Assembly: GCA_029204225.1 (NCBI GenBank)
Contig: CM055092.1
Location: 26,372,122 to 26,436,121, forward strand
DNA length: 64,000 nucleotides
Source of the DNA: Diphasiastrum complanatum
Lineage: Eukaryota; Streptophyta; Lycopodiopsida; Lycopodiales; Lycopodiaceae
Direction of reading: 5' to 3'
The position numbers and the translations under genes were made by a program. Below are positions 1-64,000 of the stretch, in pieces; within the stretch, counting starts at the first letter, position 1; each line of letters starts with the position of its first letter. The notes under the pieces were generated by a model, which saw only the letters and a program-made list of their open reading frames with translations, ran no database searches and was not told the DNA's origin.

Positions 1-409
1 AACCAATATTGCTATATGCATTTAATTTCTAGTCTTGCAATGACTGAATCAAATTCGATCATTCTATGTCTAATAATAAAATGTAGGAATATTTTTTTTA
101 TATATAAATTGCATATAGATGCTGGTTGATTTGAGGTTAATGGGACTTGTATGCATGGCTGAATTTTATCTTTCTTATGAAGGCGTTGACAGACCAATTA
201 CAAACCATGTGCTAAAAGAAAGGTGTCATACAAAGTTGCTTACATAGCTTTGTCGGCAATGCACATGTTCTGAATGTCATGCGACTAAGTAAAGCTTTAG
301 AACATAAATTTCATACCTGAGTTAACGAATGGCACTGAAACTGCTTGTAGTTGCTAATAAAAGTTCTTCAATAGGATATAACATCATCTTATTGTTCGTG
401 TTCTAACAG

Positions 410-476
410 ACTCTGCTCTCTAGATCTTTGGGTGTACCTGATGAAGCTGAAGAAAGTATGCCAGTACAAACACAAG
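410..476 (+). CDS. MLH1: MLH1 exon (first in window)
   Basis: The exon is entered after TTCTAACAG and left at CAAG|gtcaag. It encodes 22 codons plus one base, starting [12 protein letters not shown]. It aligns loosely to the poorly conserved linker just before the KLVRTD motif. The next exon completes the split glycine codon. The upstream exon is outside the window, so the entry phase (0) is inferred from the open frame. Confidence 0.75.
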
Positions 477-3400
477 GTCAAGCCCATCTCTCTTCGATCT
501 ACTCAATCTATAGACTTTTTGCCACACCAGAAGGAATTTTGTCCAGAATCTTGATCAGATGTGAATGTACTCATTTTAGTTATCCCATTATTGTAGCTCA
601 AGTTTTTGCACATCCACAACATCTTAGTGTGTTTAATCGACTTGATGCTGGATCTTATCACCAAAGACATCGGCCTAGAGCTCCATACTGCCTTGATCTT
701 GGCTATACCCCCACTGGATGAACTAAGGATGCGCATAATAATGTTTTTGACAATTATCCTCTGGAGTCCTCTAATAAGTGGTGAGTTGGTGAGCTTTCTT
801 TCTTGAGCTTAGAGGTGAGGAGCTCGACTCCAATCCGCTGCACAAATTTGGACATTCAAGAAAAATTATCTATTCTCTACAAAACTACTTCTGGCATGCA
901 AAGTGGTAGACATGGCTGCTATAGATCAACAAATTTATGTCAGTCACGGAAACGCCACATCTTTTTTCCACGATCATGCTCATAAGCATGGTGGTTGAGA
1001 AAAGTCCAGCATCTTATATGTATAGACTATGCAGACACTACACTTCTTTTCACAAATGTGCTTTTGTTCATTAGATGATGCTGAAATAATATGAGGTCCA
1101 CTATCTTGTCATGTGGTCACTACTTAAGTAACTGGCTAGTATTTGGTCACCGAGTAGGGTCAGGGTCCATCTGGTAGAGCGGCTCCTTGAGAGTCTATAG
1201 GGGGACTCTCTTGCCATGGATGATTGATCACTTGGAGACTTGAGGGTTCTTTGTAGGAGGCTGTTGTGGATGGCCATCTTTTGTAGGACCTGCTGTACAC
1301 TATATATTTAGCTTATTGTCAATAATATTGAGACCCTGGTTGGAAATTGATGTATGGTTCACAGTTTGGTGTCCATTCCCTCTGTTATATAAAATGCCTG
1401 ATGAAAGTTTGGATCAAAGGGCTGTGACTCATCCTTTGGAATCTGAACAATGCCTTGTTGTGCCATTTCAGCAATTACTATTGCTATCTAAGTGCAATGT
1501 ACCAAACGCTCTAGCTTCTTCTCTGATCACAGTTGCAGTTCCATGCACTGTATACTTATTCAGATTAAATGTGGTCTAGTTTAGAACCCCATGCAAATCT
1601 ATAAATTTGTGTCCAGAACTTATGATGCTCAATCTGCACAATTTTATATCAGAATACTTAATGTGAGCTGTGTGCTGGAATTAAAAAAAGCATTGCTGTG
1701 ATGTTTGTAAACTGTGAGTCATGACCAAATATGTCTGTGAGTTTCTGAAATGCGTAGTGTGATAGCTGCAGGGTGCAGCTCCTTCAATCCCATGAATGTT
1801 TTTAATTACTTAATGTCGTTAGATGTTCCAATGCGGGTGTGGTGACTTGAGAGAAGTTAAAATGCTCATGCCTTGATCAGGTAATCCTCACACCATCTAA
1901 AAAATCCACTTCTGTTTTGCCACCAAGGAGTGGAGGTTATTGACAAAGATTCTTTTGTGGAAATGGCAGTGTGATTTGGATTAAGGTTGAGGAGTATATA
2001 GCGGTTATGTGGTGCCAAATATTTTTTAAGCTTTGATTGAGGCAGTTGCACTACTTTTCAAGGATGCAAAATGATTAAAAAACTTTGCCTCTGCTTTTGC
2101 AACTATCTGAGGTCTGACCTGAAATGGAGATGACCTTTGCCTTCCGTTACTTTGCAGTCAATGGTGCCAAATTGCCACTTCTTGGCTGAGAAGTAGTTGA
2201 ATATGTGCTTGATTAAGTATGGCTTGAAATTTACCTCTGCTGTTCAGGTTTACAGCTTGACTGGTAGCTTGTACTGATTAAAAAACTCAACTATAATGAT
2301 CTCCAGGTGGAAGAAATTTGAAGGCACCTGTGAATAAACTTGTGCGAACTGATCCATCAAACCCAGCTGGAAGAATGCTTGCATTTATGCAAAAATCGTT
2401 AGCTGGGCATGTGGGAAGTGGAAATGGCCTGGTGGATACCAAGTATGTTTCTTGACAAACTACTATGTGAATGTCTTCCTGCCAATTAATGTTTCATGTG
2501 TACAAATCACATAAGTATCTTAAATTTACAAGCTGTAGTTGCTTCAAATTTCATTTTACAAAGAACATTCAGTCTTAGGCTTCTCAATATAGTATATAAA
2601 TCTTTTCATTTCCATAGTAACGATCTTAAATATGTATCATAAATGTGAGTGAAAATATTTCCCAAACCCTTAAAAGACTCAACTGCATAAGAAATGTAGA
2701 CTAGCATCAGGTAGTTGTGATAGTGCATGTGGGAGATGAACAAATTAGAGAGAAAGTTATGGGAAAGAAAAGATGCTGAAATAATGTTGACAATGATATT
2801 GGACGGGGTAAACAAACAGTCAGGTTCAGCCTTCAAGTAGGTGACAAAACTTTTATCATGCGAAACTTGTTCTGCCAAAATGGGAATCATATCCCTATGT
2901 GAGGAATTTTTTTCTCCCTTTTAGCATGTCCACACTTGGGCAGGTTATTTTCCTTTAGATCATAACTGGGGAACCTATCTTTCCATAATATGAAATAAAG
3001 GCATCTATTCTGGGAACAAAATTGAAAATCTTAACATGGAATTTAGATGGATTTTTTAAGCATTTGTATATGACTAAAGCTAGAACCACTGTTACAACCA
3101 AACGTGTTTCCAAACATGGCCGTTTGAAATGCGTTCAAAATGGCCAGATTTCAAATTTTTTTTTTTTCATTTTTTTCCCCCAAAAAAAGTGCCCCCCGCG
3201 ATTTTTCCTGCTTTTGGGGGCTGTGTGACGTTGAGGTTAAACTAATTTTGGTGCCCTATGAGGTCAGCCTAATCTATGAAAGAGTTTTCTTTTAGTGTGA
3301 CAGGTGCATTGCAGAATAGGCAATGATATCTTACTTTGATCTCATAGGAGACTGGGCATCTAAATCCTCAGATTCAACCTTAGATAAGGAACATAACTAG

Positions 3401-6400
3401 AGAGCGGAGAGAGGGGGGAGAGTTTTTATTTTTATCAATGTCCACTATGTCCATGTCAAAAGAGAGGAGTGAGAAGAAGAGCAAGAGAAAAGGAAATAGT
3501 TTATTGAAGTCTTGATTCTTTTCGTAGCAAAAGTAGAAATATGACAAAATTGTAATAAGGGCAAACAATTAGTGGGCTAATGGCAATGATGTGGACCCTC
3601 TTGAAGGATGTTATCAATAATTTACCTCATTCTACTAGGTTGTTTCTACTTACAGTGCCATAACACTAATATTAGCTGTTTTAAAAGCACATTTTGTTCT
3701 GTTTGCAGTGTTCTACCTAGCCAAAGAGAAATACATGAAAACCCCCTAAGTTTATTGAAAAAATGAACATAATCAATGTTTCAAAAGTGGGAGGACTATT
3801 TTGTGCTCAAGAGAGCTTGTATTGATAATTGATGATTGATGGTTCGTTAAGAAAACTGATACCCACTTTTTTGATGTTGTGTTCAAGTGGTTGAGAAAAG
3901 TTTGCACACTGCCACATGGCTGACCAAGTGGCTCAAAGGTCAAGGGATTTATCCTTGTTCAGATTTGATTTGGTAACCTGTATAGAATTACTATTTATTA
4001 GTGAAAATTATTTTGCTTTTTCGGTAAATTTTTGAATACTATCTAAAGAGGGATTTTTGAGCCCAGTTTATACTACCCGTAGTTCCCAGGAACCGTATGG
4101 AACATGTTCCTAGGAACCATTCCGTACCATACATAAGGTACCTTAGGAATGGTTCCTTAAAAAAACAACTTTTTTTTTTCTAAAATAACTTTGAAGTGGG
4201 TAAATCTATCAAAAAAAAAATGATTAGATCATTTTTTCTGGGGCAGGTTTTTGCACATTGAAAAAGGGTTTATATTCTTGATCCTGTTTGTGTTCCTAAG
4301 TTGAAACCTAAATTAAAGATGCTCATAGAATTAGGAACATGAACAAAAATAGGAATGAAAGTTAGGAATAGGAACATGATGCTATTCGTGTTCCTAAGTT
4401 GAAACCTGAGTTAAAGTTGCTCTTAGGAACAAAACTAGGAATGAAACTTAGGAGCATGAATAAAAATAGGAATAAAAATTAGGAATAGAATAGGAACAGT
4501 AATAGGAACAGAGGAACTTGATCTTGAACTTAGGAACAAGAACTTGAATTTAGGAATAGGAATAGGAATAGGACCATGAACTTAGGAAAGGAATATGAAC
4601 TTAGGAACATGAACTGAGGCAGAGGAACATGAACTTAGGAACAAGAATAGGAACAGGAACATGAACTTAGGAACAAGAACAGGAACATGAATTTAGGAAC
4701 AAGAGCTGGAAATCCTAGGAACTAAGGTTCAATACAACTCTAAATACATTCTTTTACGCATGAACATGGGAACTATTGGGAACGGGAACATGAGTAGAAA
4801 CTTAGGAACAGGCTCTTGTACCTTTATAAGTCATAGTACATAGGTATAAAAAGTTTTTTTTTTCCTGGTACAGAACCATTCCGTTTCGAAACAGGAATAG
4901 TTCGGTACCTTAGGAACAGTACTGTACATTAGGAACAGTAAGATAAAAAATCTGTTCCAAAGGAACACAACGGTCTTTCCTTAGGAATGGTACCATACCC
5001 GTTCCTATCCAAAATGTTAGGAACGGGTATTGTTGGAATATCAATCCACACTCTAGAGAGAACTATCAAACAGGGCGGATAGCTCAGTGGTAGAGCATCC
5101 CATCCGGTATGAGGGAGGTCCTGGGTTCGAATCCTAGTCTCTCCATCCATATTATGATTTATGGATTTCTAGCATGGTATCAGAGCCAAGTTAGACCTAA
5201 CAGTTCAGGGTGTCAAAGCCATGGTTAGGTGGGCCAAGTTGTGGGGCAGGTGACAGCTAGGACCCCAACCAATTGTGGCTTGAGGGGGGGTGTTGGAATA
5301 TCAATCCACACTCTAGAGAGAACTATCAAATAGGGCGGATAGCTCAGTGGTAGAGCATCCCATCCGGTATGAGGGAGGTCCTGGTTTCAAATCTTAGTCT
5401 GTTCATATTATAATTTATGGATTTCTAACAGGTATCAATGGTACTACGACATGAGTCTTTGTGTAGCTTGGGACCGTGACACCTCCAGCTGGAAGACCAT
5501 ATCAGTCCAGGCATATGCAAATAAGTATAACAGTATCTGAAGACATTTTAAGAGTCACATTGGAGATGACAATTCTACTGCTCAACCGAGGTGCTATTAT
5601 TGTTCTAGATTAGGTCGTTTGATCGAGGGAGAGAACCCTAACTTTTGTTTTCTGCTCCAGTTCTCATCACAAATGTCGTATTTTCATTCTGTGACAGCAT
5701 ATGTGGACTCCTCACATTTAATCCAACCAAGTTTCAGAAGATAGGGTGTTAGAAATTCCAACTTTGCTAGGTTTTCGTACTTATGTTGGATCCCATGAGG
5801 TGGTCTACTATACGATTTCTGTCATCGCGATTATGACATTTTTCATAAACCATTCCAGCATTTAAGACTGTATATCAAAGTCCAAACAATAAGGCTCCAT
5901 CTGCAAAAAAGTTCTCCTTATGCAGCAACTGTTCCATATGGATAATGTAAATCTCTAACAAGAGCCTGTTACCTACTTCTAGACGTTCAACTTCTCGTGT
6001 AACCTTGAAATCTTCGTGATAACTATGGATGGCAATATGCTCAGTCGCTATACAAGCATTAGAGTTCCTAGCAGACCTCACCTAGTAATTATTATCCCAA
6101 ATTAGGTTCCAGTTGGGTCTATCCCAAAGAAATCGCAGCTTGAGATTATGAGCTATATCTCTGTCAAATTCCTGTGTGCTAGCTGCTCATATTGATATTG
6201 TATCCTTGAGAAATCATGATGTTGCAGTTTCCTGTTTTCGACCATTGATATTCTTGATGACATGAACTATGAGGAGTGACGGATCTAAAGCCAATTGGTA
6301 TAAAAACTGCTTGCCAAAATCATCTAGGCCTTCCTCTTTCTGGCTCAAGAAGTTAATGCCATCCTTTGGTAATACCATTACTTTTTATGAAGATGAAATT

Positions 6401-9400
6401 GAGAAATTGGCCATCATATTAAATCAAGGTAAAAATGATTCGGCCAAGGGGGGCATGGAGATCTGGAAAGCCAAGCTGAATGTTGGACAAAAATTTAAAG
6501 GCCTACATTTCTGAAGAATTACATATTGCATTTATTTTTCAGTTTTAATACCTGGTCTGGATCCACCATTTCTGTAAATTTTCAGATATTGAAATTATAA
6601 GAGGAATGCGTTATGCTCATTCAATGGACTCAAGTACTTCACAGTTTGAATAATAGGCCAGTGGAAATGCCAATGGAGGACACACGCAAGATTATGGATT
6701 TGACCAAAAATGAGGAGTTTGCAGCTGAGGTTCAAGAGGACCAGACAGGTTTAAACGCCTTGAATGGTCATTTGCTCGTATACAAATACATGGGTTACTA
6801 TATTCAGCTAGATAGTTGCAGTACATTAGCAGACATTCAACACAAAGTATGCTTTTAAACACAAACTTGTTATCTTCCTTGATGTTGCTTCATGTTTTCA
6901 TTGATTTGGCACAGGCGCACATCTTCAGAATAATAAAGTTCATAAGATTGCTCAAATGGATGCATCCAGCTTAGCAGGACGGGAGGCTCTTGAACATAAT
7001 ATCTCTCAGGCTAATGAGGATAGTCGTAATGAACTGACAACAACGAGGTTCGTTTATTAATGAAGCATTTTGTGAGTGTGCCTTCATTGATTCTACACTT
7101 GTCTCTGTTGACTATACTCAAGAAATGCTGTACGCATGAAAATTTGAGGTTTCTATGAAAAGTGTGTTTCTTTATGGATATTCTGTGCAAAACTTGTCCC
7201 CGTGCAAATTTGCTTTCATGTTATGATGGTTTGCATGCTAATTTGTGAGTTTTGTATTAGGCGGTTAGTCAGGCAAAGGAGAAATTTAAAAGAGAGGGCT
7301 GAGCTAACAAGCATTCAGGAGCTCCTTGCTACGATAGATCAAGAGACACATTCAGGTTATTGTTACTCACTGGATAAATGTCAAGAATGGTGGCATTCAC
7401 TTAGGTACAGAAATAAGTAAAAGTTTTGTTTGGATTTATGAATAGAAATTCTGATTGGTTTCTTACAAGGATGTGTATTAACTTTTACAAGGTGCTTGAT
7501 GCCATTAAGGGTGTTAAAATTTTGTTTTTTTAGTTGGGAATGATGTAAGGATCATGCTGTTAAAAAGTGGAGACAAGGCCATGGACGAACTCTAGGAACA
7601 TGACTGAAACACTGTGCTTGGAAATTGAAACACTGGGAATACTAGATGTAGGACAGCTCATATGCATTGATAAAGAAGGCCTTCTTAAAAATTATGTACT
7701 CCTGTAGAAGAATTTACTCAGGTTGATTAGCTGTACTCAACTTCCAGATGTAGGTGCCTAGCTGTTCTAACCTTCTTATGGATGCTTTTTGTGGTTAGGC
7801 TTGGAAAGCTTAACATACCCATATCACAAATTATACACGTTTTAGACAAAAACTTAGTGCTATCAACCAATGCAACGGCATTTACTCTGGTGTAGCATTA
7901 TACCTAAGATTCTAAATCAAAAGCACAAAAAATTGCTAGAAAGGACCCACGAACATGAAAACCAAAGAGACAAAGAGAGCACACACACAGACACTTGAAA
8001 CATGCAAATGCATCTGACTTCTGCTTCAAAAAATAGATACACGTATTTTACAAATAGTCATGAAGAAAAGTCATAAAATATTAAGCACCACCTAGAGACA
8101 TGGTCTTCATTGGACTGCACCAATCCGAATGAGTTAGATTTAGATATGAATGAATTAGATTTAGTACCTTCTTTGCATGATTTGCTCCCCTTTTTGGAAT
8201 GCCGCTCTTTCTTGCTTACCGTAAATATAACCCTCACATGTAGAATCTTTTGTAATGTCAAGGTTAGGTATGCCAAAATTATCTTCACCAAGACGTCAAA
8301 ACCATCTTCACCTTCCTCAAAAGCCTCAAGCTCTTCAAGTTGAAATGTCCAAGGCGTTCGATGCCACAAATCACTAGGTGATATAATAGACAAAGTCAAC
8401 CCACAAAGGCTTGAAGTGGTTGTGCTTAGCTTATGTAGCCAATGACTCGACCATTCTTAACTTTGGGGACATACAACACATTAAGCGCGTTTTAACACCT
8501 TCCAACATCGGAAATTTGACACTCTTATCCATTTGCTTGCACCACTCTATCACCATCCTTCACAAGTGTCAATTGGTTGAACAATTCACGATTTCCTATC
8601 ATGTGTCGTGTAGCCCTTAAGTCTATTAACCACCGAGAATGATTGTCCTGAGAAGCCAAAGCTATAACAAATACATTTGACTACTTTGTAATCTCTTCGT
8701 CCATGAGATTGCCCTATTGTCTTGCTTAGCCCTCTTTAAGATCCGCTTTATTCTTTCGACAATCCTTGGCCCAATGCCCTTTCTTATGACAATACAAACA
8801 ATTATTTTCCTTTTTACTGTCAAAAGTTCCAGCTTCATCTTCATCAGCACCCTTCCATCATTGTTCTCATATGTTTTGCCCTTCTTGACCAACAATGTTT
8901 CCTCTTCTTTGGACAGGGCTCGGTCACTCTACGGTCCAATTCATAATTTTACCACCTTTCGCCTTTGTTCCTTTGGGAGCAAGATTCCATACAGCTCTTC
9001 GAATTGGTTCACACATGTATGAGTGGCATGACCGAGGAGTACCAAATTGCGTTGAGTGGTATTGTGTGTTCCAAAGGCTGGAAACTTAGCCGATAAATCT
9101 TATCATTTTTTGAACTTTCACATAATATTACATGAAGTCTAAGATATTGTATTATGTATATAGGGTTTATAATAAAACGTATGATATCTCACCCTAAAAG
9201 ACTATGGTTCAGATTTTAATTATTGACATATTACATATTTAAATGCAATATATTGAAGATTTCATAGTTACTATATTTATATCCAAAATCTAATTCCCCA
9301 CCATTTGAAACATTCATGTTCTGAACGGTGCTCATTCGAAGCATGGGCATCTTTCCCTATTAAAATCAAAATATAAACTTTTAACTTTATTTTCTTGTAG

Positions 9401-12400
9401 CTAAGAAACTTACGTATTGTTGCACATAAAATGATACTCTTTTGTGTTAAAAAAGAGAAGCACAAAGCTGAGAGTATACTGCAAAAAAGCACACACTTGA
9501 CACTCATATCCTTAAAACAATTTTATATCTGAACATTTGTCATAATGATTTTGAACACTAAAATCCATTTAAATGTAGAAGGGAAGAATTGTGTAATCTA
9601 AATGGGTCCAACATTGCAAGTTCAAGCTAAAATAGAGTAGACCATGAAACCCTATTCAATTGTCGGCAAAACAACAAATTGAGCACGAAATAGAGAATGA
9701 TACAACAAAATATGATCATCCACATAAAAATAATAATGAAAACAAGCTGATTGAGGTTGATGTAAGCTAAGTTGAACCATCTATTTCTAATTGATCTAAA
9801 CTCAAGCTACCTTGGAACCAATCCAGCTCAACAGATGAGGATGCATCATACTATTTCCAATTGCTTGGGAGGTCTAGCAAATTAGGACTAATATTAGTCA
9901 GCCAAAGGAAAAAATTTCAGAGATTATGTATAGACAGTACATTCAGAGATTTTTATAATACTTTTAGGGCTTATTTGATATTATGGGCCCAAGACTGGTA
10001 CTAATTGATCCACATGACATGTATCAATTTGATTGACAAGGTATTTGAGGCATTTTGGAGGGGTGCTCTATTTTTTGAGCGATTGTTGCCCTTCTTTTGC
10101 AGTTCCTTTTCAAACTAGAAATATAGCCTTCATTTTAGAAAGTATAACTAGAAAGCAAAGACATTCATTTGATGGCCTATAATTTGGATTTCTCTTGAGT
10201 TCTTTATAGGAGACTTATGACTCTTCCTTGTGAGAATCAGCTATTGGCTATATTTGTTATGAAGTAAATCACGTATATTCATGTCATTGGCCTAATGGGG
10301 TTAGGACCATTAGGGGTTGCCTTGGACTTAGGGACTTGGCTTAACTTGGATAGTAGTCGAGTAGGACCATGGGGTCAAGTGACCACCTGTGCATGCGGTA
10401 TTAGCACGTGTTTGCATTCTAGTATGGGATGGATTCGGTGCACGGGCTGGTGGGGTAGGCTCTACGCTCTATATATACCCTCACCTGTGAATATTATGTT
10501 GTTAGATTATGAAGCACTGCTCTTGTCATTTGCCTATTTCCTGGAATGCTTGGGGGCTAGACCCGTATTTGATCTAGGATTGGTTGGGACGGTTTCGTCT
10601 ACTGCATTCTCCCTTGCTGTTCATGGAGCGTGTTGTTTCGGTAAATCGGTGGTCTTCCAAGTAGGTGTTCTACCTTTTTTTGGTTGAATCGGTTTGGAAC
10701 GATTTCGTAATTGTTCGTTCTATTATGGCTTTTCCGGTTGTGTGCATGAAGTGGTGAACTTGTGCATGGGACCTAGTCAAATCATGTCTTTTCTGGCTGC
10801 AGATACAACTTAAGTGTAATTGAGAGGATGAACTTTCAAGACTACTCTCATAAATATATTCAAATGAGTGACAAGGCTTCTCTTAAGAGAAACATGTTTT
10901 CTCACACAGGGAAGCATTTCCCTAGCCTATTTCCCTACAGCTACATCAGGTTAGCTTCTGCAACGTCTGAGTCTATATTCTGAATGGCCTTACTGCCCGT
11001 TCTTAGAGCAAGGAGAACATTTCGGAAACTGATGAAAATCTACATCAATTAATGAATGATTGCATCCACCTTATGGAAGGGTGATGCTGATATATGTTAA
11101 AGATCTTAATTAAAACTTGACATGCTGAGATATGCCAGGCGAGATAATCATTGGTCTATAAGCGGATATCAGGATATCACATTATTGAAAAATTTCTCTT
11201 TTCGATCGCTTCCTTTTTGTCTGAAGAAGCATTGAAGTTTAAAATCTGTACATGCAATAATAAGTGGCATTCATTTCTTCAAAATTATCTCGTGTTTTGT
11301 GGTTGTGGGCTGTTCCGATTACATGTCCCCTCATTATTGAGTTTACACTTGCAGACTTTGTTTTCAATTTCTCAGCATAATTTTGTTTTTTTGGGAAGAA
11401 TACTTATAATCTTCTGGGATCGTGTAACAGGTTTGGAGGATATAGTGAAGCATTGCACCTTCATTGGAATGGCTGACGAGAGATTATGCTTTGTCCAGCA
11501 TAAAACATATTTATATCTTCTTGACATCGTCAAATTGAGGTGATATTGTTTCTCTTGATGAATTTTGTAGATTGACTAATTCTGTACAGGAAATTTCTAT
11601 ATCTTGACTTTTGCCTTTGCAATGGTTTGACAGTACTTTATTCATGATGGATACATGTTTTTGCAATCTGTAAATGAATGTTCATGGCTTGCATCTCTGT
11701 TTGAATGTGAGTGCTTTCAAGAGGGAACGACCCTGAGTTGTTCACTTGACAGCTTGGATCTCTTTTAAAATCAAGATAAATGTTTGAGAACTTTTGTACA
11801 CTTTTATTAGTTTCGGTGAAAAGGTCACTTTGAAAATCCTCCCTTTTGATTTGTGTTTATGCACATTTTGCAAAATATTGACCACGACATACATATAACC
11901 CTTATAAGAAGTGACTTACAAGTCGCATTTCACAAAACAAGTGGTGTTTAAGCTACACATGTCAATTAGTCCAAGAATATCACAGAGAAGGGGGAATTAC
12001 ATCCTAAAAAGTAAGGGCAAGGGGTGGGTCTTGGCAAACAGTTAAGTTGGGCAAAATATTTTTCTGATTGTCATGGAAAGAAGAAAATGTATATTCTCCA
12101 CTAATAGGTATCTCTTTGTTCTTTGACCCCCAGGTGGAATTCTTATGTCTATTAACACCTTGAGTGAATGATTGGTGTCTTCCATGGTCATTTATTTGTT
12201 ATCATAAGTTCATGTCATGGGTGCATTGTGGTTTTTGGAAATCATGAGTTTTCAATATTCTTAGTGGGAATGCAGGCCCCCCCTCCCCCTTCCCCCCCCC
12301 CCAGGAACCGAGAAATGGGATACGGGACACGGAGAAATGATACATCATCTTTTAATCTAGATACATTGGAAAATTCAAAATATGCATCATACACCATGTT

Positions 12401-15400
12401 ACATCGCACAAAAACACAGCTTGCTGTCCAGAGATGGAGTTTTACGAGGGAAAAGGTTCCAATAAAAAAGGGTTTGTTTCTAGCTTGAGTCTGAGCAATT
12501 TTGTTGGAACCCCCAGCAGGATTATTATGACCTGCTTTGAGTAGGTTTTCGGCAGTTTTTAAGCCATTTTCAGGAAAACCAGCCTCTTGTAGCCTCTCCA
12601 CGTCATTGTTTTTAGTTTTTTTTTAAACATTTCCCTCAATATGTGTTGTGGGAAATGATCGTTTCCTTGATGGGAAACGTGTTCCCAGGCTCGTTTCCCA
12701 GGTTTGGGCAAACGAGGCATGCTGGGAGATGTGCCATGTTTGACGGTTTAGGAAAGCAGCCTCCACATTTTTTGAATGGAGTAGGGTTTATTCCTTACCC
12801 TACATGAGGGAATTATTCACCTTCTAGATTACATAAAACATTCCCAATGTAGCATGCAGGTTCACGACTCCTCTCCATTTGTAGAGACTAAGAGTTAGAT
12901 CCTACTTATTTCACATAGACATACAAGCTAAAATCCAAATCATAACACTTTATAAGAAGAATCGTCATGCAGCGTGTCAATAATTTTAATCATATGCCTC
13001 ATCATCATCTACCTACCAAAGATGTAAGCAACAAATATTTTGATGAAGATGTTATGACCAGTCTCCATTCACCATAGCCATGAGCCTACATGTTCCAACC
13101 CTTTAGTGTCATCATCCGAGTAGGTAGAATGGTTGCCACAAGTTGTGCCCTTTCAAATATGATCTATTGCCACCTTAACACTAGTAGTAATAATCATGTA
13201 GAAAGTTGAGAACCTACTATAGAATTAACAATCTTGGCAATCATATAAGTGATGCTCTATCCTAGCAGAAAGTGAGGAAATCATGACTCCTTGTTCTGAT
13301 ATTTATAAGCATTCAATCTGCTGTAGTGGAGTTAAGTTAGTGCTTTAGTACCAAGGCTATGACTTTAAGTTGATCACTTGCAAATGAAATAACTCGCAAG
13401 GGAATGTGTGGGATTTGAGGAAGGGGGAAGAAGAATATAGACAATATGTTAACAGACTAGGAGTGTTAGTTAGAAGTAATTGATGATGGTCATACAACAG
13501 ACAAAGTCACTCGAAACCTATCGTATGAACCGAGAATGACATATGGAAATAGCTTGAAAGCTACATCTCGAGACAAAAAATTAGAGCAAGATTGCCTTCT
13601 AAAACGAACAATGTGTCTCTACATAGTGAAGCTCGCTAAATTGGAGCTGCATGAAAAGGCATGTAAGTTCATTATATTATCCTCAGAAAAATTAGCGCTG
13701 ATAAAAAACCACGAAAATTGTTGCCTAGAAAAAAAGTAAAGTATTGTGTAAGAGCCCTTGTATCACTACGGAGTCTAGATTGACAACATGATGATGTGAC
13801 CTCTATGTGTTTCTACATGTACCTTGTATATCATAGCCAAAGAATTATCTAACAATGTGCATATGATAATGGATGACATTCTAGTAAAGTCAATTAAGGT
13901 GGCGTATACACACATCAATATATGCATGCATGCAACATGCATGGACTAGTACTTGCACATGTAAACGGAAATTGAAGTAAGCATTTGAGTCTGCCGAGTT
14001 TGGAATAAAACCATTCTCGATTAGAAATGCATTGATCTTCTGAAAGCAGACTCTTGGTGACTGTTTCAGACCATACAGAGCCTTGTGGATTTTGCATGCT
14101 AGGTGCTCCTTGCCCCTGAGGTCGTATCCCTCTGGCTGCGACATATAGATCTCCTCTTGGATAGTCCCGTTGAGGAAGGCAGTCTGGACATCCATTTGGT
14201 GGACTTCGAGATCGGCTGTAGCTGCAAAGGAGAGTAGTAGACGAATCGAAGCATGCTTAACGACAGGGATGGAGGCTGTCTGGATCGGTTCGATCTTCCG
14301 GGTTGAACTTCGATCCTCTGATGTGGTTCGATTTGTCGAGGGTCTGTCTCTTGTGGAAGTAGTTTGCATAGGGCCACAAATGTCGCTATGTACAAGATCA
14401 AGCAAACCTTTGGAAGTATGAACTGAATTAGAAATAAAAGGACTTCTAGCATGCTTGCTGATAATACAACTTTCACATGGAGAAGTTGGTTTACTGACAG
14501 AAGGAAGATCTTGCACTAGATTTTGAGTCGACATTTGCTGAATACTATTGAAGTTTAGATGGCCTAATTTGAAATGCCAAAGCATATCAGTCGATTCAAA
14601 AGTGGATGAATGAAGAGCTTGACTATTTGTCAAATAGCAGTGACTAAGCTTGTAAAGATAGCCACATCGTCTATCGAAAGCTAAAACTTTCCTAGACGTA
14701 TCGAGTATTGTGCAGCCCTCTGTATCGAATTCAACCATTCGATCAAAATCAGTGATTTGGCTTATTGAAAGCAGATTCTTGGTAAGGTTGGGAACATGAA
14801 GAACGTTGGACAACAACTTTACATCACCTTTTTGAAACTCGAATTTGATTCCTTCACCTTTGATAGAATGAGATGAGTTGTCTCCAAGTTGTACAACTCT
14901 TGAATCAGTGAGTGGCTTGTAGCATTGGAACCAGTCTCGATGGTGAGTCATATGTTGAGTTGCTCCTGAGTTCAAGTACCAGGAGTCGATATCCTGATGT
15001 TTTCCAACCTTGGTCATAAAGGCAGCTTCATCTTCCTCATGTTGCTGGATCGAGTGATTGGTTGTAACAGTATTGGCTTGCTGTTGGAACTGCTTCTTCT
15101 TCTCGTTGTGGTACTTCAAAGTTCGGCAGTCCTTGATGAGATGACCAGTCCTCTTACAATATTTACAGAATAGCTTTTGTCTTTGCTGAAATGATGAAGG
15201 CTCTGAAGTTGATGCTTCATTTGGTACATGCTGCTGCATTTTGCTCTTCCTGTTAGGATAATCTGACTGTGTAGATCTCTTGGATCTGAACTTTTGATTT
15301 CTTTTGGAATATAGTGCTTGAGGATCCGATCCTGAGCCAAAGGAGGATGCAGCTCTTCTGATCTCCTCTTGTAGTAGCATCGAAAAATTGCTTCTCTTCG

Positions 15401-18400
15401 TGCTGCGCTTAGTGCTTTGCAGAGGGACATCATCCCTAATATCTCCCGTGCTGTTAAGGATACTAAGGCATCCATGAGTAAGCTTCCCCTACTTGAGCGC
15501 CAGATACATGACACTGTTGAGTGCACTGCCTGGATTCCTATTCTTGAACAACGGCTTCATGAGACGGTGGAACATGTACAGAAAGTACCTACTCTCGAGC
15601 AAGAAGTACGTGAGACCAAATCATGGGCTTCTACCCTGAGATCATCTACCACCTCTTCGTCTTCTGTAGCACCCTCCTTAGACACCACGGTACAAGGCGT
15701 CTTGGCAGAACAACAACGTCGGGATGACAAAAAGCTCAACTTAAGATTCCGAGGTCTTCCTACTGAGGGCACAGCACTGGACCAGGTTACCTCTTTGTTT
15801 ACTTCACGCAAGGGGCTCTCAGTTCCAGGTATCCACCAGTATGCTTGGCGCCTCTAGCATGAAACGAAGGTATTATTTGTCAAATTCAAAACTATGGACG
15901 ACCGGCAGACAATTCTTCGTGCGCGTCGTACTCTCCGAGGCTCTCAGATTTACCAAATACAATAGAATCTAATCAATTGTACAATATTACATTTTAATCT
16001 TACGTAGATTATATTTGATTTAGATGATGACCTTACTCACTGCCAATGGTTACAGCGTAAAACTATTATTCAGGAGGCAAGGACAAAACAACAGCGGGTG
16101 GTATTTACAAATGGCAACCCTCGCTTTTTCTCCAAGCGTCAATAGGAAGTTTGGGTACTCGGGCATGGGAGCAGCCCGATAGCCCCAGCTAGAATCACAT
16201 TCGGTTTTTGGAATTGCGGCAGCCTCTCCACCTCTTCTACAGTGGCTGACCTTGACACCTATCTATGTTCGGCTGATTTTCTACTTTTTGCAGAGACATA
16301 TGAGTCTTCCACACACCCACTTCCGTGGATTTCTGCTCCACGACCTATGCTACAGGGCAGGATACTTCGGGCCTCTGGTGGAGTTGCATGTTTGTACAGG
16401 TCGGTGTATACTCCTTCTATTTGGTTGTATACTACTTATGGCCGTTACTTGTCGCTTCAGATTACGGCATCCTTCTTGGGGCTGGATCAGGACTTGTTTG
16501 TTGCAGTGTGCTACTTTGCTCCCAACACTTCAGTGTTTATGGATTTGGGAGGTGATCCTTTTCAGGCCCTTTCTGACGGTGTTGCTAGACTCTCTCTACA
16601 GGGTTACATATTGCTTGCAGGGGACTTTTAACGCACGCACAACCGCTCGCCAAACTGAGTTCTATGCTGACACACTCTCTCTTCATCCGTTGGATACCTC
16701 TTATGCCCGTTATTCTCAGGACTCATCAGCCACAGTTACTCTTTGTGGGGAACAACTTCTGAGGTTGGCTCAAGCGGTCTCATTATCCTCAATGGTCTTC
16801 TTCAATGGCCATCCTCCTCTGCATATACTTGCCACCCATTTGGTGGCGGTCACAGAGTAGTGGACTATTTCATTGCATCTCTTGCTTTATTGCCCCGCCT
16901 GGCATCCTTCACCATCGGTACCCCCATCCTCGCTGATCACTCTCTGCTCTACCTCTCCTTCTCCCTAGTGCCAAGTCCGCCTTCTCCTCCACCTTCCCTC
17001 TTTGTTCGACCCACCCGCTATCGTATACCTCCTCATCAATCCCAGGCCTATGTTGCCCACATCTCTCGTCTTCTGGACCACTTTCCTTCCTCCTCTAATG
17101 TCACTACCCAAGCCTCCTTTTTAACACACGCCCTGACTACTGCCGCTCATGCCATTACACCCCCTCGCCGCTTCTCTTCTCATCGTCGTACCCATAATAA
17201 ATGGTATGACAACGACTGTTCTTTCTTCTAGAAATATGTCGAGTTCCTCAAATTCTCCAATTCTACACTGTCTTCTTCCGCAGAAAAGCAGCTTCGTTCC
17301 CTTCTCCGCAAAAAGAAAGTGGCCTACTTTTCTTCCCGTTCCTCCTACCTCCTTCGCTCCCTCCACTCTGCTTCCTCGGCTACTTTTTGGAAGATCTTTC
17401 TTCATAAGCCCCTATCCATTGCACCCATCCCTCTTCAATCTTGGGTCGACTATGCAACCAACCTATATACAACTGCTCACCCTTCCATCTCTCTTTCTTC
17501 TCGTCCTACCCACTGTGACCTCTTTTCTCCTGACATGGTTGAAGCCACCAGAACAATCGTACGTCTGACATTGACCTCCTTTCAGCCGAGTTCCTCAAAC
17601 CAATTGCCAAACTCGCCTCCCCTTTCCTGGCCCGCTGTTTCAACCGCTCTGTCGTTGATGGTTTCCCCATACCTTGGGCCACCAATCTCCTTCATCCCAT
17701 TCTTAAAGCAGGTGATGCCATGAATGTCCACAACTATCGCACTATTATGATTGGTCATACCATGGCCAAGTTGTACGCCACTATTCTCCAGAACTTCGTT
17801 ACGGCAGAGGCTGATTCTCGACTATTATATGCGACTGGCCAAGCTGGCTTCCGCCGGGGTTATAGCACTCTTGATCATGTCCTCACTCTACGTACTATCA
17901 TTGAGTAGGCAAAGCATATGGGCAAGAAGGTATTTGCTTGTTTCGTTGATCTCTCTAAGGCCTTTGATACTGTTCCCCGTCATCTTTTGATTAGCAGACT
18001 ACGTTAGCTTGGCTTTTCCGACTCTATTCTTGCGGCAATGGTTGCTCTGTATGAGAGAGTTCTAGCACGTATTCGGCTGCGTACAGATTTGTCTTCTCCC
18101 ATCCGTAGCATTGTTGGCGTCAAGCAAGGCTGTCCACTATCCCCTCCGCTCTTTGCACTTTATATTGATGATCTTGAGTGCCTCATTCGTGAAGAAGGTG
18201 GAGATGGTTGCCCGCTGGCTCATTTGCTCATCCCCATTCTGCTTTATGCTGATGACATTGTCCTGCTTTCTTCCTCACCAGAAGGGTTGCAGTGTCACTT
18301 ACAGGTCTTACATCGGTTTTGTGTTGCTTGGGGTCTCTGTTAACTTAAAAAAGATGAAGATCATGATTTTTAACACCAATCGACAAAGCCTTCACAATTA

Positions 18401-19889
18401 TCAATTCTTCTATGACGGTCAGGAAGTTGACATTGGTGCCTCTTATACTTACTTGGGAGTCCTGTTTACTGCGCCCCTTCTTGGTTTTTGCCAGGCTGCA
18501 TTTGCGCACATTTCCTCCGGTCTTTCAGCATTGGTCCAGTTCGAGCATGGTTGTACAATGAATCATATTTTTGATCCCGCGACTAGATGCCAGTTGTTTC
18601 ACACATGGGTGGTTCCAGCAGTGATGTATGCCTCCGAGATTTGGTTGCCAGGACTTTCTCTCCGGGACTGGGCAGGCATTTCCCGCATTCAGGACACTAT
18701 GTTGGGTCGCATGATACGTGCCAAGACTACCACCCCTCATGATATCCTATGTGCTGAGTTTGCTACTCCTCCGATCATCCTTGAGGGATTTTTCCGCCTC
18801 ATTCTTTTTCTTCAGCGGATTCAGGAGATTCGTGCATCTCACCTGGATAGGTACATAGTTTCTGCGGTTACTTCTTCACGTGTCCTAGCTGATTCCCATG
18901 CCAAGCTATCCTGGTACCAGCAGGCGTCTGATCTCTTACGACATCTAGGCATCTCTATCATGAATGTTCCTCGTGGTACACGTTCATATATCCGAGGCTA
19001 TTTATTTCGTCGATATATGCACCAGACTTGGAGCTCCCTTCCACCTTCCCGTATTTGACTGAGCTATTACCAGACACACTTCCTCTCTCTGGATCCTTCT
19101 GGTTTGCCATTGTTGCCGCTCTATCTCTCACAGCCCCTATCACATGGCCTGCGCTATCGTCTTGGGCAGTTGCGCATTTCCTCTCATCAGCTTGCTATTG
19201 AGGCCGGTCGTGCATGGGATATCCCCCGGGAGCGTCGTCTATGTCGCTTGTGCTCATTGCAGGAGGTGGAAGATGAAGCCCATTTCCTCCTCAAATGTCC
19301 GTTGTATTATGAGATACGGGGGAGGTATTGTTGTCTCTTTCGCGATGGCCCGCATACACTTCGCAGTTTTGTCTCCTATCCGGATGCTCGTTGCTTGGGA
19401 CTTCTTGTTCGTGAGATGCTTACTCTCCGTCAGTCTCATCTGCCTGTACCAGATCACCTGGGGTTAGACTCCTGGCAACTGCTTCTCACTGGCTTCTTTC
19501 GGACTCGAGCACATGCTGATGATTCCGATGATGAGATTCCTATCGCTGTGCCACCGCGGAAAAAGCCCAGATGTAGTCGGCACTCACCTCCATCGGGGCC
19601 CACTGTACGGTCCACTCAGCGAACACTTCACACTTACTTTCGCTGATATGTACTTATTCTCCACCTTGCCCGAGTTGTGGGCATTGGTACTTTTTCTGTA
19701 GTTCTTCTGTTATACCTGGCTCGGGTTGTGGGCTTATTTCACTTCTGCTTTGTTCTACTTTCATTCGTAGCTAGTTTATAGCATTTTACGGCCACGTCCT
19801 CCTATGGGTGATGCTCCCATTGTTGCTTGTACATATTTTCTTTTTGGTCTTATGCACCCATGGGTGCCCAAAAAACGTTAATAAAGCTT

Positions 19890-19941
<52 letters not shown>

Positions 19942-22900
19942 CGCTCTGCTGGTGCGCTGTCCGCCTGCTGGTGCGCTGCCCGCCCTGCTGGTGCGCTATC
20001 CCTCCCTCGCTACCCCTGCCCCTCTCTCTCTCTCTCGCCGCTCTGCTGGTGCGCTGCCCGCCTGCTGGTGCGCTGCCCGCCCTGCTGGTGCGCTGCCCGC
20101 CCTGCTAGCGCTGCTGCCCTCTCTCTCTCTTGCGCGCCCACCCGCCCTGCTGGCGCTGCTGTCCGCCCTGCTGGCGCTGCAGTGCTGACCTTCGCACCTG
20201 CCCTACGCTGCCCTGCGCTGGTCTGCGCTACTGCGCTGCTACGCCTGGCCGTTTGTCTACACTGTCCTCCATCTGCTTACCGCCTCCTATGGCACCTAAG
20301 AAAAAGGGGGGTGTTCTTACACCCCCCTCCCTGTTGGACACCCCCCCATCACCGGTAGTGATGGAGGAGCCGTCTTCGGTGACAGAAACTAGTGACATTC
20401 CTGTCAACATGGCTGCCATTGACTACACTCCTTCCAAACCTACCGAAAGTCTTTTTGCTTATGATCTTAGTTTTATCCGACAAGAAATTCTTGGACTTAA
20501 GAAACAACTACACCTCTTTGAAGCTGAAAATAGCAAGTTAGCTAAGGATCTTTTTGGTGTCACGGAACGTGTGGAGCAGCTTGAGCAAGAAAATATATAT
20601 CTTAAGCAACGAATTGCAGAAAAAAGTGCCTTGGAGGAGACTTCCAACAAGATCAATAGCTTGGAGAAACAAGTCGAGGAGACGAAAACGTGGGCAGCAC
20701 TCTTCAAACCGGATGATATGGGCAGCAAACTCTCATCACTTGCAAAACAGGTTGAAGAAACGACATCGATCCTTAAGCAAGGTAATCACTCTCAGATTTC
20801 ATCTTTTCCGAAGGAAAACGATTTGGAGACAGTTTTGGGTGAACAAGCCAGAAGGGCCAAAAAAGCCTTTAACATTAGAGTAAGAGGCATTGCCAATGGT
20901 GGAAAACCGTTGGAAGAAGCTACGGATTTGCTCATTTCCAAGTTATCTCATGTGGCTGATGGTTTTGATACTGCTTGGCGTAGTAAATTTGATGACAATG
21001 TTTTGTTTATCAAGTTCCGCTCGCTTTCACAACGCAATGCTGCCCTTCGGCTTAGGGCAAAGCTTAAAGGTACTTTCATTTATATGGATGATGACTTAAC
21101 AAATACTCAATGGTTGGCAAGAAAAAAGATTATCCTTGAAGCGAAAGAGAAAGGGCAAAGGGTTGTTTTTATTGACGGGAAACCGAGATTTTTCGACCTT
21201 CCACAATAGGAACTAGGGGCCCCCGGATATAGAAGCTACCCGAGATCCCCTACCAATTTGAGACTTGGCTTCTGGAATTGTAATGGTTTTTTATCTTCGT
21301 CATCAGCCGGAGACTTTGCTGATTTTATTAGAAAATGCGACATTTTGTTGTTGGCTGAAACTCATGAGTCCTTATATCATCCTCTTCCAAATATACAGGA
21401 GTACTCTTGGCATTCTGCTTTTCGTCCATTTGTTAGGGGAAAAACTTGTCGAGGATCTGGAGGAGTAGCTTGTTTATACAGAGACACCACAGTTCAGATG
21501 GTTAAACAAGATCCATACGCTCGCTATATTTGGTTACACATTATTGGCTCACTATTGGGATTACCTCAGGACATCTATATAGCTGTATGCTATTTTGCTC
21601 CACAGACCTCAGTGTTTGCTGAGTTTGGCGGGGACCCTTTTCAGGCTCTCTCAGATGATATTGCTATCTTTTCTCAGCAGGGTTCCATTTTACTAGCAGG
21701 TGATTTCAACGCCCGCACAAGCTCTAGACAAACCGAATTTCATGCAGCTACGGATCTTCTCAGGCTTTACCCTTTGGATATGGGGCTAGACCGGGTATCA
21801 CAGGATGCAGACACTCCAGCTACATCTTTCGGGGAGTAGTTGATCACTCTAGCAGAGACACACGCTCTTGCCATTTTGAATGGCCTCACACAGTGGCCTT
21901 CCTCATCAGCATATACATGCTATCCTCATGGTGGAGGACATAGTGTGGTCGACTACTTCATTGGATCACCTGCTTTGATCTCTCACATTTCTGATTTCTC
22001 CATTACACCCCCTACCATTTCCGATCACTCACTCTTACACATCTCACTTGGTCACATAACCTCTTCTTTGCAAGTTTCTTGCTCTCTTCCCACTCATAAA
22101 CGTATTCCTTTCACCCAATCTGGATTCACTAATTACACCACAATCTTATCCCAACTACTCGCTAACTTCCCGTTCATGGCACCAATTGACCAGCAAGCCA
22201 CTTTTCTCTCTACATCCCTCTTAGCTGCTGCCTCCTCATCCTTCCCCACCAAAACGACATCATCTCACAGAAGTGTTCACAACAGATGGTATGATGCAGA
22301 ATGCCGCTCTCTTCACAATCATGTGACATATGCCAGGTCACACTCCCCTGCCACACTCAAACAATGCCAGAAAGAATATCATAGAACCACCAGAACAAAG
22401 AAGATCAAGTACCTACAATCACTCTGCCAAAAAATGATCAACTCTTTAGATTCACCCTCCTCCTCTTTTTTCTGGAAACATTTCACCAGACACTCTTCAA
22501 CATTGGCCCCCATAGCCATCGAATCCTGGATCGAGTATGCCACGAAGTTATATACCACGGACTCTCCTCCTACCTCACTCTCACCGAGACCTGATCACTG
22601 CTCACTTTTCACCCCTGACATGGTTGAAAACGCCATTAAACATGCCAAACTAAATAAAGCCACTGACTATGACTCCTTAAGTGTAGACTTCCTAAAGCCC
22701 GTAGCACATCTCATCTCCCCTTACATTGCTCATGTTTTTAACACAGCTGTTACTTCTGGTTTTCCTACGGCTTGGTGTACTAATATCCTTCACCCCATCC
22801 TCAAGGCAGGTGATCCCATGAATGGAGGAAACTACCGCACCATTATGATTGGCCACACTCTGGCTAAGATATATGGCTCTATACTACAGACAGTCACTGG

Positions 22901-24998
22901 ATCTTTTGCTGAAACTGAGGGTTTACACGCTATGGGTCAAGCTGGTTTCAGACCGGGATATTCTACTTCAGACCAGATCTTCATTTTGAGATGCATTATT
23001 GAGGAGGCTCGACATCGGAAACAGAGAATTTACTGTTGCTTTGTGGATTTTCGCAAAGCTTTTGACTCTGTTCCACGACATCTTCTTTTCCAGAGACTGT
23101 CTTCACTTGGCTTTTCAGAGGATACTATTGCTGCGATCATTACTTTATATGAGCGAGTCTTGGCACGTTTCAGAGATGGTAGTGGCTGGTCCTCACAGAT
23201 ACATTCTACCATTGGGGTGAAGCAGGGTTGCCCCTTATCACCCACTCTTTTTGCACTATATATAGATGACCTCGAGCGGATTATTCGCGAGGAAGGTGGA
23301 GAGGGCTGTCCCCTAGCAGACATTATTATCCCCATTCTCTTGTACGCTGATGATGTGGTTCTCCTCTCATCCTCTGCAGCTGGTTTACAGAGTCACCTTT
23401 CTGCTTTACATCACTTTTGCCAGCGTTGGGGATTGACGGTTAACCTTAAGAAGACTAAGATTATGGTGTTTAACACCAACAGACAGCATATGAGAGATGT
23501 GATTTTCTATTATGACGGGCTACCGATTGAGATCGTGACCTCCTACACCTATTTGGGAGTTCTTTTCTCTGGTCCGCTACTCACTTTTCGACCAGCAGCC
23601 ACCGCCAGGCTCCGCAAGGGGCATACCGCTCTTGTGCATATGGAGAGATTTTGCTCTACTTATTATGTGCAGGATCCTGCTACCAGATGCCTACTATTTT
23701 CTGCTACTGTCTCCCCAGTTGTGCTATATTCGGCTGAGACTTGGTGCCCTGATTTATCACGCGATACATGGAGAGATCTTACTCGTATCCAGATTCTCAT
23801 GCTCAGTAGGATAATCCGGGCTAAGCCCTCAGTACCACATGATATCATACTAGCCGAGTTTGCTTCTCCTCCATTAGTTGTTGGTGCTATGTTTCAGATC
23901 ATCACCTTTCTTCACAGGGTATCAGATCTAGATACCTCCAGATACATTGTTGCTGCTCTCACTTCATCTTGTACCATTGCGGATCAGGGAGCCAAGCACT
24001 CTTGGTATCGCAGTGTCTCAGCCCTTCTTCAGACTTGGGGTTTATCCGCACTTGATCTTCCGAATGGAACCCATGCTTATATCAGACAGCAGATGTACCG
24101 GAGCTACATACGCACTATATGGTCACATCCTGATCCAGATAGGGTCAAGCTACATTATTATGGCACACATCTTTTACGGCTGGACGTTTCGGGCTTGCCT
24201 ATTCTTCCAGTTTATCTTACACAGACGCTATCTTTTGGTCTGAGATATCGTATAGGACAGCTTCGAGTCTCTTCTCATCAGCTTGCTATCGAGACAGGTA
24301 GATACGCAGACACTCCCAGATTGCAGCGGATATGTCAGCTTTGTTCTCTTCAGGAGGTGGAAGATGAGTTTCATTTCATCTTTCGCTGCCCAGTATACTA
24401 TGAGATTAGAGGACGATACCATTGTTTATACCGAGATATTCCCCTCACGTTGAGCTCCTTCCTCGAGTATCCAGACGCTAGATGTGTGGGTCTTCTTTTG
24501 AGAGAGATGTATATTTTACGAGCTTCACTTCTACCTACGCTCTCAGATATGGATTCCAGTCAGGCTCACATTACTCAGTTCTTCCAGAAGCGAGACAGAG
24601 TGGATATTTCGGTTGCGTATTTTGACGTCCCCGTCCGAAGATCGAAGACACAGAGAGTTTCGGCTCGATCCAGTGCTACTAGATCTTCATACGCCTCCCA
24701 CCAGCCTACATCACGACCCACTACTACCATCACTCATTACTTTCGGCTTGCTCGTAGCTAGTTTCCTCCGCAGAGCAGGTGGTTAAGCTCTTGCTTTGTA
24801 CCCTCACCAGCTGGTGGTCAAGCTTGGATACTTTTTCTCTTAGAGACAGAGAGATCGATATTTTAGTTTTAGTTTTACTGTCTTTTCATTGGTAAATAAG
24901 TCCTTATGCGGACAATGCTTCTCACATTTTGTACTCTCTTTTGTCTTATGTGCCCCTGGGCACCAAAAGACGTTAATAATAATTCTAATTCTAATTCT

Positions 24999-25092
<94 letters not shown>

Positions 25093-28000
25093 GGCCAGCG
25101 CCAGGGATGGCAGATGCTCTGCTGTGGGCGCCCTCCATCGCTGCCTCGCTGGGCCTCCATCGCTGCTTTTCTACCCTGAGTTGCTGGCCCTCCATCGCTA
25201 CTCTACCCTGTTGTTGCGGATTTGCTCCATCGCTACCCATCGCGACTGCTCCATCGCTGTCCAATGCTGGTGACCTGCCGTTGCAGGTGTGCCCTTGCTA
25301 TTGCTGATCTTCTGCAGGTTTGAGCGCCCTCTTCCATCGCAATAAGATATGCCGCATCGCAAAGGAGCCGTTGCCTCTACTCCTGAACCATCCTCTGTTT
25401 CTAGAATGGCTTCAACATCTTCCTTACAGCCAAATCCGCCTACCCCTTCTCCTTCTATGCATGTCGCAGTTCCTATCTCCCCATCAAACCCTATTCTTGA
25501 TAATAGTGCAACTATTGTAGCTATTCCCTTGACTCCAGACACTCCAGTAGCACCTGTTTCTTTCCCTCCATATGCCTTGGTCAAACTTCTTCGGGATGGT
25601 CAACTCCGTCTATTTGAATTCCTTAACAATCACAGAGAGCAACTGGCTTCTCATGATTCTTTGCTTCTAGGGGTGCAATCGCATCTTCAGAAGTTGGATA
25701 CTTCCATTCAAGAACTCAAGAACGAAGTTGCAGTTATAAAAAGTGAAGCTTCTTCTCAAATCGCTACTTCAGCTAAAATCCAGCATCTCGAAAATAAGGT
25801 GGAACAGCACCATACGACTGTCCAGTCATGGGCAGATGTGCTTAAAGGTTCGTCTACAATTATCTCTCCACCTTTGCCTTCACCTTCGTTTATCTCAGCC
25901 ACTGAGAGCCGTCTGCGAGAACATAAAGCTCTCAATGTTCGTGTTAGAGGTATTCCGAAGTCTCAAAATGCTGTCAAAGAAGCTGAGAAGTTTTTGGAAG
26001 GAAATCTTCAACAGATAAATTATGCTCCTAAGCTTAATACAATTGACTCTCTTTCCATTTCTCTTTCCCCACGCCCTTCAGAATTCACCCTCACCCCGTC
26101 CATGGTTGAAAACGCCATCCAAAAGATCAAACCCGAAAAGCCACTGATGTTGAGCTCCTAAGTATGGACTTCCTAAAACCAATTACTACACAAAGACTTT
26201 CAGTCCAATTGTAAGACTTCAGTCAATTCGATCTTTACTTGCTATCGCAACTACTGAAGATGTAGAAGTTCACCGGATGGATACAAGAAGATATTTACAT
26301 CTATCAACTTGAAGGTTACGTCCTTCTGCAAAAAGCTCTCTACGGGCTAAAGCAAGCTCCAAGGGCAGAATCAATCAATTTTTGTTGCAGCACGACTTCA
26401 TCCCTAACTCTCTTGACTCTCATGTTTATCTCAAACACAAGGGCTCAAGCTATCTTATAATAGCTCTATATGTTGATGACTCTCTGATCATCAGCAATTC
26501 GATTCAATTGCTGCATGAGACAAAGTTGTTATCGTCGAAGGAATTCAAAATGACCGATTTAGGCCCTGTGCATTACCTTCTCGGGATCGAGATAACCAGA
26601 GACAGAGCAAATAGAAGGATCGCGATAAGCCAAGAAAAGTATCTAACCAGTGTAATTTATAGGTATGGCATGGAAAACTGCAAGTCGACATACTCGCCTA
26701 TGGATCTAGGATTCAAACTATCGAAGGACATGTGTTCGCCTTGGACTGAAGCAGAGAAGAAGGAGATGTGCAAATACTCCTATCAGTCGATAGTCGTATC
26801 GATCATGTATGCCATGGTCTGCACTCGACCTGATCTAGCCTATACAGTCAACACACTGTCACAATTTATGTCGAATCCCGGCCTACCTCACTGGAAAGCT
26901 CTACTTAAAGCACTAAGATACATTCAAGCTACTAAGCACTATGCTCTGTGTTATAATGGAAATACAGAGGACGCTCTGACATTACTTGCTTATTCCGACT
27001 TTGATCGGGCTGAAGGTGTGGAAACACGAAAATCCACTTCTGGCTATCTATGCTTTCTAGCAAGAGAACCCATTTCATGGAATAGTCGAAAGCAGAAATT
27101 TATTTCTTTGTCTTCCACAGAGTCTGAATGTGTCGCAGCCACCTCTGCATTGAAGCAAATCATCTGGCTCAGAAGATTGCTCCATGATCTTATGATCCCT
27201 CAATTCAGACCAACTATACTCTATTGCAACAATCAGAGCTGCATGGCTCTATCTCAAAACCCACGAACTCACTCTAGAACTAAACACATTGAAGTTCAAT
27301 TTCATTTTCTGAGAGAAAGTTTTGAACAAGGTTGTCGAATTAAATTACTGTCCGACTGACAGTATGTTGGCTGATATTTTGACTAAGCCTCTGTCGAGGG
27401 AAAAGTATGTTGGGTTATGCAGCTTGCTAAAGTTTATTCAGGATCCTAGGAGTTAAGCTTAAGGGGAGTGTTGGAGTTAATTTTCACTCCGACTTACCCG
27501 AATTCATTTCCTGAGAACCAGTATACTATGTAAATATTCTCTCTCTACAATAGCATGCAGTCTTACTCGCACAAGTCCAATAGCCTATGCAATACATCGA
27601 CTTGAAGCAGAAGCAGGATCGACTTCATCGATGTCTACGTCTACGTCATCGACTTCACCGACTCGACTTCGTCGACATCCTGACATCAACTCCATTGACA
27701 TCTTCTCTAGGGCGAACCAGTCGACTCGACTTGTCTGACATCTTCGATGATTGTCGACTATCACTAGTCAAAATGGAGCTCTTCCTCTGCCTTGTCCGAC
27801 GTAGTCTACGTCACAGTTCATTTCAGTACTTTGCACTAACTACACTACTTCACGCTCGTTGCTCACACAATTGTTATAACTGACGCATGTATATATTCAT
27901 AACGGCAACAGATAGAACAAATAAAATAACATGAGATAGTATTCAATCTGTAACTAGCATAGTAAGATCACACCACTTAGTGCACTATTACTGTGAACCA

Positions 28001-31000
28001 TTCTCGGGCACATGATCGTGATCTGATCATTGTATTCACAACAACTTAATGTAGATTCTCTATTTTCTTTACGTGTATTGTACATTGACGAATGCTTTCT
28101 GATAACTTCCTTCTCTTACACTGATACTCGTTCCATGACTCAATCGAATATCTAATATCAAAGGAAGCATGGCTGTCATAGACGCCTAATTGTTTCGCTC
28201 CCTTCATGGTTGTCATTGACACCTACTAAGATATTCATCTTGTTGATCTAAGTGATAGTCTGAATCTATTGTTTGGTAAAGATCCTGTTATAATTTATAT
28301 GTTGAGTTTTCTCTTGATTGGATCTCGTATCCAGCAAGGGTGGTATCAGAGTTAATAAACAGAATATTCAAACACAATCATTCCATATCATTCATACAAA
28401 GAACCCAACAGCTTGCACCTTAAGGCCTTTGAGTCTAACTAATACTGTTGAACGCGGCTGAAAGCCAAACATGACAATACTAGATCTGGTGGCAGAATGC
28501 TTTGCACTAATATATGTGAATTCAAACATTGGGAGGTACATTTCCCAATCGAACAAAGAGTCCTTAATATGTTTGGGTCCTTCTCTAGCTTGGAGCTCTT
28601 GAGTCCTGTCCCCACTAGGTGTGCTTTAGCCTTCAAACTGCTATGTAACAATGTACCATTATATTTATGATTCATAATATGACAATCTATTTGTCGAAGC
28701 CTGTTGCCTTATACATTTGAGTCTTGATTCAATACAGGTTCGCCTTTATCTATGCTATTTTGAAGCGCCTCTTGAAGGTGCATAGCAACTTGAGACAAAT
28801 GGTGATTTCAAACCATTGGCAGTGCATTCACGAGAGGCCACGTCCAGGCGTTTTGAGAGCATTGTGCTCTCGTCTTCCTTTTGAGATGAGGCACGAGTTC
28901 TTGTGATAGTCTTGTAGCCTCCTTATAGTGTCTTGCGACTTACCCACAAAGAGGGTTGCACATTGGGTCTTATTTATGAGTTTATGGATAGGTTGGTGGC
29001 CCAAATTCACTCTTGCACTGCGATTAGTGAGAGAGGTTCGAACTTGCACACCTTGGACTTGAGAATTGAACCTTTATTTCTTTTAAGTTTTACATTTAGG
29101 CCAAACTCTATGATCTAGTTTTTGAATTCTGAGTTTTTATAGGCACAGGAGGAAATCTTGAGGAAGTGGCAAGATAGATGGGAGTGGTTCCACTAGCCTC
29201 TGCATTCTATGGCTTGCCTTCTTCACTCTCTATGATGGAGCGAAGAGCAGTTTTGTGATGCAGAGCTTCAACAAGGATGGCGCACTTACATTGAGAGTGT
29301 CTACACCGATCTTGCAATGCAACATGCATTCAAGAATAATTTGACTGTCTTCAATTGTGGATAGTGATGCTCCTATAGTATCAGTAAGTTGTAAGTTGCA
29401 ACTACTAACTACATTCATAATTTTGTCAAGTCTTTCTCGAAATCTTGCCATTTAGACTCTAATGAATCAATTTCAATGTATGCAGGTGTGAACTACTGGA
29501 CTTTGGGTGTCCATGAGCTCTACTTCGAGAAGGACAATTGTAGGATGTGTCCTGGTGGGACAACTATGGCAGAGTGATGTTTCAAGACTACAAAGGCTTG
29601 CCATATGTAGTTTGTCATAGGATTGCATGACAATTGCATTGGAGATGAATTGGCGTCTGTTCTCTCTTATTCATATGAAGAGGATGATTAGGCTTTACAC
29701 TGCACAGTTAGACAGGTTGGTGTATGTACATGCCAATTTGCGGTCTCTTCAAAAGCTAAGGAACGCAAGGGAGCCTATGGAGTTAAAATTTGAATAGTAA
29801 TTTCTTATTGTGCAATCATCAATGTGCATTGTGTTTGAACTTTGAACTTTGGTCACAAGTTACTAGTTTGAACTCTAATTTGAAACTTTGTTGAAATTTT
29901 ATAGGTAAATCCCGATGAGATCGATGCCACCAAGGTCATAGGAGGAGGAGGATCATTGCTCCACAATGAGGCCTTGTTGTCTACAAATTAATTTCAATAT
30001 GGTTTTTGGTTTCTACTATTAAATTCAAACTTGTAAATTGGAGTTCAAACTTCTAAATTGGAAGTACTAACTTGTAACTTGTGCCCATCCTTGTGTGCAA
30101 GGCCTACTATTCAAGCTGTTACATGTCGCATGGCAGAGGAAGCGGATATCACAAGTCCAGCCTCTCGAGTAGTCGAGGAAGAGGAGTTAGAGGGGGAGGA
30201 AGAGGAGATGGAGGGCTCAAGGATTTCTCAGAGTCCTCGGAGGGTGATGAAACTGCTGAGAGTTGGAGTGACAATGATGAGGCTCTTGAGGATGCACCTG
30301 AAAGAATGTTACATCTTTGGTTATGGACTTAACCAACCTTTGTCATGGGTTAGGGAAACCCCAGTGGTCACTAAGGAAGTCTCAGATCATTGAAGGAATT
30401 CTAGTATTATCCTTTAGTTAGGTACCTTGTGAGCCCATTGCATGGAGACTGAGACACCTCATGAGCACGGGGGTGATTGTGTTCTCTTCATAGTCTATGG
30501 TTGGTTGATTACATGATGCAAGCTTCCTTGTTTTCTGTTGATTATTGCAAATTGGATTGTGGGTGTCAATACAATAGGGGTGAAGCAGGGTTGCTCTCTT
30601 TCACCCACACTTTTTGGACTAGCTATAGATGTACATACATATATAGAAAGTACTTAGCCTCACAGTTGATATACCACGCTATTCTTTTTTGGCCTTGACT
30701 TCCTCATGTTACTCCCAGGCCTCTGGCTTGTTGGATACTCTCGTGGCATTTCCAGTTTAGAACGACCAAAGTGCACTAACCATTATATTTGTCGATTCAT
30801 ATATTGAGCATAAATACAAGAAACCTAGAATGGCCCTCTTGGGGTCAAATCAGACTATTACCGTACATACTTGAGGGAGATGGATATTATAGCTGGGAGT
30901 CCTATCCTCCCTAGGTACCTTGATAGTGGACTTTCACATCACCCCTATTTCACTTTGGGCTAGCTCCATGTTTCTTCACACCAATTGTATATTGAGCCTG

Positions 31001-34000
31001 GACAATTCCAAGGCATTTCACGTGAGAGCAGGATATAGTAAATTGTCTATTACTGGGAGATAGAGAGAGATTGGAACACTTCATTTCGGTATCCTGGTTA
31101 CTACGAGATCAGGGAGTGATACCATTGTCTCTTTCTGGATCCTCCAATTAAATCTATAATCACTTATCTCATAGCTGTACATTTACATTCTTCTCCGTGT
31201 TGCGTTATGTGATGTGAATTTTCTTGTAACTGAACGCTTTTACAAAATCTAAGAAGCTTTTTATTAATACTTTCAAAATCTAGCCTCTCGGCCACTTGAG
31301 ATTTGAGTGACACCCCAAACTCATGGGTTACTGTGGTGTTGGCAGCAAAGAACTTTTATATCAACAAGTCTTACGTCGATTTGGACATTTCAACGTGATT
31401 CAGCTCAGCAATGCTGCGTCACTTTACGAATTGTTGGTGATAGCTTTAGATGAGGAAGAACAAAGTGGCAGGTGGCATGAGAGTGACGGACCCAAGGATC
31501 AGATAGCACAGGTGAGAAGTGTTAGAAATTCTTGTTTAGATAATGAGCTGTAAATTTCATGATAACTGGATTTGGGTTCAAATATGTTGTGCCCTTAAGT
31601 AGAGTGCCTATTTATCTATTCTCTAAGCTTGATACATGTCGAAGGGTTACTATTTTGACAAATGGATGTTAATAATGCTATGTATTCTTGTACTTTCTTT
31701 CTTGTCAATGATAATTTTTCAGACTCTCAAGTGCAGGAGTTCCTACTAGAAACCTTATACCTGTTTGAATAGCATCAATTAGACATGCTTGTTCTAGCAA
31801 AAGATAATAGTTTATTGTGAGATGTATTGATTTTGACGAATCTAGACTCTAAGTAAATGAGCAAGTACTGCTTTTTGTAGTCTCGTAAAGGTTAAGATTT
31901 TGTTAGTTTGAAGGAGTTTTTTCCTGAATAACAACTCAATCCTAGTTGCAGGCTCAGAAATCCATTCCGAGGTTTTGGGGTTGGAATGTACTCTAGGTTC
32001 TGGAATGTACTGCCCCTGGCTCAAAAAAATAAATAGAAAATACATCAATTCAACTTGCTCCGCCTTCTTCATCAGCCAGAGCATGCACAATATCTTCTGT
32101 TGTTAGCACTGTGTTGCACAAAAGGGAGTGAAAATCAATGTTTGATGCGGCAAAGATGTGTCTTTTTTATTGATCCTGTGAAAGTGAGTCCCAATTGCAG
32201 AATCATTTCAGCTGAACAAAAATCAGATTCTAGAAGCAACAGGTCAACCATCGTTTCTGCATCAAGTTAAAAATCAGCCATTGTTACTGTTTCACCAGAA
32301 CATTCACACCATTTATCATTCCATCTGTGAGAAACTTTTGAGGATATTAGGATTGTAGGATTGTGTGTTGTTTAGCCACATATAGAATTAGATACATAGA
32401 GATCGGCCTTCATTCTAGAGGTATTATTGCCTTCTTTATCGCAGAGGTATCATTGCCTTCATCGCATCATAGAGAATATCATTGCATCGCAGTGTATTTT
32501 TGAGGTAAGTCTCCATTTGGAGTTTTCCAAAAACAAAAAAACAAAAAACAAAAAAAGTAGTACATAGTACATCTACATAGTAGAACAGGCAACTATAGTC
32601 ACAGCTTTCCCACAAATTGCTTGTGTCTCACTTTAGTGATCAGTATTCAAGCCTTTACGTTAGTATTTGGGTCCATGCTGTTATCTAGTTGGCATTAGAC
32701 CTTTTATTGTTGACATTTTTATTGTTTGGGCTTTTACTGAGCTCTAATTTCAAAGGTGATCGGTCTAATTATGTCTACATTTCACAGTGGCCCTATTGTT
32801 CCAAAGCATAGCACTATTTATCTACATCATCACAAATCTATGATTTTTTTCTTGGTGCCATGGTAGGATGACCTTTTGACAAAATTACAAGGAAGCCTTG
32901 TATGGATTTTCTATGCTTTTGGATCAGGCCATTGTTCTTGAGGAGCATTTTATCTTACAACATTCACATATTCTTGAGATTGATGTTCGTTGGATACTAT
33001 TCCAATATCACTACTTTCCAAATATATAACCCTGATCTGCAGAAAGATGACAAGATGGAAGATTCAAAAGAGAAGTTATCTAGAGGATTTCTGTACGAAC
33101 TTGATGTCTTGATGCAGTGAGTTAGAAAGCTAAGATCCCTGCTACTCTCTGTTGTCGTGTTAAAGTTTTCGCTTCTGCATATCTTCATTGCAGTTAGTGT
33201 TCGGATGCATTTAGCATGCTATGAAGAACTAATCATGAGGCTACCCCTTTAGCTTACTTCCGACTTTCCATATAATTGATAGAAGCAGCAGATGGTTTCC
33301 AAAACAAATATCCGTATAGTATTTGTGAATAATACCATGCGGCTCACAATATTTGGCAAACTATGTCTCTATGATCTTCCATTTAAAAAATGTGATTGTA
33401 AACGTTTTTGCTACAGTATTGTCATCCTGCAAGTCGAGTAGAGCTCATAGATTTGTATCTAGTTCCTAGGAAAAGTACAATGCACGAATTTCGAGAAATC
33501 TTAAGAATTGAATGTGATAGAAAGGTTACATGCCTTTTGGAAAGCCTATTTCATGTTTTATTCCACTCCCATTTGTTTACTGCTATGATAATACTCACGT
33601 TAAATTTTACCAATTTATGTCTTTGGGTTAAACAATTCATTAACACAGTTTAAGCAGAGCTTTTTTGTGTAGTTCACAAGGACCTTAGTCGTAGCTTTCT
33701 ATCCTTTATAGATTATTAAAGTCAAGTCATGTTTTCCAGCAGTAATGTCAGTAGTACCAATAAGTTCCAAGGGTAATATTTGTGGTTTGGTAGAATGCTT
33801 GACTATTTTCCAGATGAGAGTCAATAGATGCTGTTGTTATTCAAATGCTCTAGGCTATATTTCTACGAATGGCTAATAAAGGAGTGCTTCAGCAATTGAT
33901 TGGCATAATTGTGAGAAGAAGCGTTTCACCATTTTCTCTAAGTAATCCACCTGTTTTTTGAAAATGCAATGGATATGTCCTTTGTGTTTCTGCAGTATTT

Positions 34001-37000
34001 TCCACAACCATTGTGATCAGAATTTTATCTTTGTAGTTCTGCTTTATTACCTCTGACCATGAACATATGCATAGACGTTTTTAAGCTGATCTGTTAATGC
34101 CTTTCATATGTACATGCTATTATGCAGCTGAATGTGGAACTACTAATGTGCAAGGCACAGATGCTGCAAGAGTATTTCAATCTGAGTATTGATGAATCGG
34201 CAAATCTCTGTACATTACCACTGATACTGGACCAATATACACCTGACATGGATCGACTGCCCCAGTTTGTTCTGAACCTCGGCAACAATGTGAGAGGACT
34301 ATCCTCATAATGCTTTCTACTGAAATTTTTTAAATTGCTCATGCGGCTCTCGTCTACTTCAATTCACTCAAAAACTGATGGAAGTTGCATTCGAGTTTAT
34401 CTTCATGATGCTCATACATCTGATTGTGGTATCTTTCATACTCCCAGTTGATTAACTGAAGGTGGCCATGTGATTCCGGCAACAGCTGCATCCAACATCT
34501 ACTAACTTGATCTGCTTAAAGTCAGGATTCAAAATTCATAGAAACTGGAGTGGATGCCATTGTATTTAGCAGGGTGTTTCTGTGAATTGTACACCATTTA
34601 TTGTGCAAAGCTTGTACTTCTAATCCCCCTTTCTCTGCACCAAATTGCCAATGAAGTCATTCATATAGGTGTTGTTACATGCTGGTAATTTTTGGATTTG
34701 CCAACTTACAGAAATGGGCTGTTATGACACAATGGCATCATTTGGCACATCTCTCAGACTACACAAGCATTTGTTATGTTTAAATTTTAGGCCAGCAATA
34801 CTCGTTGAGAATTGTCATTGTTTGTGAACGATTCAAAGAATTTTGTTGAAAAGGTAGCAACCAAACTTTCGACAGGTTGGCAGTTAACATCATAAGTCTA
34901 GAACTTTCAGACTACCTTGGTTTTACTCTAGAACCCGCTACCTTGACAGCCTTGAAGCTAGCCAACAACTCTGATCAAACCAGAGGGCGAGCTTAAGAAT
35001 GTACCCATTACCGTGGCTAAAAAGATCATTCAAGTGGACTTTTACGTCATGAGGATGTACGCCGGGAACCGGGGGTATTCTATACTGCTAGGACGGCCAT
35101 GGCTCAGGGTTAGCAACTGCACAATCGACATCCCCGCAGAAATATTGATTTTTGGAAGGGGTAGAGAACGTACCATAGTCGACGGCTATCCCGAGGTGCC
35201 TCAATCAGAAAGAGCACCCATATCATGATGTTTGGAAATGCTATCCAAACGTGTGAAACTCTACTCCCTAAGTTTAAGTGGCTCCAAGTATGGTAGAAAT
35301 TTATTGTCATGTAGAAAAAATTGCCCATTAGCAATCATGCCATAAAAACATTGGTGTACAGAGACGTTCTTATGCAAAGCTGAAAAATTGGAAATCTCAA
35401 ACATTCACAACATTCGATTAACAAAAGCATATGATTGCAATTGTACAAAAAATTGACTCATTCATATTGATGTATGCAGCTGTCAAGTTTCAACAAATCA
35501 AATTTCTGAAAGACTCAACTATAATTCGTTATACTTGTATTGTACGAATCTAATCTCTAAAGTCTACTATCTGCAAAAGAACCTGAATGATAGAACTAAG
35601 GTACGTTGCACTCCCAGCTTTTGCAAGAGAAAAATAATAACGTCTTTTGAACATCCATGTTTCTGAACAAATAATTCCTAACAAACCGCCGGTAGAACTT
35701 ACAAAAGCCTAAGAAAGATTGTAATTGGCGTATATCGGCAGGCCTCGGCCACTTCTTAACCACAGCCACCTTGGCTGGGTCAACCGAAATACCCTCAGTT
35801 GTCACTACGTGACTCAAATACTCGACACGAGTCTTACACAACTCTTTCTTTTGAGCATTGGCGTACAAGACAGAAGCTTGTAACTTGCCAAATACGGTCT
35901 TGAGATGAATCTCATGCTTCTCGACTGCTTTACTAAAAACCAATATATCGTCAATAAAAGTGACGACAAACTTGCCCATATAGTCTCGGAAGACATCGTT
36001 CATGAGCATCATGAACGTGGCTGGTGCATTGGTTAACCCAAATGGCATAACCAAAAACTCATAATGACCGAAACGGGTTCGGAAGGCCGTCTTCTGGACA
36101 TGTTCATCTCGAATCCGTATTTGATGGTATCCACTTTTGAGATCTATCTTACTGAAAATGGTTGCACCTTGCAACGCATCCAGTAGATCATCAATCCTGG
36201 GCATTGGATACCTGTGCTTTACAGTGATCTTATTCAATCCCCTGTAATCTACACACATCCGGAAACTACCATCTTTTTTCTTAACAAGTAAAATAGGAGA
36301 GGCGAAAGGTGAATAACTAGGACAGATGTACCCCAGCTTGAGATACTCCTCCATCTTTCTGACTTCCTCTTCCTCTTTTACGCTCATCCTATAAGGAGGC
36401 CTACATACCAGACTTGCCCCTGGAACGAGCTCAATACGATGATCAACGTTCTAACTAGGCGACAATCCCTCTGGCATATTACTAATCAGCACGTGTTTAA
36501 ACTGAGTGCGGATGGACTTCTCCAGCTCACTTGCCGGGTCACATCTAGGCTGTAATGAAAATGCATGTGCACTAGGGGATGCAAATAAGCCTCTTGTGGT
36601 TTATTAGTGAGTGGGCTTATCTGATTATTATCAACATAAGAATCAAAACTAGAATCAACATTCACATAACACAGCTACAAATACTGAATCTCCATTCTCT
36701 TTATTTGCATACAGGTAACAAGAGGACCCTCAACAGATGGTCTCTCCCCCTTTAAGACATGAGACATACCCTCATGCCCAAACTTATACACATGTGACTT
36801 AAAATCTATAGCGGGTTGCTTACTTGCATGCCACCGCTTACCAAGTACAATATCAAACTTAGCTAGTTTAGTAATTTTAAAATCTAACTTCTCAGTATAC
36901 GTCTAAATAGACAAAGAGACCCGAGAGATTCTTTCATCCCAAACCTCTGTTCCCTTACCATCTGGTATCTCAACAGTATACCGGTAATCAGATGGAACAA

Positions 37001-40000
37001 TAGCTAAGCGAAACTTCCTCACCACGCGAGAATTGATAATATTATGCGAGGAACCGGTGTCAAACAAGACGAGCACATCATGACCTTCCAGCTTCCCCCT
37101 CATGTGTATCAATTCACTATCTGGAAACTGATAAGCTTCACGCGCCTTGGTGGACAAATAACAAACTGGTGCCTCTAGAACAAGCTTTTGCACCAAAATA
37201 GTCATACACGACGAGTGTCCTCATCATCACTACCAACAAGTCATATAAAATTCCTTATCCTTGCCCTCATCTTGACTTTGCATAACATGGAGCTTCTTGC
37301 CCATACGTCCAGGACAGTCTTTGAAAAGATGCTTGCCAAGACAGAAAAAGCATAATCTGTCTTTCTTGGCCTTTTCCTTTTGCTTAGGACTAAGGGGAGA
37401 CCTATCGTAAGCATGACGTGCCATAGGAGATCCCGCCTTGCGCTTCAAAGTCTGCTGCATCTGGATAGGATCCTTCTGCGAAAAGCCTTTCTGACCAGCT
37501 TGGCTAAACTTTCCCGAACACTTCTTCTGAGGCCAAATTGGCGCTCCAGATTCAGCCTTGGTTCGCACATTACCTTCAAAGTTGAGAGCTGTAGCAATTG
37601 CCTCTTCTAAGGCTTTGCACCCTTCATTAAACATTGAAGGCCTCAACTCTTCACGAAGGCCAAATATGAACTTGTGGACTACTAGCCACTCAGGAATCTC
37701 TTCTGGGATCTTGATAAGCATCTCACGATACTTATCGGCATGTTCTTGCACCATTTACTGCCTCTGACGATGCAAAAGCCAAGCATCCATTGCACGCACA
37801 TGCTCATGTGGAGGAATGAACTGAGCTCCAAAAGCTCGCTTAAACTCAAGTCAGGTGGATGGAGCCTGATTAGACTTCAACAACTTGCGCCACCACCTGT
37901 CAGCTATTCTCAATCGAACTCTAGAAGAAGCTTTCACAGGTATAAAACCTAAAGTGGATCATCTACGAGTTTTTGGTTGTATTGCATATGCTCATGTTCC
38001 TAAAGATAATCGTCAAAAACTTGATTCAAAGGCAATCAAGTGTTTATTCCTTGGTTATGATGAGGAAAAGAAGGCATATCGCCTTTATAATCTTACCAAT
38101 AGGAAGGTGATTATGAGCAGGGATGTTGTGTTCGAAGAAAATGAGTCTTCTAGCCTAGAAGATCATTAGGAAGATGTATTTTCTCCTACATCAAAAAGTT
38201 CGGTTATAGATGATGTTCAGGAAGATATAGGTCCATGTGATACAGCTTCTACACAAATTGAACCAAGGGTGCGTACACAGGTGGATCTTGGTAAATGTAA
38301 GGAAAGGTCAAGAGTATTTGATACATATTCTCCTTCTACGTCACCTACAAAGAAATTACCAAGATGGTATTGTGAGACTATACAAGATAGTCAAATGTTG
38401 GATGAGGGAGAATCGAGACAACAAGGAGCTAAGAGATTGACACGATCAAGTGGAAACTATTTTGAAGCTAGTGAAGAAGCGCATTATGCGTTTATGGCTT
38501 CAGTATTGGATTTTGAGGATCCTTTATTATATGAAGATGCTGCAAAGGAACAAGTTTGGAAGACCGCTACGGATGAGGAGTACAGTTTTATTATGAAAAA
38601 CGAGACATGGGATCTTGTTAAACTTCCAACAGATAAGAAATCAATTGGTTGCAAGTTTATAGAACCAAGTTTAAGTCGATGGTTCTATAGATAACTATAA
38701 AGCCGGTTGATCTACAGTGACACCAATGATCAAGTTGCAGATATCTTCACAAAAGGACTTGCTCGTGAAATGTTTGAGAAGTTCAGGACACTCCTAGGTG
38801 TAATTGATAATCAATTATCCATTAAGGGGGAGTGTTAGAATTAATGGTTAATTAATTAATTGTAGAGGCCAGCCTGCGAGCTAGAAGGCCTATTTCTATT
38901 TTTAGTATAATTCCAAGTCTAAGATTGGCTAGGTACCTAAGATAGTACCAATTTTGCTAGAATAGTATAGAATACTATCTTATGATCAAGTTAGCATAGA
39001 TTGCTATTTTTGAGTCACCGTAATTAGCATAAATAGCTTTTGCATTAGTATAGGCAAATTGCTTTTGCTTTGAAGAAAAGCCAATCTCTATAAGAGTAGA
39101 TGGGCGCCCTCCTTCATAATCAATTCATTTCAGATTATCTCATAATATTGCTCTTGTGATTCATTTTCTTCCTCTTGTGTTTGTCACTACAAACCACTCA
39201 TCTCTTACGATCCGTGTCGTCTCTTTACCCACGTACTTCCAATGTTGCATGCACCGGTTTGAATCGGCGGCCAATTCGACCGATTCGAACAATTCTTTAT
39301 TTTTTGGGCCGATTTTGATTCCTTTTTATGAGGTGACCGATTCGAACAGGTTGCCAATTCGAATCGGACAGATTCGAACCGCTTCTTTGTTTGAAATCGG
39401 CAATTCATGCAACTATGCTTACTTCGTTGTAAGAAACGAGCCTATGATAGTTGGAAGAGAGAAGACTTATTGGACTTCTTTATAGTTCTTCCACAGGCGC
39501 ATTCCGGTGTGAGTTCATTCCCCGTGCTCCACCTCCATTCCTTGATGACTTGCGTATATTCCTTGATGACTTGACTGACCTATTTAAATCACAATAGAAA
39601 TTCACATGGGTCAAGTGAACTGAATACTTTCCATCACTTGGTTTAACCATTGTTAACATAGGGAAATAGTTCACAATGAACAATTAGGTTTACATGATCT
39701 ATATGAATATTATTAGTTTCTCAATAACATTATCCAAGGTTCACGAGTAGTAGGTACTACCTCTCAAGGAATCTTATGAACTTGAGCTATAAAGCTCATA
39801 ATATCTGAAAACTCTAAAGTATATTCAAAATAGAGAGATAGCTTAGGGTTTCAATTTTGTACTTTTGAGATATCCCTATTGATCTGGACCTATACCTCAA
39901 AATCCGACAAAATACCCTATGATGACCAATGGCAATAGGCATCCCTCAAGATACATTTTTCTCACCATTGTCATCTAGATCCAATCAGTATCAGAACTTC

Positions 40001-41448
40001 CCTTTGGAATCTCCTGCGTCCCATACCATAGGTTCTCCCTCCAAGAAGGTCCTCAACTTCACGATTTGATCGTTTAGAGATTTAACAATCTATCTGATAG
40101 CCCTATAACAATATAGTGCATGACACGTGTTTACCACCATAACCCCAGAGAAACTATCTCTTAGGTCTGTTATAGCCACTTATTGAGAATCAATACATTT
40201 CAACGTGCGTGTCCAATAATACTATCAAAAGTAAAGAAGTATGGGCTTTAATGTGTGTCCATAACACTCCCCCCTTTTAAAACATTGCCCTCAATGTGGG
40301 CTATATAAAAATTTTAACTACTAGAGCTACTTTAGTACCATTGTATTGTTGTTTTCTTTCCTGGGTTATACATTTTGCGCCAGTGGTGTCAGTCCAAAAG
40401 CCGAATTCCCTACAACCGTGGATATCTGCTTTTAGTACAATGAAGCAAACAGAATTATAATCTCAATTCTAGTAGTCCAAATCCAAAAGTAAAATGAGTT
40501 TCGCGGTCTATAAGAATAGAACTGGGAAGACCATGCAAAGGAAAAATGTCAAATAAAAATATACGAGCGCACTATATGGCGGTAATGGTAGAACGAACAG
40601 GAATCAAGTGTGCCTGTTTGGAGAAACGATCCACCACGACGAGACAAGTATCATGGCCACACTGTGTGCGAGGTAAGCCTAATATAAAGTCCATAGAAAT
40701 ATCAGTCCACTAGCGGTGTGGAATTGGCCAATGCTGAAGAAGACCATAAAGCTTAGGCCGTGAATACTTATTACGAGCACAGAATATACACTGCTGAATA
40801 AGAGAAAGTGATTCGGATTTCATGCGAGGCCAATAAAGGTAAGGTTTTAGACGAGCAAAAGACTTCTGATAACTGTAATGACCTCCGACACGAGAATAAT
40901 GAGCATCATGTAGTAAATGGGATCAAACATCGAGGAGACTAGGGACACACAAAGCACCGTAGTGATATAAACGATGATCAATGTTGGGAGCTTAGTGGGT
41001 CCCTTCACTAAACCTATTGTTGGCCAAGCCTTACCAAGTGGGCCCTGCCACAGTACATACTACACTGTACAGGTAGAGTAATAAGTGCGAGGGCACTGGC
41101 ATCCTGCGCGTATAAGCCCAACCCAATGAACACAAGTAGCAAGTTGTGATTCCTAGGAATAAGCGACTAGGGGCTTAAAACTCTAAAACGACATGAGAGG
41201 CCCTAAGTCAAGTTGCCAATAAAGGGCTGAAAGGGCCCAAATTAGAACTCACATGATAAATGTGTGCTTTCTTAGCACCATTAGATTTAGTTTGTGTTTA
41301 TTTGAAAGGCTTGGATTAGAATCCTTGCCATTCAAGTGTGGCCAACCAGAGTGAAGGAGGCTCACCTTTCAAATCTATAAAAGGGAGCCATTTCCTTTGT
41401 ATTGTATCTTCCATTCTCTTCGTAATAAAATTTTGTTGGTTTGACTAC

Positions 41449-41501
<53 letters not shown>

Positions 41502-44500
41502 GTTCGTCCTACGGAGAGATTTATACGGGACACCCCAGCATTCTACCTCACAGCCATTGATCACTTCATTCTTTACTAGGCGGAGACCGCGTGACTTAGC
41601 GCATGAGGACGAGGATTATGCCGCTGATGATAGTCGCTCGCATTCCCATAGAGATCAGAGACAATGTACTTCTCACCATCACGTTACTACCAGGATCACC
41701 AGACATCCTATGCAGAGACGTACTACTACACTCATGCTCATAGACGACGTCGGCAGGCTCCAGTGCCTTCTCATGTTGTGGCTCACATCACATCCTTTTA
41801 CAGCAGCAGCAGCACAGCACAGTCTTGACATCTGGACATCGATATATATGATTATTATGCACAGACACACTCACATACGTGTACTTTAGTTGTACTAGAT
41901 GTTTTCTTTATTACAGTTTTGGAGACGTTTTATACGCTCCCATGGTTACCACATACTTGACATGTACTTCATTAGTCTTATATGCCTTTTGGCATTGAAA
42001 AGATATTAATAAAGCTTTCTTTCTTTCTTTCTCTCTCTCTCTTATTGCAGTTTGGAGAGGCACATGAGCTAGCCATTTATAATGGCTTACCCTGCTGGCC
42101 ACATTCAGACAATTATACATGCCACCCTCACAGTGGAGGACATAGTGTTGTTGACTATCTCATGGGGTTGACCATCCTTTGTACCCATAGTTTTTGACTT
42201 CCGCGTTTTCCCCACCACCCTTTCTGATCACTGATTTCTCTCCTTCGATATCGGCCACCTTCCACCCACTCATTCATCTACACCACCCATGCTTACCCAA
42301 GGCCCCACGTACACATTTGATCCCACTTACATACCACTATACCGGCAGTCCTTGGCTTCACTTTTACACTCCTTTCCTCATGACAGTCCAGTCGACACCC
42401 AAGCTGATTTTCTCACCACCTCTCTCCACACGGCCGCATCACTAACCCTCCCCACAAACCCCATTTGGGCGGAAGCGATAGCAACTGCTGTTTTTCTATT
42501 GAATAGAAGTCCAACCAAAGCAGTTGAAGGAATCACGCCAGAAGAAGCGTATAGTGGCAACAAGCCCAAAGTGGGCAGCCTACGAGTATTTGGGTGTACG
42601 GCATATGCACATATAGCAAAGGACTTGCGGAAGAAACTTGATGCAAAATCCGTGAAGTGTATGTTCCTTGGGTATAGTGAAGGTGAGAAAGCCTATGTGC
42701 TATATGATCTCGAAAACAGGAAGAAGATCCTAAGTCGAGATGTCATCTTTGATGAAGAGCATTCACCCAAGATACAGGAGCAGGATAAGGATGGAATTTC
42801 TGAGTTCATACCCTTGATTGATTCCACGGATGAGGAGCCTAGTCAAGAGTCCTATGAGCCTCAAGTACAAGAGCAACAACAGGAAATTGAACCTATTAGT
42901 TCAAGACCTCTTTTTGGCCAAGTACCAGAAGCCGAAGTTGGGGACAAACGGAAGACTAAGACAGTACCATGGGATACGTGGTCACCATCCACATCACCTA
43001 CCGCTAGAAAGAAGCTACCTCGGTGGTATTGGGAAACAATCAAAGAAGGTCAAATGATTGAAGAAGGAGAGAGCAGTGAACAGGGTGTCAGAAGATCTCT
43101 TAGGTCTCATGAGAGACAAGAGACTAACTTTGCTCTTATGTCCACTATTCTGAATGCAGATGAGCCACAATTCTTTCACGAAGCCGTGAGAGAAAAGGTA
43201 TGGCAACATGCCATGCAGGAGGAGTACGACTCCATTGTCAAGAATGACACATGGGAGCTCACTACATTGCCAGAAGGGAAGCAACCAATAGGTTGCAAAT
43301 GGGTCTATAAGACCAAGTTTCATGCCAATGGAACAGTGGACAAGTACAAGGCAAGGTTGGTGGCGAAAGGCTATGCTCAGCAAGAGGGGCTAGACTATGA
43401 TGAGACATTCGCACCTGTTGCTAAAATGACATCTATCAGGACCGTTTTGGCTATAGCCTCATATTTTGATTGGGATGTCCATCAAATGGATGTCAAGAGT
43501 GCCTTTCTTAATGGGCACCTACAGGAGGAGGTTTACATGGAACAACCGCAGGGATTTGAAATAACAGGCAAGGAGAATCTGGTTTGCAGGCTTAGGAAAG
43601 CCTTGTATGGGCTCAAACAGGCGCCAAGGGCTTGGTATAGCCGAATTGATGAGTACTTTGCAAGGCAAGGATTTGAGAAGCGTAAGTCTGATTGCAATCT
43701 TTATGTCTTCAGGGAAGGAGAAGACTTTGTGGTTGTTGTGCTCTATGTGGATGATCTACTCATCACGGGAAGCAATAAGAAGCTTATTGCTTGTGTTAAG
43801 AAAAATCTTTCTAGTGAGTTTGAGATGAAAGATTTGGGTTTGTTACACTATTGCCTAGGAGTTGTAGTTTAGAAAGGCAAGCGTTGTATTTTTATCTCAC
43901 AGGCAAAGTATGCACTGAAATTATTGAAGAGGTTTAACATGCAAGAAAGCAAACCAATCAGCACACCCATGGATGCAAGCAACAAGCCATCAAAAGATGA
44001 TGGTCCAGCATTTGCAGATGAGATGCTCTATTGTCAATTGGTGGGCAGCCTGATTTACCTTACTACCACCAGGCCAGATATTGCTTATGCGGTTGGGATC
44101 GCAAGTCAATTCATGAGTAAGCCTACCGAAGCACATTGGAAGGCAGCCAAGCGGATCCTACGATATGTGAGAGGGACAATGACTTATGGGATTGGATACA
44201 CAGATGATGGGGACCTTCAGCTAGAGGGTTATTCAGATTCTGATTGGGTAGGTGATAGAGACGATCGGAGATCGACGACAGGCTATTGTTTCAGCCTAGG
44301 TTCAGGGGCTATATCATGGCGCAGCAAGAAGCAGCCTACTATTGCTCTATCATCTACCGAAGCTGAGTACGGGGCGACTACGAGGTCCGCCTATGAAGCC
44401 ATTTGGTTACGCCGTCTACTTGAGGACATGCAGATTGCTCAAGTAAGACCTACATTGCTACATTGTGATAACCAAAGTTGCATTTAGCTTGTGAGGAATC

Positions 44501-44941
44501 CAGTCTATCATGCACGGACGAAGCACATAGAGGTGGACCAGCATTTCATACGAGAGAAAGTGCACAGTGGGGAGATCGAGCTAGTTTATTGTGACACCAA
44601 CGACCAAATAGCTGATATTTTTACTAAACCACTTAGTAAAGATAAGTTTGAAAAGTTCATAACTTTGTTGGGTGTTAGTTTCAATAAAATTGCCATTAAG
44701 GGGGGATGCTGAAAAGTAATGCCTATTTTACCCCTTTGGCTAAGCACTAGTTAAGTTGTAAGTTGTACATAACTCATGGGGCATGTTTTAATTAAATACA
44801 TGAGACCCCCCTTTTGTAAGCTGAGTAAATTAGTGCAAGTGGCCCACTTGGCCAAGTAGCTCACTCCTATGGTTGACACCTAGACTTTCCATGCATGTAA
44901 AGGAGGTGCTTGCCTCACAAGGGATTTGGAGGACCCACGCC

Positions 44942-44991
<50 letters not shown>

Positions 44992-47900
44992 GCAATTCAT
45001 TTCTTCTTCTAACTTTTGAGTTTCTATGGTGCTTATGCAATTCTCCTTGTGTGTGATGTTTTCCATAGCTATGTCTCTCAAGCTTTCTTAGTTGATTTAG
45101 TATTGAAGTTAAGATACTCCATAGCTGGGTCTTGCAAATTATCATTGTTCAGATTGAGACATACGGTAGGGTGCTCGAGAAGTTCGATTGGCACCAGAAT
45201 GAGATCAATACGATGATTGATAAAACATAATGGAGGTAATGTAGAAGGCTCGGCAAACACAAAAGTGTATGTCGTGAATATATCAGAAATAATGGGTGGC
45301 AAAGGCGTAACAGGGGGAGGAGAAGTAGCCAACTAAACGCATAAAAGTGCGGCACAGTGTGCCTTGGGAAGGCTACGAACGAATTGCTTAGCAGAAACAA
45401 GAGAATAATCAGAAGTGGAATCAATACCAACGAATGTAAAGGGAGTTTTGTCAACCAAGACAAAAATACGTTGGGCAGTAAGATTAATAGTAACATTCCC
45501 CAAAGAAGCAAGCCAGTCAGCTTTGAGAATTAGGTCATAACGTTCAAAGGAAGCACATAAAAGTCAACGTGGCCAGAAAAAATACCAATGTGATAAGGAA
45601 GAAGATGGAACACAGAGGTGCTCTGAAGGAAATGAGAATTAGCGACCTCAACGTGCAGAGGAGGAGAAACATGAAGTGTGGGGTTGTGGATGCGAGTAGC
45701 AAAAAACTGGCCAAGAAAAGAATGAGTGCTACATAAATTCTCGTCTAGCAATACGAAGACGTAAATGGATATGACAGGGGCCCACGGTGTCAGACCAAGT
45801 GGCATAAGCCAACTGAGCCGAACACTCAGCGGAAGTATTAGGAGGAGCAGAAGGAGGGTCATCAGGAGGAGATTCTTCAACGAGGTAGAGAGACGAATCA
45901 TCAGGGTCAAAAACCTCGTGAAGCTGTAAAGTAGCTGGTGGGCGAGGATGTGGACAGTTACACTTCACCGGTTTGTGTGAGCTGTCGATAGAGGTCCAGT
46001 TGACATTGAAACCATGTCGGATCAATCATGGCAGAATGAATGGCCACTTAAACTCATCCCAGGTAGCAGAAGCATCAAGTAGGGACTGATGAGTACGCCA
46101 CCACGCCCCGACAGGTGTAACGCAGAGAGTTGAAGTTGTTGTGTCGGAGTGCAAGGAGCAAGCTGAAAATAAGTTTTCAATTGAAAGAACCAATTTTGCA
46201 AATTCTTACCATAAAAAGAACCGTTGTAGATAGTAAGCGTAACCTTATCCCAAAAATCACGAACAAGAGAGGCAGGATGAGGGATGGGTGCAGTAAGGCC
46301 TAATGGAGGAACGGGTGCAGAAGGAGGGACGGTAGAAAATGGGTTAGGTAATGGGTTTGGAGCCGGAGGAGTTAGAAGATGTTGAGAAAGATAGGCAATG
46401 AAGGACTGCAAAGTGTGAAGGGTAGTCATCATAGACTGCTGAGTAGTCATCATGGTTTAATGGGTAGTGATGAGGTGGTTAATATGAATTAGGTGGTCAT
46501 CAAGCTGAGTTTGAATCTCACCGTGGGAAGAGGAAGCATCAGACAAAGTCAAATCTAAAGATAGGTAGATCTGATCAATGGAAGAAGAAGGCAGAATTGA
46601 GGTAGCGATGGATAGGCAGCAACCAGGGGAGGCAAACCAGAAGAGTCGATGAACGTAGCTGAGATAAATGAGGGTGGGTTGTTCGAGGATTTACGAGACA
46701 CAAAGATGAAGATGAACTCGAACAAAATTCATCTACCAATTTAGAACCTAGAGTCACTTCATGGTACACAGTTGTAATTTTTTTGTCGGATGAAGATAAT
46801 GAAAAAAAAGGTATTCGTCCAAGAAGAATTCGTAGAAAGATGCATAGAGAGGAAGATACTACAAAAATTTAGATGTGAAAGAAACTGCAAGTGAACTGAA
46901 GTAAAAAGGGACTAAAGGCTATGAACATCATGGAGAAATAGGACAATTGTGCAACATGTTGGTGCATCCGAAGGAAGATTGAACTATAGGACCATTTATG
47001 GAGGTGGCCATCTCTGGTGACTCATCAATGATGTGAACATATAACTTAGACATCTTGTACTTAGCTCCTCATTCCATTTAGAAAATAGCAGGTGAAAGAA
47101 ATGAAGTGTGTAGGATGAAATTCTAGTAATCTGTGATGAAAAAATTCTCTACATTATGGATGATACCTACTTTCAAAATGGCAGCATCTGATTTCTTTTA
47201 AAAAAATTCACTCCTGCTCAAATAGCATGTCAACAACATATTCACACAAGTTCATGAAAACTTTAGTGATGGAAAGAATTTAGAAAACTGTAGCCTGACA
47301 TGTGGCTGCCAGAAAAATGAATGAGTAGAAAGCTTAAATGAAGAGAATCTAACTTTGGCAGTGTTAAGAAATCAGTCAGGCCTCCAAGTCCAAAACAATC
47401 GTATAGTTCTATTTGAATGTTTGTGCATACTCACCTATCCTGCAAAACTGTTTTGAATTTAACGTACATGAATAATGGTCCGAAACCTGAAGAAATGTTT
47501 GCACGATGGCGATAGCCTGGTGGAAGGTCTAGTGTCTCTAGAGGAGAATGACACCACAGGTTATGGACCAAAAAGAATCCTAGATCGAAGGGAGCGACGA
47601 TTGCGGAATCGTCTCCTTCAAGAGTATCTAGTAACTTGGAAAGGGCATCCGTTGTCAGATGCTACCTGGGAGACGCGACAGGCGTTGCAAAAGTCTTACC
47701 CAGAGTTTGTCATCGAGGACCGATGACTTGCCAGAGGAGAGAAGGATTGTTAGAGTCCAGTTACAACTCTATCATGATCTCGGCACGGCCGGTTACCAAA
47801 GGGGCCTGAGGCCTAGTATGGGCAAGGGTCGGTGACCGATGAGGACATCTGTCCCAAGTTGGGACCGATGCGTCACCAGCAATGACCCGGTGTGGCCGCC

Positions 47901-50900
47901 TGACAAGCTGTTAGAGATGCGGTGTGTCTTGACCGTCAGGACCCTAGCCGTCAGTGACGAGATCCTAGCCGACAAGTAGTCAGGGTGACCAAGAGTGTCA
48001 CGGGTCTTAAGTCACAGGGGCCATGCATGCCATATGGACTGATCACCCACAGGTGGATGCCATGTGCCAGTTGACGGGAATAGCAGGTAGGACTCAAAGA
48101 GGGGGTGCCTATGGTTGGGAGGTTCATTCTACACACCGGCTTCTAGGATTCACGAGCTTAGAGAGACTTGCTTGTGACAAAAGAGATGGGAAAGATGGGG
48201 TGGAAGAAGAAGAAAGTGAAGTAGAAAGAGTTTGGGGGGAGGGCGGCTGCTGCGCAATAGCAACAGCAAATGTTTTATGTTGTTGCTGAACAACATTTAA
48301 TGTTTGTTGTTGTTGCTGCTGCTGCGGCTGTGCAGCAGCAAGAGGGGCAGCGATGGATGTGGGGGCAGCAAGGGAGCTAAATATAATCTGAAATACATAA
48401 TGTCTATCATTAAAAAACTACAACAAACAAAAAGTATATCTAAGAGATAGAGTTGTATGTGATATCAGCTGAGACTACTAAAAAAGTCTATGATACGAGG
48501 TCCAGAAGATGATACTGCAGTAGAAGGTCAATATCAGGCTGTGTCCAAATAGTGAGATACATGTTTCTCTTCAGTCTTCGCTCCATCTTCCTTGGATAAT
48601 TTGACTCCAGGTAGCATAGGAATGTCTTTGCCTTTGCACTCCAGCATATTGACTCCTTCAGGATCTTCAAAATATAATGTTGTTGATGAAGTGCAATGGT
48701 GCCTTTTACCCTGTCATGATGAATTTGAATTCCAAGGCAAAATTTTGCATCTCCAAGGTCCGAAACATCAAAGATAGAGCCAATTAACTTTTTACAATGA
48801 TTGATGAAAGGAGTAGAATCTCCTATCAACAATGAATCATCAACATAGACTGTCAACAATACATAATACTCATTCACCCTTTTGAAATAAACGTCACCAT
48901 AAGGAATGAATGGTATGAACCCCAATGCTCTTAGGATTTGATCTAACTTCTTATTCCATTGCCTAGCAGATTGCTTTAAACCATATATAATTTTTGAAAG
49001 CAAGCAAACCCAACTAGGATGATGTCTACTCACATAGCTTGATGGCTGCTTCATAAAAATAGTTTCATCAAGTGTGCCATATATATATGCTGTTTTCTCA
49101 TCTATTTGATGCATTTCCAGATCATAAGAAGCGGCCAAAGCAACTAACAAACGTATGCTAGCCCGTTTACAACGGGAGAAAAGGTATCAAAGTAGTCAAC
49201 TCCAAACTTTTGAGAATAACCTTTTGCTACAAGGCGAGCCTTGAAGCGTGTAATATCACCTTCGGGTGAAAATTTAAGTTTGTAGAGCCATTTGCAATCT
49301 ATGGCCTTTCTTCCTGGTAGTAAAGGCTGCAGCTTCCAAACTTGGTGTTGATACATGGACTCCATCTCTTCATCCAAAGCTTTGTGCCATTGATCTCGTT
49401 CTTTGCTCTGCATTGCTTCTTCATAAGTTGATGGAGCTTCCACAAAATATCCAAATTCTCTTTGGAAGCGAATTGGCTCTCGTCTTTCTCTCCTTGGCCG
49501 TGATGTAGCAGCTTCCTCATCTTCGAATTCTTCTTCTTCCTCACCTGCATGTTTAATGATTACTTCTTCTTCATCATCAAGAAGAGGTTCATGCATAGTT
49601 GGAACAATAAGCTACTCTTCTGGAGTAGCATGAAACATTTTGAAAACATCATATCGTAGAACATCTGCTTCTTCCTTTTTCTGGAATATAGGATTATCTA
49701 TGAACTTTGATTCATCAAAGCGTACATCTCTAGAAAAATGAAATTTCTTTGTAGTTGGAATGTCAATCTTATAATAATTTGAGATTGCATCATATCCAAC
49801 TAGAATTCCTGGCATAGCATTATTGTCTAGCTTTTTGCGTTTAACTTTAGGAACAAATAAATATGCTAGACATCCAAAAATTCTAACATGTGTTACCTTG
49901 GGCTTTTTCCCAATCCAACATTCATAAGGAGTCTCCTTATCTAGAGATTGTAAAGTATGAGTCTACAAGTAATTGGCAGTATTAACTGCTTCCGCCCAAA
50001 ATTTAGCAGGTAACTTTGCATGAATCATCATGCAGCGTGCTGCCTCAACAAGAGTTTGATTCTGTCGTTTTGCAACACCATTGTACTGAGCCGTAAATTG
50101 ATGTAGAATGTTATTGCTGGTACAAAACTCCTGAAATTCTGTAGAAATATATTCACCACCACGATCTGAACGTAGTTGTTTAACTCTCTTTGAAGTCTTA
50201 GAGTGCACAAAACTGAGAAATTCTTTAAATTTCGAAAGAACGTCACTTTTATTAGCAATAAAATAAACCATTGCTAGTCGACTAAAATCGTCAATGAATG
50301 TGACAAAATAACGTGCACTACCAATAGAGTTAACAGGCAAAGGTCCACACATCTGAGTGAACTAATTCAAGAAGTTCTTTAGATATATGGCCCTCCTTAT
50401 TGAATGGAGAGCGAGTCATCTTGCCCAGCATGCAAGAGTCACATGGATGATATGAAGTGGGAGTATTGATGTCAGAATCAACCCCTTCAAACAACTCTTT
50501 CTTTGTTGCATCAAGAATTCTTCGCATGCTCATGTGATAGAGCCTAGCATGCCATAATGCATGTATCTTGTCTTTCACGGCTGAAACTTTGTCACATGCA
50601 ATAAGAACTTTTGCATGATACAGGTTCTCCCTCCTTAAGCCTGTTGCAAGTTGTCTTCCACTTTTTGTGTCCATTAGCCTACAATCATTGTCACGAAACA
50701 AGACTTTGATGCCCACATCTGTCATGCGGGCTACTGACAATAAGTCCTTTTGCATGGTTGGTACATGCAATACATTTCGAAGAACTTTAGAACCTTCAAT
50801 TGTGAGTAAACTCAAGCTTCCTATTCCTAAAACATCATGTTGACTACCATCTCCTAAAATGACATATCTCTGAGTGTAACTAGGAGAATAACTAGACAAC

Positions 50901-53900
50901 ATAGCTCTATTAGAGATGATATGAGCAGTAGCTCCAGAATTTATCACAACTTCGGAAGTATTATCAGTAGAATTAAAACAATCTTTTACACAAACAAAAG
51001 CAGCAACCAGAGTGTTTTCCTCTTTGCTTGAGTTAGAAGAAAGTTGTTCCTCTTGACAAACATTGGCTTTACTATTGTTAGGCCTAGAATAGCATTTGAA
51101 AGATGAATGACCATTTTGGCCACAATGTCTACAAGCTACTCTAGGATTAGCCCAACATTTATCAAGAGTATGTTCTGGCTTTTTACAATAGTTGCAAAAA
51201 GATTTCTTTGACTTAGGCTCAGATGATTCCACTTTGGAATCTTTATTGTTTGGATCTTGCATGCTAGTAGCTTGAAACTAGCTTCCACGTCCTTTGGCCT
51301 TGCCCTTTCCTTTCTTCGCATATAAAGCTTTAGCTCCTCCTTGAGAAGGTGAGCTTCCTTGCCGCATGAGATACTCCTCTCGAAGCCTCTGAATGGCATC
51401 TTCAAAGGATTTACCTATAAGAACAGGTCGCATGTAGATGTAGGAGGGTGGTAGTGCTTGCAGCAGGTACGCAAGTTTCTCCTCCTTGGGAGTTATTCTA
51501 CCTGCACTTTGTAGAGCACTAAACAAAGATTGTAACTTGAAAGAAAAGTATGACTGAAATTCCATCCCATTTTAAACTAGTAAGTTGCTCAAACAGATAT
51601 AAGATTTGAGTTTGTGACTCAAATCTTCGAGCAAGTTCATCCCACATCTCCTTTGTTGTAGCAGAATCGGCAACAGTGAGAAAGATATCTTCCGAAACGG
51701 TTTGGAAAATAATTACTTTAGCTTTCGAATCTGCGTGCAACCAGGCTTGAAGATCTTTTACATCCTCTTCATAAGCTGTTGTATTTATTACATCAGGTAC
51801 ATGCGGTTTGGGAATGTTCCCATCAACATAAGGCCACAGCTTCTCAGCTTGCAGGATCAGTCGAGTCTTTGATCTCCATGCAGGATAGTTGGATCCATCT
51901 AGGATCGTTGTCCTTACCTGAAAGTAGAAGTAGAAGCCATCGCTTTGATACCACTGTTATAGAATTGAAAATAGAGATAGAAAGGATCGTTAAATCGAGG
52001 TTTACCAACCTAGGAATCCTCGATGGTCTTCTACAACTGAAAATAGATCAAAATCAGCAACATGCAAGCAAATACAGTGACATGCAATCAACATGCAAGC
52101 AAATATGGCTACATGCAAGCAAATTGAAAAATTCTAGATGCATGCATGCAACATGCATGGACTAGTACTTGCACATGCAAACAAAAATTGCTAGCAAATT
52201 GTAATTTTGTCGACATGCAATGAAGAGATCAAACTTCTGAAGTAATTGGATCTGCTGGCTATGGAGGGCAGCGAGCAAGATGAAGAGGATGCGAGCAGAA
52301 ATTTTCATGAAACTCATGTCAGAGACTTGCTACACAAACTAAAATGATAGGGATCACGAATGCTTGTTGTCCATGAATTTCCAGCAAAAAGAACACTACA
52401 TTAGCAAGAATATAAAGCAATAAATCAAATCCAACAAGACACCAATCTAGGATAGCATTACACTAGCATTAATTAGCAAGAGATTCTACCACAAAAACAA
52501 ATCACAAGAGCATATGTGAGAAGAAATCTCTCTCTCTCTCTCTCCAATAGTGCGCCCATCTAGGAGGAGGTGATCATTTATAGATTGGAAACAAATGATA
52601 TGTGATGTACGTGGCTTCCAAGTGTCAAAAGTAGGTAAAATAGGCTTCCCACATGCTAAGCATGCACTTTTCCTCTTCATGCAATGATTTGCCTTGGTCC
52701 ACAAGTTTCCTATATAGGAAAAATGCGCCCTCCTACAACATGAGAAAATTCATATAGTTCCAACATATAGTTGGTAGCATGTAAAATTGCCCCCTAGGGT
52801 CCCATGTACAACTTATGGGCCTATTCAAGGTACAATAAAAATTTTATAATGTTTACAAACTTGGAAAGCCTATTTAAACTTTGAGAGAATACAACGCAAA
52901 TTAAAATTTTGTGGCGCTAAAATACATGGTGAAATTGATCAAACTTAAACCATAACACTTTGGTCTTCGAGAGGTTCACCCCTAAACCCCACTGAGTACA
53001 AAAGGTGTGTAAACAGTCCAACTGTCTCTGTAATCCATCTCTGGTACGGGGGGGAGACTAGTACCACATCATCCGCATAGAGAAGGATGGCAATCAAAAC
53101 GTCTCCCAGCCAACAACCGTCCCCACCACACTGAGAGATGACTTGCTCTAGCTCATCAATATATAATCCAAAGAGAATTGGTGAGAGAGAGCATCCCTGC
53201 TTAACCCCAATAGTACTCCAGATCTGCTCAGAAATGCCACTACCATGACGAAAGCAACCCAAAACCCTCTCATAGAGAGCCATGACGGCTAGAATAATAT
53301 TTGTAGAGAAACCTAGGTCTCGGAGCCTCTGGATAAGTAAAGAGCGTGGATTAGAATCAAAGGCTTTCCTGAAGTCCACAAAATAACAGTAAACCTTTTC
53401 TTTCCTGTGTCTAGCTTCCTCAATGATGGCTCGGAGTGTGAATATGTGATCTGTAGTGGAATAATGAGCGAAGAACCTTACCCAAAGCATGTAATTTCCT
53501 GGACTCTGCTTTTGAGCTAACTGCAGACTAGAGGATGATGCCATATATCTTCGCGAGGACATGTCCAATCATAATAGTGCGGTAATTACCAGGTACCATG
53601 GGGTCACCGTTTTTATGGATAGGATGTATGATGTTGGTGCACCAAGAGGATGGGAAGCCCTCAACAACAGCATGGTTAAGGAGAGTGGATAATGTAGGGG
53701 CAAGGGTATCGGGGGCGTGAATCAATAGCTCAGACTCAAGATCGTCTCTGGTGCGGTGGGTTTTCAGCTTTTTGATTGCTGCCCGAACCAAGTCAGGGGT
53801 GAAAAAGGTGAAGTCTGAAGGTCGAAGAGAGATGGAGATGGGCGTATCAGTGGGTATTGTGTAAAGCTGGGTAGCATAGTCGGTCCAAATATGTAAATCG

Positions 53901-53971
53901 TCCAGAAGAGGGGGAGGGGCACGAGGGATAAACTCTTGCCAAAAGGCACCAGAGGAGGAGCTGAGGAGGCC

Positions 53972-54044
<73 letters not shown>

Positions 54045-56825
54045 AAATTACGAGTTATTACATTTTTATGAATTATGTAAAATTTAAATTGGATCAATGT
54101 TTTGAGTTCATGCCTTTATAATTTCATTGATTTTTGTTTCATGATTCATCTATGATTTGACATCACTTTTAGTTTTATTGTTTTAAAGTTCAAACCCTAA
54201 AAGTATACACAATATAGTATATGGGTGTTAGGTAACACATATCGGGTAAAGTTTAAACGGTTAATCATAGAATATGGTATTTGGAGTCTTTAATGCTTAT
54301 ATTTGAATCATGATATCTATTATCGTCAATGCATTATGCAACTATGTTATTGGCTTTTCTAAATTCTAGACAAATCTACAAAAAAAATTGAGTTCTAAAA
54401 CCCTTACCGATTCAAAAACCCTAGGATTGATTCGAAAACATCGTAATAGGCCGATTCGGCCGATTCAAATTCGACCGATTCAGAATAGGAAGGAAACTCT
54501 AGTTCAATCCACCATGTGTTCACATTGCTCTCTTGGTTTTGGCATCCTAGTATTAATCTTTGATGAGGTCTTGATTATCTCCGTAGTTAGGGTTATGGGT
54601 TATGGATCTTACGTACTTTAGGGTACCCAAAAGACACCAATAAAGCTTTCTTTCTTTCTTGCTCTCCTTCCCTTCCAAACCCTATAGACCAAACTCAAAA
54701 TCCTCGTAAACCTGGTTGTGATCCTTCTACACCTTGAAGTTATCCAAGCCCGTACATTCTCCACCCACCTTTGCAAGATCAAATGCCAATATTGCACTAT
54801 ACTCCATCGTAAGACAGTGCTTATGAGATAATTGAAACCAAGAGACTTATTGACCTTTTATAACTCCATTTTCTTCCACATTATGTGCATTATGGTGTGA
54901 GTTTATCCCACGTTCCCCCTCTCCTCCTTTGACTTATTTTTACATTTGGACAGAATTTACCACTATCTGATACACGGCCTCTTCTAGCGTTCCCATTACT
55001 ATCTTACCAAACTCGTTCAGATGTTGATGTGATCCAAACGACAGCTGCAAAGTACTCCCAGCAGGCATTGTCACTGGTCAGAAAGTGCTTCAAGAGAAAT
55101 TGACGAGGAACAGCAGATTCCGACCCATTCTAACCCTAAACCCGATGCCTGTCCCTTAAACCGTTCCTTAGGAACGGAACAACCATTCCTAAAGAATGGA
55201 ATGGTACCCGTTCCCAAGGAAAAACCCTTGTAACAGGAGTCTATGGTAGTGTCTGCATGCTTGGCCATGTGCTTGTTCATTGCAAGGGGTGTGAGAAGCA
55301 ATGCCCTGTAGGCGTTATACACAAGGGACTTGTGCTCTATAAAAAAATCAATAATCTGTGAGGCCACATCCTTTCAGTTGATGCTTATTAGATGATTGAG
55401 ATCTCACCCATTCCAACAAGACATTGGTTAAGAGTAGCACCACTATAAATCGTTAAGGAACTGAACTTATTGAGTAGAGGGTTGGCCAGAAGATTTTGAC
55501 TGCATATTCCAAAAGATACTCTAACCATGACAAAAAATTGTTCGTGAATATGCAAGGATGACTAGAGTCGAGGCAAGCATTAATAGAAGGAAAGCAACCA
55601 AAAAGATTCTAATTGACTCATCAACAAGGCCTTGACAGCAATGATGGGTCTAATGCACACAGATATGAACATATTCAATCTTAACCTAGGATATATAGTG
55701 ACTGATATCAAACTAGGTTCCCAAGCTGCTTAATTATAACTAATGCCCTAAATGAGACCCTATATGTTGCGCCATGATTTCTGGATGTGAAAACATGTGA
55801 CAGACAAATACTAGAAACAGTGAGTTGACGTTTTTGTTCTGTACTGGTAAATACACATGTGACATGGATAGCTCTTTCTTTTCCATATTCTTTAGGATGG
55901 GCAATAGCTATTCAATGAGAATTTTGGCCTCGTGGACTAGAAAGCAGCCTTTGTAGCATGTTTCTCTTGCTTATGGCTCTTCGTTGGTAGGCTAGAATCT
56001 CTTTCATTACGTGAGCAATGTTTTCACAATGCTGCCGTGTGAATTTATCAAGGTGGACTGGGAAACAGAAAAGGAATGTTTTGACTCAGTGGCAGCAGCG
56101 ATAGGCGAGTTTTATGCAATTCATCCACCCTTGTTTCCAAGGCCTTCAGTAACAAGCTCAGAGGTCTACCAACCAGCTAAAGCTGCAGAGATTAGTCAAG
56201 TTCCGAGAAGGCTTGAGACAGGTAGCATCCGACTTTTTCGCTGGAAGTCACAACTTTGAGAAATGTTACTCATCTTAAGCACCTCAAGTTGCTGGGGTCA
56301 TGAATCACTTTTTTGTAAACAGCAGCTGTACTCAGACCAACGGATTCTCTGAAGGGAAAAGTACATAAAACACGTTATCTGTGATGACTGTTTGACAGAT
56401 GTTAATAGTGAACCAGTCCAAGAAAGTGTACCACAATCAGGTGCAGATGAACCTGAGGTTGAGGATGAGTTTCGTCTGGAGGCTGAAAATGCATGGGCTC
56501 AAAGAGAGTGGACAATACAGCATGTCCTTTTTCCTGCTATGAAACTTTTTCTGAAACCACCTCACCATCTAGCCAATAATGGTGCAGCTATTCAGGTGAT
56601 ATGAATCTATTATAGGCTCTGTTGAAAATAATAAATTTAGTGATTCAAGTTTCTCAATAAGACTACCAATACTGGTGGGGATAGTCCACTACTGGCAGTG
56701 TTTTTCAATACTGACATTCACTTTTGAGTAGTTCATCCCAATGAATCGATCCTTTAACTGATTTTATATGCAATTGGCAGGTAGCTCGCTTGGAAAACCT
56801 CTACAAGATATTTGAGAGATGTTAG
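410..56825 (+). CDS. MLH1: MLH1, DNA mismatch repair MutL homologue (3' part, 11 exons, spliced)
   Basis: MLH1 pairs with a PMS1/PMS2-type partner as MutL-alpha, acting after MutS recognition in nuclear mismatch repair and in meiotic crossing over (family knowledge). Joining 410-476, 2307-2442, 6645-6748, 6915-7047, 7261-7355, 11431-11539, 31346-31511, 34128-34289, 56053-56221, 56399-56595 and 56781-56825 gives 1383 nt, i.e. 460 codons plus TAG, with no internal stop and GT-AG at every intron. Diagnostic segments are [79 protein letters not shown] and the terminal YKIFERC. The N-terminal GHKL ATPase exons lie left of the window. Introns total about 55 kb here and hold most of the transposons. 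The linker after PAGR appears longer than in Arabidopsis MLH1 as I recall it. No clear AATAAA was seen just after the stop. Confidence 0.95.
477..2306 (+). other. MLH1 intron, no gene recognised
   Basis: This is unique-looking AT-rich intron sequence. A stretch near 1130-1310, with a promoter-like ACTATATATTTAG, could be an old LTR relic, but nothing diagnostic is visible. Confidence 0.5.
2307..2442 (+). CDS. MLH1: MLH1 exon with [15 protein letters not shown] motif
   Basis: The acceptor is CTCCAG|gtgga and the donor ACCAA|gtatgt. It encodes the strongly conserved [17 protein letters not shown] segment that follows the N-terminal domain in plant MLH1, then a Gly/Ser-rich stretch. The exon ends two bases into a codon that the exon at 6645 completes as Asn. 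Confidence 0.93.
2443..4059 (+). other. MLH1 intron, no gene recognised
   Basis: This is AT-rich intron. Near 3095-3205 a short cluster of CAAACG/CGTTTG-like words runs into a T-tract and a C-tract (see findings). Nothing else was recognised. Confidence 0.5.
4060..5025. repeat. Degenerate GGAAC/GTTCC word array (minisatellite-like)
   Basis: For almost 1 kb the sequence is built from irregular iterations of TTAGGAACATGAACTTAGG-like words. It is framed by reverse-complement words (GGTACC, GGAACC, GGTTCC, CCATTCCGTACC) near both ends. It has no coding content. The TRIM is inserted at its right end, and the word family continues after it (GGTATCAATGGTAC). Confidence 0.7.
5073..5144 (+). tRNA. 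tRNA-like sequence inside the TRIM 5' LTR (probably not a functional tRNA)
   Basis: The block begins GGGCGGATAGCTCAGTGGTA and ends GGTTCGAATCCTAGTCTCTC. The D arm (GCTC/GAGC) and a T-arm-like region are clear. The acceptor stem pairs at six of seven positions counting G-T pairs. The anticodon arm is irregular (TCCC/GGGA around an oversized loop), so no anticodon is assigned. The A box is TAGCTCAGTGG (5080-5090) and the B box GGTTCGAATCC (5124-5134). Its copy in the other LTR shows that it moves as part of the element. Confidence 0.65.
5080..5134 (+). promoter_or_regulatory. Putative pol III type 2 internal promoter (A box and B box)
   Basis: TAGCTCAGTGG fits the A-box consensus and GGTTCGAATCC the B-box consensus, 33 bp apart as in tRNA genes. 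The first TTTT downstream lies near 5550, beyond the element. A pol III transcript could therefore cover the whole TRIM. This is inference. Confidence 0.6.
5291..5430 (+). repeat. TRIM 3' LTR
   Basis: This LTR runs TGTTGG...TTTCTAACA. The A box is intact, but the B-box region has decayed to GGTTTCAAATC. It is followed by the GGTAT target duplication. Confidence 0.92.
5436..6644 (+). other. MLH1 intron, no gene recognised
   Basis: Several short ORFs occur on both strands, but none matches a known family or continues MLH1. The ORF at 6269-6514 is not in a usable splice phase. Confidence 0.4.
6645..6748 (+). CDS. MLH1: MLH1 exon, acidic interdomain linker
   Basis: The acceptor is TACTTCACAG and the donor GACAG|gtttaa. 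The exon is 104 nt, with phase in 2 and phase out 1, matching both neighbours exactly. It codes for an acidic linker ([23 protein letters not shown]). There is no recognisable domain; it is supported by phase agreement rather than by strong homology. Confidence 0.7.
6915..7047 (+). CDS. MLH1: MLH1 exon, interdomain linker
   Basis: The acceptor is GGCACAG and the donor ACGAG|gttcgt. The exon is 133 nt and fits phase 1 in and phase 2 out. It encodes a polar linker ([20 protein letters not shown]). It is separated from its neighbours by short introns of 166 and 213 bp. Confidence 0.75.
7261..7355 (+). CDS. MLH1: MLH1 exon, VRQRRN segment
   Basis: The acceptor is TTGTATTAG and the donor TTCAG|gttatt. 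It encodes [18 protein letters not shown] then [14 protein letters not shown]. This matches the plant MLH1 segment that opens the C-terminal dimerisation region. Confidence 0.93.
7356..8054 (+). other. MLH1 intron, no gene recognised
   Basis: This is AT-rich sequence with no domain, repeat or RNA gene that I can support. Confidence 0.5.
8055..9090 (-). mobile_element. Ty1/copia relic: gag zinc knuckle, protease and GAG-pre-integrase
   Basis: Read on the minus strand in shifting frames, this gives the knuckle [14 protein letters not shown] (about 8758-8803). Next comes a protease-like [18 protein letters not shown], where the catalytic DSGA has become [15 protein letters not shown] follows, and then [14 protein letters not shown], the GAG-pre-integrase cysteine motif. 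Stops and frameshifts break it throughout. It lies in an MLH1 intron. Confidence 0.8.
9091..11430 (+). other. MLH1 intron, no gene recognised
   Basis: Mostly featureless AT-rich sequence. A GC-richer block at about 10290-10690, with CTCTATATATACC near 10470, resembles LTR promoter DNA but has no matching partner here. The 130-residue open frame in it has no recognisable domain. Confidence 0.4.
11431..11539 (+). CDS. MLH1: MLH1 exon, FIGMADE segment
   Basis: The acceptor is CGTGTAACAG and the donor TTGAG|gtgata. It encodes [18 protein letters not shown] followed by a [14 protein letters not shown] stretch, a core beta-sheet part of the MutL C-terminal domain. The intron that follows is about 19.8 kb. 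Confidence 0.94.
11540..13889 (+). other. MLH1 intron, no gene; CGTTTCC word cluster
   Basis: No gene was recognised. A C-tract lies at about 12277-12302. At about 12605-12725 a T-tract adjoins repeated GGGAAACG/CGTTTCCC words (see findings). Confidence 0.45.
13890..15395 (-). mobile_element. Ty1/copia-B, internally deleted, with one long ORF (496 codons)
   Basis: The reading frame at 15380-13890 holds a gag zinc knuckle, [14 protein letters not shown]. The protease motif is [12 protein letters not shown], where the active-site Asp of DSGA has become Asn. The GAG-pre-integrase core follows ([24 protein letters not shown]), then only the start of integrase ([11 protein letters not shown]). 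The frame then jumps directly into reverse transcriptase ([30 protein letters not shown]). Most of integrase and the first RT blocks are missing, yet the frame stays open. Its end runs into DNA resembling the copia-E LTR near 52.15 kb. The element abuts LINE-A head to head at about 15395. Confidence 0.88.
15417..16145 (+). pseudogene. LINE-A ORF1 (partial, coiled-coil RNA-binding protein)
   Basis: Heptad-like repeats around [12 protein letters not shown] and [13 protein letters not shown] are followed by LNLRFRGLP, which matches RVRGIA of LINE-B ORF1. The C-terminal part ([28 protein letters not shown]) is in another frame, after an insertion of about 60 bp near 15955-16015. It ends CAA-TAG-GAA at 16140-16148, and the same frame stays open into the endonuclease. 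Confidence 0.8.
16146..19646 (+). pseudogene. LINE-A ORF2 (endonuclease/reverse transcriptase), broken
   Basis: The region starts with an in-frame 18-codon linker after the ORF1 TAG, then FGFWNC and an APE-type endonuclease ([17 protein letters not shown] followed by a stop). RT blocks follow in shifting frames: [54 protein letters not shown] and [16 protein letters not shown]. The C-terminal [20 protein letters not shown] zinc-finger motif and a basic tail ending TLHTYFR close it. Frameshifts and stops show that it is dead. Confidence 0.87.
19854..19867 (+). other. LINE-A 3' hairpin (GCACCC-AT-GGGTGC)
   Basis: This is a 6-bp stem with a 2-nt loop, followed by CCAAAAAACGTTAATAAAGC and the pyrimidine tail. 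It is equivalent to hairpins at 24950, 41982 and 54613. Confidence 0.75.
19895..19939 (+). repeat. (CT)n microsatellite joining LINE-A to LINE-B
   Basis: A pure CT run of about 45 bp. It ends the LINE-A tail, and the GC-rich LINE-B 5' UTR begins at its right edge. Confidence 0.9.
19940..20288 (+). repeat. LINE-B 5' UTR, tandem CT-plus-GCTGGTGCGCTG monomers
   Basis: Three units each start with a CT run (ending about 19939, 20036 and 20133) and continue with repeated GCTGGTGCGCTGCCCGCC words. The first two units are near-duplicates of about 97 bp. This resembles the monomeric promoter regions of some L1 elements. Confidence 0.7.
20289..21209 (+). CDS. LINE-B ORF1 (coiled-coil/RRM-like RNA-binding protein)
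   Basis: A 306-residue protein starting MAPKKKGG; this ATG was chosen because the frame upstream is low-complexity 5' UTR repeat. Residues about 60-165 form a coiled coil ([36 protein letters not shown]). Then [10 protein letters not shown] begins an RRM-like domain. A C-terminal domain ([33 protein letters not shown]) follows. The order resembles the animal L1 ORF1p type; no CCHC knuckle is seen. It presumably binds the LINE RNA. The stop is TAG in the context CAA-TAG-GAA, and ORF2 continues in the same frame. Confidence 0.85.
   Translation: MAPKKKGGVLTPPSLLDTPPSPVVMEEPSSVTETSDIPVNMAAIDYTPSKPTESLFAYDLSFIRQEILGLKKQLHLFEAENSKLAKDLFGVTERVEQLEQENIYLKQRIAEKSALEETSNKINSLEKQVEETKTWAALFKPDDMGSKLSSLAKQVEETTSILKQGNHSQISSFPKENDLETVLGEQARRAKKAFNIRVRGIANGGKPLEEATDLLISKLSHVADGFDTAWRSKFDDNVLFIKFRSLSQRNAALRLRAKLKGTFIYMDDDLTNTQWLARKKIILEAKEKGQRVVFIDGKPRFFDLPQ
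21210..24761 (+). CDS. LINE-B ORF2 (APE endonuclease, reverse transcriptase, zinc finger), one internal TAG
   Basis: In frame with ORF1 after TAG 21207-21209, an 18-codon linker without ATG leads to LGFWNCNGF, the endonuclease start. [21 protein letters not shown] and [11 protein letters not shown] follow. A single TAG at 21837-21839 interrupts the protein; after it come [14 protein letters not shown] and SDHSLLH, the end of the endonuclease. RT motifs are [69 protein letters not shown] and [13 protein letters not shown]. Near the end, [20 protein letters not shown] is a C-x2-C...H...C finger, and the tail is basic. Because of the second stop, this copy is probably not autonomous unless that TAG is also read through. 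Confidence 0.9.
21837..21839 (+). other. Single in-frame TAG splitting LINE-B endonuclease from RT
   Basis: The context is GGG-GAG-TAG-TTG. LINE-A has Gln (CAA) at the aligned place (GEQLLRLA), and the fragment at 42.05 kb is open there, so this looks like a CAG-to-TAG change rather than a family feature. Confidence 0.7.
24950..24963 (+). other. LINE-B 3' hairpin (GTGCCC-CT-GGGCAC)
   Basis: A 6-bp stem and 2-nt loop, preceded by TCTTAT as in LINE-A and followed by CAAAAGACGTTAATAA. Two stem pairs differ from LINE-A on both sides while keeping pairing. Confidence 0.75.
25002..25089 (+). repeat. (CT)n microsatellite joining LINE-B to LINE-C
   Basis: A pure CT run of about 88 bp after (AATTCT)n. 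LINE-C 5' UTR sequence (AGCGGCCAGCGCC) begins immediately after it. Confidence 0.9.
25090..26184 (+). mobile_element. LINE-C, 5' UTR and ORF1, deleted and fused to copia-C
   Basis: A GC-rich 5' UTR with five copies of CTCCATCGCT (25132-25258) precedes ORF1 at 25349. ORF1 then jumps by internal deletion into the ORF2 region just before RT ([20 protein letters not shown]). At about 26185 the sequence switches to copia RT. The element belongs to the same LINE family but is diverged from LINE-B. Confidence 0.85.
25349..26161 (+). pseudogene. LINE-C ORF1 fused to an ORF2 fragment
   Basis: 270 residues starting [11 protein letters not shown]. It has a proline-rich N-terminus, a coiled coil ([32 protein letters not shown]) and [16 protein letters not shown], the RRM-like start shared with LINE-B. 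It then passes directly into ORF2-type sequence and ends after a frameshift. Confidence 0.8.
26185..27468 (+). mobile_element. Ty1/copia-C relic: RT C-terminal half and RNase H
   Basis: The region begins at [18 protein letters not shown], the start of the conserved copia RT block, immediately after LINE-C. A damaged stretch follows. From 26382 a 325-codon frame holds [14 protein letters not shown] (catalytic YVDD), [10 protein letters not shown], the RNase H blocks [20 protein letters not shown] and [12 protein letters not shown], and [14 protein letters not shown] frameshift near 27355 separates the end ([17 protein letters not shown]). A purine tract, AAGGGGAG, leads into the LTR. Confidence 0.9.
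26382..27359 (+). pseudogene. Copia-C RT/RNase H frame
   Basis: This 325-residue frame covers RT from the YVDD box through RNase H. It lacks the upstream RT fingers, and the last residues are frameshifted. It is a pol fragment only; no gag, protease or integrase belongs to it here. Confidence 0.85.
27469..28337 (+). repeat. Copia-C LTR (3' boundary approximate)
   Basis: It starts TGTTGGAGTTAATTTTCACTCC directly after the purine tract. A CGAC-rich block (TCGACTTCGTCGAC-like words, 27597-27770) lies inside. A TGGTATCAGAG primer-binding-site-like sequence sits just beyond, at 28341. Confidence 0.65.
28341..28352 (+). other. Primer-binding-site-like sequence after the copia-C LTR
   Basis: TGGTATCAGAGT resembles the initiator-tRNA-Met PBS that normally follows a 5' LTR. 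No gag follows; after about 370 bp a hAT relic begins. Confidence 0.55.
28353..28720. other. No gene recognised between copia-C LTR and hAT-1
   Basis: This is plain sequence, possibly leftover retrotransposon leader. No domain was seen on either strand. Confidence 0.4.
28721..30390 (+). mobile_element. hAT-1 transposase relic (C-terminal part)
   Basis: In broken frames this gives [20 protein letters not shown], then [15 protein letters not shown] (both also in hAT-2). RWEWFH followed by [12 protein letters not shown] comes next. At 29590-29795 an hATC-like end reads [20 protein letters not shown] and [15 protein letters not shown]. An acidic, Gly/Arg-rich tail (30081-30332) closes it. The BED and DUF659 parts are absent and stops are frequent, so it is dead. 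It lies in the 19.8-kb MLH1 intron. Confidence 0.82.
30540..31255 (+). mobile_element. Heavily decayed LINE ORF2 3' part (LINE-G)
   Basis: About 30575-30630 reads as [15 protein letters not shown], the RT box. About 31085-31200 reads [11 protein letters not shown] then YHCLFLDPP, matching [19 protein letters not shown] at the LINE-B C terminus. The stretch between is scrambled. It ends about 90 bp before an MLH1 exon. Confidence 0.7.
31346..31511 (+). CDS. MLH1: MLH1 exon, SKELLYQQ segment
   Basis: The acceptor is GTTGGCAG and the donor GCACAG|gtgaga. It encodes [15 protein letters not shown] and then an acidic loop ([13 protein letters not shown]). It completes a serine codon split across the 19.8-kb intron. 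The preceding in-frame MGYCGVG is intronic. Confidence 0.95.
31512..34127 (+). other. MLH1 intron, no mobile element recognised
   Basis: This is AT-rich intron with only short open frames and an A-rich stretch near 32525-32560. No RT, transposase or RNA gene was seen. Confidence 0.5.
34128..34289 (+). CDS. MLH1: MLH1 exon, [12 protein letters not shown] segment
   Basis: The acceptor is CATTATGCAG and the donor GGCAACAAT|gtgaga. It is exactly 54 codons. [20 protein letters not shown] is nearly invariant across eukaryotic MLH1. The next intron is about 21.8 kb. Confidence 0.96.
34290..34976 (+). other. Start of the 21.8-kb MLH1 intron, no gene recognised
   Basis: AT-rich DNA without recognisable features before the first gypsy fragment. 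Confidence 0.5.
34977..35226 (+). pseudogene. Ty3/gypsy aspartic protease fragment
   Basis: The frame reads [20 protein letters not shown] then [19 protein letters not shown]. This matches the C-terminal half of gypsy-type proteases, where the ILG(R/M)PWL motif closes the fold. The catalytic DTG half is missing. Confidence 0.7.
35227..35595. other. No gene recognised between two gypsy fragments
   Basis: AT-rich sequence without a recognisable domain on either strand. Confidence 0.4.
35596..36387 (-). pseudogene. Gypsy-1 reverse transcriptase
   Basis: 263 residues with the full RT palm: [48 protein letters not shown] and [12 protein letters not shown], where the catalytic box is FIDD. It closes with [18 protein letters not shown], the boundary with RNase H, and is truncated there. 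It is a typical plant Ty3/gypsy RT. Confidence 0.92.
36903..37205 (-). pseudogene. Gypsy-1 aspartic protease
   Basis: [20 protein letters not shown] carries the catalytic DTGSS motif. The frame stops soon afterwards, before the C-terminal half of the domain. Confidence 0.8.
37230..37905 (-). pseudogene. Gypsy-1 gag
   Basis: An upstream stretch reads [17 protein letters not shown], a stop, then [20 protein letters not shown]. The open frame from 37754 continues with [19 protein letters not shown]. The nucleocapsid knuckle is [13 protein letters not shown], one residue shorter than the usual CX2CX4HX4C. Two stops lie in the N-terminal half. Confidence 0.82.
37895..38832 (+). mobile_element. 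Ty1/copia-F, internally deleted
   Basis: It starts inside the integrase C-terminal part ([33 protein letters not shown]). It passes a TAG at 38167 into the linker ([20 protein letters not shown]) and the first RT block ([19 protein letters not shown]). It then jumps to the RNase H end ([20 protein letters not shown]). Almost all RT and RNase H are deleted. The purine tract AAGGGGGAG precedes the LTR. The linker resembles that of copia-D. Confidence 0.88.
38833..39190 (+). repeat. Copia-F 3' LTR (right end approximate)
   Basis: It begins TGTTAGAATTAATGG directly after the purine tract. CTCTATAAGAG near 39090 could be the promoter. The right end could not be fixed. Confidence 0.55.
39249..39400. 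repeat. CGATTCGAA word cluster
   Basis: GATTCGAA, CCGATTCG and their complements are repeated irregularly at least eight times around a TTTTTTGGGCCGATTTT core. The same word family recurs at 54405-54485. Confidence 0.6.
39479..39560 (+). mobile_element. Short LINE ORF2 fragment (LINE-I)
   Basis: It reads [20 protein letters not shown], matching [20 protein letters not shown] of LINE-D. It lies well before the RT core and is too short for more. Confidence 0.6.
39561..40265 (-). other. Probable gypsy LTR on the minus strand, ends unresolved
   Basis: On the minus strand the purine tract AAAAGGGGGGAG (40267-40278) is followed by TGTTATGGACACACATT, the expected LTR start at 40266. The LTR runs leftwards; its far end could not be located. 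No gene is visible. Confidence 0.45.
40440..40990 (-). pseudogene. Ty3/gypsy integrase fragment
   Basis: Minus-strand reading gives [29 protein letters not shown] and CIFCARNK, the HHCC zinc-binding part. [20 protein letters not shown] and [15 protein letters not shown], the start of the DDE core, follow, and [17 protein letters not shown] is the second block. At least two TAG stops interrupt it. It probably belongs to the same element as the gag/protease at 45-46.8 kb, split by later insertions. Confidence 0.85.
40982..41499 (+). repeat. LTR-like segment with TATA box and terminal (CT)n
   Basis: It starts TGTTGGGAGCTTAGTGGG. It contains CTATAAAAGGGAGCC near 41376 and an AATAAAA signal near 41422, like an LTR promoter and R region. 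It ends in a 46-bp (CT)n, where a LINE fragment begins. No matching second LTR is visible. Confidence 0.5.
41454..41499 (+). repeat. (CT)n microsatellite before LINE-E
   Basis: Pure CT. The LINE-E 3' fragment starts at its right edge. Confidence 0.9.
41500..42029 (+). mobile_element. LINE-E, 5'-truncated 3' end
   Basis: It reads [20 protein letters not shown], comparable with [18 protein letters not shown] at the LINE-A ORF2 C terminus. A 3' UTR follows, with hairpin ATGCC-TTTT-GGCAT (41982-41995), GAAAAGATATTAATAAAGC and a TTTC/CT tail to 42042. Confidence 0.75.
41982..41995 (+). other. LINE-E 3' hairpin (ATGCC-TTTT-GGCAT)
   Basis: A 14-nt palindrome with 5 bp paired, in the same place as in LINE-A and LINE-B, followed by AAAAGATATTAATAAAGCTTTC. 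Confidence 0.65.
42043..42460 (+). mobile_element. LINE-F, internal ORF2 fragment
   Basis: It begins after the CT tail of LINE-E, within [16 protein letters not shown], followed by [16 protein letters not shown], the end of the endonuclease in LINE-B. It continues to [20 protein letters not shown]. At about 42461 it passes in frame into copia integrase. Confidence 0.8.
42289..43872 (+). pseudogene. LINE-F/copia-D chimeric ORF (527 codons)
   Basis: Residues 1 to about 57 are LINE ORF2 sequence; the rest is copia. Copia motifs are [74 protein letters not shown] and the catalytic [13 protein letters not shown]. It stops at a TAG directly after LHYCLGVVV, where copia proteins usually continue with a Gln-like position. 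The join is in frame, but there is no sign that it is used. Confidence 0.85.
42461..44706 (+). mobile_element. Ty1/copia-D, integrase C-terminus to RNase H
   Basis: From the integrase end ([36 protein letters not shown]) it runs through RT to RNase H with only two stops, both TAG (43870-43872 and 44485-44487). The purine tract AAGGGGGGA and an LTR follow. Gag, protease and most of integrase are missing, replaced by LINE-F. Confidence 0.92.
43873..44712 (+). pseudogene. Copia-D RNase H region
   Basis: The frame continues after the TAG with [60 protein letters not shown] and [13 protein letters not shown] second TAG lies at LHCDNQSCI-stop. [20 protein letters not shown] and [16 protein letters not shown] close it. 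Confidence 0.88.
44707..45110 (+). repeat. Copia-D 3' LTR with internal (CT)n (right end approximate)
   Basis: It begins TGCTGAAAAGTAATGCC after the purine tract. It carries a 46-bp CT run (44945-44990). Gypsy sequence resumes on the minus strand at about 45115. Confidence 0.6.
44945..44990 (+). repeat. (CT)n microsatellite within the copia-D LTR
   Basis: Pure CT, with no LINE next to it; it is an unoccupied tract comparable with the one at 41454. Confidence 0.85.
45115..46770 (-). mobile_element. Ty3/gypsy-3, gag and protease (5' half)
   Basis: Minus-strand frames give a gag-like segment ([32 protein letters not shown]; 46453-46022). A protease-like domain follows, with [18 protein letters not shown] where DSGASHSFI is expected, so the catalytic site is lost. 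[19 protein letters not shown] and [20 protein letters not shown], the linker before RT, come last. RT is absent; integrase of the same orientation lies at 40.4-41.0 kb. Confidence 0.75.
46771..47474. other. No gene recognised
   Basis: AT-rich sequence between two gypsy fragments. A short acidic/basic open frame at about 46701-46872 on the + strand ([30 protein letters not shown]) is not assignable. Confidence 0.4.
47475..47726 (+). pseudogene. Chromodomain end of a Ty3/gypsy chromovirus
   Basis: [20 protein letters not shown] and [16 protein letters not shown] form the chromodomain that ends chromoviral integrases; it directs insertion through histone marks (family knowledge). The rest of the polyprotein is missing. 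A purine-rich tract and a TGTTAG LTR start follow. Confidence 0.85.
47748..48290 (+). repeat. Probable chromovirus 3' LTR (right end approximate)
   Basis: It begins TGTTAGAGTCCAG after AGAGGAGAGAAGG. It is GC-richer than its surroundings. GTT/GCT trinucleotide runs at about 48270-48340 lie near the likely right edge. Confidence 0.5.
48488..49596 (-). pseudogene. Copia-E reverse transcriptase
   Basis: [40 protein letters not shown] and [20 protein letters not shown] lie in the first frame. [34 protein letters not shown] and [15 protein letters not shown] (YVDD) follow after a frameshift near 49150. It ends in a frameshifted [15 protein letters not shown]. RNase H is lost. Confidence 0.9.
49612..50352 (-). 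pseudogene. Copia-E integrase
   Basis: Core motifs are [18 protein letters not shown] (first Asp), [19 protein letters not shown] (second Asp) and [18 protein letters not shown], which carries Lys where the catalytic Glu is usual. The C-terminal part ([30 protein letters not shown]) is in another frame. Confidence 0.88.
50330..51740 (-). pseudogene. Copia-E gag-protease-GAG-pre-integrase
   Basis: The gag core reads [18 protein letters not shown] and [16 protein letters not shown]. Two CCHC knuckles follow, [14 protein letters not shown] and [14 protein letters not shown]. The protease reads [14 protein letters not shown], with Asn for the catalytic Asp as in copia-B. GAG-pre-integrase is [14 protein letters not shown] and [14 protein letters not shown]. 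At least two frameshifts separate the parts. Confidence 0.88.
51955..52740 (-). repeat. Copia-E 5' LTR
   Basis: On the minus strand it runs TGTTGTAGGAGG...TATAACA (786 bp) with short imperfect inverted ends. One base then separates it from TGGTATCAAAGC, the tRNA-Met-type PBS. Inside, at about 52055-52215, ACATGCAAGCAAAT-like words repeat. A block near 52138-52180 is shared with the end of copia-B (13916-13965). Confidence 0.8.
52945..53974 (-). mobile_element. LINE-D, internal ORF2 fragment (RT)
   Basis: It starts immediately after a CT run (minus-strand sense) with [20 protein letters not shown]. It passes the RT boxes [59 protein letters not shown] and [14 protein letters not shown] frameshift lies near 53.54 kb, and it ends just after the YADD box. 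It is 5'- and 3'-truncated. Confidence 0.88.
53975..54042 (-). repeat. (CT)n microsatellite (GA on +) at the LINE-D 5' junction
   Basis: Pure GA on the + strand. In LINE-D orientation it is a CT run placed exactly upstream of the LINE. Confidence 0.9.
54043..54404. other. No gene recognised
   Basis: AT-rich DNA without features. Confidence 0.45.
54405..54485. repeat. CGATTC word cluster
   Basis: CCGATTC/GATTCG words are repeated about six times. It is the same word family as at 39249-39400. Confidence 0.55.
54490..54665 (+). mobile_element. LINE-H 3' UTR end
   Basis: TCTTAC is followed by the hairpin GTACTT-TA-GGGTAC (54613-54626), CCAAAAGACACCAATAAAGC and a TTTC-type tail. It has the same layout as LINE-A, B and E. 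No coding sequence remains. Confidence 0.7.
54613..54626 (+). other. LINE-H 3' hairpin
   Basis: GTACTT-TA-GGGTAC: a 6-bp stem including two G-U pairs, with a 2-nt loop. Confidence 0.6.
54866..54960 (+). mobile_element. Short LINE ORF2 fragment (LINE-J)
   Basis: It reads [20 protein letters not shown], matching the LINE-D start. It lies about 200 bp after the LINE-H tail. Confidence 0.55.
54961..56052 (+). other. End of the 21.8-kb MLH1 intron; GGAACGG word cluster
   Basis: At 55140-55230 words such as GGAACGG, CCGTTCC and GGAATGG repeat in both orientations, like 4060-5025. Otherwise nothing is recognised before the MLH1 exon. Confidence 0.5.
56053..56221 (+). CDS. MLH1: MLH1 exon, DWETEKECF segment
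   Basis: The acceptor is TTTATCAAG and the donor GAGACAG|gtagca. It encodes [20 protein letters not shown], then [12 protein letters not shown] and a variable tail. Confidence 0.94.
56399..56595 (+). CDS. MLH1: MLH1 exon, ENAWAQREW segment
   Basis: The acceptor is TTTGACAG and the donor ATTCAG|gtgata. An acidic linker is followed by [20 protein letters not shown] and [12 protein letters not shown], the conserved C-terminal helices and strand. Confidence 0.96.
56781..56825 (+). CDS. MLH1: MLH1 last exon (ends FERC)
   Basis: The acceptor is CAATTGGCAG. It encodes [14 protein letters not shown] and a TAG stop. The terminal FERC is universal in eukaryotic MLH1; its last cysteine contributes to the partner's endonuclease metal site (family knowledge). 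Confidence 0.96.
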   Translation, partial: VARLENLYKIFERC

Positions 56826-59800
56826 CAAAGCTTCATTGTGTCAAACAAGTCAGGTGCTGTGGAATTCGCTCTCTATGTGCCTATTTATCTACTTTGAAAT
56901 GCATGATAAAAGGCTCTGGTAGATGTAGATATATAATAGTCTGAATATGTTTTTTCCTGCTAAGACTATACATGTTGAGGAGCACAAAGGAAGAGAGTAC
57001 CTTGGAGAGCATGCAATTGAGAGAAAATCGACATGTTGGGATGTTGCGGACTTTAATGCCAGTTGTTAGAAATTCCATTGGGTATTTTGTCCTAGGACAT
57101 AGTCACATAGGTTCTTGGGTGAAGTTTTGTGGCAACTTGTTTGGATCCATGGGGTTGATAAGCATTTCAACATGCACGTAGGTTGGGAATTGCCATGGGA
57201 ATGGCAGCATGTTCGATTTGAGGATTCTGACTTGTGCACTAGTTTCATGGAGTGGATATGGGAACCATGGACGACATTTTGGGTTTCGAATGGCTGGAAT
57301 CCTTGGAGATGTTATGATCAACTTCAAGAATAGGAAAATCAGTTTGAGTAGCAAGATAAAGTTTATGAGGTAACACGTTAGAGTTTGAAGCAACTAGCAT
57401 TTGTTTTACAGCTTAAAAAAAGTAGAAAAAGCTCGAATGTTGTTAAGGAAATTTTTCGGACATGTTGGATGTCTGAAAAGGCACATGTGCGAAGTCTTTA
57501 TATTGCTTGAGGGTTGGAAAAGCTTTCAGCAATAGGAAAATATCCCAAGGCTTCTAGTGGTCCACTCCTCTCAAGTTTTCCCAAGCAAACAGTCCCATTA
57601 ATTGATGAGACATAAGGCTGGCTTTGAGGCAGTGATGTTTGAAACTAGGACTTGTACACCACTTTTCAGCATACTAACTCGACATTTGATGCTGCAATGG
57701 GCCTGCTGCATTTATTGCCATTCGTACCTCATTTATCCCTTGTTGCTATCATTTTGAGGCATATTTCTGCATTTGTTTTGGCGAAACCTACAGACTTACC
57801 CCTATTTCTCATCAGAAAGAGTTGAATTAGAAGGCAATGCACCAACTCTGGAACATAATCAAGATGACCAGAAGCCAATATGCTGACTGAATTTCTATGA
57901 AAGAGTATGATCTACAAGTTGATCGCCGTGATAAAGATCATTTACAAAACATCTAGGTACATCACCTAAAAGCTATTTGGCAACAAGCTAAAGTAATAAA
58001 CAAAACCTTGATGACTATTCTCATGAAAGAATTCAATAAAAAACACAGTTTGTGCTCACAAATGCTAGAATCAGTGCTGTGGGCCTAACAGACAGCAAAG
58101 AAAGCAATAGGCGAAAACCCCTTCCAAGTACTATATGTTCACGAAGCTGTAATACAGATTGCATAGCACCAACATTGGGCATTCATAGGAGTAGAACCTC
58201 ATTAAGGACTAGTATCTGAAACTTTTTTGGTCCAACTAAAAATTGGATGAACTGCAACAACATCCACTTTGGCAGCAGTGTGGCACATGTTACAATCATC
58301 AAAGATGGCAAGATTGTCATGTGTAGCAACTTGAGCTTCAAGAAGGTAATCCATTTCTCTCCCACCCCACCCAAGTAGCATCCACTACTTTCCCGTTCTA
58401 CACTAGAAACAATTTGGACTTCACTACATAAAGAGATTGTTTGGAAACAATCTCTGGATTGTACTTGAAGGAACATTAGGTCAAGAGTGCTATTAATAAA
58501 GGATGAAGGGTGGATGATCATCAATTTGACCTAGCAATTGTTAGCGGATTCAAACCATATTTTGGAGGGCTGTTCTAGAAACTAGTCGCTCATGCACCAA
58601 ACAAAGAACGTGCAAATCGGATCATTAATGCTCCCTTACTGGCGGATTGAATTCTGAAATTCCTGTTTTCGGGCAGTTTTGACCTGATAAATTTGTAGGA
58701 TGCAGTCAAGTTGCTATCGTTACTTGAGCAATCATGGCTGCCATGCACGTTTCCTATCAGGCAGTGAAGTGCACTAGTTCTATTAGCTCCTCTTTCCCTG
58801 CAAAGTAAATCTGAGGGTTACGACTCATTCTCGTGATAGGTCTGTAGTCTATAAAGTAAAAACTTAAACTTTCCCTTATGTTCACAACTTCGAGCCTATG
58901 AAAGGAGTAGTTTTCATCCTTTTCCTAGGAAAATCTGACTGAGGAAAATACTGAAGTCCTTGAATTACATCATACTTATGGTTCAAATTAATCTCAACTA
59001 TGTCGATCTATGTCCTTGCCTTCGAATATATTTTGGCATCCTTGCTCAATGTAGGCCTTCTCATGCAGATGCATAGCTCCTAAACTGCAACTTCTTTGAA
59101 TCCGACTTCCAATAAATGTGGAAAATGGTCTTTAACTTGAAGAACCAATTCTTTTCACTTAGACATGATGAAGAATGTCTTGTAGGACCAGCAAGTGAAA
59201 AGTATACAAGCAAAAACAAGTGTAGGCTTCAATTGTAGAGCAAATAAGTGTTTTCAAAGCAATGAAATTGCGCACAACATTTCAGGAGGATATCCAATAC
59301 AGCTTAGAGCTTAATCAATGCTGAAATCCTGTTTAAACTTGATGAAATTGTGGTAAAATCAGAGAAATGAGGTAGATAGTGGAGCAAAGAAGTCATGTCT
59401 TCCCCAAAGAGCAAATGCGAAGGCAAATAGAAACACGATAAAACTTCTTTTACTTGTCTACACAAACAAAAATACTCCTAAATAAAAACTTGCTTAATGC
59501 TATTTAAGGAAATTGCAAACTTTATTGAATAGTGTTAAGACGTATCAATTTCATAAATTTTATTGTTGTACATAAATCAAGTAAAAATAATACTAACACG
59601 TAAGGTTTTTTTGCATAAGGATGTAGAGTTCTTGTGAATCGCAGTTGAAACATGAATTATCTACTGTCACTTTCAATGGTTAATATTAGTTCAATTTCCA
59701 AAAGTGAATGATATTTACTTTATTCTTTGCAGGGAATCAAAAGTGACTTCAATGTGATGAACTATTAGTATGTTCCAACATTTTGAGCACATGGAACCAA

Positions 59801-60424
59801 CCTGTGTACATAGCTGGGAGATGAAGATAATATCACCGGTCTCAAGAATGAGGATTTGTGTCCTTGGTATCATTGGTGCATAGAAGTCACTTCAAGATAT
59901 ATGCTTCTTCAAACTATGTACATTTGTCTTTATTGCCATGCAAAGGTGGCACTGAGAATTTTGCCAAGTTTCTTGTTGATGTTGTATATTGAATCACTTA
60001 TTGATGTGAATATGTTGCACTAGTAATGTCTAAACCTTACTTTGCAAATCAAGGCTCATTTGTGTCGATGTTTTTGCGTTATGCCTATAGTGGAGGATGT
60101 CCCATTCACATTCTTTTGATTGACAATGAAATGAGTTTCTTCACCTCAAACATATCTTAACTATTGTGGGCTGATAAATAGGATGTTGACATCCCAAATT
60201 CATGACAATATATTGTTGTTGTTGTGATATATATTGAGGCAGTATTTGCAAAAAATAGGAGAATATTTGCAAAAACATTAGTTCCAATCAGATAGAGGGG
60301 AGGTTAGAGGCAACGCATATGTGGTGATTTAATCACATAGAGGGGAGGCTAGAGGCAACTTCCACAATGACCTAAAGAAAACTTGGGGACTAAATTCATG
60401 TTGTGTAGTATTAACAATAGTTAA
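56826..60424. other. Intergenic region downstream of MLH1, no gene recognised
   Basis: About 3.6 kb with only short open frames and no recognisable domain, RNA gene or complete mobile element. TAGAGGGGAGG(T/C)TAGAGGCAAC occurs twice near 60294 and 60340. Confidence 0.5.
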
Positions 60425-60540
60425 TTACATTATTAAGCAAGGTTGCAGGCCACGATCCGGAACGCATTCCGGATCACGTTCCGGAAATTCCCATTAGGGT
60501 TTCTCGGAATGTTTTTTTTTTTTTTTTTGAAATTTTTTTA
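60425..60540. repeat. CCGGAACG word cluster with T-tract
   Basis: ATCCGGAACG, ATTCCGGAT and CGTTCCGGAA follow one another within 50 bp, and a long T-tract follows near 60511-60528. Confidence 0.6.
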
Positions 60541-60718
60541 ATACCAATATGATATCAAATGGCAGCAATTTTCAAGGGCAGTTCATTTATCAAGTTTGCC
60601 ATCAATTTCAAAACCATTGTCGTCCATTAACTTATTTTTCACTATTATATCATCTACAGTTACCAGTATTGTGTGAAATGAAATCATGTGCAAAGCAAAG
60701 CATTGAAAGCATATTGAA

Positions 60719-60724
<6 letters not shown>

Positions 60725-60788
<64 letters not shown>
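60725..60788 (+). repeat. (CT)n microsatellite
   Basis: Pure CT after GAATCTCTTTC. The sequence before it (AAAGCATATTGAATC) faintly resembles the LINE tail but lacks the hairpin. Confidence 0.85.
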
Positions 60789-60792
<4 letters not shown>

Positions 60793-61205
60793 AGACCATG
60801 CTGGAAAAAAATCATGCCGAATTACCTACTTAAATAGACCATGCTGAAAAAAAAATCATATCGAAACGCAAACCGATAGGACACAATGTAAAAACGCGAA
60901 AATATATAATGTCGGGCTCAAGGCCAAAAAAAAAATAGAGTGACGTCTGATAAATAATGTCTCATAACACTAACAACTAACAATCGTCCTCTAACTCAAA
61001 GTCTAAGTCATCAATGTTCGTGGAACTGTCAAACAAGAAATCTGTAGATGATGCTGAGGGTGTCATGTGTCCTGGTGAGCCTCTGCCTTTGCCTCTGCAT
61101 CTGCCTCTGCCTCTTCCATGTCCCCTACCTCTCCCTCTCCCTCTCCCTCTCCCTCTCTCTCTCCCTCATGCCCCCTCCTGGCTAGCTCCAACTACTCCTC
61201 CTCTG
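60789..61205. other. No gene recognised; CTCTGC/CTCCCT-rich stretch
   Basis: At about 61080-61165 there is a CTCTGCCTCTGC and CCCTCT repeat. It is probably the Gly/Arg/Glu-rich tail coding region or 3' flank of the hAT element on the minus strand. Confidence 0.4.
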
Positions 61206-61740
61206 CTACTCCCTCCAGGTCAGCCTCTCAACTGTGAGGCCCTCAACTACGTGTGAAACTCCAGTCCTCTCTACAAACAAGGCCCCCAGCCCACTCCCCC
61301 CCTTGGAACATCTAGGTCGCCCTCTACGTTTAGGTGCAAGAACGGCTGTCTCCTCCTGTGTCTCGGCATCGGGGTTTACGAATAAGTGCTGCATGCCTCC
61401 CCCCCCCCCCTTCCCCCGCCCCCTCATGCTCACCCTCATCCATCCACTCCTCCTCCTCGTACCCAAGCCCAAATCCCTCTCCACGCCCCAAAATCTCATC
61501 ATCTGCGTCGGGCCACCCATCTTCGGTGGAGCTCTGTGTTGCCAGGACGTCTGGTAGAGCGCCACAATGGGTGTAGCATGTGGGCCACCACATGGATGGG
61601 TCTGTGGAAGTAGTCCCACCTCGCCTCTCAACGTGTGAGGAGCTCGTCCTTCCTGCGCAGGTGACATTGCAAATGATTAGGCATCTTCGAAAACACAAGA
61701 GCAGAGTGAAACTAAAATAAGAAAGTGATAGGATACGTAC

Positions 61741-62137
61741 CTATCCTCCTCCAAGCCACATCTGTGAAGCGCCTCGTTGATGCGGTCCATGAACTCGTAT
61801 ATGAGACCGAGAGTGCACCTCTCTCGGTCTACTAGGCACAACACATAGAAGGCAGGTCGAAGAACCTCTACAATCTCACTCGCACGTGTCCAGAAGTCGT
61901 CTGCAAAGACTATGGCCTGGAAGAACACTGTCTCTGTCGTGCAATTTGTGAACTCATCAAATGCCTCACTGGATACCATCCTCCGCAAATGATCTCGCAA
62001 GACGCACAGTCGCTCGAGAACCAGAAAAAAGAAGGCAAAGCGAGTGGGTGTTGGCTTCTTCAGAATGTACGGAACAATGCCAGCACGTGCCTCTTTTTGG
62101 TGACGAACTTCACTATGCGCATGGCCTGAGAGGTGAG
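61741..62137 (-). pseudogene. hAT-2 exon 3
   Basis: MRIVKFVTKKRHVLALFRTF is followed by a stop and a frameshift. Then RFAFFFLVLERLCVLRDHLR, ASEIVEVLRPAFYVLCLVDR and [19 protein letters not shown] are shared with hAT-1. Confidence 0.8.
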
Positions 62138-62242
62138 CTACAAGACAAACATTTAAAAAAAAATTGTTAGAAGCTAAAAGAGGTTAGGGGCCTAGAATAA
62201 TTGACAAGTGCAAAATGCTTTACAAAGTGACGAAAATTGTAC

Positions 62243-62588
62243 CTCACGAATCCATGGAAGTGCAACCATGTCCTGAATGAGAAGCTTGATGCAATGTGCA
62301 GTACACGGGGTCCACACAATACTCGGGTGCTCCCTCGTCACCATCTCTCCCATCGATTTGCAGTTCGAGCCGTTGTTTGTAATGACTTGAACCACATGCT
62401 CTGCCCCAATCTCTTGCACTACAGAGATCACTGCCTCATAGATGAACTCGGTCGGGATGGCTCCACCAGCTCGAGTAGCATCCACGCCTCGTAGGAAGGT
62501 TGTGCCAAGTGGACAAGACACTAGGATATTGACGACAGATCGCCGACGAGTGTCAGTCCATCCATTGCTCAATATCGAGCATCCATAG
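62243..62588 (-). pseudogene. hAT-2 exon 2: DUF659 transposase region
   Basis: YGCSILSNGWTDTRRRSVVN, EHVVQVITNNGSNCKSMGEM and WTPCTAHCIKLLIQDM are the classic hAT DUF659 blocks. Asn-Asn-Gly occupies the usual T-DNA position, so the second catalytic Asp appears replaced. The exon is 346 nt, open throughout, with phases fitting both flanking introns. Confidence 0.87.
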
Positions 62589-62690
62589 CTGCAAAAATAC
62601 AACATTTCATAGACATGTGCACTTGCAAACATTGTGGTAATTTGTAGATTGAAACAAATGAAGTGGTAAAGAGTAGCAAAAAATTCTTAC

Positions 62691-63640
62691 GTCTGCCACG
62701 CTGTGTGGATGGAGCTCAGCTCCCGTCTGATGGTCTCCTCCTGTCGTAGCATGGTCGTGTGCAATGCCTCTCTCCTCGGAGGCCTCCATGACGAATCAGC
62801 TGATGCTATCTGAAGGCAAGTGTCTCTAAAGATCCAAGTGTCTACAACAGCAAAAGGAATGCCACACTCATAGAACAGCTGGCCAATCCGTCGGGTACAC
62901 CGGGCATGATGATGTCTCTGCAACGCACCTTGGTCCAATGTTAACTGCTCTCTGCTGCACAGAGAACTCTCCTGGTCTAGAACGCCCACCAGAAACAGCA
63001 GATGGGTGTGTTGAAGGTGTGTCTGACTGTGGAGCATCGCCTGCTGCATCGCTGCGGCCCTCTGTGGCATGATCTGACTTTGTAAATGGTGCGTCAGCAG
63101 CTGATGACGACGCTGGATGAGATGGACCTGCGGTTGAACGAACAACTGGACAAGAGGGTGCACGTGTGCTGGACGCTCTACAAACATCCCCCCCACGTGA
63201 CTAGGCCCTGCCTCTGCATGTGTGCTGGATGCTCTAGGAACATCTCCCCCCATGTGACTAGGCCCTGCCTCTGCATCTGCTCTGGACCCTGCTCCTCTAC
63301 CATGTCTCGAACCTGCTCTAGTCCCTGCTCCTGCCACTGACCCATGAACAGCACTGTGAGATGGTCTCAAAGGCTCAAGGGATGAACCGTCACGCCTGTA
63401 TGTGTCCATCAATCTCTCCACCTCTGCATCTGATATGCGAGGGCAAATGGATATGCCCATCCCCCGCCCATCCCCCGCCCATCTGGCCTGGTGAGTCGTA
63501 GCAAATGGGCCCTAACCCTAGTAAGAGAACCAGTAAAGATGCCGCCACAATGCAGACATCTCCCTCTGCGGGCACCAGATCCCTGGTGCGTAGCCACATC
63601 CCCCTCTATGTCGACTCTACCTGTGACCAAATGCCTCTAC
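62691..63640 (-). pseudogene. hAT-2 exon 1: BED zinc finger and linker
   Basis: CLHCGGIFTGSLTRVRAHLL is the BED finger. An 11-bp tandem duplication (GCCCATCCCCC, 63455-63476 on +) shifts the frame just before GISICPRISDAEVERLMDTY. The linker holds two AEAGPSHxGG repeats and a His/Gln-rich part, then TIRRELSSIHTAWQT. Confidence 0.8.
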
Positions 63641-64000
63641 CAAGGACCGGCATCGTGTGAATCTGTCAATGTATCAAATCGTGTGATCAGCCAATGTATC
63701 AGACCTGCAAAAGAGGAAGCATCACATGTCAGTATTCTATTGGTAGCAACAACATTCGGATTGATGCGAACATCAACCCTAAACCCTAAAACGCATGTGA
63801 TTTCGAAAACATTCTCTAGAAGCGATAAAAACCAAAACTAACAGCACAGGCATGTTTGAGGGCATGAAGAAACACAGTTTAGCCTAAAATTGCACCTCAA
63901 TCAGATGATTATAAGCTACTTTGCAAAAAGAGTCAAAAACACATTAAAAAGGGGCATGAAATTATTGAGATAACCTTATTATGTTGGCTTCAAGAACTCT
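63641..64000. other. No gene recognised at the right edge
   Basis: AT-rich DNA upstream of the hAT-2 BED exon; it may hold its promoter, but nothing specific is visible. Confidence 0.4.

Follow-up and report, generated by a model that had tools for sequence, protein, structure and literature searches.

How a LINE makes its second protein is an old and open question, and the few known answers differ from lineage to lineage. The question is raised anew by a stretch of 64,000 nt from Diphasiastrum complanatum (assembly GCA_029204225.1, contig CM055092.1, positions 26,372,122 to 26,436,121 of the forward strand; hereafter, the window), which between ~15.4 and 26.2 kb carries three LINE pieces in head-to-tail order. 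A preliminary description of this DNA proposed that in two elements, LINE-A and LINE-B, ORF2 is made as an ORF1-ORF2 fusion by suppression of the UAG that ends ORF1. Here, we consider this proposal in the light of further copies sought in the one 1.745 Gb genome.

The ORF1-ORF2 junctions in the window

At the LINE-B junction, the TAG at 21207-21209 and ORF2 do lie in one frame, as described, which is open from 21210 to the LGFWNC motif of the endonuclease. The same holds for LINE-A, where ORF2 continues in frame behind the TAG at 16143-16145 to FGFWNC. Re-reading of the coordinates likewise bore out the CAA-TAG-GAA context common to the two stops and the distance of 18 codons from TAG to (L/F)GFWNC in both elements, equal to 57 nt to GFWNC. 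The statement that neither linker contains an ATG proved correct as to frame and incorrect to the letter for LINE-A, which has an out-of-frame ATG at 16165. The first in-frame ATG of LINE-B ORF2 is indeed located deep in the endonuclease (21498, codon 97); that of LINE-A is codon 68. ORF1 of the LINE-A copy in the window is broken by a stop at 15855-15857. The coordinates of all features are collected in Table 1.

Table 1. LINE features in the window and the basis of their assignment.
Feature	Coordinates	Strand	Basis
LINE-A UAG, homologous to the LINE-B stop	16143..16145	+	kept in 30/30 copies
LINE-A 19-codon linker, predicted hairpin at 16148-16190	16146..16202	+	energy rank 1 of 1299 windows, z rank 8
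LINE-B element (5' UTR, ORF1, ORF2, 3' UTR)	19941..25005	+	ends set by eye at flanking (TC)n arrays
LINE-B ORF1, 306 aa, ATG at 20289, ends ...Q-UAG	20289..21209	+	ORF reading
LINE-B CAA-UAG-G, core of proposed leaky stop	21204..21210	+	identical in 30/30 LINE-B copies; same core in LINE-A, D and E
LINE-B 19-codon in-frame linker, overlaps proposed RNA signal	21210..21266	+	pS 0.58 vs 0.91 in endonuclease, LINE-B v LINE-A
LINE-B predicted stem-loop, spaced 4 nt from UAG; outer arms 21214-21219 / 21247-21252	21214..21252	+	folding; weaker in young LINE-B than in other families
Frame of LINE-B ORF2 with endonuclease and reverse transcriptase; a private TAG interrupts it in the window copy	21210..24761	+	Pfam PF03372, PF00078; PDB matches
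First in-frame ATG of LINE-B ORF2, codon 97, well within endonuclease	21498..21500	+	Pfam endonuclease match from residue 22
Second TAG, inside ORF2, private to the LINE-B copy in the window	21837..21839	+	CAG in 29/29 other copies
LINE-C ORF1 fragment joined at ~26020 to a LINE-E type ORF2 piece	25346..26190	+	sequence searches

ORF2 of LINE-B matched the Pfam families PF03372 (Exo_endo_phos, E 1.4e-12) and PF00078 (RVT_1, E 1.3e-33), its best PDB chains by sequence being an R2 protein (1.9e-23) and human LINE-1 ORF2p (1.1e-21). By these predicted endonuclease and reverse transcriptase (RT) domains, the LINE-B family classes as an APE-type, L1-like LINE. L1-type ORF1 proteins combine a coiled coil with an RRM and a C-terminal domain. 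For the ORF1 found here, no Pfam family was found at E 0.01, coiled-coil matches being weak and appearing only when E was allowed to reach 10, and a PDB search returned no match below E 0.1; the AlphaFold2 model is poor (mean pLDDT 56) and shows a helix at 60-136, a putative coiled coil, ahead of a poorly modelled C-terminal part. No Rfam family reached its gathering score between 15300 and 25300. The second TAG, inside ORF2 and the next stop in this frame after 21207-21209, was ruled out as another leaky stop, all 29 other LINE-B copies having CAG at this position.

Survey of junctions in four LINE families

The preliminary description proposed to test whether the TAG is kept across genomic copies. 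In this very abundant group of LINEs, 106 of the 111 junctions that were read have UAG, a recurrence beyond chance that extends over the four families LINE-A, B, D and E. The sample is biased, as it consists of top similarity matches, and copies belonging to one family lack independence (e.g., L089/L091, L095/L097 and L123/L124 are near-duplicates). Of the five exceptions, two are deletions and one is UAA, while two near-duplicates have AAG. The UAG is generally followed by G, as seen in 30/30 LINE-B copies, 30/30 LINE-A copies, 33/33 LINE-D copies with TAG and five of the six LINE-E copies, the sixth having A.

LINE-B is a young family. A query spanning 20850-21850 gave 1559 first-look candidates, 40 of which were scored and 30 read, including the window copy. 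TAG was present in all 30, as was an identical 66-nt junction. As far as these copies were read, ORF1 is open in 25, the first 689 codons of ORF2 in 21, and both in 17 of the 30. Their median pairwise identity of 99.76% indicates recent multiplication with the UAG present; since both ORFs are open in 17 copies, the TAG belongs to the multiplying form. LINE-A, for which 794 candidates yielded 40 scored and 30 read copies (again including the window copy), showed UAG plus the following G in 30/30 and the preceding CAA in 28/30.

To sample independently of the junction itself, we used the endonuclease motif GGNTTYTGGAAYTGC, which gave 449 matches as compared to 7 for a reversed-pattern control. 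Out of 100 listed among the 449, 20 were fetched, picked for differing spellings of the motif. Half of them (10/20) turned out to be LINE junctions, with UAG in eight and loss by deletion in two (L069, L084). By family, UAG was present in 5/5 older LINE-B and 2/4 LINE-A copies, the remaining junction being from LINE-D.

LINE-D is an old clan with 1463 candidates, of which 40 were scored, the other 39 being at 71-83% identity. A first batch had UAG in 20/21 copies and UAA in one; a second batch had UAG in 13/15 (in L126 after a 1-nt insertion) and AAG in two near-duplicates. The LINE-D linker measures 60 nt, one codon more than the 57 nt of LINE-A, B and E and thus an in-frame difference, and single LINE-D copies carry frame-breaking indels. 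LINE-E was reached with a query from the RT region (26025-26190 of the window; 908 candidates, 40 scored), with the junction position taken from LINE-B spacing. Six of 11 small fetched regions contain the junction and the other five do not; CAA-UAG is present in 6/6. In L130, GFWNC follows 57 nt on; four others have the same 19-codon linker, and one is cut short. Since nine of the 11 regions were placed by the L130 spacing, differently spaced LINE-E copies would escape this count. One LINE-E copy, L135, starts a few bases past the UAG position, at the hairpin described below; reverse transcription may have halted there and left the copy truncated at its 5' end.

Frame and spacing are thus kept as a family pattern, with indels in single decayed copies (e.g., L073, L098, L106, L126). 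None of the four families has, as its rule, an ORF2 in a shifted frame or a sense codon in place of the stop, AAG being confined to the two near-duplicate, decayed copies. An in-frame ATG within the linker occurs in one copy alone (L092, codon 10).

The abundant LINE-C (1416 candidates) was considered as a fifth UAG junction and rejected. Six regions were fetched, five of which were readable (L109-L112, L114), L113 being off target. In these five copies, ORF1 ends in ...TGA (with a broken frame in L109), and no endonuclease motif is found in the ~180 nt behind it. LINE-C without a UAG junction is a fitting contrast, albeit a single family and not a control. LINE-C, represented in the window by 25346-26010, has the appearance of a non-autonomous element that consists of ORF1 alone and is abundant; the LINE-C/LINE-E type join at ~26020 in the window represents a chimaera or a deletion.

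Divergence between families and a predicted stem-loop

The preliminary description had also pointed to purifying selection as a means of judging its reading. Comparing LINE-B (L032) with LINE-A (L048), only 16/55 4-fold sites are identical, and the 77 endonuclease codons (20-96) ahead of the first in-frame AUG of LINE-B give a pS of 0.91 and a pN of 0.34; for the endonuclease codons of LINE-B versus LINE-D (L107), pS is 0.94 and pN 0.32. By these divergences, synonymous change between families has reached saturation, yet the CAA-UAG-G core persists. With pN far below the saturated pS, these codons are under purifying selection as protein, although no in-frame AUG could start them, an outcome in favour of the fusion reading.

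The linker itself differs in its pattern of change. Its pS is below that of the endonuclease (0.58 versus 0.91 for LINE-B/A, 0.75 versus 0.94 for LINE-B/D), and its third positions are identical at 11/19, 11/19 and 10/19 for E/B, E/A and B/A, as compared to 10/25, 11/25 and 5/25 in the endonuclease, a comparison that covers the three pairs of equal linker length. Lower synonymous divergence and higher third-position identity together fit an RNA signal overlapping the linker. A counter-case comes from within LINE-D (L107 versus L098), where linker pS exceeds that of the endonuclease, 0.64 versus 0.29, on 14 codons. The variation among LINE-D copies has a clear codon periodicity in the end of ORF1 and in the endonuclease, which is absent in the linker. 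In the LINE-D alignment (27/36 copies), the most conserved 17-column stretch runs from the CAA-UAG-G core through the 3' GGGG, at 0.93 versus 0.77-0.86 elsewhere. Junction identity between LINE-A and LINE-B is just moderately high (rank 22 of 223 windows), and the absence of any TAG change among 29 copies of LINE-A does not reach significance (0/87 against 2.2% per site).

For LINE-A, a hairpin after the stop had been claimed, and its arms are located at 16160-16164 and 16174-16178 as given. The other three families have counterparts: a GC-rich stem is predicted to begin 2-6 nt after the UAG in all four, with a common shape of GGGG/CCCC outer and CGG(G)/(C)CCG-type inner pairs, the outer 3' arm of LINE-D being offset by one base. 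The 48-nt stretch behind the LINE-A UAG ranks first by folding energy, both in the window copy (1 of 1299) and in L040 (1 of 909), and eighth and second, respectively, by z from dinucleotide shuffles. Averaged over copies, the hairpin window comes first on both measures, energy and z (here against mononucleotide shuffles), in LINE-A (15/30 copies; 1 of 145 positions, -26.1 versus -13.4 kcal/mol for the next), in LINE-D (21 copies; 1 of 40) and in older LINE-B (five copies; 1 of 58), the latter two scans spanning just their ~650-nt stretches. It is weaker in young LINE-B, with ranks of 42 (energy) and 54 (z) of 660 in the copy-averaged scan, and 76 and 113 of 1475 in a second scan.

Single copies tested against dinucleotide shuffles gave z values of -4.3 for LINE-A (L048), -1.9 to -2.5 for LINE-D (L104, L092, L094) and -0.2 for an older LINE-B copy (L087). 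The LINE-E L130 fold, at -26.7 kcal/mol and z -2.9, was equalled by 4/200 dinucleotide shuffles. Folds of the longer 111 nt after the UAG were not significant. The stem is paired in 87% of cases over LINE-D copies (27/36) and in 91% over 17 rows of LINE-A/B/E, versus 30-65% for slid partners. Covariation was dropped as the main proof of the stem, being weak in LINE-D (27/36 copies; matched by 32/500 shuffles for pairing and 23/500 for double changes) and absent in LINE-A/B/E (17 rows; reached by 348/500 shuffles), where the stem letters hardly vary. A loop-downstream pseudoknot sought by eye was likewise discarded, as a 6-bp match in LINE-B had no recurrence in the other families.

Possible routes to ORF2 and neighbouring repeats

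We consider it probable that ORF2 of this LINE lineage is expressed through programmed UAG readthrough, which would yield an ORF1-ORF2 fusion similar to retroviral Gag-Pol. The proposal of the preliminary description gains support from TAG, frame and spacing over four families, from the selection on codons ahead of the first in-frame ATG of LINE-B and from the predicted hairpins. Its comparison to leaky viral stops also stands up: in type III readthrough, the stop is generally UAG, followed by a G or by an octamer rich in purines and then by RNA structure of some kind, and AA before the stop stimulates readthrough, as shown in yeast (PMC3542737, in part). The LINEs share with this class the UAG, the 3' G and, by prediction, a 3' structure near the stop, for which a distance of ~8 nt is typical; with AA in front, G behind and a GC-rich hairpin 2-6 nt downstream, the junction resembles a type III signal. 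At such a site, by analogy with murine leukaemia virus, most ribosomes would terminate and release ORF1p, while a few percent would insert an amino acid, probably glutamine as in that virus, with the preceding AA, the following G and the hairpin presumably slowing release. Ribosomes that pass the UAG would translate the endonuclease-RT as an ORF1-ORF2 fusion; readthrough would set a low ratio of fusion to ORF1p, and the fusion would hold enzyme and ORF1p together on the same RNA.

An alternative route would be termination at the UAG followed by reinitiation at a codon close by, the strategy of SART1, a silkworm LINE. SART1 relies on a downstream structure (PMC5972666, in part), and the hairpin here is likewise downstream; however, the restart site of SART1 overlaps the stop. 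At our junctions, no AUG overlaps or adjoins the ORF1 stop and, apart from LINE-D copy L092, none lies in frame within the linker; restart would require a non-AUG codon in frame 0, and we regard it as unlikely. UAG/G also fits the consensus of a 3' splice acceptor, and ORF2 might be translated from a spliced RNA without the stop, a possibility to which a run of five or six Ts ~14-21 nt upstream of the UAG in LINE-A, B and E lends some colour. Yet CAG, the commoner acceptor, occurs at 0/111 junctions, the T run codes for part of FF residues and is missing from the LINE-D copy compared, and splicing would need neither a shared open frame nor a hairpin, all of which makes it very unlikely. As for a 2A/StopGo peptide, its motif DxExNPGP was absent by eye from the LINE-A, B and E linkers, LINE-D having just PGP.

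Finally, UAG, frame and hairpin might be an accident inherited from one ancestor and be functionless now, with an internal promoter, or else the codon-97 AUG, serving to express ORF2. The four families do share ancestry, and UAG and frame may therefore be partly inherited. There is also the precedent of Tca2 of Candida albicans, whose in-frame stop and predicted pseudoknot directed no readthrough in yeast, the junction containing a promoter instead (PMC2194720, in part). What makes such an accident very unlikely is that the CAA-UAG-G core outlasted the saturation of synonymous sites and is part of the most conserved stretch of the LINE-D junction alignment, that the protein encoded ahead of the first in-frame AUG is conserved, and that linker third positions are more conserved than those of the endonuclease in three family pairs.

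Programmed readthrough as such is a known mechanism; its use by LINEs appears to be new. Among the closest likenesses is gag-pol of murine leukaemia virus, with UAG-G, structure just downstream, one frame and an RT-bearing fusion (PMC4178896, PMC3542737, both in part), where 5-10% readthrough inserts Gln (PMC4178896, in part). That virus is an LTR retrovirus with a proven pseudoknot and a spacer of 8, whereas the LINEs have a predicted stem-loop at 2-6 nt. Plant viruses of type III (Tombusviridae, Luteovirus/Polerovirus and the benyvirus rice stripe necrosis virus) also combine UAG-G with known or suspected 3' structure, but some of them depend on long-distance pairing (PMC3542737, in part). 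Soybean SIRE1 and Tca2 resemble our elements in having retroelement ORFs in one frame with a stop codon between them; both are, however, LTR elements, stop codon suppression serving an envelope-like ORF in SIRE1 and the stop being UGA in Tca2 (PMC2194720, in part).

Among LINE-type elements, human L1, SART1, L1Tc, HeT-A and TART are known for unconventional translation, none of it by UAG readthrough in the available parts of PMC5972666 and PMC5009743. According to these sources, reinitiation after a 63-nt spacer is proposed for human L1, SART1 has an overlapping stop-restart site and L1Tc a 2A sequence, HeT-A gag is said to need frameshifting, and TART is presumed to restart. Recoding in non-LTR elements is therefore not without precedent, given HeT-A frameshifting (PMC5009743, in part). 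Hebe was set aside as a precedent, its in-frame stops being single-copy defects rather than a junction (PMC2861651, in part). The accessible portions of PMC4559204 and PMC2881922 hold nothing on LINE stop-codon readthrough, nor was programmed readthrough in a LINE found among titles and abstract openings of the open-access papers listed, a scope with subscription papers mostly outside it.

We also find it reasonably likely that an entire, ancient LINE lineage of this genome, comprising no fewer than four families and including one whose near-identical copies point to recent activity, relies solely on type III UAG readthrough to make its endonuclease-RT, as an ORF1-ORF2 fusion, such that Gag-Pol-like control of stoichiometry evolved independently in a non-LTR retrotransposon. 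If so, the same ratio control as in retroviruses arose separately in a LINE. If readthrough takes place, the ORF1 and ORF2 products should be covalently joined, a link that would go some way towards explaining why the enzyme remains with its own RNA, and the junction is compact enough for direct testing in a reporter.

The surroundings of LINE-B show a further pattern. A (TC)n run was seen upstream of ORF1 in 26/30 copies (L009-L038), mostly at the element start, the run scored for the window copy being a short one inside the 5' region. TTAATA, resembling LINE 3' ends, occurs within 90 nt upstream of the run in 15 of the 26 copies, and in the window (TC)n flanks LINE-B at 19896-19940 and 25006-25090. 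This pattern points to nested head-to-tail arrays of LINEs, perhaps arising by insertion targeted into (TC)n tails. Beside the LINE array, the long frames at 13890-15488 (minus strand) and 26313-27359 (plus strand) carry motifs of what we take to be Ty1/copia pieces.
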